From assembly GCF_028890485.2 (NCBI RefSeq), contig NZ_JARCHV010000001.1:1585698-1649697 (forward strand): 64,000 nucleotides of DNA. Direction: 5' to 3'. The position numbers were made by a program, and so were the translations under genes. Below, piece after piece: positions 1 through 64,000 of the stretch. The notes beneath the pieces were generated by a model. That model was not told the origin of the DNA, did no database searches, and saw only the letters and a program-made list of their open reading frames with translations. Numbering within the stretch: position 1 is the first letter of the stretch; each line of letters opens with the position of its first letter. This stretch comes from Planococcus sp. SK3692 (GTDB taxonomy: Bacteria > Bacillota > Bacilli > Bacillales_A > Planococcaceae).

Positions 1-595
1 AATGGGCGGTGTCGCCTTCGAAAGGGACACGGACTTCGATGAGCGGCGTTTTGCCGAGCTGATGCTGCGAATATTCCGCTGCCTGCCAAAATGCTTCTTC
101 GCCGACTGGCTCCAGTACGTACTTTTGGACCGATAATTTGCCGCCGGGCCGTTGATAAATGACCGTCATGCCATCAGGTTCAGCCGATAACTGTACGTCC
201 GCTCCCGGAAAAAATCCTGCTTGCGGAGCGTCCGAGAACGCTGGATCTTGCGAGTCGACTAAAATCGGCTGTATCCATTGGTCCCCTAAATCGCATAGAA
301 AACGCCGGCCTTTTTCATCGAGCGCCAATACCGCTGCATGCGCTTCCTCTGTGCTAAGTTCGGAACCAATCGCATAAGCCTCGATCCCTGCCTCGCGAAA
401 TTCCGCAATCAGCCAAAGTGCCAAGTCGAAACAATTTCCTCCAAGCCCATGCGCCTCGCGATGCTCACGCATCTGCTCGACGCTGCGCTGCTTTTTCAAT
501 CCGGCCCGCTCATAATTCCAAGCCTTCACCAAATTATCCATCGGCAGCCCATCAAAGCGCCGCCATACATTCAGAAGATGTTCACCTACCTGCAT
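1..595 (-). CDS. Arylamine N-acetyltransferase-like protein (partial, 3' end outside window)
   Basis: The reading frame is open on the minus strand from an ATG at 595 to the window edge, giving about 198 residues without a stop. An AGGAGAGGGG ribosome binding site lies about 8 nt upstream. Residues 52-58 read GGNCFDL, which resembles the catalytic cysteine loop of arylamine N-acetyltransferases. A His near residue 86 (EEAHAAV) and an Asp near 102 (LCDLGD) are spaced as in the family's Cys-His-Asp triad. The family transfers acetyl groups from acetyl-CoA to arylamines, but many Bacillales homologues have unknown substrates. The call rests on the triad and general layout only; a transglutaminase-like role is possible. 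Confidence 0.6.
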   Translation of the reverse strand, partial: MQVGEHLLNVWRRFDGLPMDNLVKAWNYERAGLKKQRSVEQMREHREAHGLGGNCFDLALWLIAEFREAGIEAYAIGSELSTEEAHAAVLALDEKGRRFLCDLGDQWIQPILVDSQDPAFSDAPQAGFFPGADVQLSAEPDGMTVIYQRPGGKLSVQKYVLEPVGEEAFWQAAEYSQHQLGKTPLIEVRVPFEGDTAH

Positions 596-660
596 TTCCC
601 AATCCCCTCTCCTCATCCATCTTCCATTACTTTCGATTCGAGACATCTATATTCCTGCAT

Positions 661-688
661 AAAAAAAAGAAGGCCGGGGCCTTCTTTT
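661..688 (-). terminator. Rho-independent terminator at the end of the flagellar operon
   Basis: An AAGGCC/GGCCTT stem is flanked by A and T runs on both sides, so it can act in either direction. It directly follows the PilZ gene and is the first clear terminator after flgB, which suggests that the long operon ends here. Confidence 0.8.
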
Positions 689-1038
689 CAATCATTCAAC
701 ACGCTTTTTCTTTTGCGGATCTGGTATGTATTCAATTGCTGGAATAGTTTTGATACAGAACGCTGGCCGGCATTGAATTGCACTGCATATTCAAAATTAT
801 GCTCTTTAGCTACTTTTCGGATGATTTTCCCTTCCAGTTGGAAAGGTTCACCCAACAATTCGAAGCTACATGCTACCTGTTCATACAATGCGAAATCAAG
901 ATAGGCTTCGAACACAAGCCCTCCGGCACTCAGGCTGGAAATATCTACAAGAACTTCTTCTTTCTCAGATAACTCTACCTTGCCGCTGATCGCGCGGACA
1001 AAAGACACGCGAAAAAACTCCCTACGGTTGTCGCTCAC
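688..1038 (-). CDS. Single-domain PilZ protein, predicted c-di-GMP receptor
   Basis: The 116-residue protein starts with NRREFFRV, matching the RxxxR half of the PilZ c-di-GMP site, and contains DISSLSAGG near residue 32, matching the D/NxSxxG half. PilZ domains bind cyclic di-GMP and pass the signal to motors, enzymes or secretion systems. There is no YcgR-like N-terminal domain, so this is a bare PilZ adaptor. It is the last gene of the flagellar operon, behind yaaR, which makes a role in motility control plausible. The ATG at 1038 has a GGGAGAAACG ribosome site. The partner protein cannot be told from sequence. Confidence 0.85.
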   Translation of the reverse strand: MSDNRREFFRVSFVRAISGKVELSEKEEVLVDISSLSAGGLVFEAYLDFALYEQVACSFELLGEPFQLEGKIIRKVAKEHNFEYAVQFNAGQRSVSKLFQQLNTYQIRKRKSVLND

Positions 1039-1065
1039 ATCGTTTCTCCCTTTCCCCCAAGCTTG

Positions 1066-1506
1066 TTACATATACAAATTGAGCAGCAAGCCTTTTATTT
1101 CCCCTACCGTTTCGAGTATGCCAATATATTCCACTTCATTATCCAGTAATTGATCTTGAAGCGCAATCACTTTTTCATCAATGATTTTCACGATTTGATG
1201 AGGCGGCGCCCCTTCTCCGAAATCAGACGCAGCCTGGTCGCTTAGCTGGAGTCCATGGCGGAGCGATTCATTGAGGAATTGCTTGATGGATTGTTTATAC
1301 GCAACCAAGTTTTCCAAAGTCCTGTGTTCGGCCAGGCGTTTTCCGCGCTGTTCTACAGTCGCGAATAAAGGCGTGAGCGCATCCCGCCTCAGCTCAGTCC
1401 GTGACCGTTTCATGGCCTCTGCAAATGCGCCGCCTGGCGGTTTGGCAATTGCTGTATTGGGTTGTTCCGAAGGCCTAGGCCTTGCTGCATCAATGCGCAT
1501 CTCCAT
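1066..1506 (-). CDS. yaaR: YaaR family protein (DUF327)
   Basis: A 146-residue helical protein with the YaaR ending (EVEYIGILETVGEIKGLLL...). The family is common in Firmicutes and often lies near flagellar or housekeeping loci; its biochemical role is not known. The first 30 residues are Pro/Ala rich and look disordered. An in-frame ATG two codons downstream (1500) has better spacing from the AGGTGG ribosome site than the ATG at 1506. It sits between swrB and the PilZ gene, at the tail of the flagellar operon. Confidence 0.75.
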   Translation of the reverse strand: MEMRIDAARPRPSEQPNTAIAKPPGGAFAEAMKRSRTELRRDALTPLFATVEQRGKRLAEHRTLENLVAYKQSIKQFLNESLRHGLQLSDQAASDFGEGAPPHQIVKIIDEKVIALQDQLLDNEVEYIGILETVGEIKGLLLNLYM

Positions 1507-1513
1507 GTCCCAC

Positions 1514-1927
1514 CTATCGAATCTGTCTTTTCTTCTCTAATTGGACGGCGACTTCCGCTTCGCCGATTGGCAACTCCAATAGCTTTGCAATATGGGCAGC
1601 CGAGAAACCTTGTTTCGTGAGCTGCCGCACTTTTTCGCGCCGGCTTGTTTCCACTGGAGGCTGATCGGCGGAGAAATCTGCGCTTTTCGGCTCTTTTACT
1701 TTATGCTCCGCTTTTTCCCATTGCGCCACTTTCGCTTCCGTCTGCTCCAGCCGATCCATCAATTTATCGTATAAGGCATCATTTTCCTGTTCGACGGCTG
1801 TGATGAATTCCGCCATGGCCGCTTCGAGCCGTTCGGATTCCTGTTCGACCATCAGCTTTCTCGACATCATCAGTTTGACATTCAGCAATAACAATAAAGT
1901 GCTGACCACTATCAACAGTGCTACCAT
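1514..1927 (-). CDS. swrB: SwrB-like flagellar assembly protein (DUF6115)
   Basis: The 137-residue protein has one N-terminal membrane segment (VALLIVVSTLLLLLNVKL), a charged coiled-coil middle and a C-terminal helix-turn-helix-like stretch (VRQLTKQGFSAAHIAKLLEL). This layout and the position directly after sigD match Bacillus subtilis SwrB, a membrane protein that helps activate the flagellar export apparatus through the switch. Identification rests mainly on gene order and architecture, since SwrB is poorly conserved. Confidence 0.75.
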   Translation of the reverse strand: MVALLIVVSTLLLLLNVKLMMSRKLMVEQESERLEAAMAEFITAVEQENDALYDKLMDRLEQTEAKVAQWEKAEHKVKEPKSADFSADQPPVETSRREKVRQLTKQGFSAAHIAKLLELPIGEAEVAVQLEKKRQIR

Positions 1928-1948
1928 CTGCTCCCTGCTTTCCCTCGA

Positions 1949-2716
1949 TTAATAATGTTCATGGACCGATAGCATCGCTGCGTGCAGACGGAGCATCGCT
2001 TTCGAATGCAATTGCGACACCCTGGAAACGCTAAGGCCGAGAATTTCCGCGATTTCGGTCAGCTTCATTTCTTCAAAATAACATAACGAAACCGTCAACT
2101 TCTCTTTTTCCGGCAATGTGGCAATGGCTTTCGCTAAGGCCTCTTTGGTCATCTGCCCAGACAGCTCGCGTTCCGGCGAACCGATACTCGCGCGCGGCAT
2201 GCGCTCTTCCAGGTTCGACTGGTCGTCATCCATCGACAGCATTGCCGACAAGGCAGCTTCTGAGACGGCGCGGTTCAATTCCGCCGGGGTCATCCCCAAG
2301 TATTCGCTCACTTCCTGGTCACTGGCACTTTCGCCTTTCTGTTGTTCCAGTTCAGCGTACGCTTTCTCGATTTTCTTCACTTTGTCCCGCAATGAACGCG
2401 GCAGCCAATCGCTTTTCCGGAGGCCATCGATGATCGCCCCTTTGATCCGCCACGCGGCATAAGTTTCGAATTTCCAGTCTTTCTCCGGCTTGAATTTATC
2501 GAGTGCGTCCAGCAAGCCTTCGTAGGCGTAGCTTCGGACTTCGTCTTTGTCGACGGTTTTCGGCAGGCTGATAAGAAAGCGTTGAATCACATAATCCACC
2601 AAGGGCAAATACTTCGCGACTAAATAATCGCCGGCATCCTGGTCCCTGTTCTGCTGCCAGTTGCCCCATTGCGCTAGTTCTGTATTCGACAATTTCTGAT
2701 TTACCAAGCTGTCCAC
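1949..2716 (-). CDS. sigD: RNA polymerase sigma factor SigD (FliA/WhiG family)
   Basis: A 255-residue sigma factor with region 2 (YLPLVDYVIQRFL, then DKFKPEKDWKFETYAAWR), region 3, and region 4 (LTEIAEILGLSVSRVSQLH). SigD directs late flagellar genes; its TAAA-N15-GCCGATA promoters are visible at four places in this window, and its anti-sigma factor FlgM is encoded at about 26.7 kb. In B. subtilis five che genes separate flhG from sigD; here sigD follows flhG directly. The start is uncertain: the GTG at 2716 is used here, but a TTG three codons later has a better spaced GGGGTGG site. Confidence 0.95.
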   Translation of the reverse strand: MDSLVNQKLSNTELAQWGNWQQNRDQDAGDYLVAKYLPLVDYVIQRFLISLPKTVDKDEVRSYAYEGLLDALDKFKPEKDWKFETYAAWRIKGAIIDGLRKSDWLPRSLRDKVKKIEKAYAELEQQKGESASDQEVSEYLGMTPAELNRAVSEAALSAMLSMDDDQSNLEERMPRASIGSPERELSGQMTKEALAKAIATLPEKEKLTVSLCYFEEMKLTEIAEILGLSVSRVSQLHSKAMLRLHAAMLSVHEHY

Positions 2717-2734
2717 CCCACTTCCGCTATGCCT

Positions 2735-3592
2735 TTATTTGAAGAATAATTTCATGACGAATCCACGAAGCCCGATCTTGAACGGCGACGGCAACTCCAG
2801 ATACGCCGCTGCGAGTTCACGTATCGCTTTGCTTGCTGCTCCATTTGGATGCGACAGCAAGAATGGCTGCTGCTTTTTAACGGCTTGCGGCACATGGAGA
2901 TCCGATGGCAAAATGCCCAGCGTCCGGATGTCTTTATCCAAAAAGCGCCCTGCGACTTCCGCAAAATTCTCGGCTGTCTGGCGTCCTTCTTTGCCGTCGG
3001 TACATTGATTGACGACAAGGCGGATAGCCAGGTCCGGGTCTTTTGCATGCATCATCTTGACGACCGAATAGGCATCGGTGACCGACGTCGGTTCAGGCGT
3101 CGTGACCAATAGCACTTCATCCGCTGCGAGCAGAAAGCGCATATTGTTCTCCGACAATCCCGCTCCCGTATCGAGCAGCACAAAATCCACTTTTCCTTGC
3201 AGGCTGCCGAGCTGTTCCATAAATCGCTTCATTTTTTCACTATCGAGTTCAAACAATCCCGAAAACCCTTGCCCGCCGGCAATCAATTGCAAGCCGAGCG
3301 GGCCGCGCTCAATCACGTCGTCGATCGCCAATTGCTTGTCGAGCATGCCAATGATCGTTTCGCGCGGCGTATGGCCGAACAAAATATCGATATTGGCAAA
3401 TCCCAAATCGACGTCGATGATCAGCACCGATTTCCCTTGTTCAATCAACGCAAGCGCGAAATTCAACGTGAAATTCGATTTGCCGACTCCGCCTTTGCCG
3501 CTTGTCACGGCCAGTACACGCGTATTGCGTATGCTGGGCTTCGTATTCTTGCGGGACATCTTCTCCCTCAATTGAACGGCCTGGTCACGCAT
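2735..3592 (-). CDS. flhG: Flagellum site-determining ATPase FlhG (MinD-like)
   Basis: The deviant Walker A motif SGKGGVGKSNF near residue 32 and DVDLGFANIDILFG identify a MinD/ParA-type ATPase. The N-terminus MRDQAVQLREKMS resembles the FlhG helix that stimulates the FlhF GTPase. I chose the ATG at 3592, giving 285 residues, because longer frames run deep into flhF. This start overlaps the end of flhF by 8 nt, a typical coupling. FlhG works with FlhF to set the number and position of flagella. The next gene is sigD rather than the che genes. Confidence 0.92.
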   Translation of the reverse strand: MRDQAVQLREKMSRKNTKPSIRNTRVLAVTSGKGGVGKSNFTLNFALALIEQGKSVLIIDVDLGFANIDILFGHTPRETIIGMLDKQLAIDDVIERGPLGLQLIAGGQGFSGLFELDSEKMKRFMEQLGSLQGKVDFVLLDTGAGLSENNMRFLLAADEVLLVTTPEPTSVTDAYSVVKMMHAKDPDLAIRLVVNQCTDGKEGRQTAENFAEVAGRFLDKDIRTLGILPSDLHVPQAVKKQQPFLLSHPNGAASKAIRELAAAYLELPSPFKIGLRGFVMKLFFK

Positions 3593-4685
3593 GGCGCTGC
3601 TCCCCTGCAATGTAATCGGCGATGCGCCCAGGCGTTGCCGCAACCAAATCATCCGGTACATTTTGGCCGGTCGCGATGCGGCGAAGCGGAATCCGGTAGC
3701 GGTGCAATAAATTGAGGATGACTCCGGCAGAAGCCGTTTCATCTTTTTTCGTCAACAACAACTCATCAATCGACAACGATTCGAAATTGCCGATGATCTG
3801 GACCATGTCTTCGTATTTCGCCGTCAAGCTCAGCACCAAAGTAGTATGGATATGCTGCGTTTCCGGCAGCAGCTTCTGCAAATCTTGGATGTACTCGGCT
3901 TGCTGGTAGTTGCGCCCCGCCGTATCGATCAAAATGACGTCGCAGGCTTTTAATGCATCCAGTGCGCCGGACAGTTGTTCACGAGATTCGACCACTTCGA
4001 CCGGTACATCCAAAATTTCGCCGTAAGTTTTCAATTGCGCTACGGCTGCAATACGGTACGTATCGGCGGTGATCAAACCGACCGTGCGTTTATGTTCCAG
4101 CAAATGCTCAGCCGCGACTTTCGCGATGGTCGTCGTTTTGCCGACGCCCGTAGGCCCGATAAAGCAGGCGATCGAAGGCGAGTCATTCTTGACCGCTTGC
4201 TGATGCTGTTCAATAAAACGGACGAGCTCCGCATGAAACGCATCTTGCACGCTCTCTTCACTTTCAGCTGCCTTCAGCAGTTTGGAGAGCAGCTCTGTCT
4301 GCACCGCTTGTTCCACGCCTTGCTCCTCCAGCAAGCTACGCAGTGGGCGCAATGATTCAGGCAGCCGATCTTCCGGGCCTTCGTGCATCATGAGCCGCTT
4401 CAAACTTTGCAGCTCTTCCATCAGCGCATCGTTTTCCTGACTCTTTTTAACTGGTGCTTCAGCAGGCATCGCTTGTGCTTTGGCTGGTGAAATGGATTTT
4501 GGTGCCGGTTCTTCCATGGTTTCAACCGCCGCGGTCACTTCTAGACAGTCTTTTCGGAACAAGCCGAACAAGCCGCCGGTCTTCACTTTTTTCGTGTTAA
4601 GGATCAGGGCATCATCGCCTAAATCTCTTTTGATGAGCACCATGGCTTCAGGCATCGTAGCGACTCGGTAAGTTTTTAATCTCAT
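3585..4685 (-). CDS. flhF: Signal-recognition-particle-type GTPase FlhF
   Basis: A 366-residue protein with an N-terminal basic B domain (MRLKTYRVATMPEAMV), a linker, and an NG GTPase domain containing GPTGVGKTTT (about residue 176), DTAGR and TKKDETA. FlhF dimerises and marks the site where the flagellar basal body assembles; FlhG acts on it. The ATG overlaps the flhA stop by 4 nt (ATGA), so the two are translationally coupled. Confidence 0.95.
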   Translation of the reverse strand: MRLKTYRVATMPEAMVLIKRDLGDDALILNTKKVKTGGLFGLFRKDCLEVTAAVETMEEPAPKSISPAKAQAMPAEAPVKKSQENDALMEELQSLKRLMMHEGPEDRLPESLRPLRSLLEEQGVEQAVQTELLSKLLKAAESEESVQDAFHAELVRFIEQHQQAVKNDSPSIACFIGPTGVGKTTTIAKVAAEHLLEHKRTVGLITADTYRIAAVAQLKTYGEILDVPVEVVESREQLSGALDALKACDVILIDTAGRNYQQAEYIQDLQKLLPETQHIHTTLVLSLTAKYEDMVQIIGNFESLSIDELLLTKKDETASAGVILNLLHRYRIPLRRIATGQNVPDDLVAATPGRIADYIAGEQRHA

Positions 4686-6721
4686 GGGATATTCACGACT
4701 CCAACACTTTGGATTTCAATTTCAGGCTCTAATTCGTTATAGGACAGCACCGGCAGATCCGGCGCAAAGCGTTCCACGAACTGGCGCATATAGATGCGGA
4801 TCGCAGGCGAAGTGAGCAGGATCGGCTGGACGCCGTTTTGTTGCAGCTGGCCGGCCTGTTCGGTGATCTTCTGGAAAATCGTCTGGGACGATTCTGGGTC
4901 GATCGACAGGTAATTGCCTTGCTCGGTACGGTGGACCGAATCGGCGAATTTCTTCTCCAGGCTCGCTCCTGCCGTGATGACTTTCAACGCTTCATTGTCC
5001 GGGGCATACTGGCGGGTGATTTGTCTAGCGAGTGCCTGGCGCACATATTCTGTTAGCAAATCGACGTCTTTTGTCTGCGGCGCGTAATCAGCCAAGGTTT
5101 CTAGGACGACCAGCAAATTGCGGATCGACACTTTTTCCTTCAATAATTTCATCAGCACTTTTTGGACTTCGCCGATACTCATCAAATTCGGGATCAATTC
5201 TTCGACGACAGCCGGAGATGAATCACGGATGTTTTCGATCAATGACTTCACTTCCTGTCGGCCGACGAGTTCATGCGCATGGCGTTTGATGATCTCCGTT
5301 AAATGCGTCGAGACGACAGACGGCGGATCGACGATGGCGTAGCCCGCCATCTCCGCTTCTTCTTTCATGTCTTCATCAACCCATAGCGCCGGCATGCCAA
5401 ACGCAGGCTCGACGGTTTCGATGCCAAAGACGTTTTCATCGTCGACGCCCGGGCTCATCGCAAGATAATGGTCGAGCATGATGTCGCCGCGCGCGACCCG
5501 GTTGCCTTTGATCTTGATGACGTACTCATTTGGCTGCAATTGGATATTGTCGCGGATGCGGATGACCGGAACGACGATGCCCAGTTCCATCGCGCATTGG
5601 CGGCGGATCATGATGACGCGGTCCAATAGGTCCCCGCCTTGGTTTTTATCAGCGATTGGAATCAAGCCGTAGCCGAATTCGAATTCGATGGCATCGACGT
5701 GCAGCAGGTCGGTGACGCTTTCCGGACTCTTCAGATCAGCCGCTTCTTTTTCGCCCGGGTCGCTGTCTTTTTCGACCGCTTCCTCGGCGTTGAGCGTTTT
5801 TTGCATCCTAAAGGCGCTAAAGGCGATGACGCCAGCGACTGGCATAATCAATAGCGGACTGATGGGTGTAAAAACCGCGAGCATCATCAGCGTTCCAGCG
5901 ACGACGTAGAGCATTTTCGGGAAAGCGAATAATTGACGGGTAATATCGGATCCGAGGTTGCCATCCGACACGGCACGGGTGACGACAATCCCCATTGCCG
6001 TCGAAATCAACAGCGCCGGGATTTGGCTAACAAGTCCATCGCCGATCGATAGCAAAGTGAACAATTGCGCCGCTTCGCCGATCGGCAAGCCATGGACGAC
6101 GACGCCGATCATCAAACCGCCGATGATATTGATGATGGTGATGATAATGCCGGCGATGGCATCGCCTTTAACGAATTTACTGGCACCGTCCATGGCACCG
6201 TAGAAATCGGCTTCCTGGCCGACTTTTTCGCGGCGTGTTTTTGCTTCGCGGTCTGAGATCATGCCTGCACCTAAATCAGCATCGATGCTCATCTGTTTGC
6301 CGGGCATTGAATCGAGCGTGAAACGGGCTGCGACCTCTGCCACCCGCTCCGAGCCTTTGGTGATGACGAGGAATTGGATGATGACCAAAATCAAGAACAC
6401 CAAAATCCCGATAATGGCACTGCCTCCGACCACGAACGAGCCGAATGTTTCGATGACTTGCCCGCCGGTTTGATTGGTCAAGATCGAGCGTGTCGTCGAG
6501 ACGTTCAAGCCGAGACGGAACAAGGTCGTCAGCAGGAGGAGCGTCGGAAAGATCGAGAACTGCAACGGTTCTTGCGTGTTCATCGCCACCAGGATGATGG
6601 TCAGCGCCAAGCTGATATTGATCATGATTAAAATATCCAATAACAGCGGCGGCAGCGGGATAACCATCATGATGACAATCATGATCACCGATACCAATAT
6701 CGCATAATCTCTGAATTTCAA
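4682..6721 (-). CDS. flhA: Flagellar export gate protein FlhA
   Basis: The N-terminal half has eight predicted membrane segments and the family signature around ADFYGAMDGASKFVKGDA; the C-terminal half is the soluble docking domain of the export gate. I place the start at the TTG at 6721, preceded by GGAGGAAGCAG, giving 679 residues. A longer in-frame extension lies inside a dispersed repeat and has no membrane-protein character. FlhA forms the nonameric ring that passes rod, hook and filament subunits to the channel. It is separated from flhB by about 390 nt containing the repeat. Confidence 0.95.
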   Translation of the reverse strand: MKFRDYAILVSVIMIVIMMVIPLPPLLLDILIMINISLALTIILVAMNTQEPLQFSIFPTLLLLTTLFRLGLNVSTTRSILTNQTGGQVIETFGSFVVGGSAIIGILVFLILVIIQFLVITKGSERVAEVAARFTLDSMPGKQMSIDADLGAGMISDREAKTRREKVGQEADFYGAMDGASKFVKGDAIAGIIITIINIIGGLMIGVVVHGLPIGEAAQLFTLLSIGDGLVSQIPALLISTAMGIVVTRAVSDGNLGSDITRQLFAFPKMLYVVAGTLMMLAVFTPISPLLIMPVAGVIAFSAFRMQKTLNAEEAVEKDSDPGEKEAADLKSPESVTDLLHVDAIEFEFGYGLIPIADKNQGGDLLDRVIMIRRQCAMELGIVVPVIRIRDNIQLQPNEYVIKIKGNRVARGDIMLDHYLAMSPGVDDENVFGIETVEPAFGMPALWVDEDMKEEAEMAGYAIVDPPSVVSTHLTEIIKRHAHELVGRQEVKSLIENIRDSSPAVVEELIPNLMSIGEVQKVLMKLLKEKVSIRNLLVVLETLADYAPQTKDVDLLTEYVRQALARQITRQYAPDNEALKVITAGASLEKKFADSVHRTEQGNYLSIDPESSQTIFQKITEQAGQLQQNGVQPILLTSPAIRIYMRQFVERFAPDLPVLSYNELEPEIEIQSVGVVNIP

Positions 6722-7110
6722 ACTGCTTCCTCCTCTTTCGTGTTGCGGTTTGCTATGTATGTTGAAGTTAGTTGTTAGGGTTTTCTGGGAAACCGTGTTT
6801 TCCGAAGCTTCCCGCTCGCTTTCCGTGGGGCGGGAATCGAGCCTCCTCGTCACTAAAACCGTTGCTCCCACATCTGCAAGCAGATGCGTCGCAAATGAAT
6901 GTGCTCAGCTAAGCTTCGCTCATTCATTGCCTGCGGGGTCTCTCAAACCCGCTGATCCCACAGGAGTCGAGCGACGCTTCTCCAAACACTTGGAGATCTC
7001 ATTTATATTTGATACTGTGAAAAATCTAGTTCTTGCAACTATAGAAGTTCATGAACTTATCCAGCACTCTTGAATGATTCTTATTTCATTCATTTCAGTT
7101 TATATATGGA
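6722..7110. other. Gap between flhB and flhA containing a dispersed repeat
   Basis: This 389-nt gap has no convincing gene. About 200 nt of it is a dispersed repeat (see that entry). The part next to flhB is A/T rich, and on the minus strand TTGCAA and TATCAA boxes could form a weak internal promoter, but I cannot confirm it. The gap is unusual because neighbouring genes of this operon overlap or nearly touch. Confidence 0.6.
6791..6992 (-). repeat. Dispersed repeat copy A (long form) between flhB and flhA
   Basis: On the minus strand the element begins near GTGTTTGGAGAAGCG and ends near TTCGGAAAACACGG. The same blocks occur in the same order at 50070-50205 on the plus strand. Copy A contains an extra stretch of about 75 nt in its middle, with a CATCTGCTTGCAGATG palindrome, that is absent from copy B. 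It has no reading frame of its own and looks like a non-coding repeat with secondary structure. Confidence 0.85.
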
Positions 7111-8202
7111 TTATGAAAGCTTGCCCTTCAATGCGTAGATATAAGCCAGGACTTCGGCGACGGCGAGGAACAGTTCTTCGGGCACGGAATCGCCGATTGA
7201 TACTTGTGCGTAGAGCGAGCGGGCGAGTGGCTTGTTTTCCATTGTCACGATGCCAAGCTCTTTCGCTTTTTCTTTGATCTTGAGCGCCGTGAAATCTTTG
7301 CCCATTGCAATGACTTTCGGCGCTTCCATCGTCTCGGCGTCGTATTGGATCGCAATCGCGTAATGCGTCGGGTTGGTGATGACGACGTCAGCGTTCGGCA
7401 AATCCTGGATCATGCGGTTCATGCTCATTTGGCGTTGCTTTTCTTTGATCTTTTGCTTGATCAACGGGTCGCCTTCCGCTTTTTTGTATTCATCTTTAAT
7501 GTCTTGCTTCGACATCCGAATGCCCTTTTCGAACTCGTATTTCTGGTACATATAATCGAGCGTTGATAAAGACAACAAGATGAGCGCCGCGACCATGCCC
7601 ATCTGGAGGACAAGGCCGCCGACCAGGCTCAGGGAGTCGCGCAGGCTTTGCCTAGACAGCGAGAAAATTTCTTCCTGGCCAAACCACAAGACACCGAAAG
7701 CGGCGCCCCCGACAATCGCAATCTTCATCAAAGATTTGGCCAGCTCCACAAGTGCGCGAACCGAGAAAATCCGTTTTGCGCCTTTGATCGGATCGAGCCG
7801 TTCGAGCTTCGCTTTTAACGGTTCTGCCGTAAAAAGCGGGCCCACTTGCATATAATTTCCGAGAAACCCGAAGACCACGCCGACCAGCATAATCGGCACA
7901 ATGACCAAGAATGCATCCATGGCCAATTGTTCGAACATGAGCCGGATCGTGTCTGGCGTGATGTCCCAACTGATGTATTGGATGTAATTGATGCGGTAAA
8001 TGGCCAGCAATTGATCAAGCATCCAATCCCCGAGAAAACTTAGGACCAGGATGCCGCCGAGCATGATGAGTGCGGCCGCGACTTCCTGACTTTTGGCCAC
8101 TTGGCCTTTCTTGCGTGATTCCTGGCGCTTTTGGGGCGTCGCCTTTTCGGTCTTTTCACCGGCAAAAAACTGCAGGTCCAGGTTCAATGGATAGCGTTTC
8201 AT
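7111..8202 (-). CDS. flhB: Flagellar export apparatus protein FlhB
   Basis: A 363-residue protein starting with the typical LDLQFFAGEKTEKATPQKR, four membrane segments, and the autocleavage motif NPTH (in VVITNPTHYAIA, about residue 270). Cleavage at NPTH switches export from rod/hook to filament substrates. The ATG lies one nucleotide after the fliR stop. All expected parts are present. Confidence 0.95.
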   Translation of the reverse strand: MKRYPLNLDLQFFAGEKTEKATPQKRQESRKKGQVAKSQEVAAALIMLGGILVLSFLGDWMLDQLLAIYRINYIQYISWDITPDTIRLMFEQLAMDAFLVIVPIMLVGVVFGFLGNYMQVGPLFTAEPLKAKLERLDPIKGAKRIFSVRALVELAKSLMKIAIVGGAAFGVLWFGQEEIFSLSRQSLRDSLSLVGGLVLQMGMVAALILLSLSTLDYMYQKYEFEKGIRMSKQDIKDEYKKAEGDPLIKQKIKEKQRQMSMNRMIQDLPNADVVITNPTHYAIAIQYDAETMEAPKVIAMGKDFTALKIKEKAKELGIVTMENKPLARSLYAQVSIGDSVPEELFLAVAEVLAYIYALKGKLS

Positions 8203-8203
8203 C

Positions 8204-8980
8204 CTATCCGCCTCCCAATAAGCTGATTAATTCGCCCATGCTGACCATCATTTTTTCAAAGAGGACCTGCAGTAAATAAAAGAACACACTCATCGTCAAG
8301 AGCAACAATACAAAGCCGACGAAAATTTTCAGCGGCAATCCGACCGCAAAAATGTTCAATTGCGGCACGGCTTTTGTCAGGATGCCCAGTGCCACATCGA
8401 TCAAAAATAAGGACGCGACAATCGGTAGGGAAATCTGGAAAGCAATGATGAACATTTCAATAAACAAATCGGTCATAAAACGCGCGATGGATTCCGCACC
8501 GACCGATAAAAACTCTTCCGCCGGCAGGGCGCGCAAACTCTGCATCACGCCGTCTAGCATTATATGATGGCCGTTGACGGTCAATAGGAACAACAGCGCG
8601 AGCGTATATTTGAATTGCCCGATGATCGGCACTTGAGCGCCCGTCTGCGGATCCAAGACATTGGCGATGGCAAAGCCCATCTGGAAATCGATGAACGCGC
8701 CGGCGATCTGCACCGCATAAAGCAAAAGCGCGGCCGTAAAGCCAAGCGCCAAGCCGACCGCCAGCTCCTTGAAGATCAGCAAAGTGTAGCTGCCATCGAG
8801 CACCAATGCCGTTTCCGGAGCCCAAGCGGTCGTCGCCGTCAGCGCGAGAAAAGCGGCGATGCCGATTTTGAATTGATTGGGCACGCCTCTCATCGCAAAC
8901 AGCGGCGCAATCAGGAAAAAAGCAGTAAGGCGGATGAGCACGAGCAGGAAGAACGGCAGCAGATTAAGAACATCATTCAT
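8204..8980 (-). CDS. fliR: Flagellar export channel protein FliR
   Basis: A 258-residue, highly hydrophobic protein with six predicted membrane segments, typical of FliR, which forms the export channel with FliP and FliQ. It contains the conserved stretches IGIAAFLALTA and KAVPQLNIFAVGLPLK. It lies between fliQ and flhB in the standard order, with 6 nt to fliQ. Confidence 0.95.
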   Translation of the reverse strand: MNDVLNLLPFFLLVLIRLTAFFLIAPLFAMRGVPNQFKIGIAAFLALTATTAWAPETALVLDGSYTLLIFKELAVGLALGFTAALLLYAVQIAGAFIDFQMGFAIANVLDPQTGAQVPIIGQFKYTLALLFLLTVNGHHIMLDGVMQSLRALPAEEFLSVGAESIARFMTDLFIEMFIIAFQISLPIVASLFLIDVALGILTKAVPQLNIFAVGLPLKIFVGFVLLLLTMSVFFYLLQVLFEKMMVSMGELISLLGGG

Positions 8981-8986
8981 CGGCGC

Positions 8987-9256
8987 TTATCCGATAAACC
9001 GTGGAAGCTGCTCGAACAAATCGCGCGTATAATCCAGGAGCATCGTCAGCATCCAGGGGCCGAAAATGACGAGCGACAGAAAAACCGCCAGTATTTTCGG
9101 GATGAATGCCAGAGTTTGCTCCTGGATTTGGGTCATGGCCTGAAATACACTGACCAATAGCCCCACTCCCAGTGCGATGAGCAATAGCGGTGCTGATATG
9201 AGAATGATGAGATAAATGGATTGTTCTGCTAGTTTGATGACCATATCCGGCGTCAA
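8987..9256 (-). CDS. fliQ: Flagellar export channel protein FliQ
   Basis: An 89-residue protein with two membrane helices and the family core SVFQAMTQIQEQTLAFIPK. I use the TTG at 9256 as start: it is preceded by GAGAGGAAGA and gives exactly the usual FliQ length. An upstream ATG would add residues unlike the family that lie partly inside fliP. FliQ packs around FliP and FliR in the export channel. Confidence 0.93.
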   Translation of the reverse strand: MTPDMVIKLAEQSIYLIILISAPLLLIALGVGLLVSVFQAMTQIQEQTLAFIPKILAVFLSLVIFGPWMLTMLLDYTRDLFEQLPRFIG

Positions 9257-9273
9257 ATAAATTCTTCCTCTCG

Positions 9274-9957
9274 CTAAAAGCTGACAAGCAGCGATTCGAT
9301 GATTAAATACCATCCATCCACCAGGACGAACAATAAGATTTTAAAAGGCAGTGAAATCATGACCGGCGGCAACATCATCATCCCCATCGCCATCAAAGTC
9401 GATGCGACGACCATATCAATGATCAAAAACGGGATGAAGATGACAAAGCCGATCTGGAAAGCGGTCTTCAATTCACTGAGTGCGAATGCCGGGATCAGCG
9501 AGGTCAACGGAATGCCTTCGATGCCGTCCGGCTTTTCCAGTTCGGCGTATTTGAAGAACAACGCCAAATCTTTTTCACGCGTATGCTGCGCCATGAATTC
9601 CTTGATCGGCAAGATGGCGGCATCGAGCGCTTCTTCTTGGTTCAGTTCTTCGTCCAAATACGGCTGGAGCGCGGTATCATTCATTTCCGTCGCGACCGGC
9701 GCCATGATGAAAAAGGTTAAAAATAACGCCAATCCGACCAGCACCTGGTTCGGCGGCATCGATTGCGTCCCGAGCCCTGTCCTCACGAAACTCAAGACGA
9801 TGATGATGCGCGTGAAACTCGTCATCATGATCAGGATGCCCGGTGCGAGCGATAACACTGTCAGCATCAATAATAATTGCAAAGTCGTCGAGACATCTCC
9901 GGGATCGGTATTATCGAGTGAGATGCCGGGAATGACCAATAATAATTCTGTGATCAT
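9274..9957 (-). CDS. fliP: Flagellar export channel protein FliP
   Basis: A 227-residue protein with an N-terminal hydrophobic segment and the family blocks [36 protein letters not shown] and [20 protein letters not shown]. Five FliP subunits form the core of the export channel. The ATG overlaps the fliO stop (ATGA). Confidence 0.95.
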
Positions 9958-10562
9958 CGCTGGTCCTCCCCGTCATCCGTGCGCTTTTCGCCGAAAGACA
10001 AGCGCCGTTCTTTTTGCTTGTCCAAACTGCGGGCGAAGTATTGCTCGAAATTCGTGAATGGCGCTTTCGCTTTGCCACCGTTGCCGAACAACGCGGATGC
10101 AGCTGGACGCTGTTGATCCAAGTCTTGTTCCAAAGCGGCGATCTCCGCTTCTCCCGAAAATTCCTTGATGAGCGTCACTTCGTTGCCCACGCCAATCAAG
10201 TAAAATTGGCCTCCGACTTTGACCAGCTGCAGTGATTTGTTCTGGCCGAGCGGCGAGCCGCCCATCAACTGGACCGCACGCTGCGACTGCACCCCTTTTT
10301 GGCGCATGGCCAAAAATTTGATGAGCCCGTAAATCAATCCGGCGATCAGCAAGGTATAGAAAATCAATTGCCCGATGATCGCAGCGAAACTTTTCTCTTC
10401 GATCTCCGGCACCGCTTCCGCTTCTGCCGGTTCCGTTTCGCTTGCCGGGTCTTCTTTCAGCCAATCGGCTACATTTCCCGTATCCGCAGACGCCATTGCC
10501 GGTGCAGCAAACCAAAGGGCAGCGAGCGTTATAAGTAGTAAAATCCATTGTCTGTAATTCAC
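9954..10562 (-). CDS. fliO: Flagellar biosynthesis protein FliO (FliZ in B. subtilis)
   Basis: The 202-residue protein has a signal peptide ([21 protein letters not shown]), an acidic Glu/Ala-rich stretch outside the membrane, one membrane segment near residues 60-80 ([19 protein letters not shown]), and a cytoplasmic FliO domain ([18 protein letters not shown]). FliO assists assembly of the FliP ring. The start is a GTG with an AAGGAG site about 10 nt upstream. In B. subtilis cheY lies between fliY and this gene; here it is missing. Confidence 0.9.
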
Positions 10563-10587
10563 ACTTGCCGTACTCCTTCGCCTTGCA

Positions 10588-11634
10588 TCAACGCAATTTG
10601 GAAATGCGCTCTGCCGTACTTAAAATATCGGTGACCCGCACGCCGAAGTTTTCGTCGATGACGACCACTTCGCCGACAGCGATCAGTTTGTTGTTGATAA
10701 GGATGTCCACCGGCTCTCCTGCCAGTTTGTCGAGTTCGACAATCGACCCTTGCGACATCTCGAGGATTTCCTTGACCATCCGCTTCGTCCGGCCAAGTTC
10801 CACCGTCACTTGCAGCGGAATGTCCAAGAGCATGTCGAGGTTGTTCGGCGCCGATTGTTCGGCAGCGATTTCGTCAAAGCTCGAGAATTGGACGGACTGG
10901 ACGTTCGGCCCGTTAGCATTCGCCGGCTGTGAAGTTTTTTCTGGTTGTTGCTGTTCATTTGATGACATATCCTGTGTCTCCTTCGTTTCTTCCGCTTGCT
11001 CGCATCCTGCCAGCTCTTCGGCCAATTCTCGGCACGGCCCGGCTGGCAAATACATGCGGAACGCTACATTTTGGCGGTCGCCGACAGTCAGCGTAAACAG
11101 CGCTTCAGCAAACCATTGCTCTTTCGTGAAATGAGTGAACGGAAACTTCTGACCTGCCTCCAGAATGTCCATGCCCGATAAGGAATAGCCGATCTCTTGG
11201 CCGCTCACCATCGACAAAGCTGCCGCTGATGATCCGAACAGGCGCATGAGCATATCCTGGACTGCCGCAAACAGCTTATCGCTGTCTGTTTCATCTGACA
11301 GCTCCGAAGCCACCGCATCCGCCTCTGCTTGGTCGAGCGTGACGATTTGCGGCATTTTCAACAAGCCGCTATATTCACCGAGCGCAACGTAGACCGGCGT
11401 CTCGGTTTCAGCAAACAGCTCATCCTTGCTCTTTACGCTCCAAACCGGCCCTTTGATGGCTGCCGTTTCCGGAAACAGTGGGTCGCGAAGGGCAGCGGTG
11501 CCGCCGAACGCTGTACAGAACAACTCTTTCAAGACACCCAGTTCATGATTGCCCAACACTTCCTGCGGGACCGTGCTATCCGCCTTGTTCAGCAATCCTT
11601 TCATCTCTTCAGGTGATAAACGCTCATCCTTCAT
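10588..11634 (-). CDS. fliY: Flagellar motor switch protein FliY/FliN with degenerate CheC-like domain
   Basis: A 348-residue protein. The N-terminal peptide [12 protein letters not shown] resembles the CheY-binding motif LSQxEIDALL. A CheC-like middle domain follows, then a Gln/Asn-rich linker (near residues 225-245) and a C-terminal FliN domain ([22 protein letters not shown]). In active CheC/FliY phosphatases each half carries an E-x2-N motif. Here the first site reads ELFC and the second DMLM, so both Asn residues are missing. The phosphatase is therefore probably inactive, leaving the FliN structural role in the C ring. It overlaps fliM by 11 nt. Confidence 0.9.
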
Positions 11635-12568
11635 CGCAAACTTCTCCTTCCCCGCATAGCCCCGTGATTTGTACCGCTAGACGGCCTTTTGAAATACCCG
11701 GCTGTGCAAGGAATTTCTGTTTCTGGTCGATGTATAGCTTGACTGGGGTATCGATCGCTTCATCCAAACGGAGAATATCGCCCTTTTTCAAGTCCAGAAA
11801 GTCTTTGATATCGACAGTCACTTCGCCTAATACTGCCGCAACGTCCATTTTCGTTGCTTGAAGGCGCTTTTCGAGTACTTCCACTTCCTGATGCTCGACC
11901 GCTTTTTTCTGGCTTGCGAGCCAGTGGCGTGCGGATAATTTCGGCAAGACCTGTTCTAGCACCAAGTGCGGCAGGCATAATTGAATTTCGCCTTCCGTTT
12001 CGCCAATCTTTGCCTGCAATTTCACGATGATGACGGTTTCGTTCGGCGAAGCCATCGGCAAAAACTGCGGATTCACTTCCACTTCCTTTAATTCGGGCGT
12101 TAGCTCAATAACCGATGTCCAGGCTTCTTGAAAGCAACCAAGAGACTGGGCAAAGATCCGGTTGATAACACTGATTTCAATCTCAGTCAGATCACTCGGT
12201 CTCTGCACCACATTTCCTTGCCCGCCGAGCAAGCGGTCGAACATGACGTACGCCACTTCCGGCGAAAATTTCATTACCATGCTGCCGTTAAGCGGAGGCG
12301 CTTCAAATACGCCGAGAATCGACTTTTTCTCAATATTCTCGAGGAAATCTGTATAAGCCACTTGCTCCACTTTTTCAGCGGTAATTTGCACATAGGTACG
12401 CAGTTGTGTCGAAAAATAGGAAGTCAACAGACGCGCAAAATTCTCATGGATGCGGGATAGTGTCCGAATCTGGTCTTGTGAAAATCGCAAGGCCTTCTTG
12501 AAATCATAGGTATGAATTTTCTTGCTGTTCAAGGCTTCTCTATTGATGCCTGAAAAATTTGTTTCCAT
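11624..12568 (-). CDS. fliM: Flagellar motor switch protein FliM lacking the CheY-binding N-terminus
   Basis: A 314-residue protein with the CheC-like middle domain ([32 protein letters not shown]) and a C-terminal FliN-like domain. Typical FliM proteins start with LSQxEIDALL followed by about 20 linker residues. Here the N-terminus is [19 protein letters not shown], about 20 residues shorter than in B. subtilis, with at most a faint remnant of the motif. The ATG at 12568 has a well placed AAGGAGA site, so the short form is probably real. FliM links FliG to FliY/FliN in the C ring. Confidence 0.93.
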
Positions 12569-12579
12569 ACTGACTCTCC

Positions 12580-12795
12580 TTACTCTTCCATGGGTGCATC
12601 GTGCAATTTCGGCAGAATGTTGATGTCACGGTAATAAGCCGAGACTGAGTCAACCACTGTCTGTACTGGCTCCAACACATGCACTTTTCTTCCGGTAGTA
12701 AGCGTAACAACCGTGTCCGGCATGGCTTCAATACGCTCAATATAAACCGCATTCAAGACAATTTCAGAACGGTTCAGCCTTGTTAAGCGAATCAT
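12580..12795 (-). CDS. swrD: FlbD/SwrD family flagellar protein
   Basis: A 71-residue protein with the FlbD family pattern: MIRLTRLN at the start, LNAVYIERIEAMPDTVVTLTTG in the middle. In B. subtilis SwrD supports motor torque. It lies between flgE and fliM. In B. subtilis fliL follows swrD; here fliL is absent at this place and lies behind motB. Confidence 0.88.
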   Translation of the reverse strand: MIRLTRLNRSEIVLNAVYIERIEAMPDTVVTLTTGRKVHVLEPVQTVVDSVSAYYRDINILPKLHDAPMEE

Positions 12796-12823
12796 TGCGC
12801 ATCACTCCGTTCGGCTGGTTTTA

Positions 12824-13606
12824 TCATCGTTTCAAGTTCACGACTTCCTGAAGCAGTTCATCTGAAGTCGTGATGGTCCGTGAATTCGCTTGGAAACCAC
12901 GCTGTGCGATGATCATTTCCGTAAACTCTTCCGTAAGGTCAACGTTGGACATTTCGAGCATTCCAGAACCAATTTCTGTGCCCGCTTGTGCAGCATTTTC
13001 TATTACCAGGCCACCAGGGCTTGCGATATTGGTCATTTCATACAAAGAACCGCCAAACTTGCGCAGGCCAGCTGGATTTTCAGGAGTGGCGATGCCGATA
13101 TTCGCTGCGACTTCCTCTGTGCCATCCGCTTGCTTTCCAATGACTTCACCTAGACGGTTGATTGTGTAAGAATCGTAGCCGCTGATATTGATTGGCTGTC
13201 CATCATCGCCCAATACGTTATAGCCTTGAGCCGTGACCAAGTTGCCATCAGCCGTAACCGTGAAATTACCCGCGCGCGTTAAATATTGCCCTTCAGCGCC
13301 AGGTGCTTCCGGATCTTGCACGACAAAGAATCCGTCGCCCATAATCGTTAAGTCGGTTCCGACGCCTGTCGACATCGCTGACCCGGCGTTGTGATTGACG
13401 TTCAAAGAAGCGCTAGTTGAACCAAGGCCAACTTGCATCGGATTAGCCCCGCTATTGGACATATTTTGGCTCAATAGATCTTGGAACGTGATCGTGCTTT
13501 TCTTGAATCCAACCGTATTGACGTTGGAAATATTGTTCCCGATAACATCTAATTTCACCTGGAAGTTTTTCATGCCGGAAATCCCGGAGTACATAGAACG
13601 CAACAT
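12824..13606 (-). CDS. flgE: Flagellar hook protein FlgE
   Basis: A 260-residue rod/hook-family protein: N-terminal MLRSMYSGISGMKNFQVKLD with NNISNVNTVGFKKS, central FlgE/F/G domain, and C-terminal heptad helix ending LLQEVVNLKR. Its place between flgD and swrD and its length match B. subtilis FlgE. It polymerises into the hook. Confidence 0.93.
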   Translation of the reverse strand: MLRSMYSGISGMKNFQVKLDVIGNNISNVNTVGFKKSTITFQDLLSQNMSNSGANPMQVGLGSTSASLNVNHNAGSAMSTGVGTDLTIMGDGFFVVQDPEAPGAEGQYLTRAGNFTVTADGNLVTAQGYNVLGDDGQPINISGYDSYTINRLGEVIGKQADGTEEVAANIGIATPENPAGLRKFGGSLYEMTNIASPGGLVIENAAQAGTEIGSGMLEMSNVDLTEEFTEMIIAQRGFQANSRTITTSDELLQEVVNLKR

Positions 13607-13637
13607 TTTTCATTTCCCCTTTCAGCTGGCTGCAAGT

Positions 13638-14096
13638 TTAGGCTTGCTCGGCCGCCTGTTCGTTTTTGATTTCGTCTTGCTGTTCAATCCGTTCAATAGC
13701 CGACAATGGAATTTTCGTTTCTCCGTCTGCCAGCTCGACCATGATCTCGCCGTTCTTCATCGTGACCGCTTTGACAATGCCGGTGCCAGCTTGTTCATTG
13801 GCCGACCAGCTGATTTCGGTCCCGAGCAAATGGGCAGAACCCGCAAGCGATGCGCTTCCGCCTTCGCCGGCGTATCCTGTCATCGTCTTGTTCAATTGCG
13901 TCAATTGCTCGAGGCTGCTGAACTGCGCCATCTGTCCAATGAATTCCGCATCTTTTTGCGGTTCCATAGGGTCCTGGTATTTCAGCTGGGCGATCAGGAT
14001 TTTCAGGAACGCATCTTGACCGAGTGCATCCGGCTTTGTTTTTTCTGCAGCTGCCGCCGGTTGGTTCGCCGCCGTCGTTGCTGTGGTGATATTCAT
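13638..14096 (-). CDS. flgD: Hook capping protein FlgD
   Basis: A 152-residue protein with the FlgD signature [20 protein letters not shown] and [14 protein letters not shown] in the N-terminal half, followed by a short Tudor-like half. FlgD caps the growing hook. It lies between fliK and flgE. Confidence 0.93.
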
Positions 14097-14113
14097 CCAA
14101 TCAGTCCCCTTTG

Positions 14114-15397
14114 TTAAACGGTGTAATTCACTTGGCCATTCGTTGAAACAGCTCCATGCTGGCGCCTCTGCGGTATAGCGGCATCATCCGAAACGGGTTC
14201 TCCACCGCTTCCGCCGCGTGAGCCAGCGCTATTTCCAGACGCATCTGCGAAAGGCGATTCCCGCTGCCGTTCATGCTGCTGGAATTCGGATGAACTGCTC
14301 TCTTCCCGCACTTCCAAACGATCGATCTCCACGCCTTGCTGAGTCAGCGACACGCGCAATTGATTTAATTGAAATTCGACTGCTTCTTTCGCTGCGCCGT
14401 GGCTCGCGATGATTTGCGCGCTCACTTTGCCGCCTGCTGCGCTCACCAAAATCTCCAGATGACCGAGATGCTCAGGGAAAATATTGATGCGCAAGCGCGT
14501 TTCATTTCCGCCTGCAGTTAAGCGGGCCGGTGAGCTGATCCATTCCGCGAGTGTTTCCGACAGTTTTTGCACCGGCACTTGCCGGGCCGGAACATCCACT
14601 GGCTTTTGTTCAGCAAGTGCTGACGTTAGCGCTGCAGTTTGTACTTGCCCATCTGTTTTCACCGGAGCGGCGGCTTGAACCGCCTCTGCTTTTGGAACCG
14701 CTTCGCCTTCTACAGGCACTGCTTTCGCTTCAGTCAATTGCTGTTCAATTGCGCTATTAGCTGGAGCGCTCTCCTTCGACAGTGCATGAAGCCAGGCGGC
14801 AGGCGTCTGCGCAAACGGCAGGCGCGCTTCTGGTTTGATAGGTGCAAGTTCTTTCAATAGCAGCAATTTTTCTGAAGGCGGCGTTTCTTCTTTCAGCTGC
14901 GCAGCCAACTCGAGGAGCGGGCGCAGCGCTTCTTCCGGCGCCGCTTCAGCCGAGGCAATTTCTTTTTCGGCGACCCCCGAAAATTCGGCGGGCTGTGCGA
15001 ATTCTTTAGCAGTCAGCAATAAGGATTTTATTTGTTTTACCAGTGCAGCTAGTTCACCCTGCAGCTCTTCGTCGGAACTAAAGGCTTCGACCGCTTGTTG
15101 CAACTGTTCCCCATTGACATCTGCGAGCAATTGGAACACCGCGTATTGCAAAGCTTGCTGTTCCTCGGTCAATTGCTCTGTAGGCATGCCTGATAATTGC
15201 TCGAGGAGTGCGATGAGTTCTTTCATTGGCAACGCGTCCGGTGCCGTTTCAGATTCCGTTTGCGGCTGCGCCGGATCTGCCGACAGCGCCATGAGCAATT
15301 GCCCAAACTGTCCAGTCGGCTCGCTGCTTGCTTGCGTTTTCACAGCAGCTGCGGGTACCGCGGGCCGGCCGGTTAATGCAGACACCAGTGCGTTCAC
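14114..15397 (-). CDS. fliK: Flagellar hook-length control protein FliK
   Basis: A 427-residue protein with a long low-complexity Ala/Glu/Pro/Gln N-terminal region, as expected of the molecular ruler, and a C-terminal hook-length control domain ([20 protein letters not shown]). The start is a GTG overlapping the fliJ stop by 4 nt. YlxF, which lies between fliJ and fliK in B. subtilis, is missing here. Confidence 0.88.
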
Positions 15398-15855
15398 TGT
15401 GCGTCACCGGTTCTGCCAAGGCGATAATAGCGGCTGCCAGCCAGGTCATCGAAAAAGCTCTGCTCTGCCGCTTGATGTTCTTTCTGATGGGCGGCGTAGT
15501 TCTGCTCTTTTAAATTGCCCCAGGTTTTTTCTTCACGTGCTTTTTCTTTCAAGGCATCTTGGCTTCTTGAGACATTGCGTTCGTGGTTCGCGACTTCTCG
15601 GTTCGCCATGAACGACTGCTCATAGAGCTGGTGGATGTATTCTTCGAGCATGCGCAGCTCGGAAATCGGGATGCCTTTTCGTTCTTTTGCATTTTTCATT
15701 TCTTCCGCTTGGGTAATCTTGCTGTGCAACACTTCACTCTGTTCGCGGACGGCTTGTTCTTTTTTCAGCGCTTCGGCCATTTCCGCTTGCGCCAGCTGTG
15801 TTTCGTTTTCTTTCAGTTCGAGAATTTTCTGGAACCGGAAATTGAATCGTGTCAC
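15394..15855 (-). CDS. fliJ: Flagellar export chaperone FliJ
   Basis: A 153-residue, almost fully coiled-coil protein (MTRFNFRFQKILELKENET...), the expected form of FliJ, which activates the FliI ATPase in the export apparatus. The GTG start overlaps the fliI stop. Confidence 0.9.
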   Translation of the reverse strand: MTRFNFRFQKILELKENETQLAQAEMAEALKKEQAVREQSEVLHSKITQAEEMKNAKERKGIPISELRMLEEYIHQLYEQSFMANREVANHERNVSRSQDALKEKAREEKTWGNLKEQNYAAHQKEHQAAEQSFFDDLAGSRYYRLGRTGDAQ

Positions 15856-17177
15856 GTTTCAGCACCTCCAAATTGTCGTGCGAGCCGTTCGACGCTTTCC
15901 GTCAATTCGGCCTTCTCGTATATATCTTGTTGTAAATATTCGCGAATCAACGGATACGCGCGGATCGCTTCATCGATTTCTTTATTAGCGCCGCTTTTAT
16001 AGGCACCGATATTGATCAAGTCTTCCGCGGAATCGTGGGCTGCGAGCAAGCGTTTCAATTCAGTCGCGGCTTGTTTGTGGTCGCGCGTCGTCACTTCATT
16101 CATGACGCGGCTTACGCTGGCCATGATATTGATTGCCGGGAATTGTCCTTTTTGCGCGAGCTTGCGGTCAAGGACGATGTGGCCGTCCAAGATGCCGCGC
16201 ACTGCATCGGCGATCGGTTCGTTCATATCATCGCCATCGACCAAGACGGTGTAGAATGCCGTAATCGATCCCTTAGACGAGGTGCCGGAGCGCTCGAGTA
16301 AACGTGGCAATAACGCGAAGACGCTCGGCGTATAGCCTTTACTGGTCGGCGGTTCACCGACTGCCAGTCCCACTTCGCGCTGCGCCATCGCAAAACGCGT
16401 TACAGAATCCATCATCAACATGACGTTTTTTCCTTGGTCGCGGAAATATTCCGCAATCGCGGTTGCCGTTAGCGCCCCTTTAATGCGCTGCATCGGCGTC
16501 TGGTCAGACGTCGCAGCGACCACGACCGAATTTTTCAAGCCTTCTGGCCCGAGATCGCGTTCGATAAAATCACGCACTTCGCGGCCACGCTCGCCGATCA
16601 GCGCGATGACGTTGACATCGGCTTCGGTGTTGCGGGCGATCATGCCCATGAGCGTGCTTTTGCCGACGCCGCTTCCGGCGAATACGCCGATGCGCTGGCC
16701 TTGCCCGACCGTCAGTAGGCCGTCGATCGCTCGCACTCCGACTTCTAAGGGCTTATCGATACGCGGACGTTTCAGCGGGTTCGGCGGGATGTTCGTCGTG
16801 GAATATTTTTTCAAGCCTTTCGGCAGTTTATTGTCATCCAATGGCTTACCCGTGCCATCGAGGATTTTCCCGAGTATGGCCGGGCCGACGCGGATCTGCA
16901 ATGGCACGCCTGTTGCCACGACAAGGCAGCCTGGACCGACTTGCGCCAAATCACGCAACGGCATGAGCATGATTTTGTTTTCTTTAAAGCCGACGACTTC
17001 CGCCTCGATTGGCGGGTCAAAACGGCTTGGATACAATAAACACAACTCGCCGAGCTTGGCATTTGGGCCTTGCGCTTCGATCGTCAAGCCAATCACTTGG
17101 ACGACTTTTCCGTGTTTTCTCACCGGCTCGATTTCTTCCAACAGCGTCAAATACTCACTATCTATCAGCTTCATCAT
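15852..17177 (-). CDS. fliI: Flagellum-specific export ATPase FliI
   Basis: A 441-residue F1-type ATPase. Walker A is GVFAGSGVGKSTLM (about residue 165), Walker B is VMLMMDSVTRFAMA, and the family segment GEPPTSKGYTPSVFALLPRL is present. I choose the ATG at 17177 preceded by GAGGAG; the frame upstream lies inside fliH. It overlaps fliH by 20 nt. Confidence 0.95.
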   Translation of the reverse strand: MMKLIDSEYLTLLEEIEPVRKHGKVVQVIGLTIEAQGPNAKLGELCLLYPSRFDPPIEAEVVGFKENKIMLMPLRDLAQVGPGCLVVATGVPLQIRVGPAILGKILDGTGKPLDDNKLPKGLKKYSTTNIPPNPLKRPRIDKPLEVGVRAIDGLLTVGQGQRIGVFAGSGVGKSTLMGMIARNTEADVNVIALIGERGREVRDFIERDLGPEGLKNSVVVAATSDQTPMQRIKGALTATAIAEYFRDQGKNVMLMMDSVTRFAMAQREVGLAVGEPPTSKGYTPSVFALLPRLLERSGTSSKGSITAFYTVLVDGDDMNEPIADAVRGILDGHIVLDRKLAQKGQFPAINIMASVSRVMNEVTTRDHKQAATELKRLLAAHDSAEDLINIGAYKSGANKEIDEAIRAYPLIREYLQQDIYEKAELTESVERLARQFGGAET

Positions 17178-17946
17178 TGGATTTCTCCTCACAATAAACG
17201 AGCAATTGCTTTTTGATTTCGTTCAGCTGGCTATCCAATGTCGCATCAAACGAACCGTTTTTCGTATGGATGGTGCACCCCGAAGGCGCTTGCCCTGCGA
17301 CTGGCATCAGCTTAAGTTCGGCGCCTGCCCGGATATAGCTTTTCAACTCGTCTTCAAAAGGCAACATTGCCGGATAATCTTCAAGTGCTACGTGAATGGC
17401 GACTTCTTCCGAATCGTCCACTTGCCTCAGCGCGTGGCGGATAATCGACAAGAGCTGCACATCGTCTTGCATCAATTCATTACGGATGATTTTCCGCGCG
17501 ATTTCGGTGCTGAGCGATAGCAAAAACGGTTCCGATTCACGGATAATGCGGCGTTGTTCTTCGTATGCCGCAGCGATTAAGCTTTCCATCAGCTCGCGCT
17601 TTTGGAGAAAATCTGCTTCCGCTTGGGCGAGCCCTTGGGTGAAGCCTTCTTGAAAACCGGCCTCCGCCGCAGCTTGCGCCTGTTGCTCCGCTTGTTCTAG
17701 CGCTTGCTGCTGTTGAGTTTTGCGCCACTCGGCCAGTTCCGCGTGTGCTTGTTGCTGTTCTTCGGCCAATTGTTTTCTCAGCGTATCCAATTGCTGCTCC
17801 AACCCGCTGACTTCCTCTTTTAAACGTACACCGTACTGTTCGATGTCTGACTCCGCTTGTGCTTCGAACGGCCGGCGGGTTTCCACTTTACGCAATCCGA
17901 TGATTTTCGTGCCGCTTTGTTCGGTGCTACGGATGATGTTAGACAA
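17158..17946 (-). CDS. fliH: Flagellar assembly protein FliH
   Basis: A 262-residue protein with a long Glu/Gln/Ala coiled coil (residues 40-110) and a C-terminal FliH/V-ATPase E-subunit-like domain (FLLSLSTEIARKIIRNEL, SGCTIHTKNGSFDATLDSQL). It binds and regulates FliI. The start is a TTG overlapping the end of fliG by 8 nt. Confidence 0.9.
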   Translation of the reverse strand: MSNIIRSTEQSGTKIIGLRKVETRRPFEAQAESDIEQYGVRLKEEVSGLEQQLDTLRKQLAEEQQQAHAELAEWRKTQQQQALEQAEQQAQAAAEAGFQEGFTQGLAQAEADFLQKRELMESLIAAAYEEQRRIIRESEPFLLSLSTEIARKIIRNELMQDDVQLLSIIRHALRQVDDSEEVAIHVALEDYPAMLPFEDELKSYIRAGAELKLMPVAGQAPSGCTIHTKNGSFDATLDSQLNEIKKQLLVYCEEKSNDEADR

Positions 17947-18955
17947 TCAGTTCATCTCCCTCTTCCCGGGAAACGGTGATTTCTCCCTCTTCTTCAAGCT
18001 TGCGGATCAACGCGACGATTTCTGTCTGCGCGTTTTCTACATCCTTCAGTTTTACAGGACCCATCACTTCGATCTCTTCCCGGATCAATTCCGAACGTCT
18101 TGAAGACATGTTTCTGAATATGCTTTCTTTGACTTCATCACTGGCTGCTTTCAATGCCAGGCTCAATTCCACATCGCTCACTTCGCGAATGACTCGCTGG
18201 ATCGAACGCACATCCAATTTGACCAGGTCTTCGAAGACAAACATGAGTTTTTTGATCTCCGCGACAAGCTCTGGGCTGCCGCTTTCGAGTTCAGACAAAA
18301 TGGCTTTTTCAGTGCTGCGGTCGACTTGGTTCAGGACGCGGACAATCGCTTCCACCCCGCCGGTTACAGCGTAGTCTTGAACGCCGTTGACAGAGGATAA
18401 TTTCCGCTCCAAAATTTGTTCCACTTGTTGAATGACATCAGGTGACGTACTTTCCATTAACGCGATGCGCTTGGCAACTTCTGCCCGCTGCTCAACTGGC
18501 AACTGCGATAGGATCTGCGAAGATTGCTTTGGATCCAGATAAGACAAGACCAATGCAATCGTCTGTGCCTGTTCGTTCTGCAGCACGGTCACAAGCCGGG
18601 CCGGATCCAAACGCCTCGCGAAATTGAACGGCTTGACTTGCAGCCGGTTTGACAAGCGGCCGATCGTGTCGATGGCCTTTTCTTTGCCGAGTGCTTTTTC
18701 GAGCACTTCCCGTGCATAGCTAAGCCCGCCTTCGTTCATATAATCCTGCGCCAGGACCATTTCGTAAAATTCATTGATCACTTTTTCTGTCTGGCTGTTC
18801 TTCAACTGGCGCACATTGGAAATTTCCATCGTCAATTGGTCGATTTCCCTTTCCGATAAGCGCTTGAATACTTCGACGGAAACGTCTGGGCCCATACCCA
18901 CAAGCAATACAGCGACTTTTTGAATTCCCGTCAACTCTTTAATGCGTTCTACCAT
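17939..18955 (-). CDS. fliG: Flagellar motor switch protein FliG
   Basis: A 338-residue protein with the N-terminal FliF-binding domain, the middle armadillo domain (RLDPARLVTVLQNEQAQTIA) and the C-terminal torque domain (MFVFEDLVKLDVRSIQRVI) carrying the charged residues that meet MotA. No defects are visible, so the motor should turn even if chemotactic switching is lost. Confidence 0.95.
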   Translation of the reverse strand: MVERIKELTGIQKVAVLLVGMGPDVSVEVFKRLSEREIDQLTMEISNVRQLKNSQTEKVINEFYEMVLAQDYMNEGGLSYAREVLEKALGKEKAIDTIGRLSNRLQVKPFNFARRLDPARLVTVLQNEQAQTIALVLSYLDPKQSSQILSQLPVEQRAEVAKRIALMESTSPDVIQQVEQILERKLSSVNGVQDYAVTGGVEAIVRVLNQVDRSTEKAILSELESGSPELVAEIKKLMFVFEDLVKLDVRSIQRVIREVSDVELSLALKAASDEVKESIFRNMSSRRSELIREEIEVMGPVKLKDVENAQTEIVALIRKLEEEGEITVSREEGDELIV

Positions 18956-18966
18956 TCAATTCTCCC

Positions 18967-20613
18967 CTAATCATCCGCCATCCATGAGCGCAGTAGATTT
19001 GTAAAATCATCAGGACGCCCTTTAGCAAGCTTCTCGATGGTTTTGCGCTTCGGATTGGTCCGATTATTAAATTCAGACAAATCGACTCCACCATCTTGTT
19101 CGGTGGCGGTTGCTGCTGGCTGCATTTTTGCAGCCGCCCGCTCGAAATAATCCATTTCAAGTTCGGCTGCCAATTCTTCCTGCTGCTTTTTGCGTCTCTT
19201 GGCTACAAGAAGGATGATGCCCGTCAACAAGATCACGGCCACTCCGGCGAGTACGTACCAAAGAATCGGAACGCCTGTCCAGAACGTCGTCACCGGCTCT
19301 TCTTCAGCCAGTTCCGGACGCCCTTGGAATTCTGTCGCAAAGATGGAAATGCGGTCATCGAGTTCGGCCGGCGTCGGCTGGAACTCGTTCATGCTGAGCG
19401 ATGCGCTGACCGTATTCCCTAGTAGGTTGCGGATATCGGTCATGTTCTGCTCGGTCAAACTGGCCGGATTGTCCGGCACTGGCGGCTCGACGCCGACATT
19501 GATCGTAATGTCATCAATGACATAAGGGCTCATCTCGATCTGGCGGCTAATGCGATTGACTTCGCGGTTAATTCGTTCTTCAGTCCGCTCAGAGTCACTC
19601 GTCCCGGTGCCGTCTGCTGCGGGGTAATTGGCGATATCCGTTTCCCCGGTTCCGGCATCATCTGCCAGCGCCGCACCTTCACTTGCGTAGGTTTCGACGA
19701 TTCGCTCAACGCTGATGTCGATGCCTTCGCCCGTTTCAAGATCAACCGGCTCCACCAATTGTTCTTCACGTTTTTCCTTCGTAAAGTCGATATTCGCCAT
19801 GACAGAAACGACGACTTTGTCCTGCCCAAGCAATAGCCCAAGCATCTGCTGCAATTCACGCTGGATATCTTGTTCGATGCCTTGCTGAATTTCGCGGTTT
19901 TGCTGATACACCGTCAAATTAGTGTCCGGTGCGCCTGTATCTTGCAATTCAAATACTTGGCCGTTCTGGTCCATGATGACAATTTGTTCCATCGGCAAAT
20001 TCGGTACTGACTTACTGACCAAATGGTATAAGCCATTGATTTGTTTCTGATCCAAATTCAAGGTGCCGTCGCCTTGGATAACAATCGACGCGGTCGACAC
20101 TTGCTCTTCATCGGTCAGCCAGACATTTTCTTTTGGCAACGTGATCATGACGTTGGCATCAGTCACCCCGGAAATTTGCTTTACCAAATACGCAAGTTCG
20201 TTTTGCATCGCGTCGCGTTCGACAACGTCAAAATGGCGGTCGGTCATCCCGAGGCCCATGTTTTCACTGAATATGCCGTACGTGACATTGCCGTTTTTCG
20301 GCAGGCCTTCTGCCGCTAAGCTCACTTTCAAGCCGGCGACTTGTTCGTCCGGAACGGAGATGGTCGAACCGTCCGTCGATACTTCAACTGGAATTCCTTG
20401 GCTTTCAATTGCTGCCTTGATCTCCCCCGCTTCTGCAGGATCTAAGTTGGAATACAAAGGCGACATATTGGTTTGGCTATTGAAGAAAACAAAAAGCCCT
20501 ATGGCAAGTAATGTGATGAAAAAGGACGCGGCCATCAGCCATTTGGTCGCTTTCGATAAACTGCCCCAGGACTCTTTTGTTTTAGTTTTATAAGTTTCGA
20601 ACTTCTCTTTCAT
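18967..20613 (-). CDS. fliF: Flagellar MS-ring protein FliF
   Basis: A protein of about 548 residues with two membrane segments (near residues 25-45 and 440-460), the ring-building motifs between them (AAIESQGIPVEVSTDG) and a C-terminal FliG-binding tail (RKTIEKLAKGRPDDFTNLLR). I use the ATG at 20613, about 8 nt after AAGGTG; a GTG three codons upstream is the alternative. Confidence 0.94.
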   Translation of the reverse strand: MKEKFETYKTKTKESWGSLSKATKWLMAASFFITLLAIGLFVFFNSQTNMSPLYSNLDPAEAGEIKAAIESQGIPVEVSTDGSTISVPDEQVAGLKVSLAAEGLPKNGNVTYGIFSENMGLGMTDRHFDVVERDAMQNELAYLVKQISGVTDANVMITLPKENVWLTDEEQVSTASIVIQGDGTLNLDQKQINGLYHLVSKSVPNLPMEQIVIMDQNGQVFELQDTGAPDTNLTVYQQNREIQQGIEQDIQRELQQMLGLLLGQDKVVVSVMANIDFTKEKREEQLVEPVDLETGEGIDISVERIVETYASEGAALADDAGTGETDIANYPAADGTGTSDSERTEERINREVNRISRQIEMSPYVIDDITINVGVEPPVPDNPASLTEQNMTDIRNLLGNTVSASLSMNEFQPTPAELDDRISIFATEFQGRPELAEEEPVTTFWTGVPILWYVLAGVAVILLTGIILLVAKRRKKQQEELAAELEMDYFERAAAKMQPAATATEQDGGVDLSEFNNRTNPKRKTIEKLAKGRPDDFTNLLRSWMADD

Positions 20614-20635
20614 TGAACGCACACCTTATTTTCTT

Positions 20636-20932
20636 TCATACTTGCATTCTCATCACTTCTTGGTACGCTTCCACCACTTTATTGCGCACTTGCATCGTCA
20701 TTTGAAGCGACAGGCTCGCTTTTTGCGAGGCGATCATCACTTCATGGACATCTTTCACTTCGCCCGTCAACAATTGGTCTGTCTTTTTATCGGATACGTT
20801 TTGTGCTGCGCTCACTTCTTTTAGTGCATTCTTGAAGACATCGCCGAACCCCGTCGCTTGCGGCTCCGGCTGCATTTTTTCCAGAAATTGATTTTGCAGA
20901 AACGGTGTCTGCAGCTGTGTAATTTTCTCCAT
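20636..20932 (-). CDS. fliE: Flagellar hook-basal body protein FliE
   Basis: A 98-residue protein with the FliE pattern FGDVFKNALKEVSAAQ and a C-terminal ASLSLQMTMQVRNKVVEAYQ. The ATG at 20932 follows GAGGAGGGGCAGC. FliE joins the MS ring to the rod. Confidence 0.92.
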   Translation of the reverse strand: MEKITQLQTPFLQNQFLEKMQPEPQATGFGDVFKNALKEVSAAQNVSDKKTDQLLTGEVKDVHEVMIASQKASLSLQMTMQVRNKVVEAYQEVMRMQV

Positions 20933-20957
20933 GCTGCCCCTCCTCAACTAAACTTCG

Positions 20958-21410
20958 TTACTTCCCGATTTCGAGTGCTTTCATGAACATGCTTTTCGAG
21001 GCGTTCATCGCCGTGACGTTCGCTTCATAGGAACGCGTCGCTGACATCAAATCCACCATTTCCTTAATTGGATCCACATTCGACGTGCGCACATACCCCT
21101 CGGCATCGGCATCCGGATGTTCCGGATCGTATGTCACCGGAAAAGGCGTCGCATCTTCCCGGATGGCGCTTGCTTTCACGCCTGCCCCGGCTCCTTTGTT
21201 TTCCATCGCAGCCGTCAATTGTTTGGCAAACGGCGATGCGCCGGCGGTCGACAGTTCCACAGTTTTACGGCGGTACGGCACCCATTCCCCGTTGACCAAT
21301 TCAGCACGGTTTGTGTTGGCATTGGCGATATTCGATGACACGACATCCATCCGCAAGCGGTTGGCGGTCAGGCCGGATGCGCTAATATTCAGACCATTAA
21401 ATAAAGACAT
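20958..21410 (-). CDS. flgC: Flagellar basal-body rod protein FlgC
   Basis: A 150-residue rod protein with the N-terminal rod motif LNISASGLTANRLRMDVVSS and the C-terminal NVDPIKEMVDLMSATRSYEA. It lies between flgB and fliE, with 5 nt to flgB. Confidence 0.94.
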   Translation of the reverse strand: MSLFNGLNISASGLTANRLRMDVVSSNIANANTNRAELVNGEWVPYRRKTVELSTAGASPFAKQLTAAMENKGAGAGVKASAIREDATPFPVTYDPEHPDADAEGYVRTSNVDPIKEMVDLMSATRSYEANVTAMNASKSMFMKALEIGK

Positions 21411-21415
21411 ACGCG

Positions 21416-21808
21416 TTATCTCCCTCCGTTGATGACTGAACTCAAGCTCGAAAACTTGCCGTTGACGCGCTCTGTAACGGCGTTATACCATAATTGGTTT
21501 TTCGCCAGTTCCGCCATTTCAAAATCCATATCGACGTTATTGCCGTTCGGTGTCATTTTCGTATTGTGGTTGACCGTCACTGGTGTTGCCCCCGTCCCAC
21601 TTTGGAATTCCAGGTGGCGAGTATCGGTGCGGTAACTGTTCATCCGCGAGGCGCTTGCTTGTTCCATCGCCTGTTGAAAATTCACTTGCTTGCTTTTGTA
21701 ATTTGCTGTGTCGACATTGGCGATATTGCCGGCATGGACACGCTGTTTTAATGTCGAAGTCGACAAAGCCTGCTCCATTTTTTGAATGCTTGATGGAAAG
21801 ATATTCAT
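21416..21808 (-). CDS. flgB: Flagellar basal-body rod protein FlgB, first gene of the operon
   Basis: A 130-residue rod protein (MNIFPSSIQKMEQALSTSTL, then HAGNIANVDTANYK). The ATG at 21808 follows GGGGGAG. It is the first gene of the long operon; the cyclic-dinucleotide riboswitch and its likely terminator lie between about 21820 and 21985 upstream. In B. subtilis codY precedes flgB; here flhO/flhP lie divergently instead. Confidence 0.93.
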   Translation of the reverse strand: MNIFPSSIQKMEQALSTSTLKQRVHAGNIANVDTANYKSKQVNFQQAMEQASASRMNSYRTDTRHLEFQSGTGATPVTVNHNTKMTPNGNNVDMDFEMAELAKNQLWYNAVTERVNGKFSSLSSVINGGR

Positions 21809-21824
21809 CTTTTTTCTCCCCCGT

Positions 21825-21882
21825 CCCCAAATTTGCCCAAATAAAAAACCCACTTTGAAAAAGGCGGATTTGAGTCAAATCT
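21825..21882 (-). promoter_or_regulatory. Probable expression platform of the flgB riboswitch
   Basis: Directly after the aptamer, the minus strand has a GATTTGACTCAAATC inverted repeat. An imperfect hairpin (CCGCCTTT paired with AAAGTGGG) follows and runs into six T residues. The last could be an intrinsic terminator and the first an alternative pairing. Which state is bound to ligand cannot be decided from sequence. Confidence 0.5.
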
Positions 21883-21883
21883 A

Positions 21884-21985
21884 CCATCTTTCGGTAACCC
21901 GGCGATCTTGTGTCTTAGACAGTTAGACCCGTGGTTTTGCGTCCTTAACTTTCGTATAAGTTTGCTATTTTCGTCATGATATGGG
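21884..21985 (-). ncRNA. GEMM-I cyclic-dinucleotide riboswitch in the flgB leader
   Basis: On the minus strand the conserved GEMM-I blocks appear in order: AATAGCAAAC, a stem capped by a GAAA tetraloop (CTTATAC-GAAA-GTTAAG), GGACGCAAAACCACGGGTCT, and GCCGGGTTACCGA. CCAT/ATGG ends can close P1. Class I aptamers bind cyclic di-GMP. Aligned to the Vibrio Vc2 aptamer, the base at position 20 (G in c-di-GMP binders) falls on A in AUAGCAAAC, while the CC corresponding to C92 is kept. Position-20 A is the change seen in cyclic AMP-GMP-responsive members. Class assignment is firm; ligand is an inference. Confidence 0.85.
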
Positions 21986-22191
21986 TATATTTTTCTTTAA
22001 ACTCGTCTTTTAGAATCATTTTGAGCCGTTACTACCTCGGTATAGTATCATGCTTTTTTTATTTTGGCTATTTTATTTTATAAAAAAATTCTACTATTTT
22101 TTCCATTTAATCTACGGTTTTCTGTTAAAATGAAGACACCACAAAGAATATATAGTCCAAAAGACTAAAAAAGGGAAGGTGACTAGGTAAT

Positions 22192-22995
22192 ATGTTTCGA
22201 GGATTGTACACGGCTACCTCAGGAATGATGTCTCAAAATAGAAATCAACAAATATTGACAAATAATCTATCAAATTCCAATACTCCGGGATTCAAGACAG
22301 ATGAAGCAGCGATTCGCTCGTTTCCACAGCAATTAATCAAAGCGCAGAATGCCAATCAGCCTGCGCCGATTGGCCGACTTTCCACTGGCGTTTACGTCCA
22401 GGAAGCGATTCCTTCCTTTTCGCAAGGGCCGATACGCGAAACGGGGAATGCGACCGATTTCGCTTTGGTCAATGACAATTTGCCGCTGGATGCGGAAACC
22501 GGCGAACGCGGCACTTTGTTGTTCGCAGTAGAAACTGAAGATGGCGATGTCCGCTATACACGTAACGGCCAATTCACGGTCGACGCGGAAGGATTCCTTT
22601 CAACCAGCTTCGGCCAGCGTGTGCTCGGTGACAACCTTCAGCCGATTCAAGTCGGCGATGGCGAGTTTTCTGTCCAAGCGAACGGCGAAATCACACGTTC
22701 CGATGGCGCAGGTGCCGGAAGCGTCTGGATCGGCGCTTCTGATGAACCGGAACAATTGATCAAGCAAGGACATAATTTGCTTGCCTGGGCAGGAGACGAT
22801 GCTGACGCCCCGGCACTGGCCGGTGACGCCGAGCGTTTTGTCAAACAAGGCTTCATTGAACAATCGAATGTCGATTTGACCCGCACAATGACCGACATGA
22901 TGACCGCTTACCGGGGATTTGAATCCAACCAAAAAGTAATCCAGGCCTATGACCGCAGCATGGAAAAAGCGGTCAACGAAATCGGCCGGGTCTGA
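22192..22995 (+). CDS. flhO: Flagellar rod protein FlhO (FlgF/FlgG family)
   Basis: A 267-residue rod-family protein: MFRGLYTATSGMMSQNRNQQ and NNLSNSNTPGFKTDE at the N-terminus, and the C-terminal helix NVDLTRTMTDMMTAYRGFES. B. subtilis FlhO and FlhP form the distal rod. It is transcribed divergently from flgB; the ribosome site is AAGGGAAGGTG. I see no convincing SigD box upstream. Confidence 0.9.
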   Translation: MFRGLYTATSGMMSQNRNQQILTNNLSNSNTPGFKTDEAAIRSFPQQLIKAQNANQPAPIGRLSTGVYVQEAIPSFSQGPIRETGNATDFALVNDNLPLDAETGERGTLLFAVETEDGDVRYTRNGQFTVDAEGFLSTSFGQRVLGDNLQPIQVGDGEFSVQANGEITRSDGAGAGSVWIGASDEPEQLIKQGHNLLAWAGDDADAPALAGDAERFVKQGFIEQSNVDLTRTMTDMMTAYRGFESNQKVIQAYDRSMEKAVNEIGRV

Positions 22996-23010
22996 TAAGG
23001 AGCCAAGCAC

Positions 23011-23823
23011 ATGAACATCCAAATGAATGCCGCGAGCAGCTCGATGCGCGAACTGCAGAAAAAAATCGACATGATTGCCAATAACGTCGCCAACGTTAAT
23101 ACGACGGGCTATAAAAAACAAGAAGCCAATTTTGCGGACACGCTGCTCCATAGCGTGAACAAGCAAGCCGGGCCCGCTAATGAAATCGGCCGAAGCACGC
23201 CAAACGGGCTGCGCATCGGTGGGGGCACGCTATTATCCGATGGCATCACCCGCCATTCGCTCGGCCAGATGCAGGAAACCGGTCGTGAATTGGATTTTGC
23301 GATCGATTCGCCCAATAGCTATTTCCGCGCCTCCAATGAAGATGGCGTTTATTACACGAGAAATGGATCGTTTCAAGCCGAGCCGATTCCTGGCAGCGGC
23401 CGATTGGCACTTGTCACCGCTTCCGGCGATTCGGTCCTTGATACGGCAGGCGCGCCAATTACGATTGCTGCTGGGTACGATGAATTGAGCATCGGATCAA
23501 ACGGTACCGTAACGGCAACTTATGCCGGCCAAGCAGCTGAAACCTTCCAATTCGGCACTGCCCAAATCAATCGGACTGCCCTTCTGGAAAAAGCAGGCGA
23601 TAATCGCTACCGCTTGCCAGGCACTGAAGCTGAACAAATTGCAGCCGGCGCCTTGGAACTCGGGACCTCACCTGTTTCTCAAGCGGTTCTGGAAACTTCG
23701 AACGTCGACATGGCGAGCGAAATGACTGAATTGATCGCTACGCAGCGCCTCTTCCAATCACAAGGCCGTGCCATTTCGTTTGCAGATGATATGATGGGTT
23801 TGGTCAATACGATGAAATCCTAA
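23011..23823 (+). CDS. flhP: Flagellar rod protein FlhP (FlgG-like)
   Basis: A 270-residue rod-family protein (ASSSMRELQKKIDMIANNVA, NVNTTGYKKQE; C-terminal NVDMASEMTELIATQRLFQS). It lies 15 nt after flhO, as in B. subtilis, and is followed by a strong terminator. Confidence 0.9.
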   Translation: MNIQMNAASSSMRELQKKIDMIANNVANVNTTGYKKQEANFADTLLHSVNKQAGPANEIGRSTPNGLRIGGGTLLSDGITRHSLGQMQETGRELDFAIDSPNSYFRASNEDGVYYTRNGSFQAEPIPGSGRLALVTASGDSVLDTAGAPITIAAGYDELSIGSNGTVTATYAGQAAETFQFGTAQINRTALLEKAGDNRYRLPGTEAEQIAAGALELGTSPVSQAVLETSNVDMASEMTELIATQRLFQSQGRAISFADDMMGLVNTMKS

Positions 23824-23860
23824 TATTAACCAAATTATATTTGATTGCTATAACAACGAC

Positions 23861-23904
23861 AAAACCCGCATTTCCAGGAACTATCTTGGAATGCGGGTTT
23901 TTTT
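23861..23904 (+). terminator. Terminator after flhP
   Basis: A long stem, AAACCCGCATTCCA-type arms, is followed by TTTTTTT on the plus strand. Confidence 0.85.
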
Positions 23905-23979
23905 ATGCACTCCGTTGAATAGGAGCTGGCGATCGATTAGCATATTTCCAATATCGCTAGAGTTAGTTATTTATAAATA

Positions 23980-24012
23980 AAAAAACAGCCAATGCTTGTG
24001 AGCACTCGCCGT
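23980..24012 (-). terminator. Terminator after flgL
   Basis: On the minus strand AGTGCT and AGCATT arms around CACA are followed by GGCTG and a run of seven T. It abuts the flgL stop codon. Confidence 0.65.
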
Positions 24013-24894
24013 TTATCGAAGAAAATCCATTAAGTTGGTTTGCATGATTTTAGCAGAAGATGACAAGCTCGCCTGGTAAATGCTTTCTTCACTCTTGAGC
24101 TTTATTAGTATTTCAGCATAATCTACATCTTCTATAGAAGATAACGCAGATCCAAGAGAAAGTTTGGCATCCAATAGGCGGCTTTCGGTTGCTTCGATGC
24201 GATTTTGACGGGCCCCGTTTTCAGCCGCTGCTGTGAGGAGACGCTCCATCGCTTCGTCAATGCCATCCAGCCCGACTTGCCCGCCAGCTTGAATGCTGTC
24301 AGCAAGTTGACCGACGACCCGGAATAAATTGCTCGGATCTTCTGCATTGCCGATGAGTGTTTGAGGCAAAATGCCGATTTCAATTTGCATCCCCGGGCCG
24401 ATCTTAGCCGTTTTCAGTGGCCCATTTGCTGATGTTGCTTCAAAAGAAACAGTATCCGCAAACGGCTTTACCGTGCCATCCCCGCCCCCAAACAAATACC
24501 TTCCATCAACTTCCGAGTTGGCAAATTGGCGTAATTGCTCATTGAGCACGCCGACTTCCTTGAAAATCAATTCGCGATCTTCCGGAGACAATGTCCCGCT
24601 TCCACCTTGAACCCCAAGCTCCCGGATGCGCTGGGTGACATCGACCATCGCTTGGATGGACCGATCGTTTTCATCCAGCCATAAGCTGGCATCCCCGATG
24701 TTGCGCTCGAATTGATCGTTCGCCGACATGACCGTTTTCAAGCTCATCGATTTCGCCACCGCTTGCGGATCATCAGACGGTTTGTGAAGCAATTTGCCGC
24801 TGGATGCCTGCAAATTGGTTTTCTCAAAGCGCCCGAGATTTTGCTGCATATGGTTGACGGAATTTTGATGCATCATTTGTTGGGTTACTCTCAT
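24013..24894 (-). CDS. flgL: Hook-filament junction protein FlgL
   Basis: A 293-residue flagellin-family protein (MRVTQQMMHQNSVNHMQQNL, SSGKLLHKPSDDPQAVAKS) with a flagellin-like C-terminus (VDYAEILIKLKSEESIYQAS). It joins FlgK to the filament. It follows flgK by 24 nt and ends the SigD operon that begins at yvyF. Confidence 0.94.
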   Translation of the reverse strand: MRVTQQMMHQNSVNHMQQNLGRFEKTNLQASSGKLLHKPSDDPQAVAKSMSLKTVMSANDQFERNIGDASLWLDENDRSIQAMVDVTQRIRELGVQGGSGTLSPEDRELIFKEVGVLNEQLRQFANSEVDGRYLFGGGDGTVKPFADTVSFEATSANGPLKTAKIGPGMQIEIGILPQTLIGNAEDPSNLFRVVGQLADSIQAGGQVGLDGIDEAMERLLTAAAENGARQNRIEATESRLLDAKLSLGSALSSIEDVDYAEILIKLKSEESIYQASLSSSAKIMQTNLMDFLR

Positions 24895-24918
24895 GGGATT
24901 GTCCTCCGTTTATCGGCT

Positions 24919-26109
24919 TTAACGTGCAGCCATTCGGTTAATGATCGTATCAAGCATTTCATCGGTGGTTGATACTAAGCGGGCTGCTGCGTTGTAGGCA
25001 TGCTGGAATTTCACCAAATTCGACATTTCCTCATCCAGTGAAACACCCGCAACTGACTGGCGGCGGTTTTCAGTCGACACCATCAATTGCTGCTGCGATG
25101 ATACCGCATAGCCTGCACTCTGCGCTTCCGCACCTAAGCCGCTCACCAGTGCACGAAAATCGGCTTGTACTTTTTTCACATCTTCATCAAGGCCTTTCGG
25201 CAGTTCAAGCTGGGCATCTTTTGCCACGCTCAATTCGCCGCCGGCCGCATTTTCAAAAACATTGCCGTTCGCTTCAGCGAATTCTGTCACCGCGACCTGA
25301 ATATTTTCTCGGTAGCCCGTGACAGTAGCTGCGGCTTCTGCGAGTCCGCCAAGCTTGCCGCCGGCTGCCTCAAGGTCGAGCGCTTCGCCGGCTTTCACTG
25401 GCTGATTGTTGGCCGCTAGTGTCAGCGCATAGCTGCCGTCTGTTTTTTCTGTGACTTTGATGTCCATCAACTGCGACAGTTCGTCGACAGCCGCGTCGCG
25501 TTCGTCACGCAAATTGTTTGCTTGCGGGCCTGTCCGCATGATGTTTTTGTTCAACTCTTCAATTCGTGAAATCAATGTCTGGGCATCTTTTTCTGCTGCC
25601 GTTGAACGCTCGTTTAATTCCGCCGTTAAATCACCCATCGACCGGTCAATCGTTTTCGCCACGTCCGCAAATGCTTGCGCACGCTCTTTCACGACTGCTT
25701 GAACCGCTGAGTTCGTCGGGTCACTTGCCAAGTCTTGCCAAGCACTCCACAAACGGCCCATTGAAGCGTTCAGTCCATTGTCTCCCGGCTCGCCTAGAAT
25801 CGTTTCGACGCTCCCGAGCGCTTCGCTTTTCGTTTGCCATTCCCCAAATTCGGCTGTATGCGTTCGGTACTGCTGGTCGAGAAAGCGGTCGCGCACACGC
25901 ATGACCGAGTCGATGGAAACACCGGTGCCAAGCTGTCCTGATCCTTGATTGGTCCAGACTTCCAGAGAAGCAGAGGAACTCGTATTCACTTGTTGGCGCG
26001 AATAGCCTTTCGTGTTGGCATTGGCGATATTCTGGCCGGTCGTGGAGAGACTTGCCTGGCCTGCAGACAAGCCGCGGCTCCCGGTTTCCAAAGTGTGAAA
26101 AGTTGACAC
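24919..26109 (-). CDS. flgK: Hook-filament junction protein FlgK (short form)
   Basis: A 396-residue protein with the N-terminal TLETGSRGLSAGQASLSTTG and NIANANTKGYSRQQV, and the C-terminal LDEEMSNLVKFQHAYNAAAR. It is about 110 residues shorter than B. subtilis FlgK, with the loss in the variable middle; the joining ends are intact. Such size differences in the surface domains are common. Confidence 0.93.
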   Translation of the reverse strand: MSTFHTLETGSRGLSAGQASLSTTGQNIANANTKGYSRQQVNTSSSASLEVWTNQGSGQLGTGVSIDSVMRVRDRFLDQQYRTHTAEFGEWQTKSEALGSVETILGEPGDNGLNASMGRLWSAWQDLASDPTNSAVQAVVKERAQAFADVAKTIDRSMGDLTAELNERSTAAEKDAQTLISRIEELNKNIMRTGPQANNLRDERDAAVDELSQLMDIKVTEKTDGSYALTLAANNQPVKAGEALDLEAAGGKLGGLAEAAATVTGYRENIQVAVTEFAEANGNVFENAAGGELSVAKDAQLELPKGLDEDVKKVQADFRALVSGLGAEAQSAGYAVSSQQQLMVSTENRRQSVAGVSLDEEMSNLVKFQHAYNAAARLVSTTDEMLDTIINRMAAR

Positions 26110-26133
26110 GTGATCCCCTGCTTTCTTCGCGGT

Positions 26134-26619
26134 TTACGCTTTTGTATCGAAAAAGCCCCGATTGGTTGACTGTGTATGCTTAGTGCTCGATTGCGGCTGG
26201 TAATTATACGGCTGTTTGGTAGGCGTGGTAATGTGCCCGATCATGCCTGCAATAAAATCTACGGAATCCTGCACCAGTTTTTCGTTCTGGCGATTTTTTG
26301 CTTGCAGCTCCAGAAGCAAGTGCTTCAAAGTCGTCAATTGGTCCTGCAATGCCTGTTTGGCTGTTTCGTCGGACAATTGTTCTGTGAACTGGCTGAAGCT
26401 GAGCCCAGGATGTTCTTCAAGAACTTCAATCACCAGGCGCTCGCGCTCATCTTCGAGCTGCCCGAGCCTGCGGATCAGCCGCGTCTCTTCTTTGACGAGT
26501 TCTGTCAGTTCATCGACTTTGTGCTCGATCAGCACCGTTTGCTTGCGCTCAGCGTAGCGTATCAACTGATTCTGAATGGTAATCAGATCATCAAGTGTTG
26601 CCGTCATCATTTTCAACAC
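26134..26619 (-). CDS. flgN: Flagellar export chaperone FlgN
   Basis: A 161-residue helical protein (LIRYAERKQTVLIEHKVDEL) with the FlgN layout; it should chaperone FlgK and FlgL, encoded next. I use the GTG at 26619, about 7 nt after AGAGGG; an ATG seven codons upstream lacks a good site. Confidence 0.85.
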   Translation of the reverse strand: MLKMMTATLDDLITIQNQLIRYAERKQTVLIEHKVDELTELVKEETRLIRRLGQLEDERERLVIEVLEEHPGLSFSQFTEQLSDETAKQALQDQLTTLKHLLLELQAKNRQNEKLVQDSVDFIAGMIGHITTPTKQPYNYQPQSSTKHTQSTNRGFFDTKA

Positions 26620-26650
26620 CGGAGTTCCCTCTCTTTCCATCGCTCAACTG

Positions 26651-26923
26651 TTATTTGTCAAACCAGTACTGATGGATTTTCTCAGCTACTTTGTCTTGGT
26701 CCACCTGGTATTCACCGGAAGCAACCTGGGCTTTCAGCAGCTGTATTTTTTCCTGACGGGCGATATCCGCTTCCGTATTCTTCTCGAACATCGCCTTCGC
26801 CTCACTTGAAATTTGCAGATGGTCTTCCTGTTGGAGCGGGCGCGCCTTTTGGGCCGGCGTCACCTGCATTTGCTTTTGATAAGATTGTATAAAGGAAGAA
26901 CTATTCGTTTTATCAATATTCAT
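26651..26923 (-). CDS. flgM: Anti-sigma factor FlgM
   Basis: A 90-residue protein with the FlgM C-terminal pattern (RQEKIQLLKAQVASGEYQVD, KVAEKIHQYWFD). It binds SigD and is exported when the hook is finished. The ATG at 26923 follows GAGGTGGTGAAGG. It lies between yvyF and flgN. Confidence 0.92.
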   Translation of the reverse strand: MNIDKTNSSSFIQSYQKQMQVTPAQKARPLQQEDHLQISSEAKAMFEKNTEADIARQEKIQLLKAQVASGEYQVDQDKVAEKIHQYWFDK

Positions 26924-26943
26924 TCCTTCACCACCTCTTAGTG

Positions 26944-27354
26944 TTAGTTCTTCAGTCTCCAATGCGATTGGCTGCTATTCGTCCAGTCGCCGTCTTCAGC
27001 CAGGATCTCGTTGGCGCTTCTTAAGAAATCCAATCGGCAGTCGTCACAAAGCATATGGCGATGGATGATTTCTTTGCAATGGGCGCACGGATAACCGAGA
27101 TTCGGATAATCGCCTGTCAAAATCCGCCCTTCCCTAAGGAATTCGGAAATCTTGTGGACGGAAACGCCCGTGAATAGATGGACGTCCTCAAGCGACGCAT
27201 TCCGGTGCTCGTGCTCTTGTAAAAACATATAGACTTTTTTGAATGCCGATTCGTTTTCCTGATGGCACTTCAGGCAGCAAGCGATTTGATCACGCAAAAA
27301 GAGCGCTCCGCAGCTGGGGCAATTGTCCAGTTTCGGGGTTGTCAAATGGATCAC
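26944..27354 (-). CDS. yvyF: YvyF flagellar operon zinc-ribbon protein
   Basis: A 136-residue protein with Cys pairs CPSC/CCLKC at the N-terminus and CAHC/CDDC in the C-terminal half, indicating two zinc sites, and a small helical segment resembling a DNA-binding helix-turn-helix (SLEDVHLFTGVSVHKISEFL). This family precedes flgM in Bacillales. Its role is thought to be in flagellar regulation but is not settled. A consensus SigD promoter lies upstream. Confidence 0.85.
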   Translation of the reverse strand: MIHLTTPKLDNCPSCGALFLRDQIACCLKCHQENESAFKKVYMFLQEHEHRNASLEDVHLFTGVSVHKISEFLREGRILTGDYPNLGYPCAHCKEIIHRHMLCDDCRLDFLRSANEILAEDGDWTNSSQSHWRLKN

Positions 27355-27419
27355 CTAGTTTCTTATCACAATCAGTTCTATGTTGTCCGGGACTATTCGA
27401 TTTACTCTCTATACTACTA

Positions 27420-27446
27420 ATATCGGCCATTATTAAAAAATGTTTA
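27420..27446 (-). promoter_or_regulatory. SigD promoter of yvyF-flgM-flgN-flgK-flgL
   Basis: On the minus strand TAAA, 15 nt, GCCGATAT: an exact match to the SigD consensus with ideal spacing. Confidence 0.9.
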
Positions 27447-27464
27447 GCCTTTTTTCAAAAAAGA

Positions 27465-27881
27465 TTATTGCACTTTGAACTGCGTGACGAGTACCCGCTC
27501 GACTTTTCCTTTGCCGACCAGATTTTCGAGCTGTGCTGTCATTTCGTCTTGCAGCAAGGTGATGCCTTCTGTGCCGACCAGCTGTTCTTTTTCCATGCCG
27601 GCTACAGTCGCAATTGCCGCTGCCCGAACTTCCGCATGGCGCGTTTCCATCTCTTCTTTTATTTTTTTATCCGCTGATAAAATATTAAACTGCACCACCG
27701 CATAAGATGCCGGCGTGGCAAGATTCGTCGTGATTTCTTCCGTGTCGATGCTCAGCTCGACCATTTCATCGGCTGTCATCGGTGCATCTGCATCCACATC
27801 TTTTTGCGTCAGGAGAAAATAGACCGCCCCTCCTGCGCCTAGAAGTGCCGCAATCAATAAGACCAACAATACTTTTTTCAT
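27465..27881 (-). CDS. fliL: Flagellar basal body-associated protein FliL
   Basis: A 138-residue protein with one N-terminal membrane helix (KVLLVLLIAALLGAGGAVYFLL) and a FliL periplasmic-type domain (ITTNLATPASYAVVQFNI). FliL supports stator function. The ATG at 27881 is spaced 6 nt from GAGG. In B. subtilis fliL is in the fla/che operon between swrD and fliM; here it directly follows motB. Confidence 0.88.
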   Translation of the reverse strand: MKKVLLVLLIAALLGAGGAVYFLLTQKDVDADAPMTADEMVELSIDTEEITTNLATPASYAVVQFNILSADKKIKEEMETRHAEVRAAAIATVAGMEKEQLVGTEGITLLQDEMTAQLENLVGKGKVERVLVTQFKVQ

Positions 27882-27891
27882 CATCCACCTC

Positions 27892-28677
27892 TTACTCTTC
27901 GGTTTCGGGCTGACTTTCATAAGGAGAAATCAGCACTTCGACGCGGCGATTTTGCGCGCGTCCCTCTTTTGTATCGTTCGCAGCAATTGGCTGATATTCG
28001 CTATAGCCGGTCGCGCTGAATTTTCTTGGGTCCAAGTCGCCGTTTTCTAGCAAAATCTTCATAAAGTTAATGGCGCGTGCCGAACTCAGTTCCCAGTTCG
28101 ATTCAAACTCGCCGCCAGCCGCCGGTACGTTGTCCGTATGGCCTTCAATGTAGATCATTCGCGGCGGATCGCTGACGAGCAGCTCTGATAGTTCGCTCGC
28201 GATGGTTTCCGCTTGTTCGTCGATGTCGGCGCTGCCGGACTGATACAAGACGCCTTCGTTGATCGTCAGCATGAGCCCTTTATCGGTCAACTCCGTTTGA
28301 AGTTTCGGCGATAAGCCTTTTTCATCAATATACGATTCGATTTTCTCTTGGAACTCCCCTAGTTCTTGGCGGTCGCGCACCGCTTCCAGATCGTCCATCA
28401 TTTCTTCGGTCATGCCTTCTTCAGGTATGATCGCAAATGGCGAAGTGTCGGTGTCCAGTTCCACAGGCGCTGACTGATCGAGCAGCCCCGTGCCTCCCTG
28501 CAATTCCACATTGAACGATTCGGAAATGGCCTTGAATTTCTTCGCATCGACATCACTCGCCGCAAACAGCACGATAAATAGTGCCAAGAGCAGCGTCAAG
28601 ATGTCCGCATACGGAATGAGCCAGGATTCGTCGACATGTTCTTCATGCTTTTTTTTACGCTTCAACTTCAACACCAC
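27892..28677 (-). CDS. motB: Flagellar stator protein MotB
   Basis: A 261-residue protein: basic N-terminus, one membrane helix with the proton-binding Asp (SWLIPYADILTLLLALFIVL), plug, and a C-terminal OmpA/peptidoglycan-binding domain (IYIEGHTDNVP, NWELSSARAINFMKILLE). The strongly conserved Asp favours a proton motor like B. subtilis MotB. The GTG start overlaps the motA end by 23 nt. Confidence 0.93.
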   Translation of the reverse strand: MVLKLKRKKKHEEHVDESWLIPYADILTLLLALFIVLFAASDVDAKKFKAISESFNVELQGGTGLLDQSAPVELDTDTSPFAIIPEEGMTEEMMDDLEAVRDRQELGEFQEKIESYIDEKGLSPKLQTELTDKGLMLTINEGVLYQSGSADIDEQAETIASELSELLVSDPPRMIYIEGHTDNVPAAGGEFESNWELSSARAINFMKILLENGDLDPRKFSATGYSEYQPIAANDTKEGRAQNRRVEVLISPYESQPETEE

Positions 28678-29452
28678 TCTGTTGTTCGTCTTCTAGCACA
28701 CGGTCTTTGGCCGGCAGATACGTCAAAAGTTTTTCTTCTACAGTTCGTGCAGGCAAGCCTTCTTGTACGGCAAGCAAGCCTTCGAGCATAATTTGTTTCA
28801 CGCGCGCTTCCTTCTCGGATTTGCGCTTTAATTTATTGGCGAATGGGTGCCACAGAACGTATCCTGTGAAAATCCCGAACAGCGTGGCAATAAAGGCTGC
28901 TGAAATCGATTTTCCAAGCAATGCCACGTCGTCCAAGTGACCGAGTGCTGCGACGAGCCCGATAACCGCTCCAAGTACGCCGAGTGTCGGCGCGTAGGTA
29001 CCGGCTTGGGTGAAAATTTTTGCGCCGAGTTCGTGGCGGTCTTCCATCGCCGCGATGTCTTCTTCCATTAAGTCACGGATGTGCTCGAGCGATTGGCCAT
29101 CGACGACCATTTTCAAGCCGCGCTGCAAAAATGGGTCTTCCACTTCTTCTGCACGCTCTTCCAAGGCGAGCAAGCCTTCTTTTCTTGCGACCATTGCCCA
29201 GCCGGTGAACATCGGGATCAGTTCTTTGATCGACAATGTTTTCTGCTCACCGAACAGGACTTTGAACAGCCCTGGGATGCGTTTGACTTCATCCATCGGA
29301 AAGGCGATCAAGATACAGGCAGCGGTGCCCATGAAAATGATGACCAATGCGGCGGGGTTATATAGTGCAGCCGGGCTGGAACCTTTCAAGGCCATGCCGC
29401 CGACGAGCACAAGTACGCCCAAGATGATGCCTAACCAAGATGTCTTATCCAC
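28655..29452 (-). CDS. motA: Flagellar stator protein MotA
   Basis: A 265-residue protein with four membrane segments and the family blocks GIILGVLVLVGGMALKG and TLGVLGAVIGLVAALGHLDD. I place the start at the GTG at 29452 (giving MDKTSWLG, like B. subtilis MotA) because GAGG is 7 nt upstream; the ATG two codons earlier is too close to that site. Confidence 0.93.
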   Translation of the reverse strand: MDKTSWLGIILGVLVLVGGMALKGSSPAALYNPAALVIIFMGTAACILIAFPMDEVKRIPGLFKVLFGEQKTLSIKELIPMFTGWAMVARKEGLLALEERAEEVEDPFLQRGLKMVVDGQSLEHIRDLMEEDIAAMEDRHELGAKIFTQAGTYAPTLGVLGAVIGLVAALGHLDDVALLGKSISAAFIATLFGIFTGYVLWHPFANKLKRKSEKEARVKQIMLEGLLAVQEGLPARTVEEKLLTYLPAKDRVLEDEQQSGVEVEA

Positions 29453-29524
29453 GTCCATACCTCATTTCACTTTGGATATTTGTTGAGTTGAATAGTTTGG
29501 GGAAATATATGGGTAATGAAGTCG

Positions 29525-29640
29525 CTGCAGGCGGACGCTTTCCGCGGGCACGGCCTCAGCCGCTTCCCTCGCTCCGCTCAGTCCAGGGTCTTCGGCTCGC
29601 GCTATTCCCGCAGGAGTCGCCGCCTTTCGCTCTTTTCAGC
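29525..29640. repeat. Dispersed GC-rich repeat copy C between fliS and motA
   Basis: About 115 nt with the blocks GCGGACGCTTTCCGCGGGC, CAGGGTCTTCGGCTCGCGC and CCCGCAGGAGTCGCCGC. The ends are partly complementary (GGCGGACGC and GTCGCCGCC), so it can fold. It matches a repeat type common in Bacillaceae/Planococcaceae intergenic regions, known to me from general experience. There is no gene between fliS and motA (278 nt). Confidence 0.75.
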
Positions 29641-29730
29641 CCCGAAAATCCATTATGTTCTACATCTATTGACGGTAAATCAAAAGATGTCTACCTCCAC
29701 CTTTCAATACTTCAACCCAACTGCTATCCC

Positions 29731-30105
29731 TTATTGTTTTGCTAATGCCATGGCTTGTTTCCAGGTGTTGCGCAGTTCTGTTACATCTGCGAGTACGGCG
29801 TCGAGTGCTGCTGCGTCGTTTTTCATATTCGCTTCCATGAGCGAGTTGTTCTGGTATTCATAAAGCTGTTCGAGTTCTTTCGACAGCGCGATGTCCGGAT
29901 TCAAGGTGCTGCGCAGTTCCTGGATGATGGCTTGCGCTTTCAGCAGGTTTTTGTTCTTTTCTTCAAACTGTTTATCCAGCATCGCTTTTTTCGCGAGTTT
30001 GATGAATTTCAAGCAGCCGTTGTAGAGCATCAAAGTCAATTCTTCAGAAGATGCGGTCATGACGGAATTTTGCTGGTAGGTCTGGTATGGATTGATCGTT
30101 GCCAT
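29731..30105 (-). CDS. fliS: Flagellin export chaperone FliS
   Basis: A 124-residue helical protein with the FliS signature NPYQTYQQNSVMTASSEEL and LMLYNGCLKFIKLA. It binds flagellin before export and, in B. subtilis, also takes part in the FliW-CsrA balance. It follows fliT by 15 nt. Confidence 0.93.
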   Translation of the reverse strand: MATINPYQTYQQNSVMTASSEELTLMLYNGCLKFIKLAKKAMLDKQFEEKNKNLLKAQAIIQELRSTLNPDIALSKELEQLYEYQNNSLMEANMKNDAAALDAVLADVTELRNTWKQAMALAKQ

Positions 30106-30120
30106 TGTAGTTCCCCTCTC

Positions 30121-30501
30121 TTACTTGCGTTGGTCGATAAATGAGCCGCCGCTCGTCGGTTGGCGGTAAGCGCCGGCATATTGCCCGGAGACTTTCCGCG
30201 CTTGGCCGAGCCGGGCCATCTGTGCGGCAAACTGTTCGTGAACCGTCTGCATGAGTGGCTGCAGCTGGATTTCCGTCTGCTGGATCTTGGCGATGATCGC
30301 TTGTTCATCCACCGCCCATTCGCTCGTTCCTTGTGCAGCGAGCGCTTCGATTGTTTCTTGCCGGCTGTCGAACAACTCTTGAAGCCGTTCGAGTGGTGCC
30401 AGTTCATTTTTATCCATATCTGAATCGATCAATTGTGCTTGTTCGTAAATCGCTTGCGTCTGCGCCAAAAATTCGGTGAGCCCATCGATTCTTTTTTCCA
30501 T
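30121..30501 (-). CDS. fliT: Flagellar chaperone FliT
   Basis: A 126-residue helical protein between fliD and fliS, as FliT is in B. subtilis. FliT family proteins chaperone FliD. Conservation is weak, so the call depends on place, size and helical content. The start touches the fliD stop. Confidence 0.8.
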   Translation of the reverse strand: MEKRIDGLTEFLAQTQAIYEQAQLIDSDMDKNELAPLERLQELFDSRQETIEALAAQGTSEWAVDEQAIIAKIQQTEIQLQPLMQTVHEQFAAQMARLGQARKVSGQYAGAYRQPTSGGSFIDQRK

Positions 30502-32009
30502 TACATGCCTCCGAACATATTCTGCTGCATCCAGGCGCTTTGCGAGTTCATTTTGCTGAGCGCTTTTTCCATTGCCGTGAACTGGCTCCAGTAACGGTCT
30601 TCGATGCTCGTCAAGCGGTCCTGCCAGCGCGTGATTTCCGTTTCCATGCGGCGCAGTTTCTTGGACATTGTGCTATTGTCGACAGCACTTGCCGGACTTC
30701 CCGCTTGTGTGCTCAAGTTCTTGACGATGTCGTTGAGCTTGTCATAGACACGCGCACCGATGCCGTCGCCCGCTTCACTGCGAACCGTGAACAAGTTCAT
30801 CACTTCATCCGGTTTTTCTGAAAGAGCGGTCCTCAATTTATCTTCATCGATGAACAATTTTCCGCCCTCGCGGTAATCGCCTGTATTGATCCCGATTTGG
30901 GACAATAAATTGATGCTGCCATCCCCAATGCCACCGACTTTATCCATGAATTCGCGTCGCAGATCCTGCAGCGCCGATTTCATAATCGGGTCATTGCGCA
31001 ACAAGCCACTGCGTGCTTTTTCTTCCCATAATTCAATTTCATTGTCGCTCATATCTTTTTTCTGTTCGTCCGAGAGCGGTTGGAAATCCGGGTAGCGTTT
31101 TTCCACGATCTGCTTTTGGAGGTCTTCGATCGTTTTGTTGTACGCTTCTACGAAATCCTTGAGCATCTGTACCGGTTTTTCTGGATCAGAGCTAACGGTT
31201 ATGGACGATGAACTGCCAGCCACATCAACTTTATTCAACTCGATAGCCAAGCCATTGATGGTCGTTTTATTACTTGTCAGCCCATTTACCCGTATACCAT
31301 CAAGACTGACGGAAGCGTCTGTTGCGGTACTTGAAGCTTTTGAAGCTTGCTCAACTCCGGTAATCTGCTTGCCAAGTGCGATATTATCGGTGCCGTCCGT
31401 ATTTTGAAATGCCAAGGTGAAATTTTGCGCAGCTCCGAGTTCTTTGGATGAGATAAAGAAATGCGAGGTTGTGTTATCGAAATTGACGCGAAGTGCGGGT
31501 TGTTGTCCTGCGGTCGCTTCCTGCAGCTTTTTCGCTACATCCGCATAGGTCGTAGTTGCTTCAATATCTATATTGATATCGGCCTTGCCTGCGACTTGAA
31601 TCGCGATTCTCCCTGCGACACCGATGGCATCAGTCGATTGCGCCGCCCCGCCGCCTGTTTTCTGGACTGCCACTTCAGAAGTCATTTTCGCAGCCGTCGC
31701 TAGCGAATGAACTTCCACTTTGTAATTCCCGCTCATCGCCGTTGCGCCCGCTGTCACTTTCGCACTGCCGGATCCTGTCGTTTCTGCGCTATAGGCATTG
31801 AAGCTCGACTGCAGGCGCAGGTTGCTGGCGCTTGTGCGCAGACTTGAGAACGCGAGGTTCTGTTCTCTCGTCGCTTCTTGTTGCCACTCGGTCCAGACTT
31901 TTTGCTGCATCAGTTTATCTAAGGGCATTTTCTGTATTTGCATCATTTGTTTTACGATGGAGTCGGTATCCATCCCGGAAGCTAATCCGCCGATTCGCAT
32001 TGCGCTCAT
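30501..32009 (-). CDS. fliD: Flagellar filament cap protein FliD
   Basis: A 502-residue protein with the N-terminal MRIGGLASGMDTDSIVKQMM, central variable domains, and the C-terminal FliD coiled coil (ETEITRWQDRLTSIEDRYWS). It caps the filament and allows flagellin to polymerise. It lies in the flaG-fliD-fliT-fliS operon. Confidence 0.94.
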   Translation of the reverse strand: MSAMRIGGLASGMDTDSIVKQMMQIQKMPLDKLMQQKVWTEWQQEATREQNLAFSSLRTSASNLRLQSSFNAYSAETTGSGSAKVTAGATAMSGNYKVEVHSLATAAKMTSEVAVQKTGGGAAQSTDAIGVAGRIAIQVAGKADINIDIEATTTYADVAKKLQEATAGQQPALRVNFDNTTSHFFISSKELGAAQNFTLAFQNTDGTDNIALGKQITGVEQASKASSTATDASVSLDGIRVNGLTSNKTTINGLAIELNKVDVAGSSSSITVSSDPEKPVQMLKDFVEAYNKTIEDLQKQIVEKRYPDFQPLSDEQKKDMSDNEIELWEEKARSGLLRNDPIMKSALQDLRREFMDKVGGIGDGSINLLSQIGINTGDYREGGKLFIDEDKLRTALSEKPDEVMNLFTVRSEAGDGIGARVYDKLNDIVKNLSTQAGSPASAVDNSTMSKKLRRMETEITRWQDRLTSIEDRYWSQFTAMEKALSKMNSQSAWMQQNMFGGM

Positions 32010-32027
32010 AGCTCGTTCACTCCTGTC

Positions 32028-32372
32028 TTATCGTTTTTCGTCGATCATCATGCCCGTAATTTCGGCCATCGAGGCGTACATATCCAAGAACTTCCGGTTC
32101 GGGATTTCTCGCAGAACTTCATCAGTTTTGGTGTCAATCACTTGCACGTAATACACTTCCAATTGCTCGTGCAGCTGGAATTTAATATTGGTTTCAGTTG
32201 GCACTAAAAATTCGTTCATGACGGCGACTTTATCTGTCACCATTTCTTTCGTAATAGGCTGAGCAGGTTCTTGAAATTGTTCTTTTTCAGGAATTCCCGT
32301 TTGTTTTGCAGTGATCGGATCTATTTTGCCAAGCTCTTGAAGCTGTGGCATTGATTGATTAGTGACTTCCAT
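32028..32372 (-). CDS. flaG: FlaG family flagellar protein
   Basis: A 114-residue protein with the FlaG domain in the second half (FQLHEQLEVYYVQVIDTKTD, EVLREIPNRKFLDMYASMAE). The family influences filament length, and it precedes fliD in Bacillales. A SigD promoter lies about 50 nt upstream of the start. Confidence 0.88.
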   Translation of the reverse strand: MEVTNQSMPQLQELGKIDPITAKQTGIPEKEQFQEPAQPITKEMVTDKVAVMNEFLVPTETNIKFQLHEQLEVYYVQVIDTKTDEVLREIPNRKFLDMYASMAEITGMMIDEKR

Positions 32373-32421
32373 AACGACACTCCCATCTTCTCAAATCGAT
32401 CTAAAAAGCTCTCTATCCTTA

Positions 32422-32448
32422 TTATCGGCACGATCCTGGATTTTTTTA
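32422..32448 (-). promoter_or_regulatory. SigD promoter of flaG-fliD-fliT-fliS
   Basis: On the minus strand TAAA, 15 nt, GCCGATAA, one base from the consensus. Confidence 0.88.
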
Positions 32449-32454
32449 GTACAG

Positions 32455-32496
32455 AATCAAAAAAATAAGACAAGCCCGTAAAGAGCCTGCCTTATC
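32455..32496 (-). terminator. Terminator after the glucosaminidase gene
   Basis: On the minus strand AAGGCAGGCTC and GGGCTTGTCTT arms (with G-U pairs) are followed by ATTTTTT. It overlaps the -35 side of the flaG promoter region. Confidence 0.65.
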
Positions 32497-33225
32497 TTAT
32501 GTGAGTTGCGTATAAAACTTGCTGACGCCTTGCGTCCAGTGGTTGTTGAGGCCCGTCGGATCGTTCGCTGCGCCAACCGGAGCATATTTCGCGCCGATTT
32601 GCGCGATGCTTTCCTTGCCTTGGTTCAAATAATTCTGCCGCAAATTGCGTGCCATGTCGTAAATGCTGTCGGCAACTGACTCATAACTGCGCAGTCCGTT
32701 TTTGCCCATCATGCCGGCGATATTATTTTTCTCATTCGCCGCACGTGACGAGCCGTTTCCGGTTTCATGTACCGCAATCGCAGACAAAAGATTCGGGTCG
32801 ATATCGTATTTCTTGCCGGCTTCGATGAAATGCACAGCGGTGCCGCTCAATTTCCCGGCGAGCTGTCCATCCAATTTCAAAAACTGGACTGGCCGGAATT
32901 TCAAATCGCTTTGATCTGCAGCGCTCGTCGCCACGTCTTTATGCTGCATCGTCAGATTCGCGACAGCCGGATTGTACGATGAACTTGCCGGTGCCATGAA
33001 AGACAAGCTGTTCGCGGCCGGCGCTTGTTGCGTTGGCATTTGCTGTGACTGCATCTGCTGAACATTTTCCATCATCGCTGCCATCAACAGCATCATAAAC
33101 GAACCCGGTCCCGCTATCCCTGGCATTTGGCTATTAGCCGCTCCGCTTCTGTTTGTTGCTGACGACTGCTGAAGCGAACTCATCGCCGACTGAAACAGCC
33201 AATTTGAATTGATCGGCCCCATCAT
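32497..33225 (-). CDS. Glucosaminidase-domain protein, probable flagellar peptidoglycan hydrolase
   Basis: A 242-residue protein with a Gln/Met-rich N-terminal half and a C-terminal glucosaminidase (lysozyme-like) domain: AVHFIEAGKKYDIDPNLLSA, IAVHETGNGSS with the catalytic-type Glu, and NNIAGMMG. There is no signal peptide. Placed among late flagellar genes, it may be exported by the flagellar system to open the cell wall for the rod or hook, like FlgJ, but its N-terminus does not resemble FlgJ. The ATG at 33225 is favoured over a GTG four codons upstream. Confidence 0.75.
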   Translation of the reverse strand: MMGPINSNWLFQSAMSSLQQSSATNRSGAANSQMPGIAGPGSFMMLLMAAMMENVQQMQSQQMPTQQAPAANSLSFMAPASSSYNPAVANLTMQHKDVATSAADQSDLKFRPVQFLKLDGQLAGKLSGTAVHFIEAGKKYDIDPNLLSAIAVHETGNGSSRAANEKNNIAGMMGKNGLRSYESVADSIYDMARNLRQNYLNQGKESIAQIGAKYAPVGAANDPTGLNNHWTQGVSKFYTQLT

Positions 33226-33370
33226 ACTCTTCCACACCTTCCGTTTCCATTTATTCGTTTAGTTTACAAGAAGATGTTGGAAAAAAGAATAGGCGGATTG
33301 GGGGGTGAGCTACAGACCAGTTAGTTTTGTTTAGAATGAAAGCTGTGACTTTTTACTGTCTTCTATGTAG

Positions 33371-33400
33371 AAAAGAAGCTTCAAGATAGAAGCTTCCTTT
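33371..33400 (-). terminator. Terminator after the YjfB-like gene
   Basis: GAAGCTTC arms around a 6-nt loop, followed on the minus strand by TTTTCT. Confidence 0.65.
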
Positions 33401-33423
33401 CTGAAAATATTTCTTTAGCTAGC

Positions 33424-33600
33424 TTAGCCTTTCAAATCAATCGATCCACCAATATGCGGCTGCACCGATTGTTCAAGCATCTTCACAACACTAGCGCTAT
33501 TTGTTTCAGCTTGATCCATCGCTTTCTTGGTCACTAAAACACTCGCTTCCTGCCGGACATTCATCTGGCTGAGTGACATCGATAAAGCGGCGATATCCAT
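33424..33600 (-). CDS. yjfB: YjfB-like putative motility protein (58 residues)
   Basis: This short frame starts MDIAALSMSLSQMNVRQEAS and ends GGSIDLKG; an AAGGGGGAG site precedes the ATG. It resembles the YjfB family of small Bacillales proteins (IAALSMxLSQ...) linked to motility and SigD control. It lies 28 nt behind the flagellin terminator with no visible promoter, so it may be made from read-through transcripts. Function unknown. Confidence 0.8.
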   Translation of the reverse strand: MDIAALSMSLSQMNVRQEASVLVTKKAMDQAETNSASVVKMLEQSVQPHIGGSIDLKG

Positions 33601-33628
33601 AGGAACTCCCCCTTGTGAACTTGCTTAT

Positions 33629-33660
33629 AAAAAAAGGAGCCTAAAATCAGGCTCCTTTTC
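33629..33660 (-). terminator. Terminator after the downstream flagellin gene
   Basis: GGAGCCT and AGGCTCC arms with A and T runs on both sides; it lies just after the last flagellin exon. Confidence 0.85.
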
Positions 33661-33670
33661 GTGTTTAAAA

Positions 33671-35301
33671 TTAACGTAGCAATTGAAGAACTTGCTGTGG
33701 TGCTTGGTTGGCTTGCTTTGCCACTATGTCTTTCGATCATAGAATAGACTATATCTTCACCCTCACTTTCGAGGGGCTGGGCACTTCGAACGGCGCTTAC
33801 CGCCCTACGGATTTCATCGCCATAGCTTTCGCCTTAGACGGTCTATCCTAGTCGTTGAACCTTCCCCAGAGTTTCCTCACAGGAGCTTGGCTGCTGATTA
33901 TCCATTGGTGCATCCCCGTCATTTTCAGACCGTCACGCCGACCGTTTCCAGTTACGTTGTGGTTGATGGGGCTTTAGGAGGTTCCAGCAATTCACCCAGT
34001 TATACTCTAACCCGTTACCCGGTTAGACGCCCTAAAATCAATTATCTCAACAGTTGCAATACTGATTGAGTCATTTGATTGGATTGAGCCAGCATTGCTT
34101 GTGATGCTTGTGCAAGAATCGAGTTCTTTGTTTGTTCCATCATTTCTTTCGCCATCGTGCGAACATTTACTTTCATAAATGACTAGACTATATCTTCACC
34201 CTCTAAACTAGTAGGGGCCGGGCACTTCGGATCTTTCAGTGCTGATGGACACTGTGTCACCTACGGATTTCATCACCATAGCTCTCACCTTAGATGGTTT
34301 ATCCTAGTCGTTGAACCTTCTCCACTCTTTCGAGACAGGAGCTTGGCTGCTGATTGCCCAATCTTTTATTTTCTCTAGCCATCACGTTTGCCGTTTCCAG
34401 CTGCGTTGTGGCAATAAAAGCTATCAGGGTTTTCCAGCAATTCACCCGGTCGTAATCTCTGGCTGTTACCGGCCAGGACGACTGTACCTCTGCTCGCTTA
34501 CGCGGCTTCGGCATAATCAACGTCGCGGATACGTGATTCCGCAGCTGTAATGTTTTCAGAAGATGTGTTCAAGTTGTTGATTGTGTGTTCGAGACGGTTC
34601 TGAGTTGACCCCAATTTTGAACGCTCTGTCGATACTGAAGCAATTGCCGTATCTAATTTACCTAAAGCCGTCTGCGCATTGGCTTTACTTGTCAAATCGC
34701 CAATAGCAGCCGTGTCTGCAGCCGCTTGAGCAGTTGCGTCTGCCGCTGCCGCTGCCACCGGATCTGCATCAGTAGAATGCGTGATCCCTGTTCCACCCAT
34801 TAAAGTATTAGCTGTTTTATCGGAAAAAGTATATGAGATTGTTTGACCAACATTGGCACCTATTTGGAAATCTACCCCAGCAGTTTCACCACTCCATAGT
34901 TTTTGCCTATTGAACTCTGTGTCCACAGCAATTCGGGTAATTTCTTTAGCTAGCGCTTTGTATTCAGTATCGAGCGCTGTGCGATCTTCTGCAACATTGG
35001 TATCACTTGAGGCTTGTACAGACAACTCACGCATGCGTTGTAAGATGTCATGCGTTTCGTTTAACGCACCTTCTGCAGTTTGCAACATTGAAATACCATC
35101 CTGTGCATTTCGCGACCCTTGTTCTAGTCCACGAATCTGGCCACGCATTTTTTCAGAGATTGAAAGTCCTGCTGCATCGTCTTTCGCGCTGTTGATGCGA
35201 AGTCCTGAAGACAATTTCTCCATGTTATTCATTTGAGCGCTTTGAGCTGAGCCCATTTGGCGGTGCGTGTTAAGTGCTGCGATATTGTGATTGATAATCA
35301 T
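33671..35301 (-). CDS. hag: Flagellin gene B, interrupted by two group I introns
   Basis: Exon 1 (34516-35301) encodes 262 residues from MIINHNIAALNTHRQMG to AAESRIRDVD. After intron 1 (34156-34515), exon 2 begins MAKEMMEQTKNSIL. If the second intron (33716-34090) is retained, exon 2 runs to the stop at 34042 and ends QSNQMTQSVLQLLR. If it is spliced, exon 3 (33671-33715) supplies QANQAPQQVLQLLR. Both forms give 299 residues with a canonical flagellin C-terminus. Without intron 1 removal the product stops at DVDYAEAA and lacks the C-terminal D0 helix. The middle has an Ala-rich insert absent from flagellin A. I see no SigD box directly upstream, so it may be co-transcribed with flagellin A. 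Confidence 0.85.
33716..34090 (-). ncRNA. Second group I intron in flagellin B, carrying an alternative C-terminal exon
   Basis: Group I core elements are present on the minus strand: P (GGGTGAATTGCTGGAA), Q (AATCAGCAGCCAAGC), R (GGTTCAACGACTAGGATAG) and S (GAAGATATAGTCT), plus a P2-type hairpin and a P9 hairpin with a GAAA loop. It is related to, but clearly different from, the other two introns. The boundaries (after GCT, before CAA; last intron base G) are set by restoring a canonical flagellin end. P1 pairing at this site is weak, so the 5' site is less sure. Its first 45 nt encode a second flagellin tail and stop. No endonuclease gene. Confidence 0.75.
34156..34515 (-). ncRNA. Group I intron in flagellin B (site DVD|MAKEMM)
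   Basis: A 360-nt self-splicing group I intron with P, Q, R and S elements (R: GGTTCAACGACTAGGATAA; S: GAAGATATAGTCT) and a P9 stem CATTTA/TAAATG. The 5' exon end GACGTTGAT can pair with the internal guide GTaCAGtCGTC (bulges in lower case), placing a U-G pair at the splice site, and the intron ends in G. Removal joins DVD to MAKEMM, the expected flagellin sequence. It appears identical to the intron at 35515-35874. It has no endonuclease gene. Confidence 0.88.
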
Positions 35302-35330
35302 TGTGTATTACCTCCGTGTAATATTTTTAG

Positions 35331-35353
35331 GCGCTCAAATCCATTTGAAACGC
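35331..35353 (-). promoter_or_regulatory. CsrA-type hairpin in the flagellin B leader
   Basis: On the minus strand TCAAA and TTTGA arms, extended by GCG/CGC pairs, present TGGA in the loop. The second GGA is in the ribosome binding site (CACGGAGG). This is the two-site arrangement by which CsrA represses hag in B. subtilis. Confidence 0.65.
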
Positions 35354-35400
35354 ACTTATCAAAGAACATAAGGTTCTAAATTAAGAATAAGAAAGTTAAT

Positions 35401-36573
35401 TTAGCGTAGCAATTGAAGAACTTGCTGCGGCGCTTGATTCGCCTGTGCCAACATTGCTTGTGATGCTTGTGCAAGAATCGAGTTCTTTGTTTGTTCCATC
35501 ATTTCTTTCGCCATCGTGCGAACATTTACTTTCATAAATGACTAGACTATATCTTCACCCTCTAAACTAGTAGGGGCCGGGCACTTCGGATCTTTCAGTG
35601 CTGATGGACACTGTGTCACCTACGGATTTCATCACCATAGCTCTCACCTTAGATGGTTTATCCTAGTCGTTGAACCTTCTCCACTCTTTCGAGACAGGAG
35701 CTTGGCTGCTGATTGCCCAATCTTTTATTTTCTCTAGCCATCACGTTTGCCGTTTCCAGCTGCGTTGTGGCAATAAAAGCTATCAGGGTTTTCCAGCAAT
35801 TCACCCGGTCGTAATCTCTGGCTGTTACCGGCCAGGACGACTGTACCTCTGCTCGCTTACGCGGCTTCGGCATAATCAACGTCGCGGATACGTGATTCCG
35901 CAGCTGTAATGTTTTCAGAAGATGTGTTCAAGTTGTTGATTGTGTGTTCGAGACGGTTCTGAGTCGACCCTAGCTTCGAACGCTCCGTCGATACTGTAGC
36001 AATAGCTGTATCAATCGCTCCAAGTGCAGTCTGTGAACTAGTCTTAGTCAGCAAATCACCAACTCCACCTGTTAATGCAGCAGCATCTTTATCAGAGAAT
36101 GTATAGGAAATCGTTTGACCAACATTGGCACCTATTTGAAAATCTACCGTAGTAGTAGTACCGTCCCATAATTTTTGCTTATTAAATTCTGTGTGATCAG
36201 AAATTCTTGTAATCTCAGCTGCCAACGCTTGGTATTCAGTGTCGAGTGCTGTACGGTCTTCTGCAACGTTGGTATCACTTGAGGCTTGTACAGACAACTC
36301 ACGCATGCGTTGTAAGATGTCATGTGTTTCGTTTAACGCACCTTCTGCAGTTTGCAACATTGAAATACCATCCTGTGCATTTCGCGACCCTTGTTCTAGT
36401 CCACGAATCTGGCCACGCATTTTTTCAGAGATTGAAAGTCCTGCTGCATCGTCTTTTGCGCTGTTGATGCGAAGTCCTGAAGATAATTTCTCCATGTTGT
36501 TCATTTGTGCGCTCTGAGCTGTGCCCATTTGGCGGTGCGTGTTAAGTGCTGCGATATTGTGATTGATAATCAT
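35401..36573 (-). CDS. hag: Flagellin gene A, interrupted by one group I intron
   Basis: Exon 1 (35875-36573) encodes 233 residues, MIINHNIAALNTHRQMG to AAESRIRDVD, with the conserved flagellin N-terminal D0/D1 region and a short variable part. Exon 2 (35401-35514) encodes MAKEMMEQTKNSIL to QANQAPQQVLQLLR. Splicing of the 360-nt intron gives a 270-residue flagellin. Unspliced RNA would stop five codons into the intron (DVDYAEAA). A SigD promoter, a CsrA hairpin and a CACGGAGG ribosome site lie upstream, and fliW-csrA are just beyond, so this is probably the main flagellin. Confidence 0.9.
35515..35874 (-). ncRNA. Group I intron in flagellin A (site DVD|MAKEMM)
   Basis: A 360-nt group I intron at the same site as the first intron of flagellin B and, by eye, identical to it base for base, while the variable parts of the two genes differ. 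Core elements P, Q, R and S and the guide pairing are as described there. The P1 loop contains an in-frame TAA, so translation of unspliced RNA stops early. Confidence 0.88.
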
Positions 36574-36616
36574 TGTGTATTACCTCCGTGTAATGTTTTT
36601 TTGTTTTTTTGCAAGC

Positions 36617-36634
36617 GTCCAAATCCGTTTGGAC
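36617..36634 (-). promoter_or_regulatory. CsrA-type hairpin in the flagellin A leader
   Basis: On the minus strand GTCCAAA and TTTGGAC arms form a perfect 7-bp stem with a CGGA loop; a second GGA lies in the ribosome site CACGGAGG. The stem differs in sequence from that of flagellin B but keeps the fold and the GGA loop. Confidence 0.7.
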
Positions 36635-36649
36635 TGCCTTACATTCTAT

Positions 36650-36676
36650 TTATCGGTAAGCGTTTTAAAATGTTTA
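36650..36676 (-). promoter_or_regulatory. SigD promoter of flagellin A
   Basis: On the minus strand TAAA, 15 nt, ACCGATAA: two bases from the SigD consensus with ideal spacing. Confidence 0.85.
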
Positions 36677-36751
36677 GTAATTTTTAAAAATATATTTTTT
36701 CTTTTCAGATTGGGATAAATGAATTCTTAAATATTATGCTAAATGAAGTTG

Positions 36752-36806
36752 AGGGGGGGACTCCTGCAGAATACACCCGCGGCAACTGAGACCGCCTGGA
36801 GCGAAA
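36752..36806. repeat. Short degenerate dispersed repeat copy D
   Basis: Blocks GGGACTCCTGCAGAA, ACCCGCGGCAACTGAGACC and CTGGAGCGAAATGA recall the reverse strand of copy C (GCGACTCCTGCGGGAA ... CCTGGA). It looks like a decayed or short variant. It lies between csrA's terminator and the flagellin A promoter. Confidence 0.5.
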
Positions 36807-36824
36807 TGATTACAGAATTGATAT

Positions 36825-36855
36825 AAAAAAGCCTGCGAAAAATATCGCAGGCTCT
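36825..36855 (-). terminator. Terminator after csrA
   Basis: GCCTGCGA and TCGCAGGC arms followed on the minus strand by TTTTTT. It separates csrA from flagellin A. Confidence 0.9.
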
Positions 36856-36857
36856 TC

Positions 36858-37079
36858 TCATTTCTTCATTTTCAAAAAATCACTAATATCAATCACATTC
36901 GACACCGCGTTCTTATTCTCTTCCTGAATCTCCAAATAAATCTCTTTCCGGTGGATCGGTATTTCCTTCGGTGCGGAAATCCCTAGTTTGATGAGGTCGC
37001 CTTCGATGGAAGTGACCGTGATTTCGATGTTGTCGTCGATGACGATCGATTCGCCGACTTTGCGTCCGAGTACGAGCAT
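36858..37079 (-). CDS. csrA: Translational regulator CsrA
   Basis: A 73-residue protein with the complete CsrA fold and RNA-binding edges ([39 protein letters not shown]). CsrA binds GGA motifs in the hag leader and blocks translation until FliW removes it. It lies 3 nt behind fliW and upstream of two flagellin genes with matching GGA hairpins. Confidence 0.96.
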
Positions 37080-37082
37080 CGC

Positions 37083-37529
37083 TTACACCTGCCTTGCCGC
37101 TTGTTGGAACAGCGGATGTTTCACTTGGTAGTTCGGGTTGTTCAGGACGATCTGCTTGCCGAGCTGCTGCTGGTTGTTGATGACGACTGGCGCTTTTAAA
37201 TTCGCTGTCGCGTCTCCGATTTGTTTATTTGGTGTGACCGTCACCAAAACGATCGCATCGGATGGGTCGTCCAGTTTCAATTGCCCGGTCAAAGTGTCAT
37301 CGAGCTTCACTTCGTAATCTGGCAAAAAGACGAACGGGTCCGCCATAAAGAAGCTGATCGCCGCGTGTTCTGTGGACTGAAGGAAAAAGAACGGCGAGTC
37401 TCCCGATGGGTCTGCCGGCAGCAAGACGAATGTCGTCTCCTCTTCGAATCCCGGGATGCCGCGTTCGAATGTGAGCAAACGATTGTCTTCAAGTTCGAGC
37501 TCGCCGAATTGTTCTGTGTGGATTTTCAT
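37083..37529 (-). CDS. fliW: Flagellar assembly factor FliW
   Basis: A 148-residue protein with the FliW signature (LELEDNRLLTFERGIPGFEE, LLPADPSGDSPFFFLQSTEH). FliW is held by unsecreted flagellin or by CsrA, coupling flagellin synthesis to export. It follows the nucleotide cyclase gene by 29 nt in the same direction. Confidence 0.95.
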   Translation of the reverse strand: MKIHTEQFGELELEDNRLLTFERGIPGFEEETTFVLLPADPSGDSPFFFLQSTEHAAISFFMADPFVFLPDYEVKLDDTLTGQLKLDDPSDAIVLVTVTPNKQIGDATANLKAPVVINNQQQLGKQIVLNNPNYQVKHPLFQQAARQV

Positions 37530-37558
37530 GGCTGACTTCCTTTCTATATGAACCTGAT

Positions 37559-39367
37559 TTAGCCTGCTTCTATATGAGCCATTTCTTGCATACGCAAACG
37601 CACCAAGGCTTGCTCGCCTGTGATGCCTTTCAACTCGGCGGTAAAAGGCTCAATCGATAGCCGTTGCGTATCCAATAGCGCCGCTACGTCCGGTTGTTCG
37701 AGCAATTCTTGGCTCAGGATCACTTCACCCGCATCGCCCTGGCCTTGCACACGCGCCGCTAGATTCACGGTGCGGCCGAAATAATCGAGCCGGTCGTTCG
37801 AGTTGACGGCAATCGCCGGCCCGCTAAAGAGGCCGAGCCTTAGTAGCAGTGTATCATTTGTCTGTTCGTTAAAGGCACCGAGTTTTTCCTGGATCGCGAG
37901 CGCCGCTTTGACGCCGTCCGCGGGTTTCGAGAACACCGCCATGACCGCGTCGCCAATCGTCTTGACGACGCTGCCGGAATTCTGTTTGATGTGTTCGATC
38001 AAAAAGTCGAAATGGCCGCGCACGCGTCCGTAGGCATTGGCGTCTCCCGCTTCTTCGTACAATGCAGTCGAGCCCTTCAGATCCGTGAAGAGGATCGTTA
38101 CCTGGCCGATGGCGATTTTCTGCCCCGGCGCCAGCACTTCCGACGAAAACAAATCGCGGAATTCCTGCATGGCGGTCACTTTCGCCGCCGTCACCGTTTC
38201 TTCGCTCCAGTCGGCATTTTCCAGCGCGACGACAATGTCTTTTTCGCTGTCGTTGATGACGGAAATGTTCGATGCTTCCCGAGCTTCCTCTATCCATCCC
38301 GCTTTCGTATAACGGAACGAACCCTTCTGCCCGACTGGCACTTGATCATTTTTTTGCAGCACCCTCAAGCGCATCGACGCCTGATCCGCTAGCGAAAATT
38401 CCGCTTGGTCGCCCGGTTTCACGATGCGCTGCGCTTTAATATGCGGCGTGATCACCGGGCCGCCGACGCAATACACTTCCGCATAGGCTTGGCGGACGTT
38501 CGGATGCACCGCGAACTGCAGCTCGACGGACTGGTCGAAGTTCGCATCGTACAAGACGCCACACAGGTCGCAATGGAATTGCTGCTCGAGGTCAGACAAG
38601 CTGCGGTGGTCATCTTTGGACACGCGGCAATTTGGGCAAATGACGTGCCAGCTCATGTCCGAGAGTCCGGTTTTCGTTGCGTACAACAAGCCCCTCAACA
38701 CTTGCTCACTGTCCATCTCCCAAAGCTTGGCGAGCTGGCTTGGCACCAATTGCGCCGCGTCTTGGTCGCTGCTTTCAGCGAGATGCGCTTTTAGCTGCTC
38801 AATAAATTTCTCTGCGACCGGATAAGCGCGCAATGCATTCGACAGCCGTTCGAGTTCGGCATGGTTCACTTTCGGTACGGCCGGTTTCGCTAGTTTGGAT
38901 GACTGTGCATCCAGTTGGACATTCTCCAAATACAGCATGATCTTTTTGACCGCCGGCAGCCCAGTCGTCTGGATGGCCGGGTAAGCGAGTGCATTGCGCG
39001 GTGCGAACTCGGCCGTTAAGCGGATTTTCGTTTGCATGCCACCACTTACTGCCTCGGACAACTCGACTTTCAATTTGTAATACAGCAGTGGGCCAGACAA
39101 ATATCGCCGCTCAACCGTGTAATACTCCTGTTCCTGCCATTCGAACGGAAACTCCTGCCATTTCATCGGCACCAGCCCCATCACTTTCGCTGCCGCTTCC
39201 CGGTAAAACACGCCGCCTGTCTCCGTTTTCGCCTGCCCGAACGATACAGGAAACAAGCCGATCGCGTCATTCATCTGGTTATTGTCGGCGAGCAGCTGCC
39301 ACGCCATTTCACGGTCAATCGGAAATTCCTGTTCCAGTATGTAGACTTTCGGTTTCAATTTCATCAT
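37559..39367 (-). CDS. Class III adenylate/guanylate cyclase with SRPBCC-like and zinc-ribbon domains
   Basis: A 602-residue soluble protein. Residues 1-160 look like a SRPBCC-type domain; a zinc ribbon follows near 245-275 (CPNC ... CDLC). The cyclase domain starts near residue 420. Both metal-binding Asp are present (LFTDLKGST, TIGDAVMAVF), as are the transition-state Asn and Arg (TVNLAAR). The Lys (VVKTIGD) and Asp (LDYFG) match the adenine-selecting pair, which favours cyclic AMP as product. Such enzymes are unusual in Bacillales. It lies between DUF3307 and fliW. Confidence 0.85.
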   Translation of the reverse strand: MMKLKPKVYILEQEFPIDREMAWQLLADNNQMNDAIGLFPVSFGQAKTETGGVFYREAAAKVMGLVPMKWQEFPFEWQEQEYYTVERRYLSGPLLYYKLKVELSEAVSGGMQTKIRLTAEFAPRNALAYPAIQTTGLPAVKKIMLYLENVQLDAQSSKLAKPAVPKVNHAELERLSNALRAYPVAEKFIEQLKAHLAESSDQDAAQLVPSQLAKLWEMDSEQVLRGLLYATKTGLSDMSWHVICPNCRVSKDDHRSLSDLEQQFHCDLCGVLYDANFDQSVELQFAVHPNVRQAYAEVYCVGGPVITPHIKAQRIVKPGDQAEFSLADQASMRLRVLQKNDQVPVGQKGSFRYTKAGWIEEAREASNISVINDSEKDIVVALENADWSEETVTAAKVTAMQEFRDLFSSEVLAPGQKIAIGQVTILFTDLKGSTALYEEAGDANAYGRVRGHFDFLIEHIKQNSGSVVKTIGDAVMAVFSKPADGVKAALAIQEKLGAFNEQTNDTLLLRLGLFSGPAIAVNSNDRLDYFGRTVNLAARVQGQGDAGEVILSQELLEQPDVAALLDTQRLSIEPFTAELKGITGEQALVRLRMQEMAHIEAG

Positions 39368-39376
39368 CGTTCACTC

Positions 39377-39721
39377 CTATGTCAATGCGATCGCCAAAGC
39401 CAGAAACAATAGGTGGAAAATCTGGTCCGCGACAATCGTGAGCCATCTGCTTTCGGATCCTGTCGTCATTTGGATGCGCTTGACCCAAAACTGGACAAAG
39501 CGCCGCCGGTCGAGCGCGATGTGGCTAAAGAAGACGAGCGCAATCGCCGGTAGCGACAAGCCGCCTGCAAATAAACCGAACAACGCGATGACCGCCGTGT
39601 ACACCGACACATGCGCCAGCAGCGGCAGCCACTGGGTCGCTTTGTGTTTCGCCATCCACGAAGTCTGCAACAAAAAATCGCCGACCAAGTGGCCCAGCAG
39701 TAAATAATCAAACATGCTCAT
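39377..39721 (-). CDS. DUF3307 membrane protein
   Basis: A 114-residue protein with about three to four membrane segments and the DUF3307 pattern (LLGHLVGDFLLQTSWMAKHK). Function unknown. It overlaps the HD-GYP gene by 4 nt and precedes the cyclase by 9 nt, so it is probably co-expressed with signalling enzymes. Confidence 0.8.
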   Translation of the reverse strand: MSMFDYLLLGHLVGDFLLQTSWMAKHKATQWLPLLAHVSVYTAVIALFGLFAGGLSLPAIALVFFSHIALDRRRFVQFWVKRIQMTTGSESRWLTIVADQIFHLLFLALAIALT

Positions 39722-40863
39722 ATCCGGTATCTCCGCTCTGTTTTATACGTGCTTAAATCGTAGTCACATTCTTCTAAGATCGAGATCATCGCATCGACCA
39801 ATTCCGCTTCGAACAACTCGCCGCGGCAGCGCAGCAATTCTTCTGCGCTTTCTTGCGGAGTGAAGCCTTTGCTGTACGGGCGGACAGTGGTCATCGCATC
39901 AAAAGTATCCGCGACGCCGACAATGCGCGCGAATAAAGGAATCGCATCTCCTTGGAGCCCTTCCGGATAACCGCTGCCGTTCAAGCGCTCGTGATGGGAT
40001 TTCGCCGTTTCCACCGCTCGCTCCATCGCATGTCTCGGTTCCATGTTTGCGAGAATCCCGGCACCGATCACCGTGTGCTGTTGGATCGCCTGGAATTCGT
40101 CTTTCGTTAAACGGCCGGGTTTTTGCAGCAAATCATCACGGATGCCGATTTTCCCGATATCGTGAAGCAGCGCGGCTTTATACAGCTCTTCGCATTCGGC
40201 CGGCGCCATGCCGATTTTCTGCGCGATCCATAAAGCATAATTCGCCACGCGCCCCGAATGCCCCGCTGTATAAGGATCGCGCGCATCAAGCATGGTCGCG
40301 AGCGTGCGGATCATGCTGATGAGCATGCGGTTGAGCTCATCGTACATTTGGCTATTATGCAGCGCGAGTGCAGATTGCTGCGCTAACGCTTGGGCGAGGC
40401 GCATGTCCTGCTCAGTGAAAAATTCGCCGCCCTTCTTATTGAGCAATTGCAAAGAGCCGAGTAATTGGCTTTTGACAATCAACGGAACCGTCAAGAGAGA
40501 GCTCGTGATGAATCCGCTCTGCCGGTCAATCCGTTCGTTCCAATCGGCATGCTGCGTAACGTCTTCAATGCGTTCGGCTTTGCCGGTTTCGAGTACTTTC
40601 CACACAATGCCTCGCCCTTTAGGCAGTTTGACGTCGAGAATTTCGTCGGCTGCCGCACCGAATGCTGACACGGCCTGCAGATGCTGCCCATCTGTATCCG
40701 CGATCCACAGCGTCCCCGCTTCCGCGCCGATTACGCGCATCATCTGCTGCAAAATATTATCGAATACTTTATCCTGCTCAAGATGGGAATTGAGTTCTTT
40801 TGATGCGTCCCATAACGCCATCAGCTCTTGGATGCGCTGTTCCAATTGCTCCGTTTCATTCAT
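39718..40863 (-). CDS. GAF and HD-GYP domain protein, predicted c-di-GMP phosphodiesterase
   Basis: A 381-residue protein. A short coiled coil leads to a GAF domain (residues 30-180) and then an HD-GYP domain with the active-site motifs HDIGKIGIRD and SHHERLNGSGYPEGL. HD-GYP enzymes break down cyclic di-GMP, and some act on cyclic GMP-AMP. It is the first gene of a unit leading to fliW and csrA, with a SigD promoter about 160 nt upstream. Confidence 0.88.
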   Translation of the reverse strand: MNETEQLEQRIQELMALWDASKELNSHLEQDKVFDNILQQMMRVIGAEAGTLWIADTDGQHLQAVSAFGAAADEILDVKLPKGRGIVWKVLETGKAERIEDVTQHADWNERIDRQSGFITSSLLTVPLIVKSQLLGSLQLLNKKGGEFFTEQDMRLAQALAQQSALALHNSQMYDELNRMLISMIRTLATMLDARDPYTAGHSGRVANYALWIAQKIGMAPAECEELYKAALLHDIGKIGIRDDLLQKPGRLTKDEFQAIQQHTVIGAGILANMEPRHAMERAVETAKSHHERLNGSGYPEGLQGDAIPLFARIVGVADTFDAMTTVRPYSKGFTPQESAEELLRCRGELFEAELVDAMISILEECDYDLSTYKTERRYRI

Positions 40864-41019
40864 GAAGTGGCCTCCGCTATAAGTTTTTACTTTGAAATCA
40901 AGATGAATTATTTATTCCAAACGATAGCTTATTATCACGTTTCCCACAATAGCTTGTACATGCTTAAATGAAAAATACACATGTTCATATGCATCCAGTC
41001 TATTGAACTGTCACTTTTA

Positions 41020-41046
41020 TTATCGGCAGTTTCCATAAAACATTTA
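41020..41046 (-). promoter_or_regulatory. SigD promoter of the HD-GYP - cyclase - fliW - csrA unit
   Basis: On the minus strand TAAA, 15 nt, GCCGATAA. The next gene starts about 160 nt downstream. Confidence 0.85.
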
Positions 41047-41057
41047 ATAATTTCCAC

Positions 41058-41088
41058 AAAAAAACCGGACCCATAAAGAGTCCGGTTT
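41058..41088 (-). terminator. Terminator after the RsbR-like gene
   Basis: AAACCGGAC and GTCCGGTTT arms followed by T residues on the minus strand. Confidence 0.9.
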
Positions 41089-41091
41089 CAC

Positions 41092-41922
41092 TTACGATTC
41101 GATTTTCTCCAAACTTTCCAATGCTTGCTTGACGGTCGCATAGGCATCCGCCGATGCTAATTGAATCCCCGACTGGACGATTGTTTGCACCAAGTCCGGA
41201 CGCAGCCCCGCCACGACGACGTGAATCCCCATTAGGCTGAGCGTGCTGCCGATATGGTGGATCGCTTCTGCGGTCTGGTCGTCAATCTTCAAGACGCCCG
41301 AGAAATCCGTGATGACATGATACACATCCATCTCCGCAATGTGCGGGATGACATTCGTCAAAATGTGATTGACCCGGTAGCTATCGAGATAGCCGATCAA
41401 CGGCAAGACGACGACATCGTCCGCGACTGGAACGATCGGTGCCGACAGCGCAATCATCTCGCTTTGCATTTCCGCTTCGTATTTTTCCTGAAGTCGTTCA
41501 AACGCAAAGAAAGTTTCGTTCAGGCTGACGTCGAGCAAGGTGTTGATGCGTTTGATTACAAGCGCATTCTCTTCCAGGCTGAGCCCTGATTTGACGCTCA
41601 GTTCCGTGAACAATTCCGCCATGACGACGCGCGTCGGCGGATAACGCACGACGATATCCGAAATCTTACCGCCGGAAGATACTTGCATTTCGGCATTTTG
41701 CTTGCTCCACTCGAGAAGTGCGTCGGGCACTTCAAGATCGGCTTCGTTGCCCATGGTCTCACCAAGATAGCTAAGCAATTCCTCGTACATATCGACCGCG
41801 CGCAAGCGTTCCTCTGCCGGGATGTCCTGATTGATTTTTGCAAGCACCCGGTCGACTACTTGTTCAGCGAGCGCACGCGGGCTCGCTGTGATATATCCGC
41901 AAAACTCCGTAAATGAAGACAT
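41092..41922 (-). CDS. RsbR-like STAS domain protein
   Basis: A 276-residue protein with an N-terminal helical, non-heme-globin-like sensor half and a C-terminal STAS domain (VLPLIGYLDSYRVNHILTNV ... ITDFSGVLKIDDQTAEAI). RsbR proteins build the stressosome that controls SigB. The usual phosphorylated Thr of the ITGV loop appears as Ser (DFSGV). I use the ATG at 41922 after AGGTGG; upstream residues are not family-like. No other stressosome genes are nearby. Confidence 0.85.
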   Translation of the reverse strand: MSSFTEFCGYITASPRALAEQVVDRVLAKINQDIPAEERLRAVDMYEELLSYLGETMGNEADLEVPDALLEWSKQNAEMQVSSGGKISDIVVRYPPTRVVMAELFTELSVKSGLSLEENALVIKRINTLLDVSLNETFFAFERLQEKYEAEMQSEMIALSAPIVPVADDVVVLPLIGYLDSYRVNHILTNVIPHIAEMDVYHVITDFSGVLKIDDQTAEAIHHIGSTLSLMGIHVVVAGLRPDLVQTIVQSGIQLASADAYATVKQALESLEKIES

Positions 41923-42026
41923 TCCGCCTGCCACCTTTTCCAATGAATTGCTTTTAGTATACCATTTTGTATAAGGGCAGGCACGCCGATATGACCATAG
42001 AAATGACAATGACATACTCCTGTAAC

Positions 42027-42058
42027 AAAGCCCCGCCTATAGTTTCAGGCGGGGCTTT
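42027..42058 (-). terminator. Terminator after the DinB-like gene
   Basis: AAAGCCCCGCCT and AGGCGGGGCTTT arms. It lies between the DinB-like gene and the RsbR-like gene. Confidence 0.85.
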
Positions 42059-42065
42059 CATCAAG

Positions 42066-42527
42066 TTATTGGATTTTGATCGTTTTGCGGATGGCGCTCA
42101 TCGTCCCGAGATGAAGCGCATCGTGTGAAATCATGAATGCCAAGACTTCCCCGAGCGTCTCCATGCCGAGAAATGGCTCGAGCAATTTATTATCGAGCTT
42201 GCCGGCCGTCACGTGCTCGATTTGATCGGGCTGGTCACGCAACACTTGCTTGAGCTCTCCAAGCGATGGCACGTCGCCTTCCCAATTTTGCGGGGATGTG
42301 CCGCTGGCGAATAATTCTTTATAGCGTTCCGGCAAAAACGGTTCCGTGTCGAGTGATTTCGAGACGAAACTATCGATTCCCGTTGCCAGATGCCCCGCGT
42401 TCCAGCGGATCGAGTTGCGGAACGGCGTCGGCATTTGGTCCGCTTCTTCTTCACTCATCTTATCCAACAGTTTGATGATCATGCCGCGCCAGGTTTTCCA
42501 TTGCCGAAACATTATTTCTTCGTTCAT
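42066..42527 (-). CDS. DinB-family metal-binding protein
   Basis: A 153-residue four-helix protein with the DinB/YfiT-type histidines (WNAGHLATG and SHDALHLG). Members are metal-dependent enzymes or thiol transferases, and the substrate here is unknown. Confidence 0.8.
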   Translation of the reverse strand: MNEEIMFRQWKTWRGMIIKLLDKMSEEEADQMPTPFRNSIRWNAGHLATGIDSFVSKSLDTEPFLPERYKELFASGTSPQNWEGDVPSLGELKQVLRDQPDQIEHVTAGKLDNKLLEPFLGMETLGEVLAFMISHDALHLGTMSAIRKTIKIQ

Positions 42528-42687
42528 CCTATCGCCTCCCGAAATGTGAATATGCCCATTTTAGCGTTTTCACAGGAAGCTAGGCAAAGCTTCCGACTCG
42601 CAGGAATAAAGCAACATCATAAAGCTAACCATTTTTTGGTATATACTTTGCCTTTTATGCCTTAAAAGCTAATTTTGTAAAAACTTC

Positions 42688-42715
42688 TTGTGAATTAAGT
42701 CACATCCGATATACT
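42688..42715 (+). promoter_or_regulatory. Probable SigA promoter of the EAL gene
   Basis: TTGTGA, 16 nt, TATACT, about 32 nt before the TTG start. The -10 region overlaps TCCGATAT, which recalls a SigD -10, but there is no TAAA at the right distance. Confidence 0.6.
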
Positions 42716-42746
42716 TTAATTACCACAAATTTAAGGGGGAGCATGT

Positions 42747-43748
42747 TTGAATTGCAATAATTGTTCTGTCTCGACACTGACCTTTGATATTCGCCTAAGC
42801 GGTGAATTGAATCATTCCATCATCCCAATTGCCATAGACCACTTAGAGCGCCAAGGCTTGGACGTTTCCTTAAAAGACGACCGGCTGCGCATGGGCGAGT
42901 TCGGCGCACGCGAATTTTTGAGCTTTTGCGAAGACTTGCTGGAAACCGAATTGGCGGAATTCCGCATCAATCGTGAAAGCTATCAGCCGATTACCGATAT
43001 GCACCAAGTATTCGATATGGAGTGGATCGATGAAGTCATCCAGAATGAACGCATCGTATCCCATTTCCAGCCGATCGTCGACCAAGACCGCAATGTCTTC
43101 GCCTATGAAATGCTCGCACGGTTCCACGACGCTGACGGCCAGGTCATTTATCCGAATACGATTTTTCCTGCGGCGAAAAGCCGTGGCCGCTTGTACGCGC
43201 TTGACCGCGTCTGCCGGATGACCGCTGTTCGGGCGGCTGGCCAATTGTCCGGTGAAAAAGCATTTATTAATTTCATTCCGACGTCGATTTACTCGCCGGA
43301 ATTTTGCCTGCGTTCGACCATCGACCTCGCCCACCAAACAGGCGTCGACCCGAACCAATTGGTGTTCGAAGTTGTCGAATCCGAGAAAGTCGATGACCTC
43401 GAGCATTTGAAACATATCCTTGGCTATTACAAATCGAGAGGCTTCCAATATGCACTCGATGATGTCGGCGAAGGCTATAGCACCGCCGAAGTGCTCGGCG
43501 AATTGAAGCCGCATTTCATGAAACTCGATATGAAATACGTGTTTGGCGTTTCTCAAGACGTTGAAAAGCAGCAAGTGGCACAAAGCTTCCTTGAAAAAGC
43601 CCAGGCAGTCGGCTCGACGCCGCTTGCAGAAGGCATCGAAACCGAAGAAGATTTCCTTTGGCTTAAAGCACAAGGCTACGAATTATTCCAAGGCTATTAT
43701 TTTGGCAAACCGGCAGCAGCACCGCTTGCCGTCAATACGGCTTCATAA
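42747..43748 (+). CDS. EAL domain c-di-GMP phosphodiesterase with a novel N-terminal region
   Basis: A 333-residue protein; the EAL domain covers about residues 90-325. Catalytic positions are kept: EML in place of EAL, FINFIPTS (Asn), VFEVVESE (Glu), YALDDVGEG (DD), MKLDMKY (Lys), LAEGIETEE (Glu) and FQGYYFGKP (Gln). It should therefore cleave cyclic di-GMP. The first 85 residues, with a CNNC start, match nothing I recognise. Translation begins at TTG, 5 nt from GGGGGAG. An overlapping ATG 4 nt earlier opens only a five-codon frame. Confidence 0.88.
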   Translation: MNCNNCSVSTLTFDIRLSGELNHSIIPIAIDHLERQGLDVSLKDDRLRMGEFGAREFLSFCEDLLETELAEFRINRESYQPITDMHQVFDMEWIDEVIQNERIVSHFQPIVDQDRNVFAYEMLARFHDADGQVIYPNTIFPAAKSRGRLYALDRVCRMTAVRAAGQLSGEKAFINFIPTSIYSPEFCLRSTIDLAHQTGVDPNQLVFEVVESEKVDDLEHLKHILGYYKSRGFQYALDDVGEGYSTAEVLGELKPHFMKLDMKYVFGVSQDVEKQQVAQSFLEKAQAVGSTPLAEGIETEEDFLWLKAQGYELFQGYYFGKPAAAPLAVNTAS

Positions 43749-43751
43749 TCA

Positions 43752-43791
43752 GAAAACCCTTCGCGCTCTAGTTAGAGTACGAAGGGTTTTT
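43752..43791 (+). terminator. Terminator after the EAL gene
   Basis: AAAACCCTTCG and CGAAGGGTTTTT arms with an inner CTCTA/TAGAG stem. Confidence 0.9.
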
Positions 43792-43809
43792 AGATGCATT
43801 GATTATCGC

Positions 43810-45336
43810 CTATTGTTCCAAGGCCGCTCCACTGTCTACACTTACTTGAGGTTCATCACCGGTTTCTTCAAAGAAAGGACCTTCGCTCAGATCGACATCA
43901 GTACTGTCTACGCTCGCACCGCCGTTCATTTTAAAAACATTTGAAACAACAGCTCCGTATAGCTTTCCACTGCCAACCAATTCAACTGTCGCATTCGGTG
44001 CATAGACAACGGTCGAATCTGATTTAGCGCTCGTGCCACCTGATACTTTAATGGATTTCCCGCCAGTTATCAGCTGACCTGTGAATCCTGCAGAGTCAAC
44101 GATTTCAATATTAGCATCGCTTGCATATAAAGAAGCATTAAATTCGGCGTAACTGGTGCTCACCATAGTTTTAGGATTGGCTGCATCAGGAGATGGTCCC
44201 AGATAAACAAACAAGTCCTGCCCACCGCTTTTATTCAGATTTCCTTTGATGCTTATATTATTGCGCACGTATAAAGTTAAACGGGCGCCATTGGTACTGA
44301 CGACATCCAAATGGCCTTGTCCTGAAATACTATCGACCACCAATGACACATCTTTGTTCCCGATATCGAATGTTAATTTATAATCACTTGCAAAGTTGAT
44401 AGCCTTTGCTTGGGTATTCTGATCAAGTTTAATCGTTGCATTCGGAGCGATGTAGCTAGTGATATTTATATTTCCATCTTTGATGAAATCATGTGTATTT
44501 TTATCTTTCGAAACTTGTTGGTTCGCCATCATTGGATAGCTAGGAAACGGGGTTGGAAATGGGGGCAAAACCATCTCTTGAGTATGTCCGCCTTTTTCAA
44601 CCATGGGTTTTTTCTGATCGAACCACCACTGCTGATTTTTATCGAATTTGAATACATTTCCGTTGCTGTTTGCCGGCACATAGACTTTCCCGTTAATCGT
44701 TGGATCCCCATCTATTTCCAATACCTGAGGGGCAGGGTTGTCCATGATGATATCGCCATTGACTGTTCCATTAGTCAGCACCATACGGCTCTTGGCATAG
44801 ACGCCCAGATTTTTAGGCATGACAAACCCTCCCCCTTCAGTATAGTTAAGTGTAAGAGGCATGGAAACTGTGCGTTCGCGGCCTCCGATGATGCCCTTAG
44901 AAACAATTTGATATTCGCGGCTGCCGGTGTCGGCATTTACCTTCACTAACTCTGTTGTAACTTTTGCTTGAGGCTGTTCGCCTTGCTGCAATTCAAAATT
45001 AGAGAAATCCTCAGGAATCAATTGATTTCCACTGCTGGCAGATAAAACGGATTTTTCCAACTCGCGGTAGAATAAGACTTGGCTTAAAGAGGTATCCTGA
45101 GCCAAATCAGTTGCCGCTTTTTCAACTTCTTGCAGTTTTAATGTCGCTCCGCTTTCGGCAATATAATAGGCTGACTGGCTTTTAACCTCACTAGACGATT
45201 GCTTCATCGAATTCATTGTGGTCGCAAGCAATGCCATACCCAATATAGAGAATAAAAGCAACAGCATGACGACCGTGACCATCGTGTAGCCAGACTCTCT
45301 TTTGCATAATGACAAGGCATCAATTCTCTTTTTCAA
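43810..45336 (-). CDS. PilX-like pilin-family protein with a beta-helix, bactofilin-like C-terminal region
   Basis: A 508-residue protein. The N-terminus has a pilin-like helix (SGYTMVTVVMLLLLFSILGM), as in PilX-type minor pilins. The rest is Gly/Asn/Ser/Val rich with repeated short beta units (NGDIIMDNP, NGKVYVPANS, TGQLITGGKS, YGAVVSNVFK) resembling polymer-forming or bactofilin-like folds. It probably sits on the cell surface. The TTG at 45336 follows AAGGTG and overlaps the upstream gene by 17 nt. Confidence 0.75.
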   Translation of the reverse strand: MKKRIDALSLCKRESGYTMVTVVMLLLLFSILGMALLATTMNSMKQSSSEVKSQSAYYIAESGATLKLQEVEKAATDLAQDTSLSQVLFYRELEKSVLSASSGNQLIPEDFSNFELQQGEQPQAKVTTELVKVNADTGSREYQIVSKGIIGGRERTVSMPLTLNYTEGGGFVMPKNLGVYAKSRMVLTNGTVNGDIIMDNPAPQVLEIDGDPTINGKVYVPANSNGNVFKFDKNQQWWFDQKKPMVEKGGHTQEMVLPPFPTPFPSYPMMANQQVSKDKNTHDFIKDGNINITSYIAPNATIKLDQNTQAKAINFASDYKLTFDIGNKDVSLVVDSISGQGHLDVVSTNGARLTLYVRNNISIKGNLNKSGGQDLFVYLGPSPDAANPKTMVSTSYAEFNASLYASDANIEIVDSAGFTGQLITGGKSIKVSGGTSAKSDSTVVYAPNATVELVGSGKLYGAVVSNVFKMNGGASVDSTDVDLSEGPFFEETGDEPQVSVDSGAALEQ

Positions 45337-45772
45337 TTTCGACACCTTCCCGCAGGTAAATTTGCACATTCGCTTCTTGCTTCTTGCCGGTTGTGCCATC
45401 CGTCTCCATGGAAATAGCCAATACTCGATCTTCCATCTCAAAATTCAGCCCACTAATTCGTTCTGCCAGAACTGAACCATCCTGCCACAACTGGCCGTTT
45501 CGCAATTCAAAAACAATAAGACCACCACTTTGAACTACCAAACGATTTTCAGCGATCGTCATTTTTTCAGCACTTCTGACTTCTTTCGTAATGACTTTTA
45601 TGGCGTAGCGCAGTTCCGTTAGCTGTTCAGCTGAATGCGTTTGCTGGCTATACGTTTTTTGTCCGTTGACCATAATACCGATGACCAAGCTTAAGATAAT
45701 CGAGCCAATCGCCAGCACTGCTAACAATTCAACGAGGCTAATACCACGGTCATTGAGCATCCATTTTTTCAT
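45320..45772 (-). CDS. Pilin-like protein with prepilin cleavage motif (PilW-type)
   Basis: A 150-residue protein with a type III signal, DRGISLVELLAVLAIGS: Gly, then a hydrophobic residue and Glu at +5, then a long helix. The remainder has a minor-pilin layout. It overlaps both neighbours, so the three pilin-like genes form one unit. Confidence 0.82.
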   Translation of the reverse strand: MKKWMLNDRGISLVELLAVLAIGSIILSLVIGIMVNGQKTYSQQTHSAEQLTELRYAIKVITKEVRSAEKMTIAENRLVVQSGGLIVFELRNGQLWQDGSVLAERISGLNFEMEDRVLAISMETDGTTGKKQEANVQIYLREGVEIEKEN

Positions 45773-46224
45773 GGTGCCTCACCTTCCCATGTCAATATCG
45801 TTTCCATCTGCGCTTTGGGATTCGTATTAGGTTCTTCCACTAATTCAACCAACACTCTTGCTAGCCGAGCTTCCGTTTTCTCTAGATAGATATTCATCTT
45901 GAGTTGTTGAACATCTTTCGACAGAACTCCCCAGGTTACTCCATTTTTCAATACGCTCGTCTGCCGCTCGTAACCAAGTTCTTCCTGAATGATAGAAAGA
46001 CGATTCTCAGGAGCTGTTGAACGTGAACTCAATTCAATGATTTTTTCCAACTCATTTTGAACTTCGTAAGTGCTGTTGAAAATGGTTTCTGAAGCCACAT
46101 TCGTTTTGGCACCCATGCCGAACATCATCAGGAATGTCGTCAGAATCAATGTCAGCAACACCATTGATGCCAATACTTCCACTAAAGTAAATCCATCTTT
46201 ATTCGATAAAAACTTATTCAACAT
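45769..46224 (-). CDS. Pilin-like protein with prepilin cleavage motif (PilV-type)
   Basis: A 151-residue protein with the classical signal KDGFTLVEVLASMVLLTLI. It is the first gene of the pilin-like unit; the ATG at 46224 has only a weak CGGGAA site. No pilus motor or prepilin peptidase is encoded in the window. Confidence 0.82.
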   Translation of the reverse strand: MLNKFLSNKDGFTLVEVLASMVLLTLILTTFLMMFGMGAKTNVASETIFNSTYEVQNELEKIIELSSRSTAPENRLSIIQEELGYERQTSVLKNGVTWGVLSKDVQQLKMNIYLEKTEARLARVLVELVEEPNTNPKAQMETILTWEGEAP

Positions 46225-46360
46225 ATACAATTCCCGCTTCCAAGTAGTTATTAAATACTAATTAAGTGTATTTTATTCCTATTAATTTTCAATTCCTACT
46301 GGATTATACATTATTTAGTCCTATTAATATATTTCTGATGTCTACCTATTTTTTCCATAG

Positions 46361-46391
46361 AAAAAAGAATGTCGCTGGGACATTCTTTTTT
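46361..46391 (-). terminator. Terminator between the Fra-like gene and the pilin unit
   Basis: AAAAAAGAATGTC and GACATTCTTTTTT arms around GCTGG; usable in both directions. The rest of the 278-nt gap is A/T rich and probably holds the pilin promoter. Confidence 0.85.
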
Positions 46392-46502
46392 AGGTACGAA
46401 ATCTATAATTCATTTTGTATTTAATCGGAATGAAGCTTCCCATAAAATTGAAGTTTAGAATGCTTGACCTATTCTTTCTATCTGGTCTATAAGCGACTGT
46501 TT

Positions 46503-46871
46503 TTACCGCCAAAACTTCTCGTGACCGGCTTTGTCCTCGATGTTGAATTCGATCAACTGGCGAAGCAATGCGTAATCGACAGGACGGTCCCAGCTCATGC
46601 GGATCAATTGCTGCGTGCTCGAGTGTCCACCTGCTTTAATATCTTCTTCAAAGCGGTCAATTGCCACTTTTTCCGGCGCTACCGCCATATGTTTTTTCGC
46701 AATGCTGAATGCGATGATAAAAGTGCCGTGATCGGTGAACATCGGCTGGTTCCACGCGACTCGCGGGGCTAACTGCGGATAGGTTTCCATGATCCAGTTC
46801 AACACTTCTTCTACCCGTTCACGGTGATCCGCATCGTCAATCGCCAACAAGTACTCTGAAAATTCGTTCAC
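46503..46871 (-). CDS. DUF1801 protein, Fra/YdhG iron-chaperone-like
   Basis: A 122-residue protein with the DUF1801 pattern (PRVAWNQPMFTDHGTFIIAF, IAKKHMAVAPEK). B. subtilis Fra, a frataxin-like iron chaperone, has this fold. The function here is inferred from the family. Confidence 0.78.
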   Translation of the reverse strand: MNEFSEYLLAIDDADHRERVEEVLNWIMETYPQLAPRVAWNQPMFTDHGTFIIAFSIAKKHMAVAPEKVAIDRFEEDIKAGGHSSTQQLIRMSWDRPVDYALLRQLIEFNIEDKAGHEKFWR

Positions 46872-46903
46872 GTCATTCGCCTCCTTTGAATAACAGCTTT
46901 ACC

Positions 46904-47350
46904 TTATTCTGTTTCCACAAAATACTGGTCTTTCCGATATGCTACTCCGTCAACCGTCGCAATAATGTCCTCTCCTCGGAACACATCGGCACGGTAAAAC
47001 CCGACACGGAAATTACGCTTCGTTTCGACCGCACGTGCTGTCAGTAAATCTCCAGGCATTGCCGGTGAAATAAACTGGGCATTGGTCGACAAGCCGACTG
47101 CAGCTTTGCCATGCGCATTGCTTACGACCGACAGCACATGGTCAGCGAGCGCGAAAATAATTGCGCCATGCGCAGTTCCGTAGGCATTGACCATATGATC
47201 CTGCACGACCAGTTCCGCTTCAGCTAACGTCTCCTCGAATTTCGTCAAACGGATGCCGAGCGACTCGGCATACGGATCGCTCGCTACTTTGTCGCGGATT
47301 TCTGCGTAATGTTGTTGATGAAGCGCTTGTTCATCGATTCGTTTTGCCAT
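46904..47350 (-). CDS. Hotdog-fold thioesterase (PaaI family)
   Basis: A 148-residue hotdog protein with GTAHGAIIFALADHVLSVVS, the conserved helix and active-site Asp of the PaaI group. It probably hydrolyses acyl- or aryl-acyl-CoA. The ATG at 47350 follows AAGGAGGCCCTT. Confidence 0.88.
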   Translation of the reverse strand: MAKRIDEQALHQQHYAEIRDKVASDPYAESLGIRLTKFEETLAEAELVVQDHMVNAYGTAHGAIIFALADHVLSVVSNAHGKAAVGLSTNAQFISPAMPGDLLTARAVETKRNFRVGFYRADVFRGEDIIATVDGVAYRKDQYFVETE

Positions 47351-47374
47351 AAGGGCCTCCTTAATATCCACTTA

Positions 47375-47845
47375 TTATTTCCCGGGAAATCCTGACAGCT
47401 GCGCTTTAACAGCTTCCGCTAAGTTTATTCGCGTATCGGCCAGTTTGTTCTTTAACGCTTCGTTGTCCCACTCATCTTCTGTATAAAAACTTGCAAACGG
47501 CTGGTTTTTCTCTCTTGGTACGACATGCAGATGAAAATGCGTCAATTCATCAGCCCCGCCGCCGTTTTGCGTTTGCGTGATGCCGAACGGTGCGTAAAGT
47601 TCCCTGATGGTTCGGCTCATTAATTGTGACGCGTTTAAAATAGCGAGTGCCGTCTCGCTGTCCATATCGTCGATAAACCGGTAATGGGCTTTCGGCAAGA
47701 TAAGCACATGCCCTTCATTGAACGGATCGTGGTCCAAAAAACACGCGACCCACTCGTTTTCATACACCATGTGCACCGGCAGTTCGCCGTTTGCCAGCCT
47801 GCACCCTAAGCAATCTTGTTCTTTATATAGTGGTTCTCCACTCAT
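47375..47845 (-). CDS. HIT family protein
   Basis: A 156-residue protein with the histidine triad HFHLHVVP and an N-terminal Cys pair (CLGC). HIT proteins hydrolyse nucleotide conjugates. The start is taken at the ATG at 47845, 8 nt after AAGGGG. Confidence 0.9.
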   Translation of the reverse strand: MSGEPLYKEQDCLGCRLANGELPVHMVYENEWVACFLDHDPFNEGHVLILPKAHYRFIDDMDSETALAILNASQLMSRTIRELYAPFGITQTQNGGGADELTHFHLHVVPREKNQPFASFYTEDEWDNEALKNKLADTRINLAEAVKAQLSGFPGK

Positions 47846-47988
47846 CGCCCACACCCCTTATTCCCCGCAGTAAATTAATTGCGCTATGATTGTTTTCTTT
47901 CCATTATACAAGCCAATTTCATCCATGTAAGGAAAATCTAACGCCTTTTCGCATAGTGTCCTATACTAAGAAGCAAGGAGGGTTTTAC

Positions 47989-48663
47989 ATGATCCGCATA
48001 CTCGCAGTAGACGACGATTTACATATGCTCCAGTTTGTCGCCGGAGAGCTCCGGCAAAATGGCTACGAAGTGATATCCGCCGAAAACGGCGAACAGGCAC
48101 TCACCCGTCTGGAACAGCAGACGGTAGACCTCGCGATTGTCGATGTCATGATGCCCGGGATCGACGGGTTCGAATTAACCGAACGCATTCGCACAGACTA
48201 CAATATTCCGGTCATTCTCTTGACGGCGCGCCACCATATCGAAGACAAGGAACGCGGATTTCTCGCAGGATCCGATGATTATTTAGTCAAACCGTTCGAA
48301 TCGAAGGAGTTGCTGTTCCGTGTCAAAGCGATTTTGCGCCGTTACGACCACCCTGAAAACAATACCCTTACGGCAGGGTCTTTAACGATCGACTTGAAAA
48401 GCTATGAACTGCGCTCGCCGAACGGCTTGTCGTTCATTCCATTAAAAGAATTTGAACTGCTCGCCTTGCTCGCCTCCAAACCGCGCCATGTGTTTACGCG
48501 AGACGCCATCATCGAAAGCGTTTGGGGGATCGATTTTCAAGGGGATGAACAGACCATCAATGTCCACATCAAACGGCTGCGCACCAGGCTCGAGTCATTC
48601 GCGCCGGATGTCAAGATTGTCACGGTGCGCGGCGTCGGCTATAAACTGGAGGCCGACTCATGA
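47989..48663 (+). CDS. hssR: Heme response regulator HssR
   Basis: A 224-residue OmpR-type regulator: receiver domain with the phosphorylated Asp in IVDVMMPGIDGFEL, and a winged-helix DNA-binding domain (ERGFLAGSDDYLVKPFE; NVHIKRLRTRLE). The sequence follows staphylococcal HssR closely (GDEQTINVHIKRLR, TVRGVGYK). It acts with the kinase encoded next. The ATG at 47989 follows AAGGAGGG. Confidence 0.9.
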   Translation: MIRILAVDDDLHMLQFVAGELRQNGYEVISAENGEQALTRLEQQTVDLAIVDVMMPGIDGFELTERIRTDYNIPVILLTARHHIEDKERGFLAGSDDYLVKPFESKELLFRVKAILRRYDHPENNTLTAGSLTIDLKSYELRSPNGLSFIPLKEFELLALLASKPRHVFTRDAIIESVWGIDFQGDEQTINVHIKRLRTRLESFAPDVKIVTVRGVGYKLEADS

Positions 48664-50063
48664 GCTTGTACGTCAAATTTATCTGGTTCACGTTCCTGAC
48701 GATGCTCATCAGCAGCGCCATTTCGTTTTTCGCGATGAATACGCTGTATCACCAATTTTTGAAAGAAGACAATAACGATAAAAACCTGGCGATTGCCGAA
48801 TCGTTTGCCGGCCATTTGAATAGCCTGCCACCTGGACAAGTAGAAAGCACACTCGAAGTGCTCGGCGACGCCGGCTATCAATTGTATTTGACGGACGGTG
48901 ACGATATCTCACGCTTCGGCGGTGAATTCCGTGATGAAACGATCGCCCAAGAAGACGTGGAGCGTGTGCTCGGTGGAGATATTTTTAACGGCATCCGTGA
49001 TTTTCCGCGCCAAACTTTCGTCACTGGTTTTTTTGCCAATGAACTGCAAAATTCCATCGGCGTCCCCGTGACGCTCGGCGGCGAACCTTACGCTTTATTC
49101 CTTCGCCCTGACATTGAGCTATTGTTCCAGGAACTCCATTTGTTGTTCGGTGGCTTGGCTGTAGGGATTGTATTGCTGAGTTTTCTTGGCATGCTGTTAG
49201 TTGCGCGCTTGTTGATTCAGCCGATTACGAAATTGACCGAAGCGACCGAGAAAATGGCGACAGAAACCTTCGACGTGCCGCTCACGATCGACAGAAAAGA
49301 CGAAATTGGGCGTCTAGCCGACCAGTTCCGGTTGATGCGTACGCGCATTGAACAATCGACAGTCAAGCGCAAGGAATTCGTCCATAACGTCTCCCACGAC
49401 ATCCAGTCGCCGCTCCATACGATTCAAAGCTACCTCGGCTTGTTAGAAAAACCAGGCATTAGCGATTCCGACAAGCAGCACTACGCGGACATCATCCGCG
49501 AAGAGACGGCGCGGCTATCGCTGTTGACGACGCAATTATTGACTTTGGCATCGGTCGACAAAGAAACGCCAGAAGCGCTCGAAACCGTCGCACTCCACGA
49601 GCAATTGCACGCGACACTCAGCCATTTGCGCTATGCGTTCGACGACAAAGAACTCGCGCTGTCCGCACAGCTCACCCCAGCCTATACGCTAGGCAATGCG
49701 GTGCTGCTTCAAACCGTCTGGGAAAACTTGTTGACCAACGCGGTGAAATACAGCGAACAAGGCGGCGCGGTCGATGTAACGCTTACGCGAAGTGAGGGCT
49801 ACGTACATGTGACGGTGCGCGATCACGGCATCGGCATGACAGAAGACGAAACGATGCACGCTTTCGACCGTTTTTACCGCGCTGACCAAGCCCGCACCCG
49901 CGGTCAAAAAGGCTCCGGACTTGGCCTATCGATCGCCAAGGAAATCATCGAGCTTCACGGCGGCCAGATCGAACTCGACAGCGCGCCAGATGCTGGCACA
50001 ATCGTCACGGTCACTTTGCCGGTTTCACTGAACAAGCCAGTTATTGTCGAAAAATCAAATTAA
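48660..50063 (+). CDS. hssS: Heme sensor histidine kinase HssS
   Basis: A 467-residue kinase with two membrane helices around an extracytoplasmic sensor, a HAMP domain, a HisKA domain (VHNVSHDIQSPLHTIQ) and a HATPase domain (DHGIGM, GSGLGLSIAKEI). The sensor segment NGIRDFPRQTFVTGFF and the nearby LFLRPDIELLF match staphylococcal HssS, which supports heme sensing rather than the bacitracin type. It overlaps hssR by 4 nt. Confidence 0.9.
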   Translation: MSLYVKFIWFTFLTMLISSAISFFAMNTLYHQFLKEDNNDKNLAIAESFAGHLNSLPPGQVESTLEVLGDAGYQLYLTDGDDISRFGGEFRDETIAQEDVERVLGGDIFNGIRDFPRQTFVTGFFANELQNSIGVPVTLGGEPYALFLRPDIELLFQELHLLFGGLAVGIVLLSFLGMLLVARLLIQPITKLTEATEKMATETFDVPLTIDRKDEIGRLADQFRLMRTRIEQSTVKRKEFVHNVSHDIQSPLHTIQSYLGLLEKPGISDSDKQHYADIIREETARLSLLTTQLLTLASVDKETPEALETVALHEQLHATLSHLRYAFDDKELALSAQLTPAYTLGNAVLLQTVWENLLTNAVKYSEQGGAVDVTLTRSEGYVHVTVRDHGIGMTEDETMHAFDRFYRADQARTRGQKGSGLGLSIAKEIIELHGGQIELDSAPDAGTIVTVTLPVSLNKPVIVEKSN

Positions 50064-50069
50064 CTGTCC

Positions 50070-50205
50070 CAGTGTTTGGAGAAGTGTTCGCTCGACTACT
50101 ACGGGATCAGCGGGTTTGAGAGACCCCGTAGGAACGAAGTGACGAGGAGGCTCGATTCCCGCCCCGAGGAAAGCGAGCGTTAAGCTTCGGAAAACACGGT
50201 TCTCA
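50070..50205 (+). repeat. Dispersed repeat copy B (short form) between hssS and hrtB
   Basis: Shares with copy A, in opposite window orientation, the blocks GTGTTTGGAGAAG, GGGATCAGCGGGTTTGAG, GTGACGAGGAGGCTCG and TTCGGAAAACACGG, but lacks the internal 75-nt piece of copy A. Confidence 0.85.
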
Positions 50206-50225
50206 ATGTTAGTTGAAAGTTTCCA

Positions 50226-50252
50226 CCCCTCCACAACCGGAGGGCTTTTTTT
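50226..50252 (+). terminator. Terminator after hssS
   Basis: CCCTCC and GGAGGG arms followed by CTTTTTTT. It separates hssRS from hrtBA. Confidence 0.85.
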
Positions 50253-50272
50253 ATTCCAAACTGTCAACGCCC

Positions 50273-50292
50273 GTTCACCTTCCATTCACCTT
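50273..50292 (+). promoter_or_regulatory. HssR box upstream of hrtB
   Basis: Direct repeat GTTCACCTT-CC-ATTCACCTT: two 9-bp half sites with a 2-bp gap, the same geometry as the staphylococcal HssR box (GTTCATATT repeated with 2 bp between). It lies 42 nt before the GTG start of hrtB. Confidence 0.8.
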
Positions 50293-50334
50293 GCCTCTGT
50301 AAACTGAAGCTATAGCAAAACGGAGGCGAACAAC

Positions 50335-51369
50335 GTGAACTTAGCATGGAAAGAAATGAAGAAAAGCAAAATGAAATTCGTGATTCTCGGATCGATCGTC
50401 TTTTTGATCAGTTTATTGACCTTCATCATCTCAGGGCTCGCGAACGGCTTGTCACAAGACAACGCCGCCTTGATCAAGAATTTACCGGACGGAACGATCT
50501 ATATGGAAACGGCAGCGGAAGAAACCCACGCCTTGTCCGCGATCGACATAGAAACCCAGCAATCTGCCTTGTCGGAAAACGACGGCGCGTTTGCATTTTC
50601 CATCCAGATGGGCTTTTTATTAAATGAACAAGACGAACAGCAAAGCGTCGCCTTCGCCACGTCGACCGGCTCGACTGAATTCCCTGATGTCGCAAAAGGC
50701 GAGATCGTTCTCGACCGCTCGCTCGAAGAAGACGGCATCAAGCAAGGCGAACGCTTCACCAATAGCCAGTCGAATGGGGAATTTACCGTTGCGGGCTTTA
50801 CCGACGGCGCGAAATACAGCCACGCCGCTGTCGCTTTTATCCATCCGAATGACTTCGCAGATATGTACCGCACAGGCGAACTGCAAATGCTGTTCGTCCC
50901 GGAGACGGCAGAACCCGGCGCAATCGCCGGCTTGCAAAGCTTCTCGATTGAAGAATTTCTCAACACTTTGCCGAGCTATAGCGCTGAGCAATTATCATTG
51001 TCGATGATCGTTTGGTTTTTAGTGGTCATCAGCGGCATGCTGTTCGCGATTTTCTTCTATATGATGAACATCCAGAAGCTCGGGCTGTACGGCATCTTAA
51101 AAGCGATCGGCGTGAAGACCGGTGCATTGTTCCGCATGATCTGGACACAAATGCTCGTCATTACCGCAATCGCGCTCAACTTATCGATTGTCGTCAGCCA
51201 ATTATTTGCGACACTGGCACCAGGCGAAATGCCGTTCTATTTGCCGATTGGCGCCACGCTTCAATTATCGGCGGTATTCTTTGCGATCGGATTTGCTGGG
51301 GCCACTTTGTCCGGCTTTCAGATCCGCAAAGCTAAACCGCTTCAAGCCATTCAACAAGGAGAAGGATAA
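50335..51369 (+). CDS. hrtB: Heme efflux ABC permease HrtB
   Basis: A 344-residue FtsX/MacB-type permease with an N-terminal membrane helix, a large outside domain (residues 40-220) and three C-terminal helices (GMLFAIFFYMMNIQKLGLYG, ILKAIGVKTGALFRMIWTQM). Pairs with HrtA to remove toxic heme from the membrane. The GTG start has GGAGG 9 nt upstream. Confidence 0.88.
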   Translation: MNLAWKEMKKSKMKFVILGSIVFLISLLTFIISGLANGLSQDNAALIKNLPDGTIYMETAAEETHALSAIDIETQQSALSENDGAFAFSIQMGFLLNEQDEQQSVAFATSTGSTEFPDVAKGEIVLDRSLEEDGIKQGERFTNSQSNGEFTVAGFTDGAKYSHAAVAFIHPNDFADMYRTGELQMLFVPETAEPGAIAGLQSFSIEEFLNTLPSYSAEQLSLSMIVWFLVVISGMLFAIFFYMMNIQKLGLYGILKAIGVKTGALFRMIWTQMLVITAIALNLSIVVSQLFATLAPGEMPFYLPIGATLQLSAVFFAIGFAGATLSGFQIRKAKPLQAIQQGEG

Positions 51370-51371
51370 GC

Positions 51372-52043
51372 ATGGTTTTTTCAACAAGTAACATCAAAAA
51401 GAGCTTCACGACTGGTGAAGTCTCGGAGGAAATCTTAAAAGGCATCGACTTGTCACTGACGGAAGGTGAAATCACTGCACTCGTCGGCGCATCGGGCTCC
51501 GGAAAAAGCACGCTTTTGACGATCGCGGCGGGGCTTCAGTCCGCTTCTGGCGGCGAGATTCATTTTGACGGCGAGGAATTGACCGCCATGAACCAGGAAC
51601 AGATTCGTCAAATCCGTGCGGAATCGTTCGGCTTTGTATTTCAGTCGTCTCATCTCGTGCCATTCCTCACTGCCGAAGAGCAATTGCTGCTCATGCTCGA
51701 GACAGCCGGCTCCCCGCTTTCTAAAAAACAACGCCGCGAAGAAGCCGATAGAATACTCCATTCGGTCGGCATGGGCCACCGGAAAACCGCCTATCCCGCC
51801 TCACTGTCCGGAGGCGAAAAGCAGCGCATCGCCATCGCACGCGCCATTGTCCATCAGCCCAAGCTATTGTTTGCGGATGAACCGACGGCAAGTTTGGATT
51901 CCACCAAATCGCACGAAGTAATGGAATTGCTGCAGAGATTGACGAAAACACTGAACATCGCCACTTTGATGGTCACCCACGAAGAAGATATGCTCGCCTA
52001 CGCGGACCGTATCATCACCATGAAAGACGGCCGTTTGGCATAA
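51372..52043 (+). CDS. hrtA: Heme efflux ABC ATPase HrtA
   Basis: A 223-residue ABC ATPase: Walker A GASGSGKSTLL, signature LSGGEKQRIAIARA, Walker B LLFADEPTASLD. The Q-loop region FQSSHLVPFL is typical of HrtA. It follows hrtB by 2 nt. Confidence 0.9.
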   Translation: MVFSTSNIKKSFTTGEVSEEILKGIDLSLTEGEITALVGASGSGKSTLLTIAAGLQSASGGEIHFDGEELTAMNQEQIRQIRAESFGFVFQSSHLVPFLTAEEQLLLMLETAGSPLSKKQRREEADRILHSVGMGHRKTAYPASLSGGEKQRIAIARAIVHQPKLLFADEPTASLDSTKSHEVMELLQRLTKTLNIATLMVTHEEDMLAYADRIITMKDGRLA

Positions 52044-52073
52044 AAAAGAGACGGCCGCGGCCGTCTCTTTTTC
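52043..52073 (+). terminator. Terminator after hrtA
   Basis: GAGACGGCC and GGCCGTCTC arms followed by TTTTT; also serves vmlR on the other strand. Confidence 0.92.
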
Positions 52074-52084
52074 GTTATCGCGCT

Positions 52085-53725
52085 CTACTCCAGTTCCTTC
52101 AATTGCTTCGTCAATTCCATAAAGCGCCGGTCGAGTTCTGCATAGCCCTTGTCTTTCGGCTGCATAAAGCTCAGTTTGCCAAGTACGGCCTGGCGCTCCG
52201 TCTCGAGTTTCAGCCGGAGTTCGCCGGTGCTGCCAAGCAATTCTTTTTGAGGCGCTTCCCCAAGCTGTTTGCGGATCATTCCGTCTTCAAACACCAATTT
52301 GCCATCCGTCGCCTTATCGAGCAAATAGCGGTCATGCGACACGACGAGAAGCGTGCCTCGGTAGTCCGCCAAGGTGGCTTCCAATTGTTCGCGCGATGGC
52401 AAATCCAAATGATTGGTCGGCTCATCAAGCAATAAGGCGTCTTTATCCTCCAAAATGAATTTCATTAATTTACATTTGACCCGCTCGCCCATGCTCATCT
52501 CCCGGATTGGCTCCAGCCATTGCTCTTTGCGGAATCCTAAATGCTTCAATAGATTCTGTACACGCCCCCGCTCTTTGAACGTGAACTGTTCAAATAATTC
52601 CGCAGGCGTCCGGTCAAGCGGCAAATCAAAGACGTCTTGCGTCAAATAACCGACAGAAGCGGATGGCGATAGCCACAGCTCCCCATCGCTCACCGGCTCT
52701 TCGCCCGCAAGCATCTTCAAAAACGTCGTCTTGCCGCTGCCATTTGCGCCGACGACTGCGATTTTTTCCCCGTGCTGGACCGTAAACGAAGCATTTGTGA
52801 ATAACGGGATGTCGCCAAACGATTTCCCAAGCTTCTTCACTTCCAAAAAGCGTTTGCCAGCTTTCGGATTGGCGCGGAAGGCAAAGTCCACCTCGTATTC
52901 CGGTTCGACAGCGTCGACCGCCGCGTTCGCCAATTCTTTCTCCAGGCGTTTTTGCTTTGATTTGACTTGCGCGTCCATGCTTTTCGCTTTGACGCGGTAG
53001 TATTCCTTATAGCCTTCCTGTTTCGTAGAATTGGCATGCGCCGATTCAGACCACGAGGAAAGCTGCTTCATCTGGGTTTCGATCCGTGCTATGTGTTTTT
53101 GTTGTGTCTCATAAGCGTGCTGTTGGCTTTTGCGCTTGCGTTCGCGGAATTCCATATAATCGCTGTAATTGCCGTTATGGCTGTAGACTGTCCCGTTTTC
53201 GATTGACCAGATTTTCGTTGCGATGTGATCGAGGAAATAACGGTCGTGCGAGACGATGGCGATGGCACCCGGATAAGCGTTTAATTCACGCAGCAGATGC
53301 GCTGTGCCTTGTGCGTCCAAATGATTGGTCGGCTCATCCAATAACAAGAGATCCGCTGGCTGTGCCAAGCCTTTCGCGAGCCGCGCTTTCAGTTTTTCGC
53401 CTCCGCTCAATTGGGCAAAATCGCGGAGCGGGACTTGCCATCTGTTCAATAGCGTTTGTTCTGCTTTCGTCACGTCTTCAAAAGCGTAATCCAGCAGTTC
53501 CTGTTCGACTGCCCGCACGCTCATGCCCGGTGCACCTTGAATGAGCTGACCACTGGCCGGTTCGATGTCACCAGCGATCAGCCGCAACAGCGTCGTTTTT
53601 CCGGCGCCGTTCTTCCCGATGATGCCAATGCGGTCGCCGCTCGTGATATTCGCCGTCACGTTCTCGAATAGCGCTTGTTGTTCGATTTCCACGGATACGT
53701 TCAGTAATTTCATTAGTTCTGTCAT
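52085..53725 (-). CDS. vmlR: VmlR-type ABC-F ribosomal protection protein
   Basis: A 546-residue protein with two ABC domains (Walker A GKNGAGKTTLL and GANGSGKTTFL; signatures LSGGEKLKARLAKGL and MSMGERVKCKLMKF) joined by a long linker (SWSESAHANSTKQEGYKEYY), and no membrane segments. It follows B. subtilis VmlR through its whole length. VmlR frees ribosomes from virginiamycin M, lincosamides and pleuromutilins. The ATG has GGGGTGG 6 nt upstream. Confidence 0.9.
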   Translation of the reverse strand: MTELMKLLNVSVEIEQQALFENVTANITSGDRIGIIGKNGAGKTTLLRLIAGDIEPASGQLIQGAPGMSVRAVEQELLDYAFEDVTKAEQTLLNRWQVPLRDFAQLSGGEKLKARLAKGLAQPADLLLLDEPTNHLDAQGTAHLLRELNAYPGAIAIVSHDRYFLDHIATKIWSIENGTVYSHNGNYSDYMEFRERKRKSQQHAYETQQKHIARIETQMKQLSSWSESAHANSTKQEGYKEYYRVKAKSMDAQVKSKQKRLEKELANAAVDAVEPEYEVDFAFRANPKAGKRFLEVKKLGKSFGDIPLFTNASFTVQHGEKIAVVGANGSGKTTFLKMLAGEEPVSDGELWLSPSASVGYLTQDVFDLPLDRTPAELFEQFTFKERGRVQNLLKHLGFRKEQWLEPIREMSMGERVKCKLMKFILEDKDALLLDEPTNHLDLPSREQLEATLADYRGTLLVVSHDRYLLDKATDGKLVFEDGMIRKQLGEAPQKELLGSTGELRLKLETERQAVLGKLSFMQPKDKGYAELDRRFMELTKQLKELE

Positions 53726-53761
53726 GCAGAACCACCCCTTCTCGTTTTGACAGGGAGAATT

Positions 53762-53864
53762 AAAAAAATCCTCCCAAATCTAAATTTGGAAGGATTAGCC
53801 AGTACATTTTGGATACGCCGAATAAACAGCGACACCTTATGGATGAAATGGGCAGACTAATCCT
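53762..53864 (-). promoter_or_regulatory. Transcription attenuator in the vmlR leader
   Basis: On the minus strand AATCCTTCCAAAT and ATTTGGGAGGATT form a strong terminator followed by seven T. The 8-nt stretch CTAATCCT that begins it is exactly complementary to AGGATTAG about 60 nt upstream (53857-53864), so an antiterminator can replace it. This matches drug-induced attenuation known for ABC-F genes. Confidence 0.82.
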
Positions 53865-53913
53865 ATGTTTTCGTCTTCGAAAAATAACTATTTCAAATGA
53901 CTAAAAATATAGG

Positions 53914-53949
53914 TTAGTTGCGCATTGTCCACCCATCAACTCGTTTCAT
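53914..53949 (-). CDS. Possible vmlR leader peptide (11 codons)
   Basis: A short frame, MKRVDGWTMRN, lies upstream of the antiterminator arm in the vmlR leader. A ribosome stalled on it by antibiotic could favour antitermination. Its ribosome site is weak, so translation is not certain. Confidence 0.4.
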   Translation of the reverse strand: MKRVDGWTMRN

Positions 53950-54008
53950 TTCAGAATTGAGTTGATTTTATCATGCGAAAACTTTGCTTGCAACCGGAGC
54001 AGCCGGAA

Positions 54009-54770
54009 TTACGCAACGCTTTGTTCGCGCTTTTTCTTGATGCTGACAAGTGCGCCGACTGCCACGATGGCAAGAAGAACGCCCCAGAAGATCAATTTCC
54101 ATTCTGTCGAGTGAGCGAAATCGTACGGCAAGATGCCGACGCCTTCGTGCCCGAGCGTCAACACGGTCAATTTCACGCCGACCCAGCCGACGATGACGAA
54201 AGCTGTCGTTTCAAGCTGCGGATAGTTCGCCAACAGTTTGACGAATTTATGCGCCGCAAAACGCATGATGACGAGTCCGACCAAACCACCCATCAGCATG
54301 ACAGCGAACTGGCCACCGTTGATGCCGCCGATTTCCATGGAACCAAGATGCGGCAACGTGATGGCAAGCGCCACCGCTGCAAGCATCGAGTCGACTGCGA
54401 ACGCGATGTCCGCCAGTTCTACTTTCAATACCGTCATCCAGAAGCCAGAACCTTTTGTCGCTTCCGGCTCGATGGTGTGTTCTTTGCCTTTTCGCTGATC
54501 GTAAATATGCTTAAACGCAATAAACAATAGATACGCTGCACCGAGTGCCTGGATCTGCCACACATCGACGAGCAAAGTAATCATGAATAAAGCCGCAAAA
54601 CGGAACACGAACGCTCCGAGTAACCCGTAGAACAATGCTTTTTTCTGTTGCGCTTTCGGCAAGTGCTTGACCATGACCGCCATGACGACGGCATTGTCCG
54701 CAGCAAGCAAACCTTCAAGTGCCACTAAGACGAGCAGCACCCATAAATACTCCAATAAAATTGCTTCCAA
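54009..54770 (-). CDS. TerC family membrane protein
   Basis: A 253-residue protein with seven to eight membrane segments and the TerC motifs LEGLLAADNAVVMAVMV and ELADIAFAVDSMLAAVAL, whose Asp residues probably bind metal. It resembles B. subtilis YkoY/YceF. TerC proteins are linked to manganese export or to metal loading of exported enzymes. The manganese riboswitch upstream supports a role in Mn homeostasis. GGAGG lies 9 nt before the ATG. Confidence 0.88.
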   Translation of the reverse strand: MEAILLEYLWVLLVLVALEGLLAADNAVVMAVMVKHLPKAQQKKALFYGLLGAFVFRFAALFMITLLVDVWQIQALGAAYLLFIAFKHIYDQRKGKEHTIEPEATKGSGFWMTVLKVELADIAFAVDSMLAAVALAITLPHLGSMEIGGINGGQFAVMLMGGLVGLVIMRFAAHKFVKLLANYPQLETTAFVIVGWVGVKLTVLTLGHEGVGILPYDFAHSTEWKLIFWGVLLAIVAVGALVSIKKKREQSVA

Positions 54771-54797
54771 CTGAAAAACCTCCTTAATTTTGACAAC

Positions 54798-54926
54798 AAA
54801 AAAGACCCCTGCCTATAGAAGGCAAAGGTCTTGCTAAGCAAAATGATTTTGCTATCACAACCGATGGATACGATCCATGTAATGACGACTGTGAAATAGG
54901 TTTCCCCATAGCTACTCCCCTTTGAC
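54798..54926 (-). ncRNA. yybP-ykoY manganese riboswitch of the TerC gene
   Basis: On the minus strand the class-defining blocks TCAAAGGGGAGTAGC (5' side of P1) and GCAAGACCTTTGCC (3' side) frame stems containing CACAGTCGTCA and ATGGATCGTATCCAT. The 3' strand of P1 can instead form a terminator (AAGACCTTTGCC with GGCAGGGGTCTT, then TTTTTT). Manganese should stabilise P1 and allow read-through. Confidence 0.92.
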
Positions 54927-55054
54927 GTGATGTCAAGGTCTATTGAGTTGTTAAAAAAAGTATAGCACAGAAAATGAAAAAAGCTACTACATAATATCGC
55001 CAAATTCTCTGCTGAATTTCCGAATAATTGCACACGGAATTTCTACTATCTGTC

Positions 55055-55327
55055 AGTATGTGTGGTATTATACTTCTTAATCATAAAAGGAGGGGAACCC
55101 ATTGGGAAGGGATTAGCGCATTTTGATCTTAAAATAGAGCATTTCATTTGTTTAGCCAGCTTCGTGGCAGGCTGCCGCAAATGCCAAGAGATCAAGGTTC
55201 ACAAACTCATTGCCTGATTGGTTTCTCTCTTCGGCAAACGGCAGCTTTCTGCTCTCGACTGGCAGCGTTCGAAACACTCAGCAGGCGATCCGGATTTTTT
55301 TACATCCCCGCCCGGCTGAATTATTTA
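55055..55327 (+). promoter_or_regulatory. Long structured leader of the first CorC-type gene, class not recognised
   Basis: An extended -10 (TGGTATTAT) near 55066 starts a leader of about 270 nt. It has AAAGGAGGGGA followed by a possible 4-codon frame (TTG GGA AGG GAT TAG). Next comes a nested fold: GATCT/AGATC outside GCATTT/AAATGC outside GCCA-GCTTCG-TGGC. Near its end, after CTGCT/AGCAG arms, there is a T run (GGATTTTTTTAC). It does not match the M-box, ydaO, NiCo or yybP consensus as I know them. Confidence 0.5.
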
Positions 55328-55359
55328 TGGAGGTGAATCCCTTTTTAGGGGAATCTTAC

Positions 55360-56682
<1,323 letters not shown>

Positions 56683-56716
56683 CTGGAGGTGAGCCCCCAA
56701 GTCTGGGGGATCCAAC

Positions 56717-57772
56717 TTGGATGGACAAATAATAATTAACTTATTGCTCGTAGCTTTAATGATTTTGGCGACTGCCTTTTTTGTAGGTGCCGAATTCGCC
56801 ATTTTGAAAGTACGGATGTCGCGAATCGATCAATTGATTTCGGAAGGCAATAAAAAAGCCGTGCGCGCCAAAGAAGTGGCAAACAAACTCGATTATTACC
56901 TGTCTGCCTGCCAACTGGGCATCACGATTACGGCATTGATACTTGGGGCGCTCGGGGAACCGACCGTTGAACGCCTTTTACACCCGCTGTTTGAGGAGTT
57001 CAATTTGTCTCCTGCCATCGCGACTATCTTGTCGTACGCCATTGCCCTTAGCATCGTGACCTTTTTGCACGTTGTTATCGGCGAACTGGCCCCGAAAACT
57101 TTGGCCATTCAATACGCAGAACGCATGACTTTATTGCTTGCCCCGCCGCTCTACTGGTTCGGGAAAATCATGAGCCCGTTTATCTGGCTATTGAACGGTT
57201 CGGCACGTTTGTTTTTGCGCTTGTTCAAAGTCGAACCGAGCGGCCATACGGAAGCCCATTCCGAAGAGGAATTAAAATTGATCATGGCTGAAAGTTATCA
57301 AAGCGGCGAGATCAACCAGACTGAGCTGACGTATTTAAAAAATATTTTCGATTTCGATGAGCGCATCGTCAAGCACATCATGATCCCGAAAGAGAAAATC
57401 GTCTCGGTCGAAAATTCCCTGACACGTGACCAACTCTTCGAAGTGCTCGATGGCCACGAATACACGCGCTATCCCGTGACAGAAGGTAAGGACCCCAACC
57501 GCCTGCTCGGCTTTATCAACACGAAAGAATTGCTGACGAGCATGGCAGCCGGCAGAACTCAAGCACCGGAAACGTTCTTGCACCCGATGCCAAGCTTCCC
57601 GGAAAACACGCCGATCCAAAAAGTGCTCGCCAGCATGCAGCAAAGCCGGACGCATATGGCCGTCATTACCGGAAAAGACGGACGCATCGCAGGCCTTGTG
57701 ACGATGGAAGACATTCTCGAAGAAATCGTCGGCGAAATCAGCGACGAATCGTTCGAAGCCGGAACGATTTAA
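56717..57772 (+). CDS. CorC/HlyC-type CNNM transporter lacking the C-terminal domain, copy 2
   Basis: A 351-residue paralogue of copy 1 (long identical runs such as EGNKKAVRAKEVA and LDYYLSACQLGIT). The CNNM membrane domain and the CBS pair are present, but the protein ends just after EDILEEIVGEISDES, so the CorC_HlyC domain is missing. The TTG start follows GGGGGATCC; a CCCCCA/TGGGGG hairpin lies in the 34-nt gap to copy 1. Confidence 0.85.
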   Translation: MDGQIIINLLLVALMILATAFFVGAEFAILKVRMSRIDQLISEGNKKAVRAKEVANKLDYYLSACQLGITITALILGALGEPTVERLLHPLFEEFNLSPAIATILSYAIALSIVTFLHVVIGELAPKTLAIQYAERMTLLLAPPLYWFGKIMSPFIWLLNGSARLFLRLFKVEPSGHTEAHSEEELKLIMAESYQSGEINQTELTYLKNIFDFDERIVKHIMIPKEKIVSVENSLTRDQLFEVLDGHEYTRYPVTEGKDPNRLLGFINTKELLTSMAAGRTQAPETFLHPMPSFPENTPIQKVLASMQQSRTHMAVITGKDGRIAGLVTMEDILEEIVGEISDESFEAGTI

Positions 57773-57782
57773 TTGATTCATA

Positions 57783-57817
57783 AGAAAGAAGAGCTGCCGC
57801 GGCAGCTCTTCTTTTTT
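57783..57817 (+). terminator. Terminator after CNNM copy 2
   Basis: AAGAAGAGCTGCC and GGCAGCTCTTCTT arms followed by TTTT. Confidence 0.92.
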
Positions 57818-57947
57818 CATTGCATATTATTGGTTTCCTGCAATTTTTCAGCTAAACTGGAGCTAATCAGCACCATCGTAACTCTCCGTTTTCGTTAGGC
57901 TTTTAGGTTCAATCGGCTCGACTACCGATGATCACAAGGGGGCTTCC

Positions 57948-58997
57948 ATGATGGGATGGGCACTTGGAGTATTGATTGCATTGATTTTCGCCAACGCCTT
58001 GTTTGCAGCGTCTGAGATCGCGTTGATTTCACTGAACGACTACAAGATTAAAAAGATGGCTGAGTCCGGCAATAAAAAAGCCCAGCTGATCGACGCTATG
58101 CTGTCGCAGCCGAGCCAGTTCCTCGCAACAATCCAGATCGGCATTACGCTCGCGGGCTTTATGGCGAGCGCTTTCGCTGCGGACAGCTTTGCCGATGAGT
58201 TATCGCTCTATGTCCAAGGGACGTCGCTTCCCGTCTCCCCCGGTATCGTGCAGATCACTTCCCTGATCTTCGTCACGTTACTGTTGTCCTACTTCACGCT
58301 CGTCTTCGGGGAATTGGTGCCAAAGCGGCTCGCCCTCCAAAAACCGCAGCCCATTGCAATGGCCATGATCTATCCGCTGCACGTGCTCGCGGTCCTCACC
58401 AGCCCATTCGTCACCATTCTCTCTTGGTCAACAAACGGAGTAATTCGCCTGTTTGGCATCGATCCCCATCAACCTGTGCCGGAAGAAACAGAAGAAGAAA
58501 TCCGGCTCATGCTCGAAGCCGGCAAGGAAAAAGGCACCATCGAAGACATGGAGCAATTCATCATCACGCGCGCTTTTGAATTCAACGACAAAGCTGTCGA
58601 AGACATCATGGTTCACCGGACAGACATCATCGCCATCTCTGCCGACGATTCGCTTGACGATATCGTACACCTCGCCACGCTGCACCCTTTTTCCAAATTC
58701 CCTGTCTATCAGGATGATAAAGACCATATGATCGGCAGTATCCACCTTAAGGATTTATTTCGCTATCGGGAAAAGCCGCCGAAGTCAGCCTTCGGTATCC
58801 GTCAAATCATGAGAGCGCCCCATTTTGTGTTTGAAAAGCGTGGAATCGACGAAGTGTTCCTGGAAATGCAGAAAAGCCATAACCATTTAGCTATCGTGCT
58901 CGATGAATACGGCGGTACGGCCGGACTCATCACTTTGGAAGATTTACTCGAAGAACTGGTCGGCGACATCCAAAGTGAAGACAAGCCTTCTATCTAA
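57948..58997 (+). CDS. CorC/HlyC-type CNNM transporter lacking the C-terminal domain, copy 3
   Basis: A 349-residue member, more distant than copies 1 and 2: CNNM membrane domain (FANALFAASEIALISLNDYK, then LVFGELVPKRLALQKPQ), two CBS domains (IMVHRTDIIAISADDSLDDI; GGTAGLITLEDLLEELVGDI), and no CorC_HlyC domain. It has its own ribosome site (AAGGGGGC) and lies behind a terminator, so it is expressed separately. Confidence 0.85.
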   Translation: MMGWALGVLIALIFANALFAASEIALISLNDYKIKKMAESGNKKAQLIDAMLSQPSQFLATIQIGITLAGFMASAFAADSFADELSLYVQGTSLPVSPGIVQITSLIFVTLLLSYFTLVFGELVPKRLALQKPQPIAMAMIYPLHVLAVLTSPFVTILSWSTNGVIRLFGIDPHQPVPEETEEEIRLMLEAGKEKGTIEDMEQFIITRAFEFNDKAVEDIMVHRTDIIAISADDSLDDIVHLATLHPFSKFPVYQDDKDHMIGSIHLKDLFRYREKPPKSAFGIRQIMRAPHFVFEKRGIDEVFLEMQKSHNHLAIVLDEYGGTAGLITLEDLLEELVGDIQSEDKPSI

Positions 58998-59005
58998 CTC
59001 ATGAC

Positions 59006-59764
59006 TCAAGCCGTTTTATGCCGTTTTCGCATCAACAGCCAGATGGCCGCAATGCCGATTAAGACGAAAATCCCTATGGCCACAGCGATATAGAACGGGT
59101 CTTCATTTACATCCTGTGGAATCCATTTTTCCACCAGCGGCCCCGCACTCATCAATGCCGCGACGATGATCGTAATCCAGGATTTCGTGTACAGCGCATA
59201 GGCGATAAACACGACAAGGCATACAGCGAGTATCATATAATTCTGTTCAGCCGTTGCCGTGAAGTAAGCCGCTGTATTCTCTGGAACCATCCATAAATAA
59301 AATGCCACCCAGAAGCCGATGACCAAAATGGAAACCGCCACCGCGATCACGCCGAGCTTTACCGGCTTGTCGTGATACTTCGGAAACACCTTGAAAACCA
59401 GGGAACTGTAGATGGCAAGGCTCAAGACGACCGGAATGATGCCCCAAAGCACTGTTTGCGATAACTTGAAATCCCCTGATAAAGCCGGGACATATGCTAA
59501 ATACGCGAGAATCACCAGCACCGTCGCCGGAATGAGGACCATCAATTCTTTCGCCGCAATCGGCAGCGACGCGCCAATGCTCTTCATATACTGTTTCGGG
59601 TCTTTCCCGACGATGCTCTCGACGCTTTTGCCATGTTTCTCCGACTCGATCAAATGGCTTTCCAGTTCATCGACCACTTCATTGATGTCTTCATCGCTTT
59701 TTCCCCGCTGTACCAAATACATGCGCAGTTCGATCAGGAATTGTTCAGATTTTGCAGATAGCAT
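59006..59764 (-). CDS. HAAS/DUF1129-like membrane protein paired with PadR
   Basis: A 252-residue protein. The first 80 residues form a soluble helical domain (FLIELRMYLVQRGKSDEDIN) of the kind found next to PadR regulators; about six membrane segments follow. The ATG at 59764 follows AAGGGAGGG and lies 1 nt from the PadR stop. Such pairs are thought to sense membrane or cell-surface state; the exact role is unknown. Confidence 0.75.
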   Translation of the reverse strand: MLSAKSEQFLIELRMYLVQRGKSDEDINEVVDELESHLIESEKHGKSVESIVGKDPKQYMKSIGASLPIAAKELMVLIPATVLVILAYLAYVPALSGDFKLSQTVLWGIIPVVLSLAIYSSLVFKVFPKYHDKPVKLGVIAVAVSILVIGFWVAFYLWMVPENTAAYFTATAEQNYMILAVCLVVFIAYALYTKSWITIIVAALMSAGPLVEKWIPQDVNEDPFYIAVAIGIFVLIGIAAIWLLMRKRHKTA

Positions 59765-59765
59765 A

Positions 59766-60104
59766 TCATTGCCCTCCCTTAGTGATGACCGCATCGACCG
59801 ATTGCTTCAAATCAGCCCAGCGCCCGAGAAATTGCTCCAGCTCCGTTTGTCCCGCTTCCGTTAATGAATAATATTTACGCTTCGGCCCAGCTGTCGATTT
59901 TCGCTGCACACTCGACACGAGCCCTTCTTTTTGCATTCGCAATAGCAGCGGATAGATGCTACCTTCGCTGAATGATTGAAACCCGTAACTCTGCAGCTTT
60001 TCCGCGAGTTCGTAGCCATAAATCTCGCCTTCTTCGATAATCGACAAGATGCAGCCATCTAAAATCCCTTTGAGCATTTGTGTAGAATCCGCCACTTTGC
60101 GCAT
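59766..60104 (-). CDS. PadR family transcription regulator
   Basis: A 112-residue winged-helix protein: MLKGILDGCILSIIEEGEIY, YGYELAEKLQSYGFQSFSEG, SIYPLLLRMQKEGLV and the PadR motif AGPKRKYYSLTEAGQTEL. It is probably a repressor. Two palindromes in its promoter are likely self-operators. I use the ATG at 60104, after AAAGGA. Confidence 0.9.
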   Translation of the reverse strand: MRKVADSTQMLKGILDGCILSIIEEGEIYGYELAEKLQSYGFQSFSEGSIYPLLLRMQKEGLVSSVQRKSTAGPKRKYYSLTEAGQTELEQFLGRWADLKQSVDAVITKGGQ

Positions 60105-60130
60105 CAGTCCTTTCTTTATCACTTCACTAC

Positions 60131-60185
60131 CTTGCAATGCAAGTGTTATAAAATCATCATAAACCATAAACTCTTGCATTACAAG
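60131..60185 (-). promoter_or_regulatory. Two palindromic operators upstream of padR
   Basis: CTTGCAATGCAAG (60131-60143) and CTTGCATTACAAG (60173-60185) are 13-bp near-palindromes 29 bp apart. The A/T-rich stretch between them probably holds the promoter, so a bound repressor would block it. Confidence 0.6.
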
Positions 60186-60210
60186 TTAGTGAATCAAATT
60201 TTTTCCATAG

Positions 60211-60241
60211 AAAAAAGCCAGCCTGCAGTCAGACCGGCCTT
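60211..60241 (-). terminator. Terminator after the GNAT gene
   Basis: On the minus strand an imperfect GCCGGTCTG/CAGGCTGGC hairpin is followed by TTTTTT. Confidence 0.7.
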
Positions 60242-60246
60242 GCGCT

Positions 60247-60669
60247 TTAATTTTCTAGTCGTTTTTGCAGGAAATACTGGCTGAAGCCTTTCGGGTGATC
60301 TTCAAGCATGCCGAACACTTCGTAGCCGTTTCGTTTGTAAAAGTCAGGCGCCTGGAAACTGAACGTGTCGAGCGTGATCAAGCGGCCGCCGTGTTCTTTC
60401 GCAGCTTGCTCCATCTTCTCAAGCAGTAGCTTCCCTTGTCCTTGCCCTCTCAAGCGTTCGTCTACCCACAAAAAGTCGACATGCAAATGCTGCCAGAATG
60501 TGGTGGCGGTAATGCCGCCCCGTATCGCCCCGTCATCGTCTTTCAGCACAACGTTTAGATGCTCGACCGGCGTCTTCACCTCGTCCGGCAAGTTTTTCAT
60601 ATTGTATTCAATCAATTTGTTTCGGATAAATTCACTATCTTGTCGATTCGATCCAGCTATCGCTTTCAT
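60247..60669 (-). CDS. GNAT family N-acetyltransferase
   Basis: A 140-residue GNAT protein with the acetyl-CoA motif ERLRGQGQGKLLLEKME and a C-terminal DFYKRNGYEVFG. Substrate unknown. It overlaps the VOC gene by 4 nt. Confidence 0.85.
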   Translation of the reverse strand: MKAIAGSNRQDSEFIRNKLIEYNMKNLPDEVKTPVEHLNVVLKDDDGAIRGGITATTFWQHLHVDFLWVDERLRGQGQGKLLLEKMEQAAKEHGGRLITLDTFSFQAPDFYKRNGYEVFGMLEDHPKGFSQYFLQKRLEN

Positions 60670-61046
60670 TGGCTTTCTCCCGCTCCTTCATGTTGGATCA
60701 TTTCCACCCGGTTGCCGAACGGGTCGCGAAACTCAAAACGAGCAAATCCCGGAATCGGCACCGCCTCCAGAATTTCAACACTGTTCGTTTCCAGCCGCTC
60801 ACGCCAATATTGGATATCTTCCACTTGATACGCAAGATGCGCTTTTGTCGCCAAACGGTCAAAGCCGTCTTCAGTCCCGACATGCACTTCCTGTTGTCCG
60901 GCTGAGAGCCAAAAGCCGCCGCGCCCTTTCAAGACATCCGGCTTATCGATTTCTGATAAGCCCAATACTTCACAGTAAAATGCCTTTCCTTCCGCTTCTG
61001 TCCCTTTTGGTATGGTGATTTGTGCGTGATGCAATCCGATGATCAT
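60666..61046 (-). CDS. VOC (glyoxalase/dioxygenase) superfamily protein
   Basis: A 126-residue protein with two beta-alpha-beta-beta-beta units (HHAQITIPKGTEAEGKAFYC; FEFRDPFGNRVEMIQH). The His and Glu ligands of the VOC metal site are visible. Substrate unknown. Confidence 0.85.
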   Translation of the reverse strand: MIIGLHHAQITIPKGTEAEGKAFYCEVLGLSEIDKPDVLKGRGGFWLSAGQQEVHVGTEDGFDRLATKAHLAYQVEDIQYWRERLETNSVEILEAVPIPGFARFEFRDPFGNRVEMIQHEGAGESQ

Positions 61047-61065
61047 ATCGCAGCCCCCTGTTTCA

Positions 61066-61941
61066 TTAATGGATGTCGCGTTTCTTGAAATTGCCGCCTT
61101 TTACTTCAGCGACGTCATAAACCGCCACAAACGCCTGCGGGTCGATTTCGTAAATGATTTCCTTCATCTTGCTGTCTTCGAGGCGGTTGATGATGCAGGT
61201 GATTTCCTTATAGTCTTCATTGGTATACGCTCCTTTGACCAAATTGTATGTAGCACTACGCCCCAAGCGGTCGCGGATCGTCTCGACCATATTCTCGGGT
61301 TCACTTGTGATGATCTTATAGGTCTTCGATCCACTCAAGCCTTCCTCCACCATATGGATCACTTTGGAAGCAATGAAATACGCGATTCCAGACAAGAACG
61401 CGCCTTGTAATCCAAAAACCGTCGACACGACGATAAAGACGAATAAGTTCAAGAATAAAATCAAATCACTCGTGCCAAACGGCAATTTCCGTGACAGCAA
61501 GACCGCGAGCATATCGATGCCGTCCAACGCGCCGCCGTTTCGCAAAGCAAGCCCCATGCCGAAACCAATGATGATGCCCCCGACTACTGTCACGAGCAGC
61601 GAATCGCCTTCGACAATCGGCGGCACATGGTGCATGATCGTCGTCCCGTATGCCAAAGCGGCAATGCCGATGACCGAATAGATGGCAAAACTCCTGCCGA
61701 TCTGTTTATATCCCAAATAGACGAACGGAATATTCAACAGGGCGATCAAAATCCCGAGCTGCATGCCCGTCAGCTGTGACCCGACAATACTCAGTCCTGT
61801 CACGCCGCCATCCGATACATTATTCGGGATCAACACCGCTTCCAAACCATATGCGGTGATAAATCCGCCGATGATGACCGCAATGGCCCGCAAGATTTTC
61901 TTGGCGCGCTTGCTTGTTCTTTTTTCTGTTATTTTCCCCAC
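61066..61941 (-). CDS. YitT family membrane protein (DUF161 and DUF2179)
   Basis: A 291-residue protein with five to six membrane segments (ITAYGLEAVLIPNNVSDGGV, GIIIGFGMGLALRNGGALDG, IDMLAVLL) and a C-terminal DUF2179 domain (YKIITSEPENMVETIRDRLG). Function unknown, widespread in Firmicutes. Confidence 0.88.
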   Translation of the reverse strand: MGKITEKRTSKRAKKILRAIAVIIGGFITAYGLEAVLIPNNVSDGGVTGLSIVGSQLTGMQLGILIALLNIPFVYLGYKQIGRSFAIYSVIGIAALAYGTTIMHHVPPIVEGDSLLVTVVGGIIIGFGMGLALRNGGALDGIDMLAVLLSRKLPFGTSDLILFLNLFVFIVVSTVFGLQGAFLSGIAYFIASKVIHMVEEGLSGSKTYKIITSEPENMVETIRDRLGRSATYNLVKGAYTNEDYKEITCIINRLEDSKMKEIIYEIDPQAFVAVYDVAEVKGGNFKKRDIH

Positions 61942-62060
61942 CCAAATTCCTCATTTCCAGCTAAACTGTTTACTCTCCCTTTTAATAATACACTTTCTTC
62001 CATTCGGGTTGAAATGATATCGCAAGCTTTGACAAATGCACAGCTTTCATTCTCAGCAAA

Positions 62061-62112
62061 AATAAAATCCTGGACGAAAGACGCTGCTGTTCACGTCTCT
62101 CATCCAGGATAA
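62061..62112 (-). terminator. Terminator after the FMN reductase gene
   Basis: ATCCTGGA arms with an inner GAGACG/CGTCTT stem, followed by TTTTATTTTT on the minus strand. Confidence 0.8.
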
Positions 62113-62123
62113 GTTGGGAAGTG

Positions 62124-62696
62124 TTATTCGTTTGATTCTTTTCGCAAAGGTGCCAATGCGTTCGTCCAAGCGTTCACTTGGTCGAGCATGGCATTGACCG
62201 ATTTTTCGTGGAATGCGGCCGGCTTGAATTCGCTCATTTTCACGAAATCCGTAAACAAGGACATAGCCGGATGGACCCTCACCGTGGCCACTTGCAGTTC
62301 TGCCAGGATGATGCGCAAAGATTCCGCTGCCCGGACGCCGCCCGCCGAACCGTAACTGACGATGCCTGCCGCTTTATTGTTCCATTCGATGTACAAATAA
62401 TCGATGGCATTTTTCAACGCTGACGTAACGCCACGGTTGTACTCCGGGCAAATGAAGACATAACCGTCCAGCTCCGCAATCTTTTTCGCCCACGGAATCG
62501 CTTCAGGGGTTTGATAGTCTTGGCTATACGCCGCAGAAATCGGTTCTGCATACATCGGCAAATTGTATTCAGCCAAATCTACGAGTTCATAATCCGCGTC
62601 GCCGCGCTGGTCGGCAATGCCTTTCACCCATTCCGCCACTTGCAAACTGTTGCGCCCGGGACGTGTACTGCCGGTGATGATGCCAATTTTCGCCAT
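62124..62696 (-). CDS. NADPH-dependent FMN reductase (YhdA/azoreductase-like)
   Basis: A 190-residue flavodoxin-fold protein with the FMN phosphate loop GSTRPGRNSLQVAEW and the flavin-binding CPEYNRGVTSALKNAIDYLY. It should reduce quinones or azo compounds using NADPH and FMN. Confidence 0.88.
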   Translation of the reverse strand: MAKIGIITGSTRPGRNSLQVAEWVKGIADQRGDADYELVDLAEYNLPMYAEPISAAYSQDYQTPEAIPWAKKIAELDGYVFICPEYNRGVTSALKNAIDYLYIEWNNKAAGIVSYGSAGGVRAAESLRIILAELQVATVRVHPAMSLFTDFVKMSEFKPAAFHEKSVNAMLDQVNAWTNALAPLRKESNE

Positions 62697-62822
62697 AACT
62701 CCGCCTCCTTTATGATGACCGCATGTATAGATCTCGATGTCCTTTCATCATAGGAGAAAAAACAACTTTTTTCAATCAAAAGAGTGAATATTCTTTCTTT
62801 TATTCGTATCAACTTCATGCCA

Positions 62823-63698
62823 TCATTTTGTTAGAGTCGTTTTACGGACTGCCATCCAAATCTCGCTTTTCACATGGTCCGGATCCGACAAATCCCCTGT
62901 AAATGAAATTTCCGGCGCTTCAACCAGTTCATAATCGGATGATGGCAGCCATTCGGAAACAATTTTTCCCCAAGTCTCCTGCATTACCCGCGGAAACTCG
63001 CCTTCTGCAGTAAACACTGCCCACGTGTGTGCAGGCACTTCCACTCGATCGAGTCCGTTTCCAGGAACGACTTCTTTCGCCGTCAAAAAGCCAATCATGT
63101 GATCCAAACTGCCTTGTTCATCCATTCGCCCCTCATCAAAATTGAACGATGCATTGATCACTTGATGCGGTTCCATATCCGCATAACTGCGCATTTCCTC
63201 TCGTTGTTCCATTGAGAGGCTTTTGGCAAGCGCCATAATCTCTTCATTTTCGCCTTCAAATTGGATCGCCACTCGTTTCTTCACGCCGATAATGGTAAAC
63301 GCCTGCTTTTCTTCGATGCGGTATTCCATTTCTACTCCTCCTTTTATGGTTAACTGGAAGGTCAATTTTGGGAATGCCTTCAAGATCCCGCTTTTCTGGA
63401 CCGTTGAAGGATTGATTCCCGCCCATTCCTTGAAAGCACGCGAGAATCCATCGGTCGAATCATAGCCATATTTAAACGCGGCTTCCGTCACACCCATGCC
63501 GCCGTGCAAATCCGATGCCGCATTCGACAGTCGGCGCTTTCTTATATACTCGCCCAATGTGAAACCTGACAGGAAAGAAAACATCCGGCGAAAATGGTAA
63601 ATGGACGTGCCGGCTATGCGCTCAAGCTCCCGTTCATCGATTTCATCTTCCAAATGCGCTTCAATATAAGCAAGCGCTTCGTTCATTTGTTTCAGCAT
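62823..63698 (-). CDS. AraC family regulator with GyrI-like effector domain
   Basis: A 291-residue protein. The N-terminal AraC DNA-binding domain has two helix-turn-helix units (ELERIAGTSIYHFRRMFSFL; VTEAAFKYGYDSTDGFSRAF). The C-terminal half is a GyrI-like/SOUL small-molecule binding domain (YRIEEKQAFTIIGVKKRVAI; WAVFTAEGEFP). Such proteins activate drug or detoxification genes. The ATG at 63698 follows AAGGAGGC. Confidence 0.88.
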   Translation of the reverse strand: MLKQMNEALAYIEAHLEDEIDERELERIAGTSIYHFRRMFSFLSGFTLGEYIRKRRLSNAASDLHGGMGVTEAAFKYGYDSTDGFSRAFKEWAGINPSTVQKSGILKAFPKLTFQLTIKGGVEMEYRIEEKQAFTIIGVKKRVAIQFEGENEEIMALAKSLSMEQREEMRSYADMEPHQVINASFNFDEGRMDEQGSLDHMIGFLTAKEVVPGNGLDRVEVPAHTWAVFTAEGEFPRVMQETWGKIVSEWLPSSDYELVEAPEISFTGDLSDPDHVKSEIWMAVRKTTLTK

Positions 63699-63801
63699 AT
63701 CCACTGCCTCCTTCCTGCTTTTAGTATAGATGCCCACGGTTTCCCATACCCGACAAAAACGTTACGGCTTTTGGCGGATTCCAAGATATTCCCCAGGAAA
63801 T

Positions 63802-63830
63802 AAAAAAACTCCCGCACGGATGCGGGAGTT
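63802..63830 (-). terminator. Terminator after glmS
   Basis: AACTCCCGCA and TGCGGGAGTT arms followed by TTTTTTT on the minus strand, 10 nt after the glmS stop. Confidence 0.93.
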
Positions 63831-63840
63831 CACTTATCAC

Positions 63841-64000
<160 letters not shown>

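Follow-up and report, generated by a model that had tools for sequence, protein, structure and literature searches.

A full-length c-di-GMP-I (GEMM-I) aptamer with an A at the specificity position 20 (Vc2 numbering) was found directly before the flgB basal-body operon of Planococcus sp. SK3692, in a leader where an antiterminator and a terminator are mutually exclusive. Judging from modelled folds and from characterised relatives, this RNA is probably a transcriptional OFF riboswitch of the flgB operon that still responds to c-di-GMP, less selectively and at a shifted threshold. The window analysed here is a stretch of 64,000 nucleotides, to which all coordinates refer unless a contig is named. 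Position 20 is a known specificity base, and in this locus it differs between orthologues of a single RNA whose target gene and place have stayed constant. Sister species keep G20, the same genome holds a G20 paralogue and the expression platform has shifted alongside, so the locus provides a natural experiment in which a ligand change can be set against a threshold change through the same base.

The aptamer lies at 21976-21890 on the minus strand and matched RF01051 over model positions 1-87 of 87 with 75.3 bits (E = 5.8e-13 for the whole window; Rfam gathering score 35 bits), so it is not a chance match, and the 37-leader alignment A1 and its pair counts also support it. A GEMM-I RNA before a flagellar basal-body operon had been proposed in a preliminary description of this DNA, which quoted several short strings; all of them were present on the minus strand in the order stated, and its range of 21820-21985 takes in the aptamer, the antiterminator and the terminator. 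From the aptamer end to the flgB start at 21808 there are 81 nt. The first gene under the switch is flgB (21416-21808; Flg_bb_rod, E = 2.3e-4), followed on the same minus strand by flgC (20958-21410; Flg_bbr_C and Flg_bb_rod), fliE (20636-20947; FliE, E = 2.7e-31), fliF (YscJ_FliF), fliG (FliG) and others, as assigned from Pfam and the ORF list. Two divergent rod/hook-type genes, at 22192 and 23011, lie upstream of the aptamer. Scanning 21700-22260 for the sigma-70 consensus yielded a single weak match, on the plus strand (shuffle mean 1.4), from which no promoter is claimed, and the terminator described below was absent from the output of a consensus terminator scan of the same segment.

The helices and the conserved pocket of the class were recognised in the aptamer. 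The P1 5' strand AUCAU (21976-21980, minus) pairs with 21887-21883, and across the 34 distinct leaders 87.6% of the cells of this helix are paired; P2, P3 with its GAAA loop and the pocket bases G21-C46, C22-G45, A47 and C92 are present, the pocket columns being invariant in 12 of 12 A20 leaders. In the covariance alignment to RF01051, the A at 21966 (minus) falls on model position 11, where the consensus letter is G, a consensus that is not a condition of membership in this Rfam family. We take model position 11 to be Vc2 G20 from a count on the Vc2 sequence. This count was anchored on C46-A49 as given in the available text of PMC7288161, and the available text of PMC9262584 equates G11 of the C. 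difficile switch Cd1 with Vc2 G20. The C92 equivalent, the Watson-Crick reader of a ligand guanine, was placed at 21894 (minus) by alignment A1. The hand alignment in the preliminary description, which had read A at 20 and C at 92, was thus borne out, with A and not G on position 20. The same model placed G at position 11 in a sister species (L026) and in the second GEMM-I copy of the same genome (L002), and A in a leader of another genus (L313).

Alignment A1 comprises 37 flgB leaders (34 distinct rows), and every row has G or A at position 20, with A20 in 12 and G20 in 25. C stands at the C92 position in every one of the 12 A20 leaders and in 22 of the 25 G20 leaders, and G14, G21, C22, G45, C46, A47, A48, C92 and C93 are all canonical in 12/12 A20 leaders. 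The window RNA therefore shows the combination of A20 with C92 by which GEMM-Ib RNAs are recognised in sequence. Three G20 leaders (L022, L038 and L055) have U in place of C92; both specificity positions vary in the orthologous flgB switch, and none of the 37 leaders has the two changes together. The 3.54-Mb genome holds two GEMM-I copies, and the second (C5:41814-41905, 67 bits) has G20. This second switch precedes a 298-aa protein (575-1471 on the minus strand of L002), which gave no Pfam match at E ≤ 0.001, and a GGEEF-type GGDEF gene lies near it at C5:39432-39893.

The expression platform was examined by folding and by pair counts. The P1 3' strand AUGGU (21883-21887, minus) is common to P1 and to an antiterminator hairpin (21857-21892, minus; segment -11.0 kcal/mol) that is exclusive both with P1 and with the intrinsic terminator. 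The latter (21843-21871, minus; segment -6.5 kcal/mol) consists of a weak stem, 91.6% of whose cells are paired across the aligned leaders, and then a U tract, and its 5' arm is also taken up by the antiterminator. The minimum-energy fold of the ligand-free window leader holds the antiterminator (-35.8 kcal/mol, z -2.86). Over the 34 distinct leaders, 92.7% of cells in the aptamer and terminator structure were paired, vs 33-47% in slid controls and a mean of 87.8% in shuffles, and 68 cells were changed on both sides vs 25.8 in shuffles. Two covariation measures were weak: 13 pairs had a both-side change vs 9.7 in shuffles, a number reached by 6 of 500 shuffles, and 44 further pair types were counted, a number reached by 37 of 500.

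Among the five A20 leaders folded, enforcing P1 and the aptamer helices raised the predicted terminator probability to 0.91-0.97 in L020, L054 and L063 (0.03-0.25 before), to 0.76 in L313 (0.51 before) and to 0.19 in the window leader (0.00 before). The rise in the window leader is small because a 5' ACCCAU pairs with the terminator 3' arm. In the seven G20 leaders folded, the terminator was dominant both without P1 (0.65-1.0) and with it (0.97-1.0), and switching there would therefore have to be kinetic. This resembles the case of Cd1, whose antiterminator is described as only transiently stable in the available text of PMC9262584. Accessibility of the Shine-Dalgarno sequence in the free state varied in A20 and G20 leaders alike, with no clear pattern between them.

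Taken as modelled, the leader is laid out as expected of a switch that turns transcription OFF, as at C. difficile flgB. Cd1 (Cdi-1-3) is the nearest parallel among the switches compared, since RNA class, target operon and, as predicted here, antiterminator/terminator OFF logic are alike in the parts of PMC9262584 and PMC6200980 that describe it, and the C. difficile class I switches tested in the latter were, in its available text, uniformly 'off'. Cd1 differs in having G at its position-20 equivalent (G11), whereas the window RNA has A and a platform tilted toward antitermination. The G20 flgB switches of other Planococcus and of three further genera (g5, g12 and g17) are alike in orthologous place, aptamer and platform, and differ by G20.

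The mechanism that we infer, as regards the ligand, its affinity, the sense of the regulation in vivo and the adaptive reason, would run as follows. Without ligand, AUGGU would pair into the antiterminator and hold the terminator 5' arm, and transcription would continue. With ligand bound, P1 would be stabilised, the terminator arm would be freed and transcription would stop before flgB. In this clade the change from G20 to A may have lowered c-di-GMP affinity or selectivity and may have added cGAMP binding in vitro, and together with the weakened terminator it could have reset the switch to 'flagella on unless c-di-GMP is high'.

An association between A20 and the platform was not expected. 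Measured on fixed segments chosen on the window leader, the antiterminator minus terminator energy ranged from -4.5 to +0.7 kcal/mol (median -4.5) in the 12 A20 leaders, nine of which were below zero and three at +0.1 to +0.7, and from +1.6 to +8.4 kcal/mol (median +5.4) in the 25 G20 leaders, so the two ranges did not overlap; 6 distinct platforms lie behind the A20 values and 22 behind the G20 values. The terminator segment was stabler than the antiterminator segment in 25/25 G20 leaders. The shift was seen in both A20 lineages, with L313 at -3.6 and its G20 relatives L310-L312 and L314 at +4.6 to +6.9, and it was not seen in the G20 leaders with U92, which lay at +1.6 to +7.3. Because about two independent events underlie the association and the window leader served to define the segments, we regard it as a lead.

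We then looked at how A20 is distributed. RF01051 matched in 42 of the 46 genus genomes, with 80 matches, and flgB was found in 35 of them. A GEMM-I RNA precedes flgB in 31 of the 46 (11 A20 and 20 G20 in alignment A1), where position 20 lies 129-168 nt from the script-called start codon. Among the 49 genus copies elsewhere, 48 have G (44 by script and L008, L044, L047 and L049 by eye); the other, the weakest match (L080 in G024, 46.2 bits), was read by eye as having A there and lacking the following G too. Within the genus, the A20 species group in a single clade with support 100/100. Across the family, RF01051 matched in 152 of 261 genomes and flgB was found in 236 of 261. Nineteen further flgB regions of the family were inspected: six carry the switch, with G20 in five (G062, G118, G120, G121 and G172) and A20 in G122; G117 has a decayed copy with the terminator kept, G185 ran off its contig, and in the other eleven the core pattern found nothing. 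Five flgB leaders (L304, L305, L306, L307 and L309), from four genus genomes that have flgB without an RF01051 match and from one genome of another genus, keep the terminator and have lost the aptamer core, which reads as repeated decay of one switch.

On a tree of FlgB and FlgC (47 rows), A20 requires two changes, and none of the 200 bootstrap trees explains it with one. Since parsimony asks for two changes and G122 belongs to another genus, A20 before flgB probably arose twice, one of these times in one species of that other genus. An AU test with all A20 rows as a single clade did not reject this topology (p = 0.178), and horizontal transfer may have played a part. Among 398 genomes drawn from the phylum, 30 have a strict A20 pattern and 164 the corresponding G20 pattern. 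A looser A20 pattern hit 26 of 261 order genomes, several of these matches being not GEMM-I by their flanks, and all counts given here use the stricter one. In a public genome set there are at least 118 A20 stretches; among the 80 matches listed, most are named as Bacillota and some as Chloroflexi and others, and related loci in Planococcus, such as that of P. maritimus MKU009 (L173), are among the matches listed. The first ORF downstream of an A20 core was FlgB in 4 of 109 among the matches listed. From this phylum spread and the 4/109, A20 is neither a Geobacter speciality nor usually flagellar.

The preliminary description had gone further and suggested that the operon may respond to cGAMP or to both dinucleotides. 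This functional reading is partly supported: by analogy to published variants, binding of both c-di-GMP and cGAMP by the A20 RNA in vitro is plausible, and the part that makes cGAMP the physiological signal found no support in the genome. Hypr cGAMP synthases have their marker residue changed to Ser, according to the available text of PMC7288161. The search for Hypr GGDEF or DncV-like enzymes that the preliminary description proposed found no Ser among the 13 GGDEF matches of the genome, which have Asp in 10 and Asn in L089 (intact) and L092 (degenerate), with L093 lacking the marker motif, and the SMODS profile gave no match at E ≤ 1; among the types searched (GGDEF and SMODS), a cGAMP synthase was thus not found beside the A20 RNA. 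The second A20 lineage (G122) has 12 GGDEF matches, with Asp in eight, Asn in one, one degenerate and two fragments short of the residue, and no Ser was seen in the 10 that are readable. The available text of PMC9262584 reports from NMR that the G11A change in Cd1 neither abolished nor enhanced c-di-GMP binding. This retained binding, together with the lack of a Hypr Ser in the readable GGDEF matches of both A20 lineages and of a SMODS match in the genome of the window, favours c-di-GMP, with relaxed selectivity, as the most likely ligand in the cell. The intact Asn protein L089 (C4:359995-360483) has Asn at the guanine-reading marker position, in GHQSGN. As an explanation of A20 it was rejected, because an orthologue occurs in 46/46 genus genomes and Asn was found in 30/30 fetched copies, in A20 and G20 species alike.

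A cGAMP-selective RNA of the GEMM-Ib type, which would put the flagellar operon under an unrecognised cGAMP pathway in Planococcus, would agree with A20 beside C92, with the probable double origin of A20 at flgB and with the conservation of the A20 aptamer. Published work lends it substance: the available text of PMC6456294 reports that A20G turns the Geobacter Gmet_0970 RNA from cGAMP-selective to c-di-GMP-selective, the Geobacter A20 RNAs prefer cGAMP over c-di-GMP about 1600-fold (Gm0970) and about 1200-fold (the pgcA switch) in the parts of PMC6456294 and PMC8835794 that give these values, and the natural A variant of Desulfobacca gained c-AMP-GMP affinity, perhaps with a slight c-di-GMP loss, as described in PMC9481103. 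We nevertheless consider this reading unlikely. The GGDEF matches speak against it in both A20 lineages, as does the SMODS search in the genome of the window, and the Asn-type GGDEF is present in all 46 genus genomes regardless of A20 or G20. Moreover, the pair beside the pocket is G21-C46 here and C15-G40 in the solved cGAMP riboswitch, the cGAMP riboswitches described in the available sources are ON switches whereas the window RNA looks OFF, and the genome retains its second GEMM-I copy with G20. The comparison with the Geobacter GEMM-Ib switches (Gmet_0970, GSU1761), as they appear in the available text of PMC6456294, PMC8835794 and PMC6274999, is similarly divided. A20, the C92 equivalent and the overall fold are alike; their targets are genes for cytochromes, pili and polysaccharide, and the transcripts of these genes drop on deletion of the cGAMP synthase GacA. 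Unlike them, the window RNA stands at flagellar genes, is predicted to be OFF, keeps G21-C46 and comes from a genome in which no Hypr marker was found. The Desulfobacca acetoxidans cluster-3 aptamer (PMC9481103, available text) is likewise a natural A variant whose genome also holds G variants; it stands in tandem with AdoCbl riboswitches, is predicted to be ON and has been probed in-line.

A relaxation toward loss, in which A20 and a weak terminator are an escape from c-di-GMP repression and the switch is now near-ineffective, is also improbable in our judgement. It would account for the decayed aptamers with kept terminators before flgB in four genus genomes and one other genus, for C92 changed to U in 3 of 25 G20 leaders, and for terminators weakened relative to antiterminators in both A20 lineages, the window leader reaching a terminator probability of 0.19 even with P1 enforced. 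However, across the 11 Planococcus A20 species the variable columns number 14 of 98 in the aptamer and 8 of 40 in the platform vs 86 of 130 flgB third positions, and the twelve pocket positions tallied are invariant across the A20 leaders. The A20 aptamer thus looks like a sequence under purifying selection, and its low variation relative to flgB third positions argues against simple decay; in addition, the decayed leaders have lost the aptamer, not the terminator.

A broader claim, that the Bacillota A20 GEMM-I RNAs, with the flgB switch as their clearest example, are a distinct sensor type for cGAMP or for both dinucleotides, derived repeatedly from G20 with a re-tuned platform, appears doubtful as well. 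If it were true, these bacteria would have an unrecognised cGAMP-producing route, with flagellar assembly under it. The flgB case also cautions that A20 RNAs should not be named 'cGAMP riboswitches' from their sequence alone. That A20 and G20 bind c-di-GMP equally here and that the platforms differ by an accident of lineage is very improbable: the unchanged binding of Cd1 G11A, the two A20 lineages in the set and the single clade that the AU test did not reject would agree with it, but A20 and G20 platforms are separated in energy without overlap and the published A20/G20 swap alters selectivity.

The literature found on c-di-GMP riboswitches at flgB or in Bacillus is mainly C. difficile work. 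B. methanolicus has four c-di-GMP riboswitches, none of them at flgB according to the available text of the source. A search mostly outside subscription journals found no report on a c-di-GMP riboswitch of Planococcus, and by title and abstract nothing relevant for Sporosarcina.

Other RNAs were also recognised in the window. Three group I introns lie on the minus strand at 33724-34050, 34164-34487 and 35523-35846, with Rfam scores of 72.7, 90.6 and 90.6 bits. Two of them are directly 3' of two flagellin ORFs that stand in tandem, at 34498-35301 and 35857-36573, within a duplicated unit, and both of these ORFs break off after ...RDVDYAEAA; the third intron lies just downstream of the first of the two flagellin-adjoining introns. 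A match to Rfam ncr1575, a Bacillus sRNA, was found at 53762-53957 on the minus strand with 107.6 bits.
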